A DNA stretch of 64,000 bases from Saksenaea vasiformis B4078 (taxonomy: Eukaryota; Mucoromycota; Mucoromycetes; Mucorales; Saksenaeaceae), in NCBI GenBank assembly GCA_000697055.1, contig JNDT01002392.1, positions 1-64,000 on the forward strand, read 5' to 3'. Shown in pieces: positions 1 through 64,000 of the stretch. The translations under genes were made by a program, and so were the position numbers. The notes below the pieces were generated by a model. It was not told the DNA's origin, did no database searches, and was given only the letters and a program-made list of their open reading frames with translations. The first letter of the stretch is position 1. Each line of letters opens with the position of its first letter.

Positions 1-344
1 GTGCCTAACAGGAAGCTAGATGACAGCTCTTTAACTGTCTGTGAGAACTTGTTCTTGCACTGTTTGTGGCGGCCGTGATGGCCTCTGAAGCGCTGCTGGA
101 CGAGAGTCAATGTTACATCCAGATCGAATGTACGCCTCCAGTATTCGTCGCATGTTTTTTCCAGCATTCACGTCTCGATTCCACACCTGTTGGGACTATG
201 AGAAGACATTCTATAATATATTAAGAACCTACAAGTCGGCGTTCTCCATCGGTATCCGAATGTCAATGTTGGCACATCCGTACCGGATACAATATTGACT
301 GCCACGATTGCAAACCTATCGTCAAGTTAGTACATGATACAATT

Positions 345-1345
345 TCAGGCTAAGTTGATAGTACCGTAAGTTGTTCTTGCGGGACATACTGAAGAATAGC
401 AGAGCACATTATTCTCATTGTCCACGCAACATTGTCTTCTTCGTTTATCAGTTGCAAGTCGTAGGTATTTTTTTCTATCAATTTCATGAGCGTCAGATGA
501 ACACATACTGAAGACCATGTATACGAACTTGTGTCTACACCTCTGCCCGGCCTGACGAACTTCGACCGTCTCATTGTCGCATATACTGCACACTTTGCTT
601 TTTCGGTATTCGTCAATACAGACAACTAGTGCCTTTTGGGACAGGATTTGGCGGAAACCCTAAGGATGCGATTTAGCAACAGTATGTTTAGATTTGTACA
701 TACCTTGATTGGTAAGGGCGCCTGGCCATGCATCGGCCGTAAATCTGTGTCGCCAAACGCTACTATCGCCGGCCTAGTATCTTGTTGCTGGAACGCCCTA
801 ATCCACTGTCTTTCTCTCTTGCGCACTCTTTTCTTATCCTTATGTACCCATTGCAATGGCTATACCAATTGTTACAAACTATGCCACAACCTTTCATGAC
901 CTTACAATGTCTGCCGCTCTGTATTTCCCAATTAATTTGTCTGCGATACAATGTAGTGCCATCTTCCGTTGAGCAGCAAGGCGCTCCCGAGTCTCTCTGT
1001 GGCGATAGCTAGAATTGAACTCTTTTATTCTATTTCCATATATCATTAGCTTGAACAAAATTACAGCCGCTTAAGTACCTGCACGATTCTTGACTCAGAG
1101 TTCTGATATAAGCAGCAAACTCTGGTAAACTGCCAACTTTGGGTGGGGTATCACTCAGCCGTGTGTACACATCTTGGATCTCTGCATCCTCTCTGTTCCG
1201 AAGTTCTTGTTGCCTGGCCCATGCAAACATCGACGCCACCCTAGATTGATACATCATTAGGTTTAGAGATACAAACAGTATCTACCACTTACTAATAGTG
1301 CCTATTGGTAACGGAGTACTGTACTCTTGTCCAAGGCTTGGCCCA
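345..1345 (-). pseudogene. 5'-truncated Fanzor-type (TnpB-like) nuclease fragment
   Basis: Fanzors are eukaryotic homologues of the RNA-guided nuclease TnpB. Here the C-terminal half can be spliced through exons 1240-1079, 1008-906, 859-704, 659-541 and 474 onward, all joined in frame with GT-AG introns. Seen: a QYSVTNRH segment near 1306-1330 that parallels QYYSMTG in the neighbouring full-length Fanzor; a basic linker; PAIVAFGD; then the RuvC-II motif IDEYRKSKVCSIC, which holds the catalytic Glu and the first CxxC of the zinc ribbon. I find no RuvC-I DPG upstream: the sequence before about 1340 reads as a different plus-strand ORF. The last exon has no convincing NRDxNA RuvC-III motif, although there are Cys residues. 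The fragment is therefore judged 5'-truncated and inactive. Family assignment is good; the exact limits are approximate. Confidence 0.6.
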
Positions 1346-1384
1346 GTACTAAGGCGCAATCTGGAAGGTGAGACAGATCTTCAC

Positions 1385-1711
1385 AATCAACTGTACCTGA
1401 CGTCTTTAATAGCACACCTCAAGTGTCAGAGAACCTTGACACTGAAGAAACTGGTCATAACGAACAGACTGCAATCGAATCTTTGCAAGAAGACGACTCC
1501 ATAGCACAGCAAGACGAAGGTAAGATGTACACTTGTAGCCTCCAACAGCTCTTTAATTTGTTTTTCAGATTTTCCGATCCCATCTACTGTGCCAGAGATG
1601 ACCATCGCTCTCACTCGGACTGCATCTGTAGGTACCAAAAGGAGCAAAGGAAAAAGAACCAATTATGCAGCTGAAAAGAAGTCGAAGAAACGCACCACTA
1701 GAAGAGATTAA
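1385..1711 (+). CDS. 3' end of an unrecognised spliced gene
   Basis: An open frame rich in acidic and polar residues runs to a good donor at 1520 and rejoins in frame at 1569 after a pyrimidine-rich acceptor. It then ends in a strongly basic tail (KRSKGKRTNYAAEKKSKKR) and a TAA at 1709-1711. An AATAAA lies just downstream near 1742. The upstream exons are not resolved: a stop lies just before 1385, and a splice around 1320-1380 is possible. The basic tail could be a nuclear localisation signal or a DNA/RNA-binding tail. It sits head-to-head with the broken edge of the Fanzor fragment, which suggests an insertion or rearrangement boundary. No family was recognised. Confidence 0.3.
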
Positions 1712-1871
1712 GATAGAATCTTGTACTAGTTTCTGAAGTTAAATAAAGAATAGTCAGCCAATAATGAAAACTATCATATCCAAAAGCAGCCGTCTATTAC
1801 GGGAGTTGGGTCCAATAGAAAATTCGCTACCATTATGTTAAATCCAATCAGATACTGTTGTTGTCCCAAAG

Positions 1872-2130
1872 AGTCACTGAAGGTTCCTGATGGTTACGAA
1901 AATGCATGTTAGTGGATCCTGTAGGATCCTTCAGGACACCAAATAGTTATATACTGGATACCGCTGGTTCCTAAAGGTTGCTATATGACTAGGTTTCCGT
2001 AGGATACTGAGGGTTCCTGTTGGTTACTTGATTCCTCAATGACTATTTTTTTTGTTAGAGAAAAATAGTCATTGAGGAACCGAAGTCAATAAGGAACCAC
2101 TGGGAACCACGAGGAACCGCTTCCCGTAGT
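1872..2130. repeat. Block of degenerate GGTTCC repeats in direct and inverted orientation
   Basis: The motif GGTTCCT...GGTTAC occurs at 1882-1897 and again at 2012-2027 inside two 26-bp direct repeats (1872-1897 and 2002-2027) that match at 21 of 26 positions by eye. To the right of a central hairpin the motif appears inverted as GGAACC four times between 2075 and 2117. The block begins about 150 bp beyond the stop codon of the full-length Fanzor gene, on its 3' side. It is not coding. Confidence 0.6.
2032..2079. other. 19-bp perfect inverted repeat, strong hairpin
   Basis: Positions 2032-2050 are the exact reverse complement of 2061-2079, with a 10-base loop. In TnpB and Fanzor loci the guide (omega/f) RNA comes from the 3' end of the gene and the element's right end and is highly structured. 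A hairpin in this position is therefore a candidate for the end of the element or part of its guide RNA. That role is inference; a plain palindromic transposon end is the alternative. Confidence 0.75.
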
Positions 2131-2280
2131 GCAAGTATCACGAGCGGAGTTACACATTAACTGTTTAGCATTATGTCCATAAATCATCAAGCAAGGACTT
2201 ACCGAAACGAATTCTGAAGCAAAAAATTAGTGTCACTGATAAGAATTTTCGTCAAAGATCATAGTACGTACTGTAGAAAT

Positions 2281-5214
2281 CTAAACCCTTGCGGGTCCCG
2301 GATTCACAGCGATGATACGGTTAGGGCGACGGAAAGCGCTTCGCCTTCCACCTCCGTCCCAAATAGACTGTGCAATGTAAAACGTATTTTTGCTGGCATT
2401 GACGTCGCGATTCCACAACATTCCACAGTTTTTACAGTCTTGAATGCCGTGGTGGTTGACGTTGTCAGCCGTAGTCATATTCTGCATGTTCCTTGTTTTA
2501 CATTGATGGCAAACCTATCGATCACGTCAGACAAAAACATTACATGGCTGATAAGTATTTGCCTGTGAGGTATAGTATTCGTCAATTTTCAAAACCAACG
2601 CTTCACCACGGGCTTCTCGTCTCTTCAAGCTTCCCCATAACTTGTTAACTGCTGCTTTGCAATGTCCCTTATAGCAACTGTTGTTCCCAAACGTGCCCGC
2701 CCCAAAGACAAGTAAAGGCATTCTTCCATCGTTGCATGGATTTGACTTTGCTGGTTTCCATTTCCTTTTGCGGCACGTCATATTGACCGTGGAGCGTACA
2801 GCAGATGTCGGCTGCTCTGGAATCCTGTCATTATACAATAGTTAACAACTTTGACTTAAATATTCAATGATTTTTCATGTCCCACCTGCCACTATTTTTC
2901 TTCTTGTATTTCTTGCGTTGCTCACGGTTCTTTTTCCTTTTTTTCCTGTTTGTACTTCGATGCCTCCGTTTCCGACGGTTGTATTTTTTGCCTCTGTTTA
3001 TCAGTATATTTGCTAGTTCTTCCATTACTCTTTGTTTTCCTTGGTGATTACGGAATCGTCTTTCCCCGTCTTGTGGTCCATAGAAATCGAAGATTTGGTA
3101 TTTGTGGATGAAGAAATAATCAACTCTTTCATGATACCGGTCAACGTCCGACGTTTTCCCTGTTGGGAAGTTCGTCTCAATGACCTCAATACCGACCAGC
3201 TTTTTCTGTTTTTGCAGCTGCCTGTTTCTTTGCGGCGAGCCAGTCATGCTGTAGTACTGTTTCGAAGGACAACTGCGGACTTCATGTTCTGTCGCTCCCG
3301 CTCCGTAGGACGCGGTAAACAGTTCACTCACACCAGGATCTATCGCGCAAACGAGGTAGTATCTGTCGATTTCCTCCGTGGTAAAGTCCTCCAATTCGAG
3401 CTCAATTGCCTTGGGCTTTGCACTGCAAGCAAATTGGAACACTACACTAAATCCGTCTGTGGGTATCTAGGTGAATATACCGCAGTTCATGCTAAATGTA
3501 ATGCTTGGCCCTGTACCATTGTCGCTTGATAATGTCCTGACCTGCGAAAACCGTATTTATCCAAGTCGAACACTACATTGAACAATTGCAAATTCCCGTC
3601 ATAGTCGTCGGTAGTGCTTCGGATATGAAGTAGTGACTTCATTGCCTTTGCGTTAAGTATAACGAAGCGAAAGTGAAAAGAAGGTTGCGGAGCTAAAGAG
3701 AATAACCTAGGCAAAGTCTCCGAGTCCTCGTCGTTGCTTTGCTGGTGTTCCTGCTCATATTCCTTCAATATAGCATGCAACACCGGGATGCACGTTCCAG
3801 GTTGTTCCGATAAGTAATCGAGTGTACATGCGCTGGGCATGAATGGCGCAAGAAAGTCGCGGACTTGAACGACTGCTAAGAACAACTCGAGGGAGATATG
3901 CCCCATGCTTGTTGGCCAACTTGGCTCACCATTAGCGAGGTCCTCGTACATATAGTCGTAAGCTATTTGACTGGCAGATGACTTTGATAAGTCCTACAAC
4001 GGAAAATAAGAATGTCAACGCGCCAGATAATTGACACCTGTTGAGCTTACTGGAACGAGCTTTTGCAATTTGTGTATGATAAAGCTACAAACTCTTTGTT
4101 GAAAATTCTCGACCACGTCATTGGTGTATGTTTCCTGTAAAGTGGTGCAAGCAGCCGCGAGGGCATCGCTGTAACCGCTAAATTCATTACGCGGGAAGAC
4201 GACACCAGGATGGCGCTGACGAAATTCATTCCAGTAGCGAAGTACGTCCTCGGGCATGTGTGAATTATCGTTCGAAACCGTGACATCCATGACTAGCTGA
4301 GCGATAGAATACCAAAAGGATTGTGAGTAAACGTATGTAGGTATTGTTGCCTGTCCATATATAATAGTGTACGCGTTGACATATAACTGCGCGCGTATAA
4401 TTACGTTTCGGATAAATGTGGACATTGCTTGTATCCGACTTTGTAAATTATCTGCAAATTCTGGGCGTGCAATGCTTGAAAGTGGTAACTTCCGCGAAAA
4501 ACGCTCGTGGTTGTTGCCAAGACTTGTTTTCAGAGTTTCTCTTATGGATGGCTTATGGCCTGGACACTGAGCAGAACGTGCAGATGCGTGTGCCGGTGAT
4601 CCACAAGATGTACAATTGCTCTGCAGACAAAGGGGATTGGCATTTGCTGCATCCCTAGTCAAACGTCCTTTTTTCTTCCTTCTTGTTTCTTCTTCGGTGC
4701 TGGTTCGTGTCGCCTTACGTTTGCCACCTAGATCACGGCGCAAAACCAATGAGAAAGTCAGAATCTATTGATAAAACTACTAACCACGCTTACTCGGTTC
4801 ATTGAGGGGACATTTTTTGTTCGTCCTCATCTTGTGGCCCGCTTGGCCACAATCGCGGCATACAACTTTGACTTTATTTATATGCATATACTTTACAGTC
4901 TGATGATATACCTTGATTGACAGCTTCCTCTTGTTTTTGTTTCTTTTCTGCTTTCTTAAACGCGGTGTATAGTAATGGTGGATACACGAGGACGCTTGCT
5001 GAAATGAACAAAGCTGAGAGCAGTTCGATGAAGTCGTACAAGTCTGGAAGCGTTATGGTTAATAAAAGAAAAAAGGAAGGAGTATAGATGAAAAAAGAAA
5101 AAAAGATTGTCTTCTCAATTTTGGTCCGGTTTTGCTTTTGACAACATTTCGTATCTCACATTCAGTCAGCTTCTCGTTAGGAGCAGAACAGTAGAACGAA
5201 TGTCAATTGCTCAT
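2281..5214 (-). CDS. Fanzor-type RNA-guided nuclease (TnpB-like), eight exons
   Basis: Fanzors cut DNA guided by an RNA made from their own 3' region. Exons, in transcription order: 5214-5160, 5043-4912, 4871-4794, 4727-4051, 3993-3517, 3466-2886, 2824-2563, 2514-2281. They total 2,496 nt, exactly 832 codons. Two CCHC knuckles with the same CX2CX4HX7C spacing lie near residues 67-83 and 125-145. The hallmark TDGFSVVF is near residue 477. Catalytic residues of the RuvC fold are all present: Asp516 in IDPGVSELF, Glu749 in IDEYYTSQ and Asp791 in WNRDVNASKN. The zinc ribbon is C756/C759 and C781/C784. Intron 7 would start with GC instead of GT. With the start chosen at 5214, codon 4 is TGA (5203-5205). 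Either the true start lies elsewhere or the gene has one early nonsense change. Length fits the larger Fanzor1-like group. Family call is firm; activity is unknown. Confidence 0.85.
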
Positions 5215-5413
5215 TGTTGAATAAATAATTATGTTTTTGTCGATGTAATACAGAAATCGTGGAATACACAGTAAGTCTCGCCTGTTGTTAATGGCGCTGA
5301 TTCCGAGAAGTTAAATGGATCATGCAGAGTACGGAGTGATTACCGGCTACAGCAATCTGATCTCGTCATTTTGTCTACTGGCTCAAATTCAATCCATAAG
5401 TTATTAATCTGCT

Positions 5414-6609
5414 TTGAATTGGTTTCTCCTAATACCCGCTTTTAACTCTGACAAGACGTCTTCAATAACATCGCAAAGAGCGCCTGATACGTCAAGTGAT
5501 GTCTGTCGTCCACCTCTATCCGGTAACTTCATCACCTTCGGTTTATCAATTCAACTACTGACCTTCTGCGCTTCCTTTTCGTTAAGCCTCCACTCTTTGG
5601 ATGCAGCACTTATTCCAGTTTCTTCAAGGGTGTATCTATTACTCCAGCCTCAGAAATGGTGCCTAATACAGTAACCTTGACTCCCTTTCCAGTTGGTATG
5701 GTGCCTTTCGCTGCAGTTCTGTTCGCAGAACGGCCAAAATTTCTTTGAGTATGCAGGTTAAAATCTGCATCATCGATAAAGACGCAGTTCTCAGTGAAGT
5801 CCAAGACTTGCATCGTTTCTCATTGAGCAACTTTATCCTTTCGCAAAGTTATCACCCCGTCATAATTCCTTGCTGCAGGAACCTCTTTCAAGTTTTCTAA
5901 CGTTACATGACAGTTATTGACTAAGTCTTCAGACGTTTCATATAAGATCCTTTGTATATCAGTCAGGATAGAGCGGGATTTCTGTCGATGTAATCTGCAA
6001 GAAACTGGGAGTGAACTTCAGTCAGCTTCCCATAACATCTAGTACGAGCCTTTCTCTGAACGCCAGGTAGAACTGTTCTTGATCCCGGTTGTATGTTTCG
6101 ATACAATGTTGAGCCGTTCGGACATCTATGCCTGTGATAAGCGTTGCTTTCTTTGCTGTTCGTCATTCTTCAATCACCAAATCAAACAGCTTTTTGATTT
6201 GCTGTGGGATGTATTTTCTACAGGAAGCTCTCGTTCTAGCTTTTTGCTCACGCTACACGTCTAGTCTATCTGGAAAGCGGACAAAGCCTGTTAAGCTTTC
6301 ATCTCTGTTATCATCAGCAAATATTGAGGCATCTGTCAATGTACGCATTCGCATAAGGTTGGTGTCTACATGACTACCTCCTTCCCGCCATCTTTCAGTT
6401 AAAACGAATGGGTTTGAACGAGACAGTTCTGCCCACTCGTTTTGTATATCATCCGCAGACATATCAACGTCGAATGAGGTGACATTATTTACATTCGATG
6501 GAGCGCCATCAGCCTCCATGTGTTCACGTAAAGCGTTCATATCGAAGAAGTAAAAGATGAGTTTGCTACCACCCTTTTCTTTGCAAATGGCGGAGTTCAT
6601 GCAACGCAA
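5414..6609 (-). pseudogene. Decayed Tc1/mariner-type transposase
   Basis: Pieces of a DDE transposase lie in order on the minus strand but in different frames and with several stops. A helix-turn-helix-like segment (IKKLFDLVIEE, then RTAQHCIETYNRD) is near 6060-6210. A linker region follows (KLTEVHSQFLADYIDRN, then TLENLKEVPAARN). The catalytic core (FIDDADFNLHTQRNFGRS, then VTVLGTISEAGVID) is at 5630-5790. The order matches mariner-like transposases common in Mucorales. Downstream the frame is lost. I did not find terminal inverted repeats. The ORF at 6253-6609 may be the original N-terminal part. Confidence 0.65.
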
Positions 6610-6659
6610 AATTCATTAGCAGCCGGCGCAAAGTCACACGCAAAATCCTGCAGCCAACC

Positions 6660-7547
6660 ATGGGGTACATGTTACGAGACGCCCTAATGGCTGACCCACT
6701 CCCCAGCAATGAGCAAGGCTCATTGCAATGGACGCTCATGAAAACCGAAAGAGACTGTGAATTCTACCGTACAGCATACCATTACTGTCTTCAGGAACTC
6801 GACGAACGCCTTTCGCAACAAGTGTCTAGCCCAGGACGCCCAGCATCCCCTACTCCCAGCACAGACGTATCCACTAGTGCCACCGTATCTAACCACAGTA
6901 TGTCCCTGTTGAGACCAACTGAAAAGTATACCACTATACCGCCATCGCCACCTGCTTCGCCACCGCAACCAAAGACAGCCGTACCCATATCCCAAGAAGA
7001 CCCAACACCTCGGCCATGTCATGACACGAATATGCAACGTCAAACTCAGGCACCCAAACAAAAAGAACATGCAACCCGCATCTTCACACAACCTGATCCA
7101 TCACAGCAAGGTTTCGATTACATTTATCTACCATGCAAGCGCCGCCTTCAGCGCAAAACGCTGCGATCAGCTTTGAAATCTACCGGTAGCAACACTTCTC
7201 GTGTACTTGACATTGCATACATGGTACGACACATTGTTGACATCCTTCTTCACCGACAATATATTCCTGAGGCAACCCACCACCTACAAACGGCAGGCAT
7301 AGAATGTGTGCCTAACTTCAACCCATTGGACCCATCCCATCTCTGCAACCCCAAATACACGAGTTTGCCTTGAAACGAGAAGACAAAACTTGCCTACCAA
7401 ATCCACAACGCACGCTGTCTTCGCGTCTTTGACTCCTGTCCGCCACGCGTAAGTGGAGCAATTGGATACTCTTTCCTGGCTCGTCAATGGATTACCCAAA
7501 AGGACTTCGATTCCTATGACTTTATTGATGATATTTCCCCCTCCTGA
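6660..7547 (+). pseudogene. Frameshifted repeat-associated protein of unknown function
   Basis: An open frame of 237 codons starts at 6660 and stops at about 7373. The protein continues in the next frame (ALKREDKTCL) and then a third (YQIHNARCLRVFDSC to SFLARQWITQKDFDSYDF), ending at TGA 7545-7547. Two frameshifts near 7370 and 7395 therefore break one ancestral ORF of roughly 295 codons. Its first half is Pro/Ser/Thr/Gln rich; its second half has a conserved-looking basic block near residues 155-235. From memory this resembles an ORF found in many copies in Mucorales genomes, perhaps ORF1 of a retroelement, but that is unverified. The 3' flank is T-rich. Confidence 0.4.
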
Positions 7548-9333
7548 ACCAGACTAGGCATTCCAAGGCTAGCATCCTGTGCTTCGCTCGTTTTCCATTC
7601 TCTCTTCGCTTTCTACCCTTTTGTTTCTTTAACCCCGTTTGTTTGTTCTTTTCACCCTACTCCTTCTACCTTTTCTCTGTCTCATCCGCAGGGTTTTTCT
7701 TTTCCTTTTCCATTTTCGACCTGTCACGAGCAAATATGTCCGAGATGGACGCTGTGCTCAAGTGACGTTAAATAAAACCCGTGTCAAAATGCGCATTTAC
7801 ATTCTCTTCTCCGTCAACAAGATGCTTATGGAGTAATCGGCATTCCTTTCCTTGATTTGTCCATGTTCATCGCTTTTTTTTCACCTTGTGCCAAATTTTT
7901 AGGAACTCAATGAGCGATCGAATCAATCGCTTGTCGTTAAATCGTTCCGCCGTCCGCTTTGCACAAATAGCCGCTTCCTTTGTAGAAATCAATGCAAAAT
8001 GTAGTGTACGTAAGTTGAAGTATCGGACATGGTCTGAGGTTGAAGTGAAAGAAAGAGAGAACTGTAGTCGTTGATGCGCAGCGTCTTTGCGGAAATGAAA
8101 ATTTTCCGGTCAAATAGGAACAGTGTCCGCAATTTGGTTTTCTGTTCACCTTTCTTTTCTTTCTGGAAGAAGATACGACAACAGAGTTCATATCGGCGTT
8201 CATGATTTATAAAACAATCAATACACAAAGGAAGACGTCTTGCGAATAATGACAATGAGTCCTTTATCCATCCTTGGCAATCGCCGGTTATAATCCAAGT
8301 TTATTGCTGGTGTTCCTCTCATCATACCAAGCTGCTTATAGACCATGTTACCGAGTCGATTTGTACGACTCCACGGTATACTTTCGGAGATGGCTTCTAA
8401 ACAGTAAGAGGTTGGCCAATAGTTAACTAAAAATAGACAAATTTAATACATAGGATAGAGTGGATATATACATCACTTGACCGTTTACAGCAAAGACAAC
8501 GAGTACCCAGAGGCAGGGATGAAACAATGCAACCCCAATTGCCCGCAATCAAAAGGCAAGAACGTTCAAAGAACGGCCCCACACAGTCGAAGCGGGGTTG
8601 TCTCGGCAATGGGATATCCGACAAGCTCATGGGAATTGCTACGGACTGACCCTCATTGTACCTTTCAAAGTCCCTCGGTACACGACGAATCAGGGGTGTC
8701 GCATTGCAGCTAAATAGATATAGCCACTCCGCCAAGTCCGTTTGTACGATGCTTCTCCGGGATACAAGAAGACGTTACTATCCAAAGCTATTCGACGATG
8801 ATTAATCTACCGGAGAGTTTTTCCATGCCCGCATTCAGTACTCAAGGCCACATACCTTGACTAGAGGAGCAAGGAAGACATAATGTCATTTGAAAAGTGC
8901 AGATATGCTTCATAGCGATTCCTTGAGAGATCAAGTCACCAACCCATCCGTGTTCAGGAGGAACAAAAACGTAGATGATCAAACATTTGCATTAATGTAT
9001 ACCATTCACAATGTAGCAACTACATCCAGCACCTGTGCACCTGCTCACCTTTAATTATGTGCCACCGACGACATTTCCACCTCAACCAGCCTCTCTCTCT
9101 CCCCCAGCGTCTCCAGCATTACCATAGTGGAATCCAATCTACATGGTCTTTGGAGGGCACTGACACGCCAAGTCAGCAACGTGATCCATAAGGCTGTTCG
9201 ACATAGGTTAGCTGAAAAGAGATGTCCACATGATTCACTTCGTGTTTACAGTGACGTATGTGGAAAAAAAAAATTTGTTCCCAACCTGTAAAAGGTTCCG
9301 CGGTTTGAAAATGCGACATTCCAAACGACAGGC
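7548..9333. other. No gene recognised
   Basis: A T-rich stretch follows the broken ORF (7550-7740), with an AATAAA near 7770 that could be the 3' end of the same element. No open frame here has recognisable family features. A similar TTTGTACGA-containing motif occurs near 8358 and 8732, possibly traces of an old repeat. Confidence 0.4.
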
Positions 9334-11780
9334 ATGAAGCGCAGCAATTTTTTTAAGGAAAGCGAGCAGCTCGACTTTGAGACATATCTGTCAAATACCC
9401 ATGATGGATACGCGAAGAACACGATCAAGGCGGTACGAAGCATTCTCCAGGACTACAGGCATGACCTCGAGCAGTGGATCAGGATTGCGCCTCACGATCA
9501 GAGAATATCGCTGGGGAGTTTGAAAAGAAACTACACTGTAAGTGATGAGAGTGGAACTTTTGCTTATTATCGCCTTTAAGCTCCTTATATTTTTGACTAT
9601 TTCTGCTAGGATACTGAACTGAAGCAGTTAATGGACTCTGAGACACGACGAGGAGACACACAGCAGTCCACCTACCAAACTACAGTGAACGGCGACGTGC
9701 AAAGTCTTTCTGTTGGGCCGGTAAAGACAGTTGTGAAAAGCTGGTTTCGACGAGTTGCTAACACTGGGAGCATCAGACATATGCAGCACCGATAAACGAT
9801 GAGGCGCCACGGATCGTGGGTTTCTGTGAGAATTATGTTCTCTTTGTGTACTTACATTGCCTTTTGATATAGAAGCGACAAAAAAGAACGAAGAGCACAG
9901 AGTCAATTACACAGGATGATGCCGCCAGCGCACAGCCAAATGCCGCCATAACCCAGCCCGATGTCACCACCACCACCACCAGCAGTTTGCCAAATGTCGC
10001 CGCCAGCGCTCAGCAAAATGTTGCCAATGACACTGACAACCTGGATGTCGCCGACTTCCAAAACTCCCCATACAACAAGCTTTGTGATGCTCTCTCGAGT
10101 GAATCGGTTGGTTTTGTACGTTTTATCCCATCATGTCACTCACGGACTTGAACTAGACATTAGCAACAATCACAGTGACGACGAAGGAGACGATGGATGT
10201 CGAAGACATCGTACCATCCACGGCTGTTTTCACACATTCAATGACCAGGGCCTTACTCTTTCAGTGGACATATGACTTGGTAAGTTGCTTTTCGTGATGT
10301 GTCAACCACTTTCTAAAGACTGTTGGTAGTATCGGAAGAAGACCGCGAGCATGGGTGCCATCACTCTGAAAATAATCATGGAACGACCCATCGTGACAAC
10401 AGCTGATGCGCTGACAAGGTTGGCTGCAGATATTCTCACCGATTGGAGCAAAGCTGACGATGCACCGGATACGCCCTGAGGTAAAACGATCCACCTGCCA
10501 TTCATACAAGACTTGGTCTGACGTTGTTATGCAAATTAGTCTCTCGCTTTCTTTGATTGTCGATACCACGAAAGCACCATCAACACCAAGGATCCGCGAT
10601 GCCTTGACATCCGATCAGTGGAAACAAGCTCGAGATGTTGCCCAGGCCAATGACATTCCTGCGTTACCGATAGAAGTCGAGGATCTCTTTAAAGAGGCGG
10701 TTGAGGTATTTTTCATTCGAGTGGACCACAATCGTGTCCTTACACTCCCCTTCCAAGCTCTTGACGTCAGACGACAAGCATGGAAAGCACATGGCTCTAC
10801 AATATCTGACTAAAACAGCGGTAGCGGAGCAGCAAAAGATGGAGGATTCATTTCTACTGCAAACAATCGACATCCTTGCATACATGTAAGTCAACAGCTG
10901 TCATTAGTAGCATTCAAATTCTCATTGGTCGCTTCTTGATGTAGCCTCAGAAACGCCGAGAAGTGGGCAAAGGAGGGCGAAGCAACAGAGGTTGATTGGA
11001 CGCATCGACTTGTCACAGTGTTGGATCATCTGCTTCGGGATACTGCATTGACAGTCAGGATGTAGTGGACTTATATGTGGAAAAAGAGGCCATATATTGA
11101 CATGAACTTTTATAGAAGGGGCGAAAAGTGTAGTGTAGCAACCAAAGAGACCCGTGTTGCAAATGAAATGGCATATGGAACAGAGGAGTCAGTGCGCAAG
11201 GCGATAGGCAGAAAGATCGATGTGTTGATGGAGCATGACAAGTTCGAACTCAGTGCCTCAGAGTGGAATACATCTAATTGCGGGCAGTCTCTCAAAGACA
11301 AGCAACACAGCAAGAACGTACGGGTAAACGCTTGCATCCTCTCGCGGCTATGGAGCCTACCATTCAAGGATGAAGAGAACGATCCAAAATTTGCATGTGC
11401 TTACCATGGAGTGGTTCGGTGAGTGACGCTTACTGCTGTGATACAGGTTCCACGGGCCAACTGCTGTCTGTCAAGAGATCTGAAAAGCATTATGTGGTTG
11501 GATCTGTTGGCAATATCTATTTGCCGCGATCCTTGGACGACGTTGGAGATTTTCTGGATACACTCAAGTACCTTTTCTACTTCAAGGTCAGTGAACTGGA
11601 TCATGACAGCTTCACCTCTGACTTTATACTCACTTTTTATGATAGGAACATCATAAGAAGCTGCACAGAACTATCCGAGGACCGTTGGCAAGGATGCGAC
11701 GTTTGCGGAAAACTGGAGAACCGTCCCAACCGCTATCCAGCCCAGGGATTTTTCTGACACCATCCATCCTCCATGAGTAA
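9334..11780 (+). pseudogene. PD-(D/E)XK nuclease-like family member, twelve exons, disabled
   Basis: Exons: 9334-9537, 9610-9720, 9777-9815, 9873-10106, 10157-10279, 10330-10480, 10575-10705, 10758-10885, 10945-11061, 11116-11418, 11447-11586, 11646-11780. Phases agree except at three defects. An in-frame TGA is at 10477-10479. One extra base sits in the A4 run 11386-11389; removing it gives MEWFGSTGQL, the expected continuation. Intron 11419-11446 would be only 28 nt. The core near 11116-11360 reads GRKIDVLMEHDKFELSASEWN, resembling the D...ExK signature of PD-(D/E)XK nucleases, but the Lys position is Asn. KNVRVNACIL follows, as in a large Mucorales family I recall (unverified). Function of that family is unknown. 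The N-terminal half has an Ala/Thr-rich linker near 9960. It lies among mobile-element relics. Confidence 0.5.
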
Positions 11781-12642
11781 GGCACCCATTTACGTATTGA
11801 TTGTTTTATAAATCATGAACGTCAATGTGAATACTGCGCATGCCAATGTGAAAGTGATCAAACGCCATCTGGATGAGGAAGCTGCGTCAAATCCAAAAAT
11901 ACCAGACGCGAAGTAAAATACCCTCTTTTTCCTTTTACAAAAAAAAAAAAAATTGAAGGATCTGTGGGTCAATAAGTTGCCCTCTACTAGGAAGATTTTG
12001 TAAGCATTGAGTAAGTTTATCCGATGCACTCCTCGGTCGTGATATTGGTTTATCCGGACTGTCGCCATTCGGATAACCATCCTCTGAGCCCACCTCAGGA
12101 AGCAGTCTTCTCAGAAGGACTCAGTAAACCACCAGATCGTCTTGATAAGTTTTGTTGTGTCCATAGTCACAGTAAAGAGTGGTTGCTGTTCTCCAAATGA
12201 GGGCTAGTATGATAGCATGACAACCGGCAGACATTACAAGCGTGCCCCATTTTTTTTATCCGATACGGAAACACTATCGTCTTCCGCCACACGTTTCGTA
12301 TCTGAGTCTTCCGACAGGTTAAAAGTAGATAATCCAGCTCTCAAACCGTGGTATTTCAATGAGAAAAAAAATTAGGACTATGATGCTTCCAACCGTACAG
12401 TAGTATTTAGAAGGACGAGTTTATATGTGTTCCTGTTTTCTTTTTTTCTTTTTTTGAATGCGAAATCTGTGAGCTAGCTACGGGTTTCTGTTCCCCATCG
12501 CGCTATCCCAAAAATAAATTTTTTTGGATGACCGCGGAAAAACATATGTAATAAGCCGGCATCAAGAGTTTAGATCTTTTAGCTAAGCTCTTTCTTTTCC
12601 TTCTCTCCCTTCTTTGTTTCCTTTTTATCACCGAGTTGCGCT
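11781..12642. other. Intergenic, promoter region of the elongase gene
   Basis: No coding signal was seen. There are A/T homopolymers near 11938-11953 and 12360-12370, and a pyrimidine-rich leader at 12580-12640 immediately before the elongase ATG. Confidence 0.5.
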
Positions 12643-13683
12643 ATGGTTGACTTCAGTGTGGACAGGCCGTTTGGTATTTATTTGTTCGATTATTTCGACA
12701 AGATCTATACGGCCGTCGTTGGTAGATCCGCTACGGAATTCGCTTTTACCGAAGGCGTGACCCCATTATCAACGTTGCCTGAAGGTAGCCGGAAAGTCAT
12801 TGATAGAAGAATGAGGTTTACTAATGTACTATTCTTTCTAGTCGTTATTGGCTGCATTACGTATTTTATTGTCATTTTCGGTGGCCAGTACTTATTGCGC
12901 AACGCTTCACCCATTGCATGCAAAGCCCTGTTCCAGGTTCATAATGTGCTGCTTACTATCGCTTCCGGCGCTCTCTTGCTTTTGCTTATCGAACAAATCC
13001 TTCCGCAATTTGCGCGACACGGCTTGTATTACACGATCTGTTCTGAAGAAGCTTGGACTACAAAGCATGAAGTATTGTATTATTTGAATTATCTTGTGAA
13101 ATACTGGGAGTTGGCGGATACGGTTTTCTTGGTGTTGAAAAAGAAAAAATTAGGTGAGTGGATAAAGAGAGACAAATACTGGTAGCTCTAACAAATCACG
13201 TCAGAGTTCTTGCATTATTATCATCATAGTATGACCATGGCATTGTGTTATAGTCAGCTCGTTGGTCGAACAACCGTGGTAATGTATTGCGTATATTCTA
13301 TTCTCCTTCTCCTTCTTCCCTTTCTTACTTACTGTGTCCCGATTTAGTCTTGGGTACCTATTGTCCTGAATTTGACGGTTCACGTGTTGATGTATTATTA
13401 CTATTTCCGTGCGGCATCTGGTGTCAGACTTTGGTGGAAGAAATATCTGACGTCAATGCAGATCATTCAATTCGTCATTGACCTTGTCGCCATTTACGCA
13501 TGCACCTACAGTTATACCGCCTATACCTACATTGATTACCTTCCAAACTTTGGAACATGTCATGGCACAGAGGCAGCCGCTCTGTTCGGAACCCTGTTAC
13601 TGACGTCGTACCTGTTTTTGTTTATCAATTTCTATAGGATCACTTACAAAGCCAAGAGCAAGCCAGCGGCTAAAAAGATGTAA
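12643..13683 (+). CDS. ELO-family very-long-chain fatty acid elongase (3-ketoacyl-CoA synthase)
   Basis: ELO enzymes in the ER membrane condense malonyl-CoA with acyl-CoA in the first step of fatty acid elongation. Exons 12643-13153, 13205-13278 and 13348-13683 join in frame to give 306 residues, close to the usual 280-350. Seen: hydrophobic segments starting near residues 66 and 100; the family motif KYWELADTVFLVLKKK near 150-165; the catalytic HxxHH box as HYYHHS in exon 2; TVHVLMYYYYF in exon 3; several later membrane segments; and a Lys-rich C-terminus (KPAAKKM) that could act as an ER retrieval signal. An AATAAA-like motif follows directly after the stop. Substrate length (sphingolipid-type or polyunsaturated) cannot be decided from the sequence. 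Confidence 0.93.
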
Positions 13684-14044
13684 ATAAATAAATTGTACAT
13701 GTTGGTAACATAGAACAAGTCAGCAGCGGCAAATGCTGCTGCTGCTGCTGCATGTGAAAAGAGAAGAACAGTGACGGACCAACGAAGCTAAGCCGATAAA
13801 AAAAAAAAAAAAGAAAAAGTCTGTTTCTTCAAAGGAACTGGATGCAGAAGGTTTCACAAGTATGTGTTTAAAATGCAACTTTAATTTTTTGCTTCCGAAC
13901 TTTACATGAAGGAACGGCAAGACACGAATAGAGGGAATAAGAGAAATCGCCCTGTATGGACGAAAAAAAAAAAGAAAAAAATAACAAAAGAAGGGAAGAA
14001 AATAGACATTAAACTACAGATGATTCAATTGCATTCTTAGTGAT
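13684..14044. other. Convergent 3' region with CTG microsatellite
   Basis: This is the short spacer between the convergent elongase and kelch genes. It holds overlapping AATAAA signals right after the elongase stop, a (CTG/GCT) run of about six units at 13734-13752, and A-rich tracts at 13799-13812 and 13962-13990. Confidence 0.7.
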
Positions 14045-16991
14045 CTAGTGTTGCTGAGGTTGCAGCGGGTACTGGCTAGAATCATCACTGCCTTGTCTAT
14101 CACTGAACAGATGCGAAAAGCCTGCTTCAGGATCTTGTTGCTTCTCCCTGGCAGGAGGTGGCGCGAACTGTTCACGGCCGGTTCGTGTCTCGTCCTTGGT
14201 GGCGTTATCGAGTGATCGGAAGACTTCGTCATCGACATAGTAGGCCTTGAAAAGAAGTTCAAGCACCTGCATGCGTTCTTCAACCGAAGCAATACGCTGA
14301 GTTTCGGACTCGTAGGCCAAATTCTGTTGGTCGGTATCGAAGCGTTTGTGGACGGGATCGACCAAAGGAATGCCCGCTTTGGTAATGCGGAACTGAGATT
14401 GAAGGCCGCGCAGCAGCGATCGCTTCATGTCACCCACTGACCAGCGTTGCACAACACCCCAGGGAGAGCGTGGACGGAAACCGAACAACCATGCTTGCAG
14501 AGCAACCAACAGACCAAAGACACCACCGACAAAACCAAGGGCGTTCAACAGGGTGTACATCTTGACTTCACGGTCAATCACCTTTGCAAACTGCTTGGGA
14601 ACAACAGCTACGGAAGCTATGGACGAGTGAACTTGGGTGTAGACTGGATTAGGAGCCTCTGCACGGAAGTAACTTGTGATCTCGGGTGTGTTGTTTTGAA
14701 TGGGAAGGAAACCGACGTAGTTCCAGTCAGCATTCTGCAGGTAACGATGGTCGACTAGTTCGTAGCTGAGGGCGTTATAGGTGTAGGGCTCGATGGTAAA
14801 GACATTGGTGGCCTGGATGTCATTACGTTCGGCGTTCATCCAGCTCAACACGTCGGCTTCGCGCATCAAACTAGGTGTATCGTCACGGATGTTGTAGATC
14901 TGCACGTTGGGATCCATCTCGCGAGGGAACAAAGAAACGTGGACACGTCCGAAGGTGATATTTTGATCGCCATAGAAACTGAAGGTCATGGTAGAGCCGT
15001 TGTTGGCGCCAGATGTGCCTGTCATCTGGAAAGTTCGTGGAGCTCGGAACAAGTAACAGTTCACCTCGCCAAGATCATCTGAGAAAGTGGGGATGAAGAC
15101 GCTCTTGTTCAACGGCTGGACATATTCTGAACATGGGAAACCGTTATTTGTCTGACAGACAACGCCAGGGTTTCTGGGATCTCCAGCGTTAGGGTATGTA
15201 GGATAACCATCAAAACAGAAACGAACGTCTAAAAAGAAAAAAGTTGTCAGCCACCAAGCTAATTCGTCGTTGTCACTAATAAGTTTACCTGGAACGTCCA
15301 CAGTAGCAGAAGGCTGGATGATTCTTTGCGTCACGTTGGGACTTGTGATGGCCTGTCGAATAACAAAGACAAGGAACATAGTGAACAGGAAGAGAAGAAT
15401 AACTTGGAAGAAGATGCGCGTTGTTTCGGCCCAGATAGGCTCACCAGATCTAAAAATACACGTGTTAGAAAATTCAGAGGCGGTGTCTATTTTCCTTCTC
15501 TTTACCTTGGCTTCCAGATATCTTTGTGAATTCTTACTACCAACCAGCGGACATAAGCAGAGAAGCGCCACAACAAGAACAGAATGATGGCAGCCAGGAC
15601 AACAGCGGCAACAGTGACACCAGCAATCAAACCAGCCGAAACGCCACTTGTGCCTTGATTGACGGTATTGAATGACTGCAACCAGGAGAAGGTGTTCAAG
15701 TCGAGAACGTTGATATCATTATAGTAGGTGTTCAATGCCGAACCTGAAAATCTGTAAGTTGAAAAAGATAAAGGTAGTATTTTTCTTTTCCTTACCAAAT
15801 GAAACAAGGAGATATTTTCCATTCAGTAAACCAGCAGCAGCGAAATTACGGCGTGACGGAGCAATGCCTTGTGTGTTTGGACGAGTCCAAGTCCATGTGG
15901 TTGTGTCCAGCACATCAATTACATTCAGATATTCTCTCAATCGTTCTACACTGCCATTGTCACCTAGAATAAAACAACATCATCAGTCAATGTAAAAAAT
16001 GGAAGCTATTCAGTTCCTTACCTCCGAAAAGAATGATCTTATTATCAGAAGCTAACGGTGAAACAGAGATCGTTAGTGAGCAATGATCGTACAAGAAAGA
16101 AAGAAAGACAGACAGAAAAATAGATGATTACGTACTGACGACAGCGTTGTGATCTGCTCGTCCCTGAATATTGACTGACTGAGGTGGTGTAAGCTGCTGT
16201 GTCGTCCATTTGTTTGTTTTGGGATCGTAAATATCAGCGGACGACATAGGTGCAAGGGTTCTGCTAATTTGTTCGCCATTTCTAGTCATAAGGACACCAC
16301 CGAGAACAACGAGTCTTCCATCGCTGAGAAAGAAAATAAAAAAAGAATTAAATTAATTGTTTTAAGAAATAAAGAAATACCTTAAAAGGGAAGCAGTATG
16401 ACCGTAACGCGCTGTAGGTGTGTTGGCCAATGGAGTGAAAACCATATTAGTAAGGTCCAGCGACCATAAATCGGGGAAGATGATAGTGCGATTCACAGCT
16501 CCACCATAGATGTAAACTTTATTGCCGTTATCATATGGTGTTGCACTGAACATATTTCGATTGATAGGAACGTTGGTTGCATTGTAATTGGTATTCAGGT
16601 TCGAGGGAGTCCAATTTCCATTGGTGAAAGAGTAACGATAGATCTGGAGTGGCCAGAGTCTGTTTAGTGTTGCATTGGATGCGCCTCCCAGAAGGTAGAG
16701 GAAGTCGCCAGAAGAAACAGACTGTCCATAGGTCACACCTTCGGGAGTATTCTGTTGAGGGAGCTGTTGCCAAGCGAACGTGTCACCATTCTGACTAAGT
16801 TGATAGAGATCGTTGGAATATCCAACGGTAGCATTTTCACCACCAAAGAGGACTAGAGAGTTGTTTCTTTGTGCGTAGGCCATACCTCCCTTGAAGGGAA
16901 GGTTGGCCATAAAGTTGGGTAAGAAAAAGTAGGCATGGACTGAAGGGAAGGCGACCACGAAGGCCAGGAAAAGAAATGCAAATTTTTTCAT
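14045..16991 (-). CDS. Secreted-pathway kelch-repeat protein with C-terminal membrane segments
   Basis: Exons: 16991-16381, 16323-16136, 16051-16022, 15963-15796, 15743-15506, 15449-15289, 15228-14045; together 860 codons in frame. The N-terminus is a signal peptide (hydrophobic residues 4-20). Kelch blades with LVLFGG, LYLLGG, VYIYGG, LVVLGG and IILFGG motifs make up roughly residues 35-380, a beta-propeller on the lumenal or outer side. A membrane helix follows (SAGLIAGVTVAAVVLAAIIL), then a second (VILLFLFTMFLVFVI), a mostly soluble domain with many Asn, and a third membrane segment (LNALGFVGGVFGLLVALQAW) near residue 690. The C-terminal tail is charged and Gln/Pro rich. Kelch proteins with this layout occur in Mucoromycota; their function is not established. 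A role in the cell surface or endomembranes is inference. Confidence 0.88.
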
Positions 16992-19900
16992 GAGCAGAGG
17001 GTGAAGGGATGCTCAGGAAAATAAAGAGAAAAAAAAACAGATGATAAATGAAAGGACAGGTGCGCACAATGAAAGTAGGGGAAGAAGAAGGAAAAAGAAA
17101 GGTACCCGACCTAAAAGTGGGTGATCGAATATTTTTGTGCGTGAGAGGAGATCAAAGGGTTATCTTGTTTCTCTTTTACGGTCTCGACTTGTAGTACATT
17201 ATGTTACACTTAATTTGATTCCCGGTGCACCCTGTCCTCCGTTAATTACTATAACAGGTAATGACCCATTCCCTCCTTTCCCTACTTCGTTGATGTTCAA
17301 CCTGTCTTGACATTTCAGCAGCATCTATTTTTCGTCTTCTTCACATTCATAAATATCTTGTAACTTCAATTCTTGCCTGCCTTATTCCCTCATCAGGCTA
17401 CTCTTGATGATGAGCTTAACCTACCGCTTACGAATCGGGTCTAAATTCGTTCCGATTCAAAGTATAAATAGCGCCCCCAAAATTGTTCGCATAGACTTTT
17501 AACATTTTCATTTGAGAATAACACGTCTATTTTGTCTTCTATGTTCTCATTCGTGTTCTCTAAAGTAACGTCCCCAAGCTGAAATAGGCACAACAAGAAC
17601 AAATGTCGTCCCACAGAAGCATTCGCTTTGCGGAGTTCATAATGGCGGTTCCCTGGGGAGTAATGTGCTCTGCACGGCTCCTGTTGTGTCATCCTGCAAC
17701 CTCGTGTGTCGAAAAAAGAAACAAAACGCTTTCCATGCTATTTATTTAAGTCGTCGTCTCTTTCTCTTCAGAACCATGAAAATAACATAGTTAACCTAAG
17801 AACAGCAAACATGCTTCCTCCGACACTGTATACCATGATCATAACTCTCGAAGGGAGTTAATCATGGGATGATTTGGCTTCCCTTTTTCTCCTTTTTATA
17901 GACGATCAGCTACACGCCATCGAAAGAAGCACTTTTAAAATGCTACTCGTAGAAATGTAAAGATCTACTATCATCGAGAGGGAGAAAAATCTTTTTTTTG
18001 TATTGCCGCTTGCAACCGAAAGAGATGAACGAAATAACCCATGTGAGTCTCACTAAATAGCCAGCATGGTTAGCTTCTGCAGCTAACGGCACCAAATTTC
18101 TCATACTCAGACGCCAAGCAATGTTGAAGATCAGCGCCACTTGTTACACCGCACTACACAAAGAGATTTTTCATACTGGCATGTATACTTGCAGCACTTT
18201 TTCAACAAAAAATCATCTACCGTCCTAAGTTGTCATTCCAGAAGGAGATGATGACTGTATACGGTAATAAATTGACGTGTAAACTCCGTACAGTAGCCAC
18301 TATCAGAGGTGGTAGGTGGACACATTTCGCATTCTGGACAGAATAGAAATGCCATCAGTGCAATACAGATGATATATTACCGCTTTGTTTTTTTTTCACA
18401 GCTTATGAATTGGATCTTGAACAGATCGATAATCCATTAAAACAAGAATGCAATAGCTGAGAGACGCGCAGACTGTCCTTTCACTGTCCTTTATGTTACA
18501 GAGGATAAAACTATGAAAAGATAGATACAAAACGGCTGAAGCGATACACTGATTTCCTTCATAGAACTGGGCCATGTACACCACGCATTGCGCCAAAATG
18601 TAATATACGTGAGCAGTATAACGCGCATTTTATTTATGCATGTACACCTTTTGTTTGCTTTTTTTTGTTATATTGACAATTTTTTCCGCTTACGAAAGTG
18701 ACTAAATGCAACCCTACATGTTAGAGTATGCCTTCAACTCAGATGACGTCGCCATGACATACACAGATCTTTAGGGGTAGGTGAGTTACCATTGCCTGTT
18801 GCGTTTGCAGACACACCCTGATCGGTTCGTTTGGTGGGGTACGAAATAAACGAGGGATCGCAGATGTAATTCAGACGAAAGGCTGTTCCTTGCAGGATTA
18901 TGTTGGACGAGAAATACATTGTACAAATGCGTGATGGTCACGGTAGAGTAAAAAGGAAAATGATGATAATTGAGCCATGAGAGCAGGTAAGTATAGAAAA
19001 TGCACAGATACTCAGAAGAACTAGAATAAAAACAAGAGTATGCGAGTACGGAACATAGAAAAACTTGGCCTATTCGCGCTACTTTGGCAACAATGAACTT
19101 TATTTGATCATCGTTATTACCAAAAGCAAAAAAAAAAAAAAAGAGAACTTGTTGGAAATTCGTCCATGTAGGTTTCCTAGTTCAATCACTTTCTTAGTGT
19201 CTCTAGTTACTTTCTTCCGCATTGAGTGGCATAAGATTGCATAGCTTCCTAAAAATGGACTCACGCATCAATTAGATCTGGCTTCGTAACACAAGAAGTC
19301 TCTCAACCTTTAAAGCAGTATGCTGTAACGATGATCTATCCACAACATGAGATGCACTGACATCATTGAGACTTGTGGGAACTCTTTCGGTTTCCATCAC
19401 ACTCTCTCAGATCAGTTATCCGGTGATCCACGACAACCGCCAACTTTAATCAACCCGCAAAGCCAAGTTTTTTATTTTTATTTTTATTTTTTTGCTTTGT
19501 GATGATCGCATCAGACATACTTTCTATCTAAGCTGGTTTTTTAGTGCATTTGAGATACATCAAGTACAGCAAGTTGTAAATCATATCGCTATCTATAGGT
19601 CTTCTTGGTCTATCCAAGTTTACAACAAGATCGCACGTCAATACCAATGGACTGTCGTATCTCCACATGGTTCTTAATGCATGACCTGCCTATTCGTCCT
19701 TAGGGCATGGTGATACCGCGAAATGAGTTTTTCAGTGCACAAGCTCATTAAGCTCTGTTATAGTTTGATTGGAACGTTGTACAGAGGTATCGTACGACGG
19801 TACTTCGTTCAAGAAGCGACGTTTCGTCAAACAGAGTCCACCAACACGTATGACTTTGACAGAGTTACCCAAAGAAAAGGGAAGACTATTATTAAGAAAG

Positions 19901-21435
19901 TAAAGCTTTTGAATATCATAGAAGGTCAACAGGTCAAGGAAACGAATACGTGCAAACCAGACTTGGATACGCATACTATATTACAGATATGATGCGAAAG
20001 AAGACATCACAAGTGATCGAGTGGTGCCAAGGCGCAGGGCATCGAGGAAATGAGAACATATAAGCCAGATTTGGAGATATTTACAGTGTTGTGAAGAAAA
20101 GACGTCAATAAAGCTACTGAATAGTACCAAAGGGCTGAGGTTCACAGTAATAAAGAACTGCAATACAAACTCGATGATCTAGAGAGAAGGATAATAGTGC
20201 CGCCGAAAAGAGAAGTCTATTTTCAGAGTCTCTGGATTAAAGAACTGATTGCTGTCTCTTAGATTGAGAACAGGACAGCTGAATAACAGCCATTTCACCT
20301 CATAATCGACGGCTGTTCTTCCTCCGTGTACCGATATCCCTGAATTCTTTGTTTCAACACTAACTCTGGCCATTTGGAACTGCATTTCAGTCATAGACTG
20401 ATAGAATACTCGTATGTTCGTGTATCCGCTATTCGTCCTGAAAGCACTGATCTTTTAAGACCTTCTACACGGTCCACTTTGTGATGTTTGTATACAATGA
20501 AATCATTAGTCACAGAGCATTCATTTTTAAGGAGACAGTGGATAAATAGTTTCCGTTACGCTGACTTTCGTAGATAATGCGGTAAAGTGCAAGTTTTGTA
20601 AACAACGGAAATGTTGTTGCAATGATGGTACAATGTGGACCTGATGGTGGTTTTCCGGAGGAAATTTACCTGGTATAAGTGATAACTGATACGTAAAACA
20701 ACAACGCCTGGAAATTAGTCAAGCATCATGCTCACAATCAGAGCATTGTTCAATAAAATGGGACCAGAGACTGGTTCAAATCATTTTGGAATGGACTGCG
20801 GTGTTCGTTGTTCAGCATTCAAACGCCGTTTCCTTTCAACTGCCGTTTGCGTGTTATGGCACAACAAATTGCGCAATGTTAGATCTCAGCAGACGCAACG
20901 ACGACGAGGTCGAGACGTTCGATTCAAGCCCAGTTCTCTGTTTTCACAAAATCCCTCTAACCCACGCAGATGGAAAAAATGTTTCATAACAAAATAGATT
21001 TCTGTCATATATGAGAGACACAAAAGCGTTCGAGAATAAAGAGTATACGTCAACACAAAAATTGGTTAGTTAAATCTCCTGTCACAGATTTACTTACGTT
21101 GGTGTGACCCTATTGCGTTTTAACCATTAGTGCATCTGGGAAGCTGGGAGACCAATACACCGTAACCCGGGGATACAATTTATATAGCTTAGTATAGGGC
21201 GGAGCCCTGAGAGAGATGTTACGTGCTACTGATGTTTTAAAGACAACTAAAAGAGTAGTGCGCTTGACAGTTTGCATAGCGAGTGGGACACAGCAAAGAC
21301 GCACTGACTTTTTTTTTTGCTCTCTTTCAAAAAGATCTCCGCTATCATGGAGATTTGTGCCACTTCCTTTTTAAAAAATAGAAAAAAGGGTTTCTCTCTT
21401 TCCCTTCTTTTTCCTTCCTTTCCTCGTGCAAAAAG
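16992..21435. other. Long gene-poor interval
   Basis: About 4.4 kb without a confident intact gene. The first 200 bp is the T/A-rich upstream region of the kelch gene. The only coding-like signal is the Sel1-like relic at 19.9-20.2 kb. T-rich tracts precede the MATE start near 21310-21435. Confidence 0.5.
19900..20200 (+). pseudogene. Relic of a Sel1-type 36-residue repeat gene
   Basis: The sequence aaaccag at 19954 recurs as aagccag at 20062, exactly 108 bp later, and a weaker third copy lies near 20167. Translated, the units read CKPDLDTHTIL, YKPDLEIFTVL and QYKLDDL, and between them comes KDVNKATE-YQRAE. That mirrors the DYVKAAEWYRKAAE pattern of Sel1 repeats. Stops interrupt each unit. 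The 36-codon period matches the Sel1 genes at 36.8-41.7 kb. The region is too decayed for a firm call. Confidence 0.4.
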
Positions 21436-23132
21436 ATGGACTGTTTGCGAAAAGATAGTGAATCGGCTATTTCTGTTAATGAACGCACCCATTTGCTAGC
21501 AAACCACGCTCCAGATCCCTCCGAATTTAGGTGGCTGTTATCAAAGAGTCTTCCTATTATCGGTACCTATTTGCTTCAAACTTCATTCCAAATGGCCTCC
21601 GTATTTACCCTCGGCCACATGGTAAATGATATAAAAGAAAAAAAAAACGATCAAAGTACCCTAAACTTTCTCCCAAAGGGGCCAACTGAATTGGGAGCCG
21701 CGGCGTTAGGATCGATGTTTGCTACTGTTTCGGCATTTAGTGTTAGCTATGGAGCGACGACCGCACTGGACACGCTATGTTCTCAAGCATGGACAGGTGC
21801 GGAAGACAAGACACTGTTAGGGGTCCATCTACAGCGAGCCTTATTGATTCTGGCTTTGATGTTTATGCCCATTGCCATCATATGGTGGCAGTCAACTGCA
21901 GTTCTGTTGTTTTTAAACCAGGACCCAGAACTGGCAGCTCTTGCAGGTAAAACAGATCTTCATAGACTAATTTTTTTTCTTTTTTTTCAGTGTGTGTGTT
22001 TTCATGTATTGTGGTCTGACAATTTTTGTTAGGTTTATTTCTGCGTTATTTTATTCTCGGTGCACCGGCCTATATTGCGTTTGAAGCGGTGAAAAAGTTT
22101 TTGCAGGCTCAGGGAATCATGCATGCATCTACCTATTGTCTTTTGATCGCATCACCTCTCAACTTCGCGCTTAACTACGTCTTGGTGTACTGTCAACCAT
22201 TTCAGTTGGGATTTATTGGAGCACCATTAGCCACTAGTCTAAGCTACTGGTTTTTACTTGTATTGCTTCTTCTCTACATCAAATATATCCAGGGCAGCGA
22301 GGCCTGGGGTGGATGGTCGCGGGAATGTTTGGAAGGTTGGTGGACCTTCTTGCGTTTAGCAATTCCCGGTATCTTTATGGTGTGCACAGAATGGTAAGGA
22401 AAATAATGAGAAATCACAAGCAGAAAGAAAAAAAAAGAAGAAGAAGAAGAAGAAAAATTCTCACATTTGCGGTAAATTTCCAGGTGGTGTTTTGAACTGG
22501 CTTCGTTGGCCGCTTCATACCTTTCCACTGTCGACTTGGCTGCACAATCCATTTTACTTACCACGGTCACGGCAACTTACTGTATCCCATTTGGTATCTC
22601 GATAGCTGCTTCCACGCGTGTTGGCAATGCACTTGGGGGACAGTCGGCGAAAAGAGCAAAAGCAGCTTCACAGATGGCTTTGTTATTTGCTGTTTCGTTT
22701 GGATTGCTGAATTCTGTTTTCTTCCTATTGACACGCTCAAGCTTCGGTTACATATTTACGCCAAAGAAGGAGGTGGTTGAGCGGGTAGCCAATATTTTGC
22801 CCGTTTGTTCGATTTTTCAAGTTGCGGACTGTCTGGCAGGCATCTGTGGTGGAGTTATTCGGGGTTTGGGTCGGCAGAAGATTGCGGCATGGATCAACAT
22901 TTTCGCGTACTATGTTGTAGCCATGCCCATTGCACTATGTTTGACATTTTACATGGACTGGGGACTGACAGGCATTTGGTCGGGCCTTTCGATCGCACTT
23001 TTCCTAGCCGCTTTAGGAGAATGTGTGTTTTTATCCATGATCAACTGGGATACCGAGGTCGCAAAAGCTCAGCAACGTGTCAAACAGGAGGAACTGGAGA
23101 TCCACGAGGAAAGCACACCGTTTCTTGCTTAA
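21436..23132 (+). CDS. MATE-family multidrug/toxin extrusion transporter
   Basis: MATE transporters export organic cations or other small molecules in exchange for H+ or Na+. The fungal type resembles yeast Erc1/YDR338C and probably acts at the vacuole or plasma membrane. Exons 21436-21621, 21679-21946, 22033-22393 and 22484-23132 give 487 residues with about twelve membrane segments. Conserved stretches seen: LPIIGTYLLQTSFQMASVF, GHM-GPTELGAAALG across intron 1, TALDTLCSQAWTG, GAPLATSLSYW, and AASTRVGNALGG in the second half. An acidic N-terminus carries ERTHLL; the C-terminus ends HEESTPFLA. Intron 1 is 57 nt with no stop, so an unspliced reading frame also exists, but splicing restores the family motif exactly. 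Confidence 0.92.
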
Positions 23133-23540
23133 ATGCCATTATTTGTCTCCCTAACCCATACATACATTCTTTGACTTTTTTTTTTCATATGTATATTTCA
23201 ATTCATCATCACCACCACACCCATTTTTCACAAGTTTAGACCTCCGGATGGTCCAAATCATTGTAACACAAAAAACATAAAAGATCTACTGTTACACCGA
23301 TTGCGTCTTCAGGAGCCAAACAAGTGGATTCATCTTGACGTTTCATCGGACCCTGGTTGACAGAACTCAGTTTGCTGTACGAACTGGCTAAAGCTCCATC
23401 CCCCCAGTTTGGTATGGTCCCTCACTGTTATGAGAACCTCGGGACTTTTTTTCTTAATTTCCTAAGTTCAAAGGCGTAACATAAACACAAAAATTTCTTT
23501 TCGGCGCCTTTTTTTTCTTTTTCTCTTTTTGGGTCATTTA
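23133..23540. other. Convergent 3' region
   Basis: Spacer between the ends of the MATE and GAR-domain genes. It has T-rich tracts and a (CAT/CAC)-rich patch near 23203-23222. No gene seen. Confidence 0.6.
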
Positions 23541-26500
23541 TTAGTTTCGCCAGCCAGATCTAGTAGTGGGAGTAGTAGCACGATGAGGAGGATGATGATC
23601 ATTGACAAACGACCGCACAACGACATCACTGGTCATTAAACTAGCATGTTCTAATAAAAACATTTCCAGATCTTGCCACCCACCACCAACACGTACAAGA
23701 ACTTTGTTTCGAGTGACCTTGTTTCCCGTCGTTGGTGTCCGTCGTTCTCGATCGGAGTAGTTCATCAATTTACACGTATACATTTTTTTGCCTCCTCCCA
23801 AAGAAGGACTTAATTCGTTACCAAAGTAATAACGACCACCACCATGAGGACCTTTTTGGCATTTGATTGCAATTGGACTAGCATTGACAATATTGGCAAC
23901 TTCGATATCTAATGGATCTTTGACATCCGGTAGATAGGATGGGTAATCATTAAATGCAATCTGCATCGCTGATCTATCGATCCCCTTTTCGTCGTCCTCC
24001 GAACAGTAGCCGCCGCGATGTCGAGCTGCTGTGCGTTGAGGCATAGGTGGTTGTCGAAATGGAGATCCGGCACGTTGCATCAAAGCTGGCGTTGAATGCT
24101 TTTTTCGCAACTGACGTTCCCAAGCCGCCTTTTGATTTTGAGATGGTGGTGATGGGCTATATGGCACGGATAAGAAGGAATTGGAAGATAAGTGGGATTC
24201 ATCTGAAGAATCGTTCGATGATACTACTTGCAAACCAACTTTGGATGGCAACGGTGGCACAGGTGGTGTCTGAAGCATCGATGAACGTGGCCTCGGTATC
24301 AGACTTGGTGAAGCTGCGCGGATATATCCACCTCGTTCGCTATTGGATGGGGTCTTCGGTCGCGGTATCATGGATGGTGTTCCCGTACGACGAACAGGCG
24401 ATGCAGCTCGACTCCGATCGGCATTAGGGTGCGGCAATAAAAAGGGCGGTTGTTGTTGATGATGGTGTTGCTGTTGGCGTCCGAGACTGCTCTTTGGGCG
24501 ACTGGGTAACGGTACAGGTGTCTGCGTTTTAGGACGTTGGTATCCAGGATTTGGGGTTTTTGATCGTGCAACGGGCGTTTTGGGTCGCAAATCGGTATTA
24601 CCTGACTGCGCTGGTGATCCTCGATCAACACTCTGTGCACGTTTTCGCATCGTGCTTTTCGTTGGCTTCATCCAGGATGCCTCTTTCTTATCCTCCGTGT
24701 TAGGAACCCGACTTTTTCGACCTGACACATCGTTGAATGGTTGGGACTTCCCGTTCGTGCGATCTTCACTTTTCCAAAGTGGATCAAGCATCGAAAAATC
24801 TTGTTTGTCTGTCTTTGTACTAGAACTCCAAGCAGGTCGAGTTGGAGTCTTGGTACGTCGTGCATGAGCAGCTGCTCGTTGTGAAGGTGATGAGGAACCG
24901 ACAGAGGATGAGTCGGACGAACTGGGACGTAGCATACTGGGAGGAGGAGGATTCCCACAGTTCGTGTCCCGCGTATACGAAAGCGGGCTGGCTGTGCGCT
25001 GAATCTTCCCATAATTAGATACAGGCGACCAGTTCTTTGATGAATAGTTATTTAAACTCGGCGTACCACTACGTGTTCGTCTGCTATCTTCATGATAAGA
25101 CCCGTTGGTTTGATTTTGTCTGGGAAGTGTACCCGACATTTTGTTTGCACTAGGACTTCGCGCGCGCGACTCTATTGTTTCGTATCCTAACGGCTCCGGC
25201 GTACGATAGCGTATTCCTTTCCAGTTACTGTGAGTCCGCTCACTATGCGCTTGCCAGGGAGAGCCACTCTGGGACTCATAGAATGACCTCACGGTTTCGG
25301 AAAGATCCCGTGCACGCAGTTCATCCATCACTTCCTTCAGCTGATTCCATCGTTGCACCATCGTCTGGTGCCGTCGCGTTGTCGAATTATCCCGACCAAC
25401 CCGGGAAGATATGCCACTACCTAACATAGCTAACATCCGATCGATAGATGGTGTATAGTATTTGTACTTGGCTTCAAAATTCTTCTCGACTGATTTTAGC
25501 TTTTCTCTATCAACGGGAGGTACTGATCCATTGGATCCAGTAGAAGAAGTGGATAGGATGGATGTATTTGACTTTGGTAATGTGCGAAGAATAGTTTTTG
25601 AAATCTTGTCAAACGTGCTCATAGCACCGTTCTGTGTAACTGAGTTCGTCTGAGATGCCTGCCAATCCCGCATTTGCTGAATGACAGAGAAACACTGCGA
25701 TACGGTTTTGTCAAGTCCATCAATCATCACATCGACCTGATCAGCAACTTGTCGAAACACGGCTAGCCAACGATCTTCCTTAATCTCATCCTTCAGCTCG
25801 TCAATTTCAATACGTAAACACTCCCACCGTTCTTGAACCATGTGATGTTTGCGTGCAAGAACGCCCGAGTCATCCTGGGGTGGCGAATTAGAGGTCATTC
25901 GGGTGTACACCTGCTCAACGTCGTTGAACAAAGGTTCAACTTTGCTGTCGATTTCCATTAGTATTTCCTCGTCTTTGCGTTGTAATGTTCGCTCCGTGTC
26001 ATTTGTGGTGGTGGTGGAGGCGGAAAAAAAACTACTGGTGGTGCTCAATGGTGAATTCAGATCCAGACTGCCGTCGACGGAGGATGGTGCAGGACAAGGC
26101 GGAACGATAGCCGCGGCATGTCTTCTCTCCTGAAACTGGAAGATCATAGTAGAGAGATCATCGACCTGCAACAGTATCTTCTCCATCAACATGGTTAGCT
26201 CTTTTCTTTCGTTTGCGTCGTCCATTTGTTTTTTCACCGAGTTCAGGAAATGCTGAAGACCTGACCATTCGGACTGGACCTTGGTGATAGACACCTTGGC
26301 CGCCATGCGTTTGATGGACAAGTCGGATTTAACTTCGTCGTCAAACTGATTGTCATACTTTTCTTCAATGACTTCGCCTACTTCGATCAGCATCGCTACC
26401 ATCGGCTCCATCCGTGCAATCGCCGACTCCAGCGGGTCTGTGTCTTTGACATCGGACGCGTCCTCCTTCACATTCTGTTCCAGAGTAAACATAGCTAAAT

Positions 26501-26738
26501 GGGCTGCTTCGAGCCATCGTGTCATCTTGTTCATAATAATCTCAAAACCTTCCATCACTTCTTCGAGAGTGAGAGATTCGTGCAGGTTTAGTAGATCGTT
26601 AATTTCTCGGTCAGGCACCTGCAAGACACTGAGACGATGAAATACCGTGTCTTCTTGTTGTATCGACAGAGATTGTTTCATAGTTGGTAGAGGTCCCAAC
26701 AAGTTTGAGGGCGGTTGAGGGCGAGTTAACACTGTCAT
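23541..26738 (-). CDS. GAR (Gas2-related) domain microtubule-associated protein with SxIP motifs
   Basis: A single exon encodes 1,065 residues. The C-terminal domain, about residues 950-1035, has the Gas2-related (GAR) signature: a Cys-containing start, RYYFG, MYTCKLM and KVLVRVGGGWQDLEMFLLEH. GAR domains bind microtubules. Upstream, SMIPRP (near 789) and SLIPRP (near 812) sit in Ser/Pro/Arg-rich sequence. They match the SxIP motif that recruits proteins to plus ends through EB1. Residues 1-500 are predicted helical, with spectrin-like or Kar9-like spacing (LQHFLNSVKK, RWECLRIEIDELKDEI). Residues 500-900 are basic, disordered and rich in SP/TP sites, as in CDK-regulated spindle or cortical proteins. 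A plus-end tracking role is inferred. Confidence 0.88.
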   Translation of the reverse strand: MTVLTRPQPPSNLLGPLPTMKQSLSIQQEDTVFHRLSVLQVPDREINDLLNLHESLTLEEVMEGFEIIMNKMTRWLEAAHLAMFTLEQNVKEDASDVKDTDPLESAIARMEPMVAMLIEVGEVIEEKYDNQFDDEVKSDLSIKRMAAKVSITKVQSEWSGLQHFLNSVKKQMDDANERKELTMLMEKILLQVDDLSTMIFQFQERRHAAAIVPPCPAPSSVDGSLDLNSPLSTTSSFFSASTTTTNDTERTLQRKDEEILMEIDSKVEPLFNDVEQVYTRMTSNSPPQDDSGVLARKHHMVQERWECLRIEIDELKDEIKEDRWLAVFRQVADQVDVMIDGLDKTVSQCFSVIQQMRDWQASQTNSVTQNGAMSTFDKISKTILRTLPKSNTSILSTSSTGSNGSVPPVDREKLKSVEKNFEAKYKYYTPSIDRMLAMLGSGISSRVGRDNSTTRRHQTMVQRWNQLKEVMDELRARDLSETVRSFYESQSGSPWQAHSERTHSNWKGIRYRTPEPLGYETIESRARSPSANKMSGTLPRQNQTNGSYHEDSRRTRSGTPSLNNYSSKNWSPVSNYGKIQRTASPLSYTRDTNCGNPPPPSMLRPSSSDSSSVGSSSPSQRAAAHARRTKTPTRPAWSSSTKTDKQDFSMLDPLWKSEDRTNGKSQPFNDVSGRKSRVPNTEDKKEASWMKPTKSTMRKRAQSVDRGSPAQSGNTDLRPKTPVARSKTPNPGYQRPKTQTPVPLPSRPKSSLGRQQQHHHQQQPPFLLPHPNADRSRAASPVRRTGTPSMIPRPKTPSNSERGGYIRAASPSLIPRPRSSMLQTPPVPPLPSKVGLQVVSSNDSSDESHLSSNSFLSVPYSPSPPSQNQKAAWERQLRKKHSTPALMQRAGSPFRQPPMPQRTAARHRGGYCSEDDEKGIDRSAMQIAFNDYPSYLPDVKDPLDIEVANIVNASPIAIKCQKGPHGGGRYYFGNELSPSLGGGKKMYTCKLMNYSDRERRTPTTGNKVTRNKVLVRVGGGWQDLEMFLLEHASLMTSDVVVRSFVNDHHPPHRATTPTTRSGWRN

Positions 26739-29700
26739 AATAAGAAGATAGCAGTGCTAAAAAAAATGCCATAGAGGGTCAACTGCTGCAATTTCTTTCA
26801 ACCCCTGTATCTTTTGTTCGCACCCACCTTTCGTTCTTTCTTTCTAAGCACACGGTGTTATATAAAACTGTCAATGAAAGGGAACTTAAACGTCGTATGT
26901 GTGCCAGTGAAGAAGGTGAATTCAATGGTAAAAATGCACAGGGTTAGATTAAAAGCTCATGCAACTAAGAAAAGGAAATAGAATTAGGGTATATTGTGCG
27001 TGTGGGTGGTGTAAGAGAGAAGGTGAGTGATGACCAAATGAACGGCAAAGTTCGACCAAGAACTAATCTGCCATGGGATGAAGAAGGAGAAGGGGAAAAG
27101 ACCAGCCAAAAGAGAAGTCTGAAAATACCAAGTTGCACAAGCATAGAGCGCGTGGCCTCACCTCTTTCTTCTCACTATTCACTCTATTCTGTCTGGCTGT
27201 CTGTCTCCTTTTGCTTGTCTGCAGCAGTAGGTTGCACAACGATACAAATATCATCGCACACAGTTTCTGCTGTCCCCTTTCCTTCACCCCTTTCTCCACC
27301 TGGACAGGCTCCTCACACTCCTTTACCTTCATAATACTAGCCGTTTATGTAGTTGACCTTCACAGTAAACTTGCCCAATGCGCTTCCATAGCTACCCCTA
27401 ACGGCATCATCAATTCTACGTTATGTCTCCTTGAATGTACTTGCGTTGACAAAAAGTACGTGGTCTGTGGTATCTATTATTGGAATTTCTATGTCTTTTT
27501 CAAACAAAAGGAGCAAGTATTTCAGTTATTTGACACAAGAACTAGGTGATATTTTTTGATCACTACTTTATCAGGCGTGGTAACCCTTTCATCGCATGAT
27601 GATTACTTATTTTTCTTCTTAAATAAGACAACGATGACATTCCATTTTTCCGAACTATGCAAGCTATTTGCTACAAAGCACGCCACTTCGTTTGAGAGTC
27701 GTAGAAAGGTCATAGTTCGGATGACTTCCCCGTGTACAATCTCCGGATAGATATTGGTTACACACGTTCATGGAACAAACGATATTACGGAAAGCCATAA
27801 ACGGTTATAGCAAGGAAAAAGGCCTTCACAGCTATATAGCCTTTTTGCCTACATATGTACTTCTTAATCAAGTTGGTATGTCGCGGTCTTGGTCCCACTG
27901 ACATTTATCGACCCCTAGGGCAATAAATGCCAATAATAACTTGTAACGTTTTAGACCTTGTTTCCTTAATTTGATTATTGCTCATATCGCACCATTACAA
28001 CACAAAACGGTACATCTTATTTGTCACATTCACAGCACATGTCACTATATTACGCCCACCCAAAGGAGGATATTATTCTTCAGTGTTTCAAATAACGCAA
28101 GTCCCTCCTTTCCCAAGGATAAAGCTTTCTGTTCTTATCTCACTTCTTTATCGGTGGCTTAAGAGATGCATCTCTCAAATATCAATGAGAAAGGAAATGA
28201 TGATCAAGTCGTCTGTTGCTCTGGCACATTCTAGCAGGCTTTTGCTTCACGGCGACCTCTTAACCTTATTTTTGTTAAAAGAACGATATAAATCAGCTCA
28301 TGAAAGTTGGTCATTTCAGTGAACTACTAGGAGATCGGTTACCTGTAATGTTCAAATTCCGTTTATCTACGCAATGAAAGCTGGTTCATCTTGGCGAAAT
28401 CCCGGCAACTGCAGATATCTATAGTGCCGTTAGAACAGCGTGAGAGATTAATATGCAAAATTACTACCTACCGGATCTATCTTGTTATTCTGAGCTATTT
28501 AAACTATTCAACGTTGACTCGAAATATGCTTTATGTTGGATGTAGTTCTTTTTTGTGCGCTGAACTCTTGAATCTTGCGTGGGAAGTAAACCTTTATGCA
28601 TCAACTCACAGTGCATTATGCCCATGCATTATTGGCTCCAGTGTCCGACGGCTTTAGATAGTGAGATGTGATGGACATTTAAAGGGACGCATAAATCCTT
28701 TCTTTGTTCGGCTCCGTTCCTTTCTTAACGCCCCAGGTACGTAGTTTAATAGGAATACGCGTCCAGGATTGCTCGTGCCTTTTTTACCTGTTATTTAGCC
28801 TGCAAGAACTCTATCCCGGACCATCTTTGGCTGTTGTGAAGCCCCTTGTTCACCACCAGCCAAGTAAATGTTGTCACGCGCAGCCTCACTCAACTTTCAC
28901 GACAGAACCTCGCCAGACGTTGTGTCGCTTCAAGTCCTCTGCACGGCGTTAACACCCAAACTGGCATTTATATCAGTATAATCTCCTCTGCCGCCCCCAT
29001 CGTGTCAGATGTGGGGCAGGCTGCTGCCATTGGGTAGCTATATCCCTCGGGGGTAAGTGAATTGGCACCAAAGTATCTTCTATTTACTAACGGTGAATGA
29101 ATTTTATGCCGCTTGAATGAATTTTGCGTCCATCTGGGGACCACGTTTGATGCAAGTCGAGTATTATTTTATCGCCAATTATATACTGATAACCGCATAT
29201 TTCATTCCCACCTCAGGGCAAACATGGCGCTCGATGGATGCAGAATTTACATAGAGTAGCGAATAAATTCATTCAATAGACAGTACGTTCAATAAACAGA
29301 AAACTCTAGGAGGTATCGGGTGTATAGATCAGAAACAAGTTATCTTGCGGCGTATGACATACGTAACGATTGGTTCCTTTCTTCTCAGCAACAGAATAGA
29401 ACCCCCTTAAGATTATGAACCATGACGGGTGCATAACCTTTAAACTCGCTATGATGAATCAACTTTCAGGCACTAGTGTGAGAAGATAAACACACGATGT
29501 CTAATAAACGTCATTGCTAAATGGCGTACTCAAAACGTTCCCCTTTTAGAAACTGTTTGTACATAAGACATCCTTTTGTGTAATGAATTCAAAATTGCTT
29601 CTGTATAACAACATAAATAAGAAGAGCACATGGATGAGAGTACATTTTTCTAAGGCACAGGAAGCTAACCATTTTCACCAACACTGCATATTTAACGATG

Positions 29701-30558
29701 ATCTGTCACTAGACAGACACGCTATGTCGATCATTTTTAACTTGTTCCAGGTATGAAAGTCATACCTTTGGTTTACGTTTTATAGAAATAGTTATCGAGC
29801 TACTTAACCGTGTGGAGGTCATCCCCATACAATATCCTAAGTGATAACTCTTTCCAGGTTAAATCAGATGGGTCAATGACAGAACGCTCAAATCGAGGTC
29901 GGCATCCATTTTCTTGGAAATCTGAATAACCACCCTTGCATCCGCCTGGAAAGTGATACCATGGTTTCAAAAGAAAAGCAGCTTTCTCTAAGTGAAATAT
30001 TTTAAGGTTAGTGTAGCAAACACTGATGCAGAGAAATCAAACAAAAAGATAAGGATGGTTTCCACCTTATCGCAATTATGTAGTACATATATGAACGAGA
30101 CTATGACAATAGCTGGATCCCGTTTTATCAATAAATAACGACACCGCTTTCAGTACCGTTTCCACGCAAATGGTCCTGGAATGATCAGCATTGATCATAT
30201 AAATCTATGCTCATTGTGTTATATGCAGAAAAATCGCCTGCATAACAACAGCTATGGGATACTCATATCTTAGTTTCTACCATCAATTGAATATGAATTA
30301 TTGCATAAAGTCCCCAGTGTGTCGTGATGATCACTCCAGGATAACGGCCGCTCAAATGCAAAATAGTTTCGAGTAACATTGCACTGCTGTAGATACAAGT
30401 CTCTTGTTACTCCACAACAAACATGCAGTACAGAAATGTATTAATGTTGTAACGTACTGGCATTTAATTCACGAAGGCAATTAAGCTACATACTGTTGTT
30501 TTCACCAAACATTGATGTTTAGGCATATGTACAAGTGTAGATTTCTACAATATTTTTT
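26739..30558. other. Gene-poor interval with one dispersed repeat
   Basis: Divergent spacer upstream of the GAR gene. Several open frames of 60-140 codons exist (for example 27133-27549), but they show no family features and are Ser/Cys/Leu-biased as expected for chance translation. The notable content is repeat copy A at about 28683-29290. Between 29.3 and 30.5 kb nothing was recognised. Confidence 0.5.
28683..29290. repeat. Dispersed repeat, copy A
   Basis: About 600 bp aligns collinearly, with divergence, to 55503-56095. Shared landmarks in order: GGGACGCAT, GTAAATGTTGTC versus AAATATTGTCGCG, CTTCAAGTCCTCTGCA, GGGGCAG, CTCGGGGGTAAGT, TTTACTAAC, TTTTATGC, GCCAATT, CTCAG, and GTAGCG. GGGACGCATAAAT at the left is echoed inverted (AATTTTGCGTC) at 29119-29129, which could be terminal inverted repeats of a small non-coding element. 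No ORF is shared. Confidence 0.75.
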
Positions 30559-32845
30559 TTATATCGGTGGCACCGAAGATGTATTACTACATGCCTGGGA
30601 TTCGACATTATTCGTTACGCTACTGTTAGGATTAGTGCCCGCTCGGGGAGGTATCTCACTGGTAGATCCAGTAGATGATGCTGACGAGTTATCAGTAAAA
30701 GCTCCTTGTCGTCTGATTTTTTCCATGAAGCCCACAACGCGAGCGAGGTCGAGATCTGGTGGATCGCTTTCAATGGCAAGTGTCAATGGCTCCACCAGCT
30801 CGTCAATTTTTTCAATTGGCAAGTTACAACATGCTGCAATTAGTCGTTTACACTGTAGCTCTTTCTCGGCAGATTGTGCCCGCAAGCGCTCTACCTCCAA
30901 GCACAAGTCCTCGCCGTTTTTCGCATAGGCATTAACGCGAGTCTCTAAGAGCTGTACATAGCGTTCCCGATCCTCAATATCAGATGGTACGTCAAACAGT
31001 GCGTCGATATCCTCATTTTCGTCGATACCGTCTAGTCTGCTTGGATTAATGGCATCACTCTCTTGTGTTAAACGTTGAAGTTCCATCCATTCAGACTGAA
31101 GTGCAACTTCGAGATTATGTAGTTTCTGTTGCGCTTCCGCTAACTGACGCGATTTTGCCTGACGTTCATCTAACTGTTTCCGCATTTCTTCCAATTGCTG
31201 TGTCACTGATGCAAGCTCATCCAAAACACGGCGTAATTCTTTCTCGCTTTCTGATAACTGCCCTCCGTACTCGTCATCGAGGCAATCTACAATTTTTTGG
31301 ACAGCTACAGAAAAACATAATCGCATTTAGACGTCTCCGTAGCTACACAAATCATCTTACTGGAAACAATTTCGCGTCCCCTTCGGCTTGGACCGTGTGG
31401 CCGAGTAGCATACAACGGTGTGGGTGTCAGTGAGGGCTGAGCTTTATTTGACTTGGATGATGAATAAGCATCTTGCTCCTACACAAAATTGGTAAGCTTA
31501 TAATACATCAGTCTGGATACAAACCTTTGAATCGTCTACTGCTTGGTAGTCCTCTGGCGTCAGCCCAAGATCGTTCTCAGTATGCATGCTTGCCCCAGCA
31601 TGGACAAGCAGCTCCACTATATCAGGACATTCCAAATTGGCAGCAATAGCTACTGCCGTGTCACCCGCGCTATCTTTCTGATCGATGGTGTGCTTCAAAT
31701 CGCTATGAGTGGCTATGAATTGTAGGACATTACTCATATAATACAAGGCTGCACTTCTACGACCGGGTGTTCCTGCTGTTACTGCGATGTGATGAAGTAC
31801 TGTCCGGTTTTTGTGATCTGTTACACTGATGGATTCACCAAGCATCTCCAAGATTTTTGGGAAGTACTCAGGGGATTCGTTGTCATGGCAGTTGGTCACC
31901 ATAACGCAGCGCATTAGCGGTGTTTCACCCGCATGGTTAGCAGAACGAATATCGGCATGGTTTGCTACTAAGAGGCGTGCTGTATTAAGTCTTGCCCATG
32001 CCGCGGCCATATGTAGTGCAGTATGACCATGCTCGTCAATCACTAGACCAATGTTTGGCTCAGCGTTGCCTACAGGGTCTTTCAGAAGGCGCATAACAGT
32101 ATTTGGTTCATCGGAGAGAAACAAGGTCATCAGAATACGTCGACAACGCTCGTCTGTTGAGATACTCGAAGAAGAACTTGCTATTTTGGTCGAAGCAGGG
32201 GAAGTCAACCTGGTCCTCTTACGGCTATGCTGTTCTTCGTGAGATACAGAAGGTGAATCTTGACGTTGCGATTGATGGCGTGCAGAAGAGGATAAATTTG
32301 TGGAACGGTATACAGGTGAAGATGCAACACTAAAATATGGTGAGGATGCTGGTGATGTATGAGAGGAAGGAGCAAGATGCTGAGATTCCACATGCTGTTG
32401 TTTGCGTAAAGCTGCGAATGCTTGCTCTTTTGTTGGCAGGTGATCTTCTTCATCGTCATTGCCATTGCCACTAATCTCAAAAGTAAACAGAGGTAGCAGT
32501 ATGTCTAGAACTCCATATCGTTGCGCGAGTTCTCGACCTTTATCGTATGGTATCCTGGTACAAGGCTCTGTCAATGTCTCGGTTTCATTTGTTCATCGCA
32601 ACTGTGATTTACCAAGTCCCTTGATATTTGCCGTAACCACCCTGCACTTTCTCATGTTCTCCTGTGAGGACTTCTTTTTCCAATATTTTTGTTCTCTTTC
32701 CTTTCTCGATTCCAGCAACTTTCAGGATCTGAGTAGCGTTCATGTAGGAATCTGCTCTTCTACGCATAACAGCGATTCCCTGCACGAGCATCTCAAAAAC
32801 TGGGACACCCGAATACACGGCAGAATATATGCTATTTGTTGACAT
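30559..32845 (-). CDS. MBP1: MBP1/RES-type APSES transcription factor (MBF DNA-binding subunit)
   Basis: This protein binds MCB (ACGCGT) elements and drives G1/S genes. Exons 32845-32613, 32554-31525, 31478-31361 and 31304-30559 join in frame to 708 residues. Residues about 1-95 are the KilA-N/APSES domain: [34 protein letters not shown], then [10 protein letters not shown] across intron 1 and [19 protein letters not shown]. Ankyrin repeats follow at about 200-345 ([45 protein letters not shown]). A long coiled coil and the C-terminal heterodimerisation region that contacts Swi6-type partners end the protein ([20 protein letters not shown]). The start at 32845 gives a normal-length N-terminus; upstream in-frame codons belong to the leader. 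Whether it is closer to Mbp1, Res1 or Res2 needs phylogeny. Confidence 0.93.
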
Positions 32846-32957
32846 GTAGTAATGTACGGCGATGAACGAACAAGTAGAAAAAAAAACAGAATATGTGTCG
32901 TCGGTGTGTGAGTGTAAAACAAGGAAGAGAAAGTGTGTGTGATACACGTCCTTCCTG

Positions 32958-32963
32958 ACGCGC
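32958..32963. promoter_or_regulatory. MCB-like ACGCG core upstream of the MBP1-type gene
   Basis: ACGCGC lies about 113 bp upstream of the ATG, in a short GC-rich patch (32950-32985) that stands out from its AT-rich surroundings. ACGCG is the core of the element bound by MBF, so autoregulation is possible. A six-base match can occur by chance. Confidence 0.35.
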
Positions 32964-34365
32964 AGGCGCCCGCCTCCCGCGGCATTCCAAACCTTATAAA
33001 ACTGGAAGTCACCAACGGCAGTTTCACTTTTGTGAAAGCTATTGTCATGTGCGTTCTTTGCTGAAAGCCTTTGTCGGTTTAAGTAAATGCAATCTTACAA
33101 TGATGCCTTCTTCGTGCTTGTATTAGCGCCAACGTAGGATGGGCATAGATTGCCTCGGCTAGATTATCGTTGATGTATTATGAATTCCATGGATACCAGT
33201 CCTAGCGTGTGCGCACTTTAATAGAATGCGCAGAGATGGGTCTCTGTCATAACCGAAAAGAACGATCGATCCAATGATGTACAATCCCATTGTACACTCT
33301 CAGCTTTTGTTGATTCATTCCACTTTTTACCACGTATTCAGTTGAGAGCTTTCAACCAAAAAGAAAAAAAATTCGCAAGAATAACTCATATCAGATAGTT
33401 CCCAACTCAACAAGTAAGCTTTCTGATGTCCCTATCTCTAGCATTATTAAACAATGGGATATCATCACATATGAATTTATTTTTTGTCTCTCAGCATCGT
33501 TATCTCAGTCGATGACTCGATTTACTCAAGTCCTGTTATCCCGAGAAATTCAGCGGAGTGGCCAAAAAATGTTTTTGTTGGAACCGCGTTGTTATATATG
33601 GTCACAAGAAGAACTTCTAGTTTTGTGCAGTGTCTTTAATTGTTGTTTGAGCTGCTTCAATGAGTTTCAGCTACGTGATTTTTGCTAATATTACTGAATC
33701 ATGACATAAAGATACATGTTTTTAGCTTTTCGTTGATGTCAATTGCGTAATTCGAATTACAAAGATTCAAGTCAATTTATACTTCAGCTACTGATTTCGC
33801 TCATGTTCTAATGAACGAATAAATGGTGACTGAGTTACTACCATTACTGGTGAGGAAATTAAATAGAATGTGAAGCTTGAAAAAAATATTTGCGTCAGTT
33901 AAGTACTAGTACCAACTAGATCATATACTGAGGCAAATGAGCTTTTGCGCGGAAAAAACAGGTATGGTGTTACGCTGTATTTTTCAGTTACTGTATATGG
34001 ATAGTGTTCCAAGTGTTGTCGTAGCGTAAGCGGGATGACGGTGATTATTGGTAAAGGTACCGGTTGAGTAATGTTCATTGATAGAAAGGTTCGGGATTGA
34101 GTGAGCACCAGGTGTGGATTTAAGTCAAACACCAAGACTTGGTTAAGCGGTAAAGCTTAAAGAAAGAAAGAAAAAAAGGTTGAATAGAGTAACTGTTGTC
34201 GGTATTGATAATATCCAAAGAGATCTGGATAAAATAGAATATGATCATTAGTAAGAACGTTAATATGGTTAGCTTAGAATCGGCAAAGAGTTTCGTCAAA
34301 AATAAAAAGAGAAATAAAAAGAAGACAGCGGAATTGTCGGCGCATGTCAGACAGAGAGTAAAATA

Positions 34366-34390
34366 AAAAGAAAAGAAAAGAAAAGAAAAG
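34366..34390. repeat. AAAAG microsatellite
   Basis: Five exact AAAAG units, part of a longer purine-rich stretch from about 34295. Confidence 0.9.
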
Positions 34391-34683
34391 GAATCAATGT
34401 ATTTGGGTTAACGGTGGATCCTTGAGGATAACCAACGGAGGCAAGCAATAAAAGGCGGTTCGAGAAATAAAAGGAAAACCTTTGGAAAAAATCTTTTGAG
34501 ATGGCTTAAGATAACCAAGAGAACAATATGTTTTTGAAACCTTTTGATAACTTAATGTTTTATTCATTGAATTGAAAGGGTATTTATACAAAATAAGCTG
34601 ATAGAAAATAATTTTGCTAAGTGGATGAACATCTAGTCTATCATGGCTCTGATGGATAGTGACGGCAGGTAATTGGTTCAATC

Positions 34684-34763
34684 GTATGCACTTTGGATCG
34701 TATTCACTTTGGATTGTATGCGGTTTCGATTATGCGTGGGTTTGATCGGATGTGCCTTTGGAT
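34684..34763. repeat. Degenerate 16-bp tandem array, five units
   Basis: Units start at 34684, 34700, 34716, 34732 and 34748. The first two differ at two positions (GTATGCACTTTGGATC and GTATTCACTTTGGATT); later ones diverge but keep the TTTGGAT/TTTCGAT core. Not coding. Confidence 0.75.
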
Positions 34764-36829
34764 AAGGTTTAGGGGTCTGTGGGGGTGATACCAGAGGTCA
34801 CGCGCCATTGTTAGAGTAGATTTCAGTTTGTATGGGATTTCGAGAGTCTAATGATAGCAGCTAGAGGATTCAACTAAAAGACAGGAAAATAAAATAAAGT
34901 CGATGTCATTAAGAAAAATAGGAATAGCAGGCGAGATTGCCTGAGAGTGAAAAATAGCATTCTACAACTACAGATGTTCAGAAATTTTGTGAATAGAAGT
35001 CGTTTTCCGATTCAACAGATGACGAATAGACATGTAATATCTGACACACTCCCAGTATTCTAAGAAATACAGTTGATTGAAATGATTGCTGCTGTACGAT
35101 AATACGACCGTTTCTACAGAAAATGCATGTTTTATTCAGAAAAGGTCTTTGGAAAGAGATGGTGTGTAATGTGCGAGAACGCGGTCTTCACCCAATTTTT
35201 GGAAGTTCTGGAAAATACGACGATCCTCTCAGGAGAAATAACGATTAAATCATTTTTCTTGTGATAGCCTGATATCGCAACGGGGAAACATGGAGAAACA
35301 CGTGGAAATACGGCGTCCATCACAATAGCTGCCATTGGCAAGTTGGGTTATATAAGAATTTACACATAATCAATCTTAAGTAGTTACGCTTCTTGATGGA
35401 TAATAGTATGTTCATTGATAGCTATAACGGAGAAATAAAGAGAGATATAGATCGGTGGCTGATGTGGAAATGCCAGATCTTTCACTATGGAAAAATGTCA
35501 GAAATAGCTATTAATCAGTGTTTTCCCCGTTGGCGTTTCCCATAGTGTGATTTCCTTTTTACATCATTGCAGATAAACATGGTGCAAAATTCAGCTAACG
35601 GCGTTCATTTGCACTATTGACAGATATATTACAGATAAAGTGCCGCTGACGTCTCCTGGACCAGTGGCGCGTGATACCATTTCTGACAGCAATAATTGAC
35701 GACGTTTCCCTTCCCAACTCTGGAGCGACCCTTTCTTCCTCTTATCGTTAATTGATCCACGGAAATTACGTGCACAGATTTCTTATTTCTTATTCAGTGG
35801 AATGAAATACACGCGGTCATTGTATAGTTGATTATGGATGATGCACAAATCTAAAACGTGTATTTGAATATTCCGAAGCACCAAATCCTGCGATGGCTCT
35901 GTTTCATGATATATCATTGTATGAAGGTGTATCGTCTTTTATCAATTACTAGTGGGATGGCAAGGAAAAAGCAGAAAAGAGGATGAGTGCACATGCCGGT
36001 GGCAGAGCTGTGCGACGCTCAACAAGAGAGAAGGGAATAGCTATTATGTACATGTTTGCAAAGACATAGTCTGCTTATCCACGAGGAATCAGTTGCAAGG
36101 AGACGTGCAGTAACGACCCGATGACAAAAGATACGACATTGCATGACCTAGTATTATTAGCGTTGAAAGAATTCCAAGGGGGACACGTCCTAACGCTGTG
36201 GAAATCGCGAAATGTACGCACGAGTTGACCGTCATTGTGTCACGGGATAAAAGCATCCTGGCAGCAATCAACTGTAGCTGTCTTGGACAATGGGAGGCGT
36301 GCGCCGTAGATATATGTAACCGGCGTGTGATCATGGACGTGAAGAAAAGTAACGTAACCAGAGGATCCAATGAAACTCGCTGTCATGTTTTTATTCTGGG
36401 AACAGAGCAAGAAATAAGTCTACACGAAGTGGTGATATTCGTAACGTCCACCCATCAACAGCCCGTCGAAAAAACATTTCTATGCTGTTTTCTTCGGCTT
36501 TCGAACATACCATGGAAAGGTTTGGCTCACGTCAGTAGCACAGCGCTTGAATTAGTGCAGATCGTTGATTGAACATCAGCTTGTAATCGCACTAGACCAT
36601 TGGATATAGCAGGATGCTACAATAGCTTCGAAGACACATATCAGTCGTTAAGAGGAGAAGCATATGAAGAAAGCTCATTTTGGCGATGAGGGCAAAAAGG
36701 CAGAAAACCGCTATCAAACTATAGAAGATGTACTGTATCAGACCTGTCGCTCACATAAAAATGCCGCACCGGATTAGGGCGTTATACATATACATATATA
36801 CATAAAAATTCGCAGTCTGGTTGATCGAT

Positions 36830-38584
36830 CTATCTATTATCACAGACATACTCTCTACATAGCTTCTCATACATCAGTCCTGCTTTCGTATGATGTCTAA
36901 ACTCTGCTCTCCTGAATATTGTAAAGGCACTTTTAATGTCTTTGTCTATACCCACACCATACATATACATAATTCCAAGATTATATTGACTGTCAATATC
37001 ATTCTGTTCAGCTGCCTTCTCAAACCACATATATGGTCTGGAATAGTTTCGATCTACTCCTTGCCCGCTTTTGTACATCGATGTGACCTTGACTTGCTCA
37101 TCCACAACATCTTGCTTCGCTGCTTTAGCTAACCATTCTAAGGCTTTCACATAGTTTTGCTTTACTCTTCTCCCTTTTTTCGTACCTGCATCCTATCTCG
37201 TTTTGTGCATCCTCGTCATCCTGACCTGCTGCTTTCATAAACCATGAAAAAGACTTCGAATAGTCCTGCTATACACTGTTGCCGCTTTTGTATGAACGTC
37301 CAAGGTAGTATTGCCCATAGACATTGTTCCTCTCTGCGGCTTTTCTATACCATTCGGCTGCTTCGACATAATTTTGGTCTAATCCTTGTCCGTTTTCGTA
37401 CAGGGAACCTATCGCGTATTGTGCATTCGTATAATCTTGTTCTGCTGCTTTCATCAGCCACTCAAAGGCCTTTGTATAGTCCTGCTTTACGCCTGTACCA
37501 TCTCTGTATGAATATCCGAGGTTATATTGCCCATAGACATTGTTCCCCTCGGCTGCTTTTCTGTACCATTCGACCGCTTTGACATAATCCCGCTCTACTC
37601 CCCGTCCATTTTCGTACATCTGCCCTATTTCATCTTGTGCATCCGCATCACCGTGTTCTGAAGCTTTCATCAGCCACTCTAAGGCCTTTGTGTAGTCCTG
37701 TTCCACGCCTTTGCCATTTTTGTATGATAGTCCAACGTTGTACTGTGCACAGGCATCGTTTTGCTCGGCTGCTTTTTTGTACCACTCGGCTCCTTTGACA
37801 TAATCTTGATCCACACCATATCCACGCCGGTACATGTACCCTACCGTATTTTTGGCCTTCGCATGATTTTGATCAACTGCTTTCATCAGCCATTCAAGCG
37901 CTGTAGCATAATCCTGATCTACACCGTTGCCATCGAGGTACATGTCGCCAAGTCGCCACTGACCATGAGCATCACCTTGTTCAGCTGCTTTCCTGTACCA
38001 TTCAGCTGCTTTTACGTAATCCTGATCCACTCCTTGACCTTCGTAGTACATTTCTCCAATAGCAGTCTGCGCAAACGCATAATTTTGATTCGCTGCTTTC
38101 TTCAGCCATTCGAGCGCTTGCGTGTAATCTTGCTGCACACCTAGGCCATCCCTGTATAGAAGTCCCAGGTTATATTGCGCCTTGGAGTTGTTCTGTTTGG
38201 CGGACTTTTTCAACCATCCAAAAGCTTGAAAATGATCCTTTTCCACTCCGTCACCATTCTTAAATGCCATTCCAACATAGTATTGCGCCTCGATATGGTC
38301 TCCTTTAGCCGCTTCACTGAACCACTTGAATGCTTCTAGGTGGTCCTGGTTTACCGCTTCCCCGTCTCGATACATTTCCCCAAGCTGGTACTGTGCAACT
38401 GTATCTCCGTTGGTAGCAGCCTTTTTTAATCTATCAAGCACCTCAGTTCTGTTGCCTTGTATATCTTTACGAGTATTTTGCTGTGATATTCCATTTTGCT
38501 TGGAAAGATTAAGATGAATAACTAGAACGGCGAAGAACTCACAAATACCTTAAACAATGATGGTTCCTGGTCCTGTAGATCCAT
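36830..38584 (-). pseudogene. Sel1-repeat protein, copy 1, broken
   Basis: Sel1 repeats are alpha-helical 36-44 residue units that scaffold protein complexes. Exon 1 is 38584-38549 (12 codons); exon 2 runs from 38498 to the TAA at 36830. About fourteen repeats of the type QDYVKAAEWYRKAAEQ...AQY.LG..Y..G.GV cover the length. Two defects break it. An in-frame TAG at 37269-37271 replaces the Asp of a GVDQDY unit. One extra base in the A-run near 37180 shifts the frame; without it the repeats continue as VKQNYVKALEWL to the end. The spliced length minus one base is 568 codons. Sister of the intact copy at 39.9-41.7 kb, with identical exon 1 length and intron position. Confidence 0.85.
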
Positions 38585-38680
38585 AGTTACGGCAAACAAA
38601 GAGGGACGATGATCGTGATATATAGCCATTCTTAATTGAAGTGCAACATGTGGCTCAGCTACTATGGCGGGGTGGCACTC

Positions 38681-38990
38681 TGAGTCATAACTCAGTTGTC
38701 GGAAGATTCAGGGTTCCTGAAAGGGTCTTAGTGTACCTAATCCAAGTGTCATAGCTCTTACCGATGCCACTTGAATAACGTCTCATGCCTTTTCCCTCTC
38801 GGGTGGATCTGATATAGGGAAATCCACAAGGAGAAAGAAAAGAAAAGAGCCAAGCGGAGTTAGAGTGTTGATATCTGTCGGCCGCCGTGTTACTGAAATG
38901 GTGATATAGTTTTCGTATGACCACGGACAACTTGGCCGAACAATCTGCTGTCAGAGCTGGCGCGAGTCCTTGAGAAAATACCTACTTCTT
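38681..38990. other. About 310-bp insertion upstream of Sel1 copy 1
   Basis: In copy 2 the block GCGGTGGCACCTTACTCGG is followed at once by CTTTCTTCAAAGCG. In copy 1 the matching GGGGTGGCACTC (to 38680) and TTCTTCAAAACG (from about 38995) are separated by about 310 bp. The inserted stretch begins with the near-palindrome TGAGTCATAACTCA. No ORF was seen. It may be a small mobile element; a deletion in copy 2 is the alternative. Confidence 0.5.
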
Positions 38991-39879
38991 CGAGATTCTT
39001 CAAAACGTACATCTATCCACCTAGAACCGCTATAACTGCTGCAGAACATTTACAACTATCAACAGCAGACATTGTTCGATGAAAGGGGGTTTCCGATATA
39101 TACAACGATCATGCCAAGGCTATTCCGCCTATCGAAATGTGCGTAATGGTGTTTGTCCTGATCTTTCTTGCCATCGATCCAGAAATCAGTATTTCCGACC
39201 TATATTGTATGCAGAGGTCTTCATACAATCATGCAATTCTAAAGTTGACTACTTGCAGGATGATCTTTCGCACAATAGCTAAGACGCTCGAACCATTTGG
39301 AAAGCCCAAGGAGTTCCTCACATCGGTGTTTGGTGAGGTGTTGGGCATACACTGCTCTTTTGAAGGTGGTGCTGCCTGAAATTAGTGTCTTAATCCAAAG
39401 GATCTCCTTGTATTCACTTAAAAGATCCGTCTCTTCTAGCCTACAGCTGCTCTCCACATAGAAAGACGGGTTACTGCATACTTGTGCTGCATCTTAAGTG
39501 CATCGAAGTACAAATCGTATCGCTGCAATGCAACCGTCCTCATTTGAAAACGTCTAGAACAGTTACTCTTGATTTGTAGTAATTGCTATGTGCCGGGTAC
39601 ATCTTTTTTGTATCTAGCGGCGGGGCATCTGAAGTTGCGCAGACGTCCCTCCGAACACTGATAGGTCTGAGCTCACCGCGCTCGCGTTTCAGTACAATCT
39701 TTTGATGAACTTACACTGGCACTAACGGTGAGGAAGAGCCCGGTGCCTGCTTTTCGTTTATAGCGACACTGCTGATAGCTGATATCAATATCGACAATAT
39801 ACCATGCTGTAACGAGAAATCTGAAAGCCAAAACAGCGGTAAAAACGTATCAACCACTATTACTAACAGATAAAACATT

Positions 39880-41733
39880 TCAATGGGAACCATTTATTCT
39901 ACATAACTTCTGATACATCAATTCGCCTTTTGGATGGACTTTCATGTATGCTTTTTTGAACATCGTAAAAGCTCTTCTAACGTCTCTACTTACTCCGATG
40001 CCATACATATACATAATTCCGACATTGTATATACCGTCTACGTTGTCCTGTTCAGCTGCCTTCCTGAACCACTCGAACGACTTGGAATAGCTTCTATCAA
40101 CCCCTCGTCCAATTTTGTACATCAATGCAACCTCGATTTGCCCATACTCATCACCTTGCTTTGCTGCTTTCATGAACCACTCAAAGGCTTTCGTGTAGTC
40201 TTGCTCTACGCCATCACCGTCTTTGTACAAAAGTCCGAGTCTGTATTGCGCACTGACATCGTTCTGCTCAGCTGCTTTCCGGTACCATTCGGCTGCTTTG
40301 GCGTAACTTTGGTCTACCCCTTGTCCTTCATAGTACCTACGCGCTACAGAAGATTGTGGATCGTCGTGGTCTAGATCTGCTGCCTTCATGTACCACTCAA
40401 AGGATTTGGATAAGTCTTGATCTACACCGGATCCGTATTTGCCCCAAGATCCTAAGTTGTATTGTGCATCGACATAGTCCTGTTGGGCTGCTTTTCTGTG
40501 CTGTTCGACCACCTTGATAAAGTCCAGGTCTGCTCCCCATCCCGCTCCGTTCATGCTTCCTATCTCGTGTTGTGCAATCGCGCAATCCCGACCTGCTGCT
40601 ATCATCAGCCATTCAAGTGACTTTGTGTAGTCTTGGTCCACGCCTCTACCATTTCTGTACGAATATCCGAGGTTGTATTGCGCACGGACGTTGCCTCTTT
40701 CGGCTGCTTTTTTATACCATTCAACTGCTTTGACGTCGTCCTGGCCTACTCCTTGCCCGTTTGCGTACATATTTCCTATGACATTTTGCGCGTTTGTATA
40801 ATCCTGTTCTGCTGCTTCCATCAACCACGCAAAGGCCTTTGTGTGGTCCTCATCCACACCTGTGCCATCTTTGTATGATAGTCCAAGGTTGTACTGTGCA
40901 CAGACGTCGTTTTGCTCGGCTGCTTTTTTGTACCACTCGACTGCTTTGACATAATCTTGATCCACACCATATCCATAGTCGTACATATAGCCTACAGTGT
41001 TTTTGGCCCTCGCATGATTTTGGCCAACTGCTTTCATCAGCCACTCCAGCGCTGTAGCATAATCCTGATCTACACCGTCGCCGCTGAGGTACATATTGCC
41101 AAGTCGACATTGAGCACAAGCGTCATATTGTTCAGCTGCTTTCCTGTACCATTCAACTGCTTTTATGCGGTCCTGATCCACTCCTTGACCTCTGTAATAC
41201 ATCTCTCCGACAGCCATCTGTGCAGATGCATAATTCTGACTTGCTGCTTTCTTCCACCACTCAAACGCTTGTGTATAATCTTGCTGTATACCTAAGCCAT
41301 CCCTGTACATCAACCCCAGGTCATATTGCGCCTTGGAGTTGCTCTGTTCAGCAGACCTTTCCAACCATTCAAAAGCCTGAGAATAATCCTTTTCCACTCC
41401 GAGACCACCCTTAAATGCCACGCCAACGCGGTATTGTGCCTCGATATGGCCTTCACCGGCTGCTTCCTTGAACCACTTGAATGCTTCCACGTGGTCCTGG
41501 CTTACCACTTCTCCATCCGCATACGTTGTCCCAATTTTGTACTGTACAGCAGCATCTCCGTGGGCAGCAGCTTCTTTTAATGCTTCGAATACTTCAGTTT
41601 TGTTTTTTTGTACATCTGCATTCTTATTTTGTAGCGACGCTTGATTTCCCTGAAAGAGGCGATGATGAGTAACCTACAAGGAAGAATTCGTCAGTACCTT
41701 CAAAGAAGACATATTCTGGTTTTCAGAATTCAT
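39880..41733 (-). CDS. Sel1-repeat protein, copy 2, intact
   Basis: Exon 1 (41733-41698, 12 codons) and exon 2 (41649-39880) give 601 residues. After a polar N-terminal stretch the protein is built of about fifteen Sel1-like repeats, for example GDAAVQYKIGTTYADGEVV, then AFKWFKEAAGEGHIEAQYRVG and AVEWYRKAAEQYDACAQCRLG. One unit near 40500 diverges (GWGADLDFIKVVEQHRKAA), perhaps relaxed selection. No signal peptide or membrane segment is seen, so it is probably cytosolic. Sel1 proteins act as adaptors in signalling, ERAD or chitin-synthase regulation, and the family is large in Mucoromycota and Glomeromycotina. The specific role is unknown. Confidence 0.88.
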
Positions 41734-43683
41734 AATTATGGTGAAAAAGAATGAACAGGATTACCCGATAGGGCGCCATATTTAAAAGGTTACGGTGTGT
41801 AACATAGTTGCTGCTGCGCGGTGGCACCTTACTCGGCTTTCTTCAAAGCGTACAGATATACTTGTAGAAAGTAACAGAACCATCAACGACGGGCATCGTT
41901 AAATGAAGGCCTTCCGATGTATACAATCAATACAACGAGGGTGTTCTCCTGGCGAGTTATGCTTAATGGTGCGAATCTTGACTTTCGTTTAGAGCAGATC
42001 TAGTACTCAGAATTTTGCGCTTGCTATTTACGGACACCTTCATACCATCGTGTAATTCTAAAAATGCCTCCGCAATGCTTTGCTTACAGTATGTCGAAAG
42101 TGCGGTCTTCTGGGCAACTGGAGAGAAATATCAGTGTCTGATTAATTTTCATGTCTTTGGCCGCGACAATGTGTAAAGTACCTCTGTTCATCTAAAAACG
42201 TGTTATCACGTCTACCGACAGATTTCCTCTCTTCCGCTGTGAAATCGCTACCAGATCACCAAGGCAATCCTCTAGGAAAGTGCAGCCTTCCCAAAATGTT
42301 ATAAAAATGGATGATGTATTCACATGACATCCATTCCAAATTACGCGAGCATTCTAGTATGTCCACTGCCTTCTATTTCGGCTTGATAGTATATAGTCTT
42401 CAAAATGGTAACAGAGCCTGTAAAAATATGCTTTATGCAGACTCGTAAAGCTGGTGAACGAGAAACCGTCGAAGTGTGGACTTGATCTAGAGTAGGAAAT
42501 GACAAGGTACCACTCTTTGTTGAAGAGCCTTATGAAGACTTCATAGATCTTGAAACCGTAAGTAGCTTTCCTGTGCTGCAACAATCTCCTTGCCCGGTTA
42601 CTACATCAAGCGATGTTGCATCCATCTGCGTTGTTTCAGACCATGATAATGTATAGGTAGAGCGTGCTCTAGTCACTTCTAGGCATCTTTCCGAAGCGCA
42701 GCTGCAAGTAAGATGTTGTCAGAACGAAGTACGGGTGAAGCAGGATCCGCACGAGTCAAAAGGTAATTGGGCACATTTACATGTTTAAGAACCCATACAA
42801 TATGACCCGTCAACGTCGCTAGTCGATCAAAATTGCATCAGCCAAGCAAACCGACTATTGTGATGACAAAACGCTTGTCAAAGAAAGAGTTACTTACTAA
42901 AAGAGCGTCAGACAAAGCCGCCGACAATACCTGGTTTCTCTAATCTACGTTATATAGTCTGTTCTAGTTACTGCAGATGGTAGACATCGCAGAAAAACTA
43001 TCATACAGACTGACGTTGATTGGGATCGCTCTATGGTTTCTGCTAGGATCAAAAGCAAGAGAAAGAGAAGAAAGGTAATTTCATCATTAAGGGGTTCAGC
43101 AGATAGCCAAATAAAACTAAATTCGAACCGCTGATGCGTCTCAGCCAGCCCCGATTAGATAAGTTTTACTTTCACTGGTTGAATCCTGTCAACGCTTGAC
43201 GCATATGCTTCTGCATCCGGCGAAAGAAAGAGGATCTGATTTCGTGGCGCTCATTCAACAGGTTCCCTCACATCGAGCATAGGGATCCCGTTACAAATGT
43301 TTCATTATGGACGATACAGCCAGCACATTAGTCGCGACGGAGCGCAGTTCTGATTTGGCCAGCATGGATAAAACGCACTTGTCTTGCCGCTGTGCCCCCT
43401 TTCTTAAAGTCGACAAAAGTGCTTTTTTGGCTAAGGTCCCGACAGAGTAAATCTGTTGTAAAGAATAATACAAGCGTGAACACGCATTTTTACCTTGTGC
43501 AGTGCTGTTTAGCCCGTGAAACGGCTCTATAGATCTCGGAACTAAACGTTCCTGACCGCCTAACTCAATTCCTTAGCGGACTCAAATTGGCTAGCCCTGT
43601 GGGACCTGACTCCCACCCACAAAAATTTTGCCCATTTCTGTCGACTCTGAACCCAGCTGTATAAACTTTCCAGCACTGTAATA
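41734..43683. other. Upstream flank of the Sel1 duplication, no gene seen
   Basis: The first 350 bp is homologous to 38640-39300. Beyond about 42.1 kb only short chance frames are present. No RNA gene was recognised. Confidence 0.5.
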
Positions 43684-44414
43684 TGCCTCGCCCCAAACGT
43701 CGTAGAAGAATAGCGCTACAAATGAAAAGAAACCCTGATGGATCCTTTGCTTCCACAAGGAATGTACCTGATGCGGTAGTCACATCACTCGAAGAAGATC
43801 TGGAACGCGATCTGGCTTAAGCTTTTGACAGAATCCAGCCATTGACTTGGGTTGAAACTGTCTCACGCGCTCCATATACAGGTGAACCGAGAACGACAAA
43901 GTGGAGAAGGAAAAAAATGTTGGAAGAGGCGTCAAAAAGGCTACGTCCCATTAGTAGCTATTTTCGTCCCGCTGAAAAGAGTGACAACGATGTGATCGAT
44001 AGCAGCTCTGACGTCCAGCCTGACAAGCAGATGGATGATGGGGACGATATGGATGAAGACGACGTGTCATTCAATTGGAAAGATCAAGATAATCTTCTTA
44101 AAGCGTACGAAGATATCCAACAGATAATTATGACAATTACCTCTCCTGCAAGCAATGTCGAAAAATCCCATGTGATGCGGTATTTTTCGGTGAAGTACTA
44201 CATTGAAAAACTGTTGAAGGAAGGCATGAAGCGTGGAGAAGCCTCCAAAGAAGCAGCAAACTTCTTCTACGTAGGAAAATAATTAAAAGAGCACGACTAC
44301 CGCAGCCGTACGATTCGAAAATGGGCAGACGAGTTCGTGACCAACGGCGAGATCGCGCCATCTCGACAAGGCAAACATCCCAAGAGAGGTTCTGCTGTAA
44401 CATGTAAAGGATAA
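43684..44414 (+). pseudogene. N-terminal fragment of a fungal DDE transposase
   Basis: One frame from ATG 43684 reads a basic start (MPRPKRRRRIALQMKR), PYTGEPRTTKWRRKK, an SSYFRPA box, an acidic patch, a helical region (HVMRYFSVKYYIEKLLKEG) and SRTIRKWADEF...RQGKHPKR. It is interrupted in frame by TAA after EEDLERDLA (about 43819) and again after FFYVGK (about 44281). The GEPRTTKW, RKWA and GKH motifs match the N-terminal half of a DDE transposase family widespread in fungi, recalled not searched. The catalytic DDE domain is missing, so the copy is truncated and dead. Confidence 0.6.
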
Positions 44415-44617
44415 ATGGGCATTTGTATGGCTCAAGTCGAGGAAACCCATGGGCGCGAGATCTTCAACATCACTCGCCTCAAGGCAGTCAGTATCTGTAC
44501 TTGTGGATCAAGAACAACAACGTGTGCAAACTTGGATGACAAAATTAAATGTTTCGTACAGGTTATGGATCATGATTTCTTGCAGATGGTTTATTTTTAT
44601 TTTTCTTAAAATGTATC

Positions 44618-47015
44618 TTATGCTGTATCCGTTGTTTCTACTTTCTTTCCTTTCTTGGCTTTCTTACGTTTCTCTTGCTCTTGCTTTCGCTTTCGCTTTT
44701 TGGATGCTTCAATCATGCGCCTAAGAAAAAAAAAAGAAATATATTTAGCCACCGTTTCTTGATGCATTGATTTATCTTTCTTACTTCTTTTTATCTTCTG
44801 CCTTCTTCACATAATCTGGAACAGAGTCAATATGATCACGCTGGATAGCAGATTTCTTCAATGCTCGTTTTTCCTTGTAGCTAATCATGTAATCAATGAG
44901 ACTTCCTGTTCAGTTAACCTGTATGTTTCGACGAACCTTGGTTTTTTCAATTTTAACATCCAGTCAGGGACATCACAACCAGATTCTTTCATTACATTAA
45001 CAACACTAATCATCCGTTCGTGTCAGCCACCAGACGTTTCCATGAACATGCTTTTTGTTACCTTCTGAGATATGTAAAATCGTCTTGCGTATAATAAGTA
45101 ACAGCTTCACCCTGACGACCAGCACGACCCGTACGACCTAAGATACATTTAGTACGGATGGTCCAATAATCAAATAGCTTGTCGTTACCAATTCTATGAA
45201 TATAACTCTCCACTGTTTGAGGGAAATCGTAGTTGATGACAAGATTTACGCCTTTGAAATCCAAACCACGAGCCATCAACTCGGTGGCAATAAGCACCCA
45301 GATCTTTCCCTGTCGGAACTGATCGATGATGTTTTCACGCTATCCTGGTTGTTAATCACTCGCTATCCACCCAGATCTCAAAGACCGTCTTACCTCTGCT
45401 TTGTCTTTTTCCGAATGGATCACTTGGATATTAAGACCATCGTAAACCAGCTCATTGAACAGTTCCTTTGCACGTTCTATTGACTGAACGAAGATCAACA
45501 CAGGGGGTCTGATACCCTTTTGAATGCACTGTCGCAAAGCAATCATTTTTCCTGCTTCGTTGCCAGCAAAGACAAGTTCTTGTTTGATTGTTTCCGTCGC
45601 CGCATTCCTAAAATCCATGTGAGCACGATCTCTGAAACCATATCCATCCTTTTTTCCTTACTTTGTGCCGACGATAACTCGAATAGGATCTCTCATCACA
45701 CTTTTCGCTAATTCCTCGACAGTGGACGAAAATGTAGCGCTGAACAATGATTTTTGTACTGCGTTGTTGGGACATGCACTAAAGATATCATCGGTCTGTT
45801 CCAAAAATCCTAGCTCTAGCAGCTTATCGGCTTCGTCCAAAACAAGATGCCGAAGACTATGTCCCAATGATTAGTTAACAAAATACACCTTGCACCATGG
45901 GCTACTTACTGTGATAGATCCACTTCTCCTTCCTTGATGCCATAAACCAAACGCAGTGGTGTACTGATTAGAATATCTAAATTGACCATTTAGATCAACC
46001 AAAATCGATTAGCACATAACATACCAAATTTTGATCGTGATTGAGACTTTTGCTTCTTGTCAGCACTAGGTGTCTTTGTCAAGAGCTGTGTTTTTAAGTC
46101 GGTGCCGGCAGTCATCTTAACCGTCTCCCGATGGATCTGAACAAAACCATGCGTGAGATCCACGAATCACACCCCCGTAACTGTTTTACCTGTGTAGCTA
46201 ATTCTCTTGTAGGAGCAATGATCACTGCCCTACAACCCGCCTTTTCTTCTTCTTCCAACTCCTGCAAGATTGGTAGCAGATAGGCAAGTGTTTTACCGGA
46301 ACCTGTAGGAGCACATGCCATCAAATCACGACCCTGTTATATTGCGAAGATTGAGATATGAGAAGTCATTCCTACTACGTGGGCATACCTTGAGCATGAC
46401 AGGTATAGACTGCATCTGAATTGGCGTGGGTGTTGCGTACTTGCTGTCCATCAAGTTTTGGTACAACGATGGTTTTAATTTATACGGAGCAGCTGCCAAA
46501 TCGGTAAATGCGCAAAAAGGGTTTGGTACATCTGTTCCTTGGATTCGAATACGGTGCTTTTTACGAAAGATATTGGCCTAATTGGTCCTGTGTTTAGCAA
46601 CCTTTCCATTAATTCTAGCATTCTCTTACCTGTTCTACAGTTTCAAATACGTGTATACCATCTAAATCATAGTCAGTGTTGCTTCCATTTTTCTGAACGA
46701 TGCCTTTACTTTTCGCTGGCATGTCAGCTTTGTTTGCCGATTTGGTGTTGGAATTATCGGCAGCATGGGCTTCTGTTGCTCCAGTTGAGGACTTGAAGAA
46801 ATCAAGTTCGTCCAGGATCTGCGATCGAAGGGTTGGATCTGTCGCTTTTACGTTCTTTTCCTTTGCGGCATTCTTTGTATCTTTGGTAGCCTACATGATT
46901 ATTTAACAATGGACCAGTGACTATTCAGACTAATTACTTCAAAGAGCTCAATGTCGTGTTTGAAGCGTTTTTTATCGAATTTCGCTCCACCACCGAGCAA
47001 ATGAAAGAAATCCAT
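44618..47015 (-). CDS. ROK1: DEAD-box RNA helicase, Rok1/DDX52 orthologue
   Basis: Rok1 is a nucleolar helicase for 40S subunit (18S rRNA) processing. Thirteen exons: 47015-46938, 46890-46630, 46577-46389, 46333-46190, 46136-46025, 45976-45910, 45856-45662, 45607-45394, 45339-45189, 45137-45062, 45005-44937, 44880-44785, 44720-44618. They total exactly 585 codons. Helicase motifs in order: [14 protein letters not shown] (Q motif), APTGSGKT (I), PTRELATQ (Ia), [12 protein letters not shown] (II, DEAD), SATFS (III), [15 protein letters not shown] (IV), [15 protein letters not shown] (V), [13 protein letters not shown] (VI). The N-terminus [14 protein letters not shown] and the C-terminal [11 protein letters not shown] are Rok1-specific. 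The tail is Lys-rich, as in nucleolar proteins. It is the most intron-dense gene of the window. Confidence 0.93.
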
Positions 47016-47836
47016 TACTGCTTCAGGACAACGATTCAAGCAGAAAAAAGCAAGGACGGGTTGCTGTCACAAAACGTCGGCGCCACCGGAAAATTCCGCT
47101 CCCGCTTTTTTGTGCTTTTTCTTCAATGCAACCTTATACGAACACGTCGGTCTGCTTTTTTATTATGCTTATTCTCTGCGAGCTGATAATCTAGTTAATG
47201 GTACAAAAGCTCAACAAGAGTTTATAATTATGGCAAATGACGATGACCTCTTGTCCGCTATTGGCAGTGCAAAAGGAAAGCTGATCGCTTTGACAACCAT
47301 TCTGGTCGATTCTTTGCTATTATTTGCGTTTTGTTTATGTTTGTATATATATCACCGATAGTACTTTAGTCTGTGTAAAATGTGTAACAGCTCATCAAGC
47401 ATAGATGAATAGTCAGCCCATCGTTTTGTCCTGTATGCTCTCTGCTTCAAACCATCTGGGACGTAGTGTTCACTCTCCTCTGAAATGGGAATATATATAA
47501 CTTCGTTACGTGCATAGCATATAAAGAAGTGTGCTGCATGGTGTATTGTCTCAACTACATCGCCCACAATGTATTCTTGCATCTCTTTACGTAAGGAAAC
47601 GACCCAATATCATGCCATGTACTGCGAAATGGCGAAACAAAGTATAGCAAGTCTGTATAGCAAAAGATAGTTGCCTCTACAGGTGTTTATGGGTGCGCTT
47701 GAACCAAATTCACGCTGCCCATTTTGGTTCGCTCGGCGCGGTTCACACTCGCGCGATTCAAATTCAGAACATTCAGGTCAGGGTGCGCGGTTGTGTGGCG
47801 TGTTGAAACAGTGAGTCTGCTTTTCCAACTAATACC
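47016..47836. other. Divergent ROK1/COQ7 spacer
   Basis: A plus-strand frame from ATG 47231 (MANDDDLLSAIGSAKGK, then a hydrophobic stretch) and a 76-codon minus-strand frame (47352-47582) are open but show no known family. Either might be a small gene; neither is supported beyond being open. Confidence 0.35.
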
Positions 47837-48559
47837 ATGGCTACCTTGTCCCGCGTCATTCGTCGACCTTTGACTCGATCCTTTGCTACCACATGTACAG
47901 TACGCCGCGCAGCACCTACCGATTCTGCTGCTAATGACCGTGAACTGACGTCTGCGGAGAAAGAGGTCATTGCGCCCATGATACGTGTTGATCAATCAGG
48001 CGAAGTCGGTGCATACTACATTTACAAGGGTCAAATGGCAGTGCTGGGACATGATAAGAAGTTGAAGCCCTTGTTGCAGGAAATGTGGGATCAGGAAAAG
48101 GTACACCTCGAATTGTTCGACGACCTGGTGGGCAAACATCGCGTGCGTCCCAGTATCTTGCGGCCTGTATGGGAAGTGGCTGGTTTTGCTGTAGGAGCTG
48201 GTACAGCGCTTATGGGAAAGGAAGCCGCCATGGCATGCACTGAGGCGGTTGAAACGGTGATTGGTCAGCACTATGATGAACAATTGCGCCAATTATTTGA
48301 AATCAAAGACCATAATAAAGATCTAGAATATCTTTGCAAGGTAAGCTGCATTTCCCAGATTGAACAACGACATAAGGTGCGGGTATGCTGACAAAGCATT
48401 GGCCTGTTTTAGACGGTTGCCAAGTGTAGAGATGAAGAGTTAGAGCACCACGATATTGCTGTAGAACATGACGCTCAACGCGCACCCTTCCATTCTCTTT
48501 TGAGCGCTGTTATCAAGCAAGGATGCAAAACGGCTATTTGGGTCGCTTCCCGTGTCTAA
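47837..48559 (+). CDS. COQ7: 5-demethoxyubiquinone hydroxylase, mitochondrial
   Basis: COQ7/CAT5/CLK-1 is the di-iron hydroxylase of the penultimate step of ubiquinone synthesis, on the matrix face of the inner mitochondrial membrane. Exons 47837-48340 and 48413-48559 give 216 residues. The N-terminus is an Arg/Ser/Thr-rich targeting presequence without acidic residues (residues 2-26). Di-iron ligands are visible: Glu56 (SGEVGA), Glu87 and His90 (EKVH), Glu in the [12 protein letters not shown] helix, and Glu/His in DEELEHHD. The C-terminus [10 protein letters not shown] is typical of the family. The next plus-strand gene is a fumarate reductase, another redox enzyme, but no shared control is evident. 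Confidence 0.96.
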
Positions 48560-48966
48560 CGGAGAAACTGCTTGGATTTCCGACAAAACCTTACATTTTT
48601 TCTCATTTTCATTTCCTCTCCCTACTCTGCAGCCTACGTGAACATCAGAATAAAATAAATAAACCATCTCTTTTCCTTTGTTTCTGACGGAGCCAATCCA
48701 GATATAGAATTAGATAAGAACGTATCGATTTTGTGGAGCAATTTTTTGGCAAGTGAAGCTGCATAGAGATCGTGTCTGCACCAATGAATCCTATGGGAAG
48801 TGAGAGAAGTATCATGCCACAAGTTTTCAAATCCCGATATTGAAAAAGGGCATTGCCTATTGTGTCATGATCTGATTCTTTTTTTTTTTTTTTAATGCTG
48901 ATTAAGACATCTCTTTTCCTGCTTTTTCTTTATTTTGTTTTCAATCAGCTATTTTTCACAAAAAAA

Positions 48967-50513
<1,547 letters not shown>

Positions 50514-53401
50514 ATGTGTACAATGACTTACTTTTGCTGTCACATAAACGATCATATGTTAACATGGAAAAGGGATGATGACCAAATCTATTGCTGAAAG
50601 AGACAATTGTCTTTTTACTTTTTCATGCTTGAAGTAAAAGCAGGCTTTTCTTTTTTATCAGGTCCCACACATCCTATTACAATTCATGGCCTACTTCCAT
50701 TTTGCCGCGCACATACAGTTGCAATGAAATCAATGTCGCACTTTCCAAAACGGATGGTGCCTGTTTAGGAATTATACGCTGCGTCTTCGTATGCTTTTTT
50801 TTAAGTTTAATTTCTGCAGTACTGCTAGATGCTCGTTTTTCATTTAGTAGGGGTTCATGTCACAGATTCTGATACCGATCCCGACGAAGGGGTGCAACCG
50901 CAGCCATAATGGACATCAAATGGAGAAGAAGAAGAAGATCGATTGCAACAATATGGTCTCCATATCGAGACATCTACGTAGAAGGTGAACTATATGATTA
51001 CCATGTAATGCATGAACTGACATTTTGCAATACAAATTCTATATCAGTAGAAACAATTATTAAAGCTGCAACGCAACAAGAAGCGAAACATCATAATATA
51101 AGCAAATCAACGATGAGGATGCAGGAAATCTCTTATCGACCTGCAATCGGTCGCATTTCGGACCATGTGTTAAGACATGCGCCAATGCATCATGAGACGA
51201 AGTTCTTCGAAATGAGTCAAGGCGCGACAAGGCCGGGCAACGACATATATGCTGAATTTCATGGCATGGTATAGCAGTTGCTCTGGCCCGCGATTACCCC
51301 GAACTGAATTTCTTGTGGACGCTTAATCCGACTGGCTCAGCCTTTCAAATGACCATAATCCTTCTCTTGTCCAGATATCCACAGCTAATATCCACTGAAC
51401 TGATCAACAGACATCAGGATATCTTAAAGTCTCTTATACATAACAAAACACTCGAGGAGGCATTGGGATATCCTACTACTTGACGATCAGAATTCCTTAA
51501 AAGGTACAGGAACTTTGCGGGCTCCTGGTGCCTCTATGCGTTTCCAATAGTCTTGCGGTTTCAACATTGTCAGTTGATCTCTTCTAAGTGTCAGTTGATC
51601 TCTGCTAAGTGATTTCGTGCGTATTGATAGGCAGAGATGCGTTATATACAATTATGTGCCAGCGCTACCCGCCCGGATTTGTTCTTGCCATTTACTTAGC
51701 TCTTTGTTATGTCTCTGTCGAAGTCTGTCGGCTGTTCCTGAGTGTCAATCCAACTTTTTGGATGGAGATAAATTCGAGTGGAAAGATGTAGCATCAGTGG
51801 TGTTAGAGTTAGATGCGCATGAAGCTATCAAAATGCCGTTCGCTGCCTTGGCGCAAATAAGTGAGCAGTTCCCACGTTCTTCTCTACCGTTACTCCCAAG
51901 TCCTAAACCAATTACTTTCTGATACCATGATACCAATGCAGCTCTCTCACAACCGCTCTCTACTCGAAGTGATTTTGGTTTATTTTTGCAACTATCTCAC
52001 ATCATCCCAGAAATCCATGTCATAAAGAAAGTACACAGCTTTCCAAAAGTTTCTATGAAGTTCTTCTAATTTTGATCTTTTGTTTGTTTCTCAATCACGT
52101 CTGGATCGCCCATCTTTTCCGGTTGTCCCTGTTATATTGCACAGATGTTAACTAACCACAAATCATAGCTTCACACTTTCGACCTCTGACGATTGGAATG
52201 GAATTCCGATAACACATTGCATAATGACTAGTGACCAACGTCACCGATCCCTATCGGGAGATATCGATCCCGTCAATAATACGATCCGTACACCGTCACT
52301 AATACAATACCCGCCCTTCGCTAGTACGATCCGTACGGAAATAAATCGGTATTAATCGCGAACGTTCTCAATAAAGTACAGTTTTACTTTGAGTCTCAAC
52401 TATTCTTTATCTCTTTCTTTATTTCCTTACTTTTTATCGTTCTGCGATTATCACCCAGATATCTCTGAGCTTTTGAACAAAGCGATCTAATTTCCCTCAC
52501 CAATTGACCATTTTTCCCTTTCTTGATTACACTTTCCTTTGCCTTTCCGCTATTTCTTATTGGCCAAGAAGTACTTATCAAGTTTAATTTCCTTTTCTTG
52601 CCCTTGGTAGAAGCGGTATAGCTATTTGCAGTACTTCCATAACTGAAGGATAACTCAAAATCTTTGGCCACAGAAAGGTATGAAGGCATGCTTCATTACA
52701 CTGTACTTTTTACAATGGATTCATCTATTGTCTAACCAAATACTTTCTATACTATACTCATCACCTCAACAACAATATTTTGTTAGGCTCTTTAGCTATT
52801 CAGACAAGACGTCAGGCGTGATCAATTCAAGTGTTTGCTGCTTGTAGCCACATCACGTATGCCACCGCATTCTGATAGCCAATACATGAAAAATGCACCC
52901 TGCTCTGGAATGAGACAGAGGTCCCTATCCAGGAGTAAGTCTTATAGTTATGAATAGAAAGGCATATCTCATAAGCATTGATATCTAGAGCGAACTGTAG
53001 AGATACAGTAGTGCAAGTGGAGTTTCATCGCTTGATTTTGCAAACCTTTGACTTGGATGTTAGTGAAGTCCACTCGGATGGAGACCATGTTGACGATGCA
53101 TTCCACCTGTAGTTCTGGAAGGGATAGAATGCATCTCGAAAATCCATTTGCAGCTAAAGCTGAAGAAGGATGGGCTCCATGTTGATAATGCACTCCCAAC
53201 AAAAGTTCTAGAAAGATGGAATGTACTTTGACAAGCAGACCGAGTCGAAGCTCTAAATGGACGGAATTCGCGTGCAGGCAATAGAAGGATGTCTATGCTA
53301 CCGGATTTCTACGCGTATGGACTTTAGTAATCCTCCATTCAGTCATTATAAATACTCGGTCTTAGTTCTCGGATGCCATTGTATAACCGGCAAGCGGTAG
53401 T
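50514..53401. other. Gene-poor interval, possible decayed coding sequence
   Basis: The open frame 50909-51274 and frames at 51609-51922 show long open stretches but no recognised family and no clear splice links. At 53076-53136 and 53168-53226 two similar 60-bp segments (both with CCATGTTGA and AGTTCT(G/A)GAA) form a diverged duplication. A degenerate GATCCGTAC motif recurs near 52282 and 52329. Confidence 0.4.
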
Positions 53402-55260
53402 ATGGTTACTGAAAGCCCAAGCACAGAAAAGGTATGTACTGGTTAGAGCTAGAGGAAACTGGGATACGGTCTTGCTTACTCTAGTCCTTACATCTATCTT
53501 ATTGAATACTATTTCAAGGTTCCAATAACTTATTGTGATGTCCTGATTGTGGGTAGCGGACCAATTGGTTGCGGATTCGTTCGGACATTGCTGGACCCTA
53601 AAATCTCTCGGCTTCGACCTAAAGATGATGGAGGTATACCCAAGTTCCTCGATGTGGTTGTTGTCGATATTGGGCAACATTTCTCAAACAAACCCGGAGA
53701 GAACATAAAGAACTCATATTATTATCAACGTAACGTCAACAACTTCACTCCTATCGTGCAAGGTTCTATGCAACCGATCTCCATCGCCGCCAAGTCTACT
53801 TATTTGCCTTATCCTCTCGATCCTACCTGCTTCCCGATCGGTCATGTCGATTTTACTATACACAATATAAACCCTGCTCAAGATGAAGAAAAGGATATGC
53901 CAGCAGCTGCAACGACGTATGCAGTCGGAGGCATGGCCACTCATTGGACCTGCTGTATTCCTCGGACGGAGAAGGGCCTTGAACGTCCAACTGACGTAGA
54001 CATTTCAGATGCAGAATGGGTTGACCTGTACACCAAGGCGGAGACAATGTTTGAAAAGAAAGACACCATTTTTGACAAGCACTCCGTTCGACACAGAGTC
54101 CTGAAAGCCCATCTGATGGGCGCTAATGGCTATCCTAACCGCTGCGTCAATATGCCCATCGCTGGCAAGCTTAATCCCAAGGATCCATCACAAGTCATCT
54201 GGTCGGGAGCTGACACTGTGTTGGGAGGGTTCGCGAACAGGGACCCACCTTCTCCTTTTGAGCAAGTGACAATATTAGACCAGCACATATGCAAGAAACT
54301 CAAGCACAGAAAGATTTCGCATGACAAAAATACTGTTGATTATGCCGAAGTATTTAATTTGCGCGAGAACAAGAAAATCCACATCAAGGCTAAGCAGTAC
54401 GTTGTCGCATGTAATCCGATCCTCACCCCTCAGCTACTATACAACTCAGGTATCGAAACAGACGCGCTTGGAAGGTACCTAATGGATCAGCCGATGGCTT
54501 TCTGCCAAGTTGTGCTTTCCAAAGAATTGGTCAACAAGATGAAACCGACAACTTCGACAGATACTCCACCGATTCCAGAGGACTCAGTTCCTATTTACAA
54601 GGATCCAGTTCCGATTCCCTTAAAAGATCACCCCCGGCTCTTCTCTTGAAATATACCCAAGACAAGCCATGGCATGCACAGATTCACAAGGATACGTTCA
54701 GCTACGGCATGGTTCCTCATTCTATCGACCCGCGTCTCATAGTCGACCTACGTTGGTTTGGTACCATGCAGCCACACAAAAGTAATCGAGTGCATTTCGA
54801 CGGTATTGGGGGCATTTTGAGAACCGAAGATTTGATGGGCATGCCCCAACCTACATTTGAGGTGGAACTCTCTGAGAGAGACAAGCAACCTTTGCATGCC
54901 ATGATGAAGGATATGATGGAAGTTGCTAATAAGTTGGGTGGCTATCTGCCTGGAGTGGAACCACATTTTATGCCATTAGGCACTAGTTTACACTTTCAAG
55001 GTACTACTCGATGTGGGAAAGACAAGAAGACGAGCGTTGTAGACTCGAATAGTCAAGTGTGGGATTACGACAATCTCTTTTTGGGAGGCAACGGAGTGAT
55101 ACCAAATGCTATCGCATGTAATCCAACTTTGACCGCACTTGCCTTAGCGGTCAAGTCGGCGAGAAAGATTCTCCATCTCTTATATCCGAATGGGTTGGAA
55201 CCCGTTGAAGGAGACGAGGGAGATTTTGAACGAAATAGCTTTTACAAAAATAAACTATGA
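53402..55260 (+). CDS. Pyranose 2-oxidase-like GMC flavoprotein with one frameshift
   Basis: Pyranose 2-oxidase oxidises aldopyranoses at C-2 and yields H2O2. Exon 1 is 53402-53431; exon 2 starts at 53519. Seen: the FAD-binding [10 protein letters not shown] near residue 20; ATHWTCC near residue 150, which matches the STHW-type motif whose His carries covalent FAD in pyranose oxidases; [30 protein letters not shown] with the catalytic His; and a C-terminal [22 protein letters not shown] with the catalytic Asn. The frame changes at the C5 run 54631-54635. One missing C would restore [10 protein letters not shown] and a 590-residue protein, near the family's usual 620. The shift may be real decay or a sequencing error. 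This enzyme is best known from Basidiomycota. Confidence 0.8.
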
Positions 55261-55502
55261 AGGAGTCAACGTTTGCATCACGTAAATGTTATGAGACGTT
55301 CAGGTTGAATAAAGTTTGCACTGGAAAGTGATATATGTCAGTGCTGAGAAGTGATTCATTTTGCGTTAGTCCAAGGAATAATTCGGCCCTGGATGACCTG
55401 AAGTTTGAATTGGGTGCTCCGGTGATGGATTTCCGGTATCCCATCAAAATCAGTAAAGATGTCTCGATAAGGACAGGTTCCAATCAAAACGATCTGTATT
55501 TG

Positions 55503-56095
55503 AAGGGACGCATGAATTTCCTTTTCTTTTTTCTTTGGCTCTGTTCTTTCCAGATAAGGATGTCAATTCTTCAAAAACGTATACTGGATCATTAATGTCT
55601 TTTTATCTATTGTCTAGCAAGCATGAACCCTGTCTCGAACCATCTCGGCTATGGTGGCGATTTTACCCACCACTTAAGTAAAATAAATATTGTCGCGCTC
55701 AGCATCACTTATGTCGTACAATAGATTACTGGACGCTACATCCCTTCAAGTCCTCTGCAGTGCTTTAACCACTGGCCGTAATGCCAGAATAATCTCCAAC
55801 GTCGCTTCCACCGGGCCAGGGTGCGGGGCAGAACCTCGCGACTATGTGGGCCTACCTTCGGGGTAAGTAAAAGCCATCAAAGCGTCTTCCGTTTACTAAC
55901 TATGAATAATTTTTTATGCTGCTCCAATAAATTATGCGTCTATTGAGGGCCAAGTTGATGTAAGTGAACGTATTATTTTCTTGCCAATTCATAAACTAAT
56001 GATGGTATATTTTATTTTTCTCTCAGCGCAAGCTTGGCTCTTCATGGACGCATAATTATATTATAGTAGCGTAAAAAATGTTCAAGCGACAGTAA
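55503..56095. repeat. Dispersed repeat, copy B
   Basis: Collinear with copy A at 28683-29290. It has the same CTTCAAGTCCTCTGCA, GGGGCAGA, TCGGGGTAAGT and TTTACTAAC landmarks. GGGACGCATGAATTT at 55504 and inverted AAATTATGCGTC at 55929 may be element ends. The same GGACGCATAATT recurs at 56045. It fills the spacer between the pyranose oxidase-like gene and TFG2. Confidence 0.75.
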
Positions 56096-56281
56096 ACTGT
56101 GATCTTTGTGTTTCGTGTTTTTATATGGTCTCGTATATATATACAAATAACTTTCTACTGAAGTTATCCTCTAAAATGCCTTCCTGTCTCGAATCTCCTC
56201 ACGTGGCCAAGAAGGCCAATGAAACTCCGTGACTTGATTGTAGGTGTACGAGAGCAATCCTTCCTTTGGCTCGTTGTAACA

Positions 56282-57406
56282 ATGTCAGACGATCAGTCCA
56301 ATCCTGATGTCGACGCACTTTTTGAAGACGATCCAGGATCCTTGGATGAAGTAGTAGACGAAGAGGATGCCGAAGATCTTAAACTAGACAGTGTGGATAC
56401 GAAAGTCTGGCTTGTGAAGGTAAATGATGTTCATTGTCGCTTACTTGCATTATTCATAATGAAACCATGGCAAAAAGGTGCCCAAATTTCTGGCAAACAA
56501 ATGGAAATCGGTCGAACAAGATAATGTGTCCTTGGGAAGTGTGCGAATTTACAGCCAGTAAGTAAGAGATCTTATTATTTTTGCAACCAGTACGATCTCA
56601 TGCGTTTTCCTTTCATGAGACCTCCACCTGGGCGATCGAGCACAGCAAGTGTTTCTTTGCTTACGGCTGGAATGAAAGCTGACATTGCTATAGATATCAC
56701 TTGTGTTACCAGAAGGGGATGCGACGGAAAATATTCCACAAGAATACACAATATCGATTCTTCCTGGAGAGGTGCACAACAAGTTTGTGTTTTCCGAGAA
56801 TGAACATGGCGGTAAAGCCATTAGTGGAACAGTGCATCATGAATGTGCTGCTACGCCTACACAACTTGGATCGTATCGGAATATTATGAGGAAACGTGTA
56901 CTGGATGCTGGTACGCCTCAGCGTACGGTGCAAGTGCTGGGTCAGAACAATCAACCCGTATTTGCGCCTGGTGCAAGCAACAGTATGCCTTCGAGCGGAT
57001 TCTCAGACTTTATTGTAATGTGGTTGAAAGTTCTACAATGGAGTTGCTAAGTGGGGGTTTTGATTAGACTGCGAAGAAGCGAAGAACAGACAAGGAGAAG
57101 GCTACACGTATGCCACGCAACGAACTTATGGATCTTTTGTTTGTTGCATTTGAAAGATACCCCTACTGGACCTTTAAGGGTATTGTGGAGCATACGAAAC
57201 AACCTGCACAGTACTTGAAGGAAATCTTATCGGATATTTGTATTTTGAACAAACGTGGACCTTATGCTGGTAACTATCAACTGAGACCAGAGTACAAACA
57301 GCGTCCATCCGCTGCGGAGCGACCAGAGGGTGATAATGAACCAGAGCATGCATCGTCAGACGATGACGATGAAGATGAGGAAGCCATGGAAATGATCCAT
57401 GTCTAA
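56282..57406 (+). CDS. TFG2: Transcription initiation factor TFIIF subunit beta
   Basis: TFIIF-beta (RAP30/Tfg2) joins RNA polymerase II in the preinitiation complex. Exons 56282-56419, 56478-56557, 56620-56648 (a 29-nt microexon), 56713-57014 and 57068-57406 join in frame to 295 residues. The start has an acidic stretch, then KVWLVKVPKFLANKW, the conserved beta-subunit start. FVFSENEHGGKAISGTVHHEC, YRNIMRKRVLDAGTP and TVQVL follow. The C-terminal winged helix is RMPRNELMDLLFVAFERY...YWTFKGIVEHTKQPAQYLKEIL, ending in GNYQLRPEYK and an acidic tail. The alternative in-frame ATG at 56219 would add 21 residues without similarity to the family start, so 56282 is preferred. Confidence 0.95.
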
Positions 57407-58186
57407 CTTGGCGGAGCTACACAGGCCCCCTACCCTTCCTTGCACCTTTTTTTTTTAAATATTTTTTTTTTTAAATACGCTGTGATACATGATGTACAAA
57501 AAGAACACCAAAAAAACAAAAACAAAATGAAACAACAACAGAGAGTAGCAACAGCGTATAAATTGAATCGTTGAAAGTCTTTTGACATTGTATGCATGTT
57601 GCGTTGGTCCTACATTGCAAGTGAGTGGGTTACCCGTTCCACAAATGGTGCCCGGAAATAGACGTTTCTTCTACTTCTATATATATGGAATGATTATATA
57701 TCTTTCTCTCTGTTATCTTCGCTTTGTTTCTCACAGACTACTCTTTCTAACTTTTAATGAATCTATTGCCACTGGAGTGCAAGCTGGCATAACCCGTATT
57801 GGTTCATGCATTCACCTAAACAAGAAAAAAAAAAGGTTTTTTTTTTTTTACCTTTGCTGATAGTCCTCGATCTATTTTACAGGGAGAAAACATTCGATTC
57901 CTAACGTCAAACAGATCTTCTTCACATGAACCTAGATAACACAGCGTTAAAATTGAATGGGATAGAACGAAACCACTTTAGCAAATAATATCTATTTTTT
58001 TTTCTCAATTGACAAGGCGCAAACAGGTCTGACGTTTTTGATTGGATGTAGCAAGGAACCATGGATTACACCAATTTCGAGTGGAAAATTGCTCCTGCCG
58101 AATTTGTTAGACGACGATAACCTCCAACGAAAATTTGTCCTTCCCTTTCTTTTTTTCTTTTTTTTCTTCCTTCTGCGACTCCTCTC
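57407..58186. other. Intergenic spacer
   Basis: The 3' region of TFG2 has T-runs near 57448-57472; A/CAA-rich sequence follows at 57500-57550. A T-rich leader (58140-58170) precedes the next start codon. No gene recognised. Confidence 0.55.
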
Positions 58187-59166
58187 ATGTCACCTCATTC
58201 TGCTGAATCGCAGCCGTCAGCTGAAGAGGGGAATTCACCTGTGATGCATCCTGTCAAGTCGGAGCCGTTGTCTCCACCACCGTTGCGGCTTAATTCGGCA
58301 GAGCGACCTGAGAATCCTATGGCTTTGGACAAGGTTCTATCGAGTAACGGCGCTGGTAGCCCTCATATTCTGCGATCAGGGTGAGTAAAACCATGGAATG
58401 AGGGTTTGACTAATGACGGAAGGGAAAAATAAAGATCGGCAGAACATCCCAATAAGCGACAAAAAGTACCTGTTTTACCCAAACCTACCCACACGGTCAG
58501 TTCACAGTCGCTGTTACCGACTCCACCGTCGACATTGTTAGCGAAGCGTCTTGGAAGCAAGCAAGGGAAGCACACGCGTAACCTTACCATCTTTGCACCT
58601 TCGTACACCGAACAACATCATTTGGGTATTCGATCCGCGCCTCTCAATTCGAATTTTAATAAGCAGCCTTCTACTTCGGCGTATCCTCATCCGTTATCAA
58701 AGACATCGCTTGCACCCTTGTTATCCCCTTCCTCATCACCACGAAAGCAGGAATTTGCTATACCACCTATTGTTCCATCACAACAACATCAACGTCCTTG
58801 TCGACCGGCAACAGCCGTTCCAACGTTGCCACCTAAAACACCGACGACGAATTCGTTCGCAGTTTTGCAACGACAACAATTCTTACAACCTTTTGAACAT
58901 TTGTTTGATACAATTGAAACGACAAGAACATTGAAGTCTACCTTGGATGATCAAATACGACGATCGTCTTCCTTAATACAAACGTTACAGGCTTCATCTA
59001 CAACCATCGAGGGACTTGTACGTAATCAGATCAAAGAGGCAATGACAGGCATAGAGGAGAATTTGGAGGGAGTATTCGAACGCATTGAAGCTTTGGAGGC
59101 AACAATGGGAAAATCACCTCAAAAGAAAACAAACGGCAGTAGTAGCAACAATAGCAATGGCAATGG

Positions 59167-59199
<33 letters not shown>

Positions 59200-59353
59200 T
59201 GGTAACGGGAACGGCAACAGTAATAATAATGGATTGAGGAGCCCACCAACGATTGTACGTTCACAAAATGATATTGCACCACAAGAATATCAGACAATGT
59301 TAAATACTTTACGTGAACGTTTGGATCGTTTAGAAAGTCAACTTGACGCGTGA
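58187..59353 (+). CDS. Unrecognised Ser/Pro-rich, probably nuclear protein with Asn/Ser/Gly run
   Basis: Exons 58187-58380 and 58435-59353 give 370 residues. The first third is Ser/Pro rich with many SP/TP sites (SEPLSPPPLRLN, LLPTPPSTLLAKRLG) and a short basic NKRQK. A compact hydrophobic-aromatic block, RNLTIFAPSYTEQH followed by IRSAPLN (about residues 115-140), looks conserved rather than disordered. A helical region with coiled-coil pattern follows (FEHLFDTIETTRTLKSTLDDQ to EGVFERIEALEATMG), then a 35-residue Asn/Ser/Gly run from about 59137, and a C-terminal heptad segment (LNTLRERLDRLESQL). This suggests a CDK-regulated oligomeric nuclear factor; that is inference and I cannot name the family. 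Confidence 0.75.
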
Positions 59354-59492
59354 AACCATTAGGTCTCAGGTGGTCGTGTGAAGTTTGTTTCAGCAACTGC
59401 AGGAATTCTCTCTCCCCCAAATTAAAACAAATTTTTTTTATACTGTCCTCTTCTTTTTTTGTTTTTTCCTCTTTTACCTTAAGACACATACA

Positions 59493-59838
59493 ATGAATCC
59501 ATCACACAGATATCACGTCAGTGTTGAAGAATGTTTGGATGAAGAAGAGACAAGACAAAATGTATCAACAGAACCACCTTATGATCTGGATACATTTGGT
59601 ACACAAGTAGATGCACCCTCTGATTATAATCCACACTGGGTACATACACTCCCGACCTCTTAGATTCACGTATTTAACCATAAAGACTTCCCCATATATA
59701 TATATATAGGATGTCATTGATGCTCTTGAAGAACAAGCACGTCAAGAAAAAATGATGGATAGAAAAGCCTATGAAAATGCAACAAGAACTGCTAAAATTG
59801 TAGAAGAGTATCAAAAAAAGCATCGTACTACTTTGTGA
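59493..59838 (+). CDS. Small acidic-helical protein of unknown function
   Basis: Exons 59493-59639 and 59710-59838 give 91 residues, with a clear GT-AG intron that ends in an (AT)n-like tract before its AG. The first half is acidic (VEECLDEEETRQN, YDLDTFGTQVDAPSDYNPHW); the second half is a charged amphipathic helix (IDALEEQARQEKMMDRKAYENATRTAKIVEEYQKKH). No signal peptide or membrane segment. The size and helix suggest a small subunit of a complex; no family was recognised. Flanked by a T-rich leader and an AATAACCAAAA-type 3' end. Confidence 0.7.
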
Positions 59839-60050
59839 TATATATAACTTCTTTTTTGTCAATAACCAAAAAGACAAAGATATGCATTTCCTTGTTTCTT
59901 TACTTATTTTATGTGTGTGAAAGGGCATAAACGTACCACGTTGCACAGCAGTACGCCCAAAATTTCCTTTTTATTTTATATTTTTTCTTTTTCTTCTTCT
60001 TCTTCTCTCTTTTTTACCCTTTTTTCTTTTTTCTTTTAACGTTGGTTGCC

Positions 60051-60885
60051 ATGGATCTTGAACACGAATCATATATCGCTGATACTTGCGACAGTCTTAT
60101 CACTCGTAACGTCTGAAATCTTGTTCAACACACAAAAAATGTTCACTTCTTCTTGTATAAAGGCGTCGTTGCCAATTTATATTCCTTTGACAACGCAAAA
60201 CAGAAACGAATCTTCGATTATTACTTCTTCCCAAATGCGACCTTTGTGTCCCCATTATTACGTACCTCAGAAGTACACAATATACGACAGTAAGCCAAAA
60301 GCAGAAGAGGTTTACCGCAGTTCCTCTATTTTAACACAAGAGGTCATAGTGTGTTTCTATTATGGAAGACATTGAACAAGGATCCACCGACGATCAACAA
60401 AGTGTGTTTTGATGGCCATACATGTGTTGCTTTTTTGACTCAACATTTACGACCAAGACTTTTTCCTTGGGTTCAACTGGATCTGCCGGTGATGGTGACC
60501 CTTTATTTTGCAGAAACCCATCTGGACAGTGGTCTATTAAAAGTGGAACATCATGAAGAAAATTGGACAGTCGAAGGTAAAAACCATAGTTAAATCATTT
60601 ATAAACCCTATTTCTTTCGTTCTTTCTGCAGGATTGATACAGACCATCCCACTTGTACGTTATTGGTATGATCATGTGCTGCGTGCTGTGATGGGCAAGG
60701 CGCTATCAACGACAGGAGAAGTGGTCTATACAGCTGCAGCTACGGCGGAAGTCATGGCATCAAGAAATCAAGAAATTGAAGATGCACGCAAACAGTTGGC
60801 GCAAGCAAATGCAAAACGCCTAAAACAAAAAAATAGCCAAGATTCATTGGTCATGGGTCACTGCAAAATATCGAATAAATCATAA
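60051..60885 (+). CDS. SigF-like NTF2-fold domain protein
   Basis: Exons 60051-60105, 60163-60272, 60321-60576 and 60632-60885 give 224 residues. The core reads VVANLYSFDNAKQKRIFDYYFFPNATFVSPLL, then VCFDGHTCVAFLTQHLRPRLFP, PVMVTLYFAETHLDSGLL and HHEENWTVEGLIQTIPLVRYWYDHVLRAVMGK. This ordering resembles the fungal SigF-like NTF2 family (recalled, not searched), whose biochemical role is not established. The last 55 residues are Ala/Lys/Gln-rich helix (AEVMASRNQEIEDARKQLAQ). The start at 60051 is supported because the spliced frame from it is continuous; the longer unspliced frame from 60046 gives no family similarity. Confidence 0.7.
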
Positions 60886-61026
60886 CTCTTTTTTTTTTTT
60901 TTAGCTGTGAAAGAGAGAGAGAAAGAACATAACTCACAATTCAACCATGACGTCAGTTTAAGAGAAATCCTTTTTTTTTTTTTCGCCCTGTTCCTTGCAC
61001 ACACAACCTCCCTTTTTTTTTTCGGT

Positions 61027-63127
61027 ATGGATCTATTTGGCGTAGTATGGCAGTTCATGTGTATGTGGGCTGTTATCTACGCATTTGTATTCCTACTTAA
61101 ACACTATACAAATACAAAGGTTAGTAATTCCTTATGATTGCCTTCCATTGAACAGCCCTGTACAGCATGTCAAACGCCGATCGTCCGCTCCCCAATCGAT
61201 CAGTTTATTACCTACCTTTTCAGCCGAAGATACAGAAACAGAAGAAGAAATACTCGAAGTGCCAGCAACAGAAAAAGATCAATGGCTTATTAAATTATTC
61301 CATGTTCGTTATACAACCCAACGAACCAATCGATTTTTCAACAGTTTAACGAAAGCTGCACCGCGATTTTGGCAGATTTGGTTCTCTATCGGTGCATTGG
61401 CTGCTATTTTCATTATGATTGCTGGTGTTATCGTGATTTCAGTAGCGGCTCTCAAGATCCTCACCTCTTTACGTCATGCCATCACCCCACAAGCAACACA
61501 TCAAAAAATAATGAAACGATCCCTGGAGGAAGGTGATGATCAAGTATTCCTACCCATGGTAAATAGGCAAACAAGAAGACGATGGGTGGCGATTTTAAGT
61601 ACAGGATTTAGATTCCCGGTGTGACACTACCCATGTCTCATCTTGGTTATTATCTGGTTGCTCTGTTAATCTGTGGCGTATTTCATGAAGCAGGCCATGC
61701 CATTGCCTCATTCAGGTAAAACAAAAAGGAGTGTATGTGTTTGTGTTTGTTCAATGTTTATCTAGCGAACGTGTGCCTATCCAGAGCGCTGGCGTTTTTA
61801 TTTATTACCTATACCCCGGTGCTTTTGTGAATATCCCAGATCAACAATTACAAATGCTTTCTGCTTTCCGTCAACTCAAGATTGTATGCGCAGGCGTATG
61901 GCATAATCTTGTTCTATACTTATTTACCATGCTCTTCTTATCGGGAGGTCTCCGTGCAGCTCTTTTATTATGTGGATGGCAGTCCTTGGAAGGATCAGGT
62001 GGCGTCAGTGTTGTCCACGTCCGAGAAGATTCCCCTCTTGCCGTGCATTTACCAACATCGTCTGTGATTTATCAATTGAACGATGTCTCTCTTGACAACA
62101 ATTTGGTGGATTGGAATACTTTCCTCCTAGATCAGCACGGACGAGATAAACCTACAAAAGGTTTCTGCGTAGCAACACTGAAAGATCGCAATCGTAAGTG
62201 ATAAGAAAAAGTTCTCTCTCTTCCATTCATTTAACAGGAAAAACGGGTAGCACTTGATTGTTGTAATATCAATGACCAGCATCCATTTGGACAAGCGGAA
62301 AATGAATCGATTTCTTGCTTTCAAAATTTCAAATCCAGTCATGTCGGCAAGGTAAAACACACAAGTTGGGTTTTATGCCATTGGTTTTCCTTATGCCCTT
62401 TCTCCCTTTTTTTTTTATAGACACCCGAGTCATTGTCTTGTCTGGGAACAATTGATGTTCTTGCAACGCCTGATGTAAAACGATGTACAAACGACGATGA
62501 ATGTGATGCGGAGACGCGATGTGTTACACCCTATACACCAGCGATAGAGGGACAGATGGTTCGTATCTATGTGCATATGCCCAGTTGGCGAAGTGAACCA
62601 GAAGAACGGGATAAAGTGTTTGTATTTGAAGGCGAATTGGTTGATATTTGGGAAAGTGGTAAGTACAAGAAGTAAAAAACAATGGATGGGTATACAATTG
62701 TGGTATGATTAGTCAAAGTGGGTATCCTTCATCCTCGATTCTGGATTCTGCCTGTCTCGATACCACATGTCTGTGAGCTTATCTTAAGGTAAAAGTAAAA
62801 AGAAAAGCAAGATAACTATTATTGGAGGAACAAAACTAATACAAGGGGTGTTTCAATGCCAGATATACAGCATCTTTTACGTTAGCATTGGCATTACTCA
62901 ATATTTTACCAGCGTTTAAGTTGGATGGCGAGTATGCTTTAGGACAATTACTGACGATTTTATTGCATTCCAATCAAGGCAATGTGACGACTCGTGCAGT
63001 TGAAACACAAAGATACACTCGTCGAGTGCGTATTATCATTGTAAAGATAGCATCAGCGGTTGTTGGATTCGTGATTGTAGGAAGCATTCTGTTGGGTCTG
63101 TTTAGTAGTAGCAAAGGCAATTACTGA
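61027..63127 (+). CDS. Site-2 protease (M50 intramembrane zinc metalloprotease, MBTPS2 type)
   Basis: S2P cleaves transcription factor precursors such as SREBP inside the membrane. Exons 61027-61119, 61166-61558, 61612-61715, 61766-62193, 62251-62351, 62421-62658, 62713-62788 and 62863-63127 sum to exactly 566 codons. Membrane segments lie at the N-terminus, near residues 115-145, around the active site, and at the C-terminus. The zinc-binding HEAGH is at 187-191 and the third ligand Asp499 lies in NILPAFKLDGEYAL. Between them a PDZ-like region (VVHVREDSPLAVHLPTSSVIYQLNDV) and a Cys-rich lumenal part (NPLDCCNIN, KRCTNDDECDAETRC) match animal S2P. The acceptor at 62251 was chosen because it keeps the frame and creates NPLDCC. 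Confidence 0.93.
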
Positions 63128-63290
63128 AAAAATGTTTTGTATATATTTTTTTTTCATCCATCATTTCTAGCCAATCATCAAAAGATCATGAAATCCGAGA
63201 CAAAAAAAAAATTTCTTTTTAGGGTCTTGCATTGATTTCTCTCTTTTTTTTTTATCTCTCTCTCTTTTTTTATTTTTTATTTACTTTTAA

Positions 63291-64000
63291 ATGGCTGGAC
63301 ACGAAGGAGCACATCCGTTTTCTTCATCATCACAACCATTGGTTTCTGAAGAATACCAAGTGTTGTTGAATGAATTGAATAGACAAGTCTATCAAATACA
63401 ACCTGATGATGTTTTACAATTCTGTGCCAATTTCTTTATGCATAAATTAGAAGAAGAACGATTAGTAGCACGCAGAGGACAATCATTTAGTCATCCTTTG
63501 CAAATGGGTAAAAAGCTCCCTGTTCCTTCATTGAAAGGTTACAAACGTCTTACCGTAGGTATTATTGGTTCAACAGAGAAAAATGAAGACGAAGACGAGG
63601 AAGCACGCGATACCGTGTCCGATGACATGCCATCTCTTCTTTCTGTCCCATCCAATCGTGGTCGACGTACATCCGTCAGTGCCGAATCTATTCAACCTGC
63701 TCATTCAAACTACGTCAAGAAAATAATCCCAAAGAGTGATGCACAACGAGAGAGCATTCGTAGAGCCATTGGCAACAATTTCCTGTTCAAGAATCTGGAT
63801 GAAGAACAGTACCAAGATGTTATTAATGCCATGGAAGAAAAACGAGTAGCTGCTGAAACAAAAGTGATTGAACAAGGCGGTGTAGGTGATTATTTCTACA
63901 TTGTCGAAGACGGCACATTGGATTGCTTTGTGGGTGACAAAAAAGTGACCGAGTATGGCAGCGGTGGTAGTTTTGGTGAGCTGGCTTTAATGTACAATGC
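63291..64000 (+). CDS. BCY1: cAMP-dependent protein kinase regulatory subunit, 5' part
   Basis: The regulatory subunit holds PKA catalytic subunits inactive until cAMP binds. The frame is open from ATG 63291 to the window end, about 236 codons of an expected 400 or so. Residues 18-60 form the RIIa-type dimerisation/docking helix bundle (YQVLLNELNRQVYQIQPDDVLQFCANFFMHKLEEER). The inhibitory site RRTSVS is near residue 125. The first cyclic-nucleotide-binding domain begins NNFLFKNLDEEQYQDVINAM and continues through VIEQGGVGDYFYIVEDG to GSFGELALMYN, the phosphate-binding cassette. The stretch 63508-63558 has intron-like ends and is 51 nt (a multiple of three), so it may be an intron; the frame stays open either way. 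Confidence 0.95.
   Translation, partial: MAGHEGAHPFSSSSQPLVSEEYQVLLNELNRQVYQIQPDDVLQFCANFFMHKLEEERLVARRGQSFSHPLQMGKKLPVPSLKGYKRLTVGIIGSTEKNEDEDEEARDTVSDDMPSLLSVPSNRGRRTSVSAESIQPAHSNYVKKIIPKSDAQRESIRRAIGNNFLFKNLDEEQYQDVINAMEEKRVAAETKVIEQGGVGDYFYIVEDGTLDCFVGDKKVTEYGSGGSFGELALMYN

Follow-up and report, generated by a model that had tools for sequence, protein, structure and literature searches.

The window analysed here is the first 64 kb of contig C651, in a genome of 38.7 Mb and 666 contigs. Its minus strand carries, at positions 4887–2281, a gene with the features of Fanzor1, within the remains of a repeated element (Table 1). Fanzors are eukaryotic RNA-guided nucleases. The gene model was obtained by aligning ten copies, that of the window and nine others with 87–93% DNA identity over the main aligned piece, and its six exons comprise 775 codons including the stop. 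The ATG at 4887, a short distance ahead of the first CCHC knuckle, is in frame in all nine copies that cover this point, the window among them, whereas the tenth copy, L031, falls short of it. The initial annotation had placed the start at 5214, where the ATG opens a frame of Met-Ser-Asn-stop with no GT ahead of the stop. A non-exhaustive search found no exon set giving the frame of exactly 832 codons that had been proposed. An upstream exon with an ATG near 5041 was rejected, as the window has TTG and L035 has ATA at this place, and the length of an A-run, and hence the frame, varies among copies. The exon 1 donor at 4793 is GT in the window and GC in the other nine copies; an alternative donor GT at 4787 is common to all ten and keeps the frame. 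The intron before exon 6 is of the GC-AG type in the window, and in the other copies GT-AG (six) or GC-AG (two), with one not covered.

Table 1 Features of the Fanzor1 element and its surroundings in the window
Feature	Position	Strand	Remarks
Unrelated repeat	1322..2131	.	Abuts and truncates the element; 96.4% identical to a copy in C493, ends exactly at 2131
3' region	2132..2268	-	90–96% mean identity among close copies; may hold the remainder of the guide RNA; cut off at 2132
RNA core	2269..2316	-	Two adjacent hairpins overlapping the stop and the codons before it; candidate scaffold of the guide RNA, degraded in this copy
Exon 6	2281..2514	-	C4 zinc ribbon, WNRD (RuvC-III), stop TAG
Exon 5	2563..2824	-	End of RuvC-II, alternative Glu (DEYYTSQ)
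Exon 4	2886..3491	-	TDG motif and RuvC-I Asp (DPG)
In-frame TAG, codon 416	3467..3469	-	Beside a 3-nt in-frame loss; CAG in the nine other copies
Intron 3 of the initial annotation	3467..3516	-	GT donor private to the window copy
Family intron 3	3492..3541	-	50 nt, GT...AG; GT and AG in ten of ten copies
Exon 3	3542..3993	-	Family gene model
Exon 2	4051..4727	-	Second CCHC knuckle; REC region begins here (domain named by analogy)
Exon 1	4794..4887	-	ATG at 4887 (MHINKVKVVCRDCG...), first CCHC knuckle; start in frame in 9/9 covering copies
Transposase remnant, frame-broken	5603..6612	-	Upstream of the Fanzor, same strand; weakly DDE-like
Right terminal region	6602..6649	+	Position mapped from L032

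The minus strand bears every motif listed in the initial annotation, in the order given there: two CCHC knuckles, TDGFSVVF, the RuvC-I Asp, a Glu, the C4 ribbon and the RuvC-III Asp. The knuckles, C-x2-C-x4-H-x7-C, are at residues 10 and 70 of the spliced product, DPG is at 459, Glu 692 lies six residues ahead of the first Cys of the C4 ribbon, and the Asp of WNRD is residue 734. A profile built from five paralogues without the window copy matched SpuFz1 (E = 1.2e-9) and GtFz1 (E = 1.3e-9), which upholds the assignment to the Fanzors, and the protein of copy L034 matched SpuFz1 with E = 2.6e-4. PF07282 was matched by five of five family members, and by exon 6 of the window with E = 3.5e-5, slightly under the gathering score. 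The NCBIfam TnpB models matched L034 in the ribbon only, far under their cut-offs. The Fanzor1 pattern D-X(125,275)-[TS][TS]-XX-[C4]-X(5,50)-RD, as it stands in the available text of PMC3627910, is found as D459, TSQV right before the C4 ribbon, and GMLWN followed by RD. The Fanzor1 hallmarks in the excerpted text of PMC10711439 are present too: DPG at RuvC-I (459), the alternative Glu, which precedes the zinc finger by six residues (E692-YYTSQV-C), and TDG, which is at residue 419 in the window and 420 in L032 and is replaced by TDR in L034. The search RegEx in the same excerpts, written for mining TnpB-like proteins, has other spacings: 120–160 residues from DPG to E, compared to 230 here, and 12–18 residues between the CxxC pairs, compared to 21. 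The match to the Fanzor1 motifs and profile is far beyond chance and, as judged from the sequence, the window gene is a Fanzor1 that encodes the catalytic residues.

The closest comparison among characterised proteins is provided by SpuFz1 and GtFz1, two Fanzor1s of solved structure (8gkh and 9cer), both with profile E-values of about 1e-9. SpuFz1 aligns with the window family at TDG, the RuvC-I Asp, the alternative Glu at its six-residue distance from the C4 ribbon, WNRD and a GRPxxF tail, and the significant alignment with GtFz1 covers the ribbon and WNR. Identity is low to both, however, SpuFz1 has DPN in place of DPG, the N-terminal CCHC knuckles of the window family lie outside the alignments to either protein, and the window gene has multiple exons. 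Fanzor1s of Mucor circinelloides and other Mucoromycotina resemble the present set in that one genome holds several families in several transposon types, and copies of MCi-2 that are otherwise near-identical differ in their 5' parts (Bao and Jurka 2013, PMC3627910, available text). The Mucorales elements described there are MuDR-like or unclassified, whereas the window has a weakly DDE_3-like remnant, a comparison by description only. PpFz1 of Parasitella parasitica is likewise a Mucorales Fanzor1; according to the excerpted text of PMC11423790, it is RNA-guided and has an FRI insertion and the smallest known scaffold. The profile search, run up to E = 10, returned no PDB chain named PpFz1. 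Searching 5.8 billion proteins yielded a single relative among 4357 candidates, the hypothetical protein EC973_007737 (P0001) of Apophysomyces ossiformis (Mucorales), with 44% identity over 60% of the protein; it is a 428-residue gene model that ends ahead of the C-terminal part. Its best matches in the genome of the window are 60% identical, so that it must have been annotated in a different genome. The initial annotation spoke of a Mucoromycote, which fits this sole relative.

Body and truncation of the repeated element

Similarity to the close copies spans the window from 2132 to at most 6645–6654, so that the element is a repeated unit of about 4.5 kb with a decayed, weakly DDE-like ORF. 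The upstream ORF set is frame-broken in all seven copies examined. PF13358 (DDE_3) matched one of four fragments from related copies (L036, E = 0.0012, below the gathering score), no transposase model matched the other three, and the window fragment 5610–5819 gave E = 0.18. These matches make the assignment of the remnant to a transposase a weak one; it may be Tc1/mariner-like. The outer ends of L032 form TIR-like arms of 48 nt that are 71% complementary; in L034 and L035, the other two of the three copies searched, such arms are absent. Inspection by eye of the right ends of eight copies and of C439, and of both ends of L032, L034 and L035, revealed no target-site duplication. On the plus strand, a 270-aa open frame without a Pfam match (6561–7373) extends over the right end of the element and its flank.

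The window copy lacks the 3' end of the element, which is cut at the junction 2131/2132 by a repeat whose copy in C493 is part of a 3.1-kb locus without similarity to the Fanzor element. Five copies run beyond the corresponding point (L031, L032, L034, L035 and L038), L041 is truncated near 2149, and L033, L036 and L037 end short of the point. A long terminal hairpin is present in L034, and the window keeps one of its arms. The GGTTCC-rich repeat ending at 2131 contains a perfect 19-bp inverted repeat with a 10-nt loop (2032–2079). Farther out, the minus strand at 150–620 may hold what is left of another Fanzor-like C-terminus of greater divergence, in two pieces that do not share a frame, IDEYRKSKVCSIC (at 614) and WNRDVNAGKNMRR (at 183); this stretch gave no tblastn match with other Fanzors at E 1e-4, and the ORF 345–659 had no Pfam match.

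A stop codon under the family intron

Intron 3 had initially been placed at 3516–3467, which does not agree with the other copies: the donor GT of this intron occurs in one of ten copies, and the nine others have AT. Splicing of the window copy at the sites common to the family, 3541–3492, leaves exactly one internal stop, the TAG at codon 416, just ahead of TDG, the motif that in Fanzor1s belongs to the WED domain (PMC10711439, excerpted text). In the close copies, the interrupted stretch reads F-T-N-Q-x-S-T-D-[GR], and F414 and D421 are invariant in a five-sequence alignment. Among 12 loci that are more distant, 11 retain F-[TR]-N-Q at this place, and in L014 a stop takes the position of this Gln. 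Since L014 carries this stop, L023 reads FKAV and L027 reads FTNS, the stretch is conserved, not invariant. The equivalent residues are FEGSITTDG in SpuFz1, inside the significant match, and FDNAVVTDG in GtFz1, in an aligned piece that is not significant by itself.

The sequence of window positions 1–3006 recurs at the ends of contigs C62 (99.9% identity) and C409 (99.2%), as the result of either a recent duplication or an assembly-graph break within the Fanzor element. Both contigs break at 3006, and therefore they offer no second sequence to confirm the TAG, which could also be an assembly error.

The window copy might still be coding if its intron 3 had slid by 25 nt, with GT at 3516 as the donor and AG from the TAG codon as the acceptor, so that the stop was skipped. 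The product would then be a full-length Fanzor in which RSGHYQATM replaces SMNCGIFT. Such a product is possible because the window copy, alone among the ten, has acquired the new GT donor, and because the total remains 775 codons with either intron, here without an internal stop and with TDG retained. However, the slid intron deletes a stretch that is kept in most paralogues, the conserved intron 3 sites are still present in the window copy, and the damage to this copy extends to its RNA core and element end. We consider continued coding by this route improbable, and prefer the reading in which the family intron is used and the TAG interrupts the protein.

A two-hairpin RNA core at the 3' end of the Fanzor genes

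An element of 54 nt with two hairpins, which lay outside the claims of the initial annotation, covers the last codons and the stop of Fanzors that are as little as 45% identical. Behind the stops, nucleotide conservation is strong between families whose proteins are 45–49% identical. The RNA core was modelled from 19 of 24 loci, leaving out the window, L012, L016, L020 and L031 (near duplicates of others). RNAalifold predicted two adjacent hairpins with nine pairs, six of which have compensatory changes; paired cells amount to 96.8% and the covariation score to 0.508, both calculated on the alignment from which the structure was derived. The 3'-shuffled control scored 0.212 ± 0.026, and none of 500 shuffles reached 0.508, a count that, among related sequences, is not a probability. 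Six slid versions scored 0.088–0.166. Further pair types are not in excess (10, compared to 12.0 in the shuffled control; 496 of 500 shuffles), and the number of pairs changed on both sides, six, was matched in 40 of 500 shuffles. The arms of stem 1 form 3.6 of 4 pairs in cis and 3.1 between families, a modest difference drawn from eight distinct arm pairs. The stem-1 solutions CCGC/GCGG, CCGT/ACGG, CCAC/GTGG and CCGG/CCGG correspond to Ala-Ala, Val-Thr, Thr-Val and Gly-Pro at two coding residues. As the variants encode differing residue pairs, they make sense as pairing and not as protein. A long-range pairing of ACCG with TTACGGT was rejected, with 72% of cells paired and no compensatory changes, compared to 97% and two for the stem-1 hairpin.

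A 19-nt signature of the 3' part, written from the same loci and not designed for the L017/L021 subfamily, had 57 exact matches in the genome, against none for the reversed control. Fifty-four of them follow a same-strand C-terminal Fanzor match by no more than 102 nt. The remaining three lie close to contig ends (C37, C121 and C609), at distances of up to 95 nt. No C-terminal Fanzor on the opposite strand was found within 200 nt of any of the 57. Conversely, the exact signature is present on 54 of the 150 C-terminal matches listed. The altered core of the window is not among the 57 matches: stem 1 reads TCGC/CCGG, which breaks pair 8–16, and TTACGG is changed to CTACAG. The covariance model gave it 45.7 bits and the other complete matches, except for the window's duplicates, 60.7–73.6 bits. 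This comparison is skewed, since most of those other sequences, or near-identical ones, went into the model and that of the window did not.

Single-sequence folding of the 3' region gave z-scores of −0.08 for the window, −1.16 for L034 and −2.53 for L034 with its terminal hairpin, and folding energy alone is therefore weak evidence. The alignment of this region from seven close copies has one compensatory pair among 58 and an unfavourable covariation term; it is uninformative because the copies have diverged too little. No Rfam family was found in the window, and the 3' region had no match in a plasmid collection, which is uninformative for a fungus. A description of the two-hairpin core was not found in the searched Fanzor and omega-RNA literature, which included excerpted texts and little subscription literature. 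Five loci of one subfamily (L013, L015, L016, L022 and L025) share an in-frame stop two codons ahead of the RNA core; that the sequence is kept past this stop fits selection on RNA. In L011, L013, L019 and others, CGGTWAG occurs twice after the Fanzor stop, about 70–80 nt apart, and resembles 5' splice sites around a very short exon.

The omega-RNAs of SpuFz1 and GtFz1 are located at the 3' ends of their genes, and that of GtFz1 overlaps the 17 C-terminal residues (PMC10432273, available text). From this shared position we infer that the core is probably part of a guide RNA and its best candidate scaffold. Alternatively, the two hairpins could act at the DNA level, as an element of the transposon, or as an mRNA signal for splicing, translation or the formation of 3' ends. 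The splice-site-like block CGGTWAG that follows the core, with its recurrence in several loci, is in line with such a function, whereas the location over the stop at the 3' end of a nuclease gene, as in GtFz1, points to the scaffold and renders the alternative unlikely.

Decayed and open members of the Fanzor1 family

The genome contains at least 151 matches to one Fanzor exon (150 of 254 candidates scored) and at least 150 to the C-terminal exon (150 of 372 candidates scored), numbers that are lower bounds on fragments and not gene counts. High copy number has a precedent in Cyanidioschyzon merolae, with about 150 copies of one element (PMC3627910, available text). Two of the ten aligned copies, L032 and L034, are open from end to end, and L036 is open for 589 codons, up to the contig end; the other seven, including that of the window, have a stop or a frameshift. 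The dN/dS ratio, calculated from pairs that include broken copies and the nearly identical pairs L031/L033 and L037/L038, is 0.16–0.27 in 24 of 24 pairs between the clades {window, L031, L032, L033} and {L034–L038, L041}. It is 0.13–0.33 within the former (6 pairs) and 0.31–1.08 within the latter (15 pairs). These ranges indicate that the protein was under selection and that the constraint has been weaker recently. The purifying selection and the open copies are, as far as the sequences tell, properties of the family and not of the window copy. Purifying selection would also be expected if the gene were a domesticated host gene and not a transposon passenger; given that the ten near copies, seven of them broken, have element ends in common and occur in several different flanks, such an origin is extremely improbable, and the gene is best viewed as a transposon passenger.

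The right end of the element is more widespread than the Fanzor subfamily of the window, with 43 matching pieces. In L044 (contig C436), the transposase part (84%, 579 bp) and the right end (92%, 40 bp) resemble those of the window, while blastn at E 1e-5 detected no similarity to the window Fanzor, and the Fanzor exon is 51% identical in protein. The combination of a like vehicle with an unlike Fanzor suggests that the two have been exchanged. Comparable mosaics were described by Bao and Jurka (PMC3627910, available text). Near-identical right ends lie a few kilobases from Fanzors of other lineages in C436 (L044), in C380 near 75366 and in C439 near 62287; the Fanzors of C436 and C380 are 51% and 47% identical to the window exon and that of C439 is 37–40% identical to P0001, which suggests module exchange.

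Based on the gene model, the element boundaries and the RNA core, the following explanation can be proposed. The segment from 2132 to about 6647 would be a degenerate copy of a DNA transposon carrying a Fanzor1, and intact members would encode a nuclease of 774–775 residues. The remnant upstream was presumably once part of the enzyme that moved the element. The nuclease would be guided by an RNA from the 3' end of the Fanzor transcript that begins with the two-hairpin core, and the guide, by analogy to SpuFz1, would be supplied by the DNA beyond the element end. Because the stop precedes TDG, the core is altered and the 3' end is missing, the window copy most likely has neither a working nuclease nor a guide, and we regard the reading as a degenerate copy as very probable. 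From the initial description of a near-complete Fanzor gene with all RuvC residues, the Fanzor1 identity and the encoded residues stand, but the gene is not intact: it has the TAG, and the copy has also lost the 3' end of the element. Its candidacy as an active system is not supported, given the nonsense codon and the adjoining 3-nt loss, under an intron common to ten of ten copies, the lost element end and the altered RNA core. The locus should not go forward as an active copy.

We tentatively suggest, as a possibility with somewhat less than even chances, that one type of scaffold has persisted while divergent Fanzor1 lineages proliferated in this genome. The core would be fixed by pairing, with C-terminal residues covarying as an RNA stem (Ala-Ala, Val-Thr, Gly-Pro, Thr-Val), modules of Fanzor and RNA would be swapped between near-identical vehicles, and guides may act in trans across lineages. 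The interest lies in the family and the RNA core; for the window copy, the assignment to the family is right, but the copy itself is most likely dead. One genome with many related Fanzors, both open and decayed, and with a common candidate RNA core makes it possible to test directly whether scaffolds are cross-compatible and what selection keeps.
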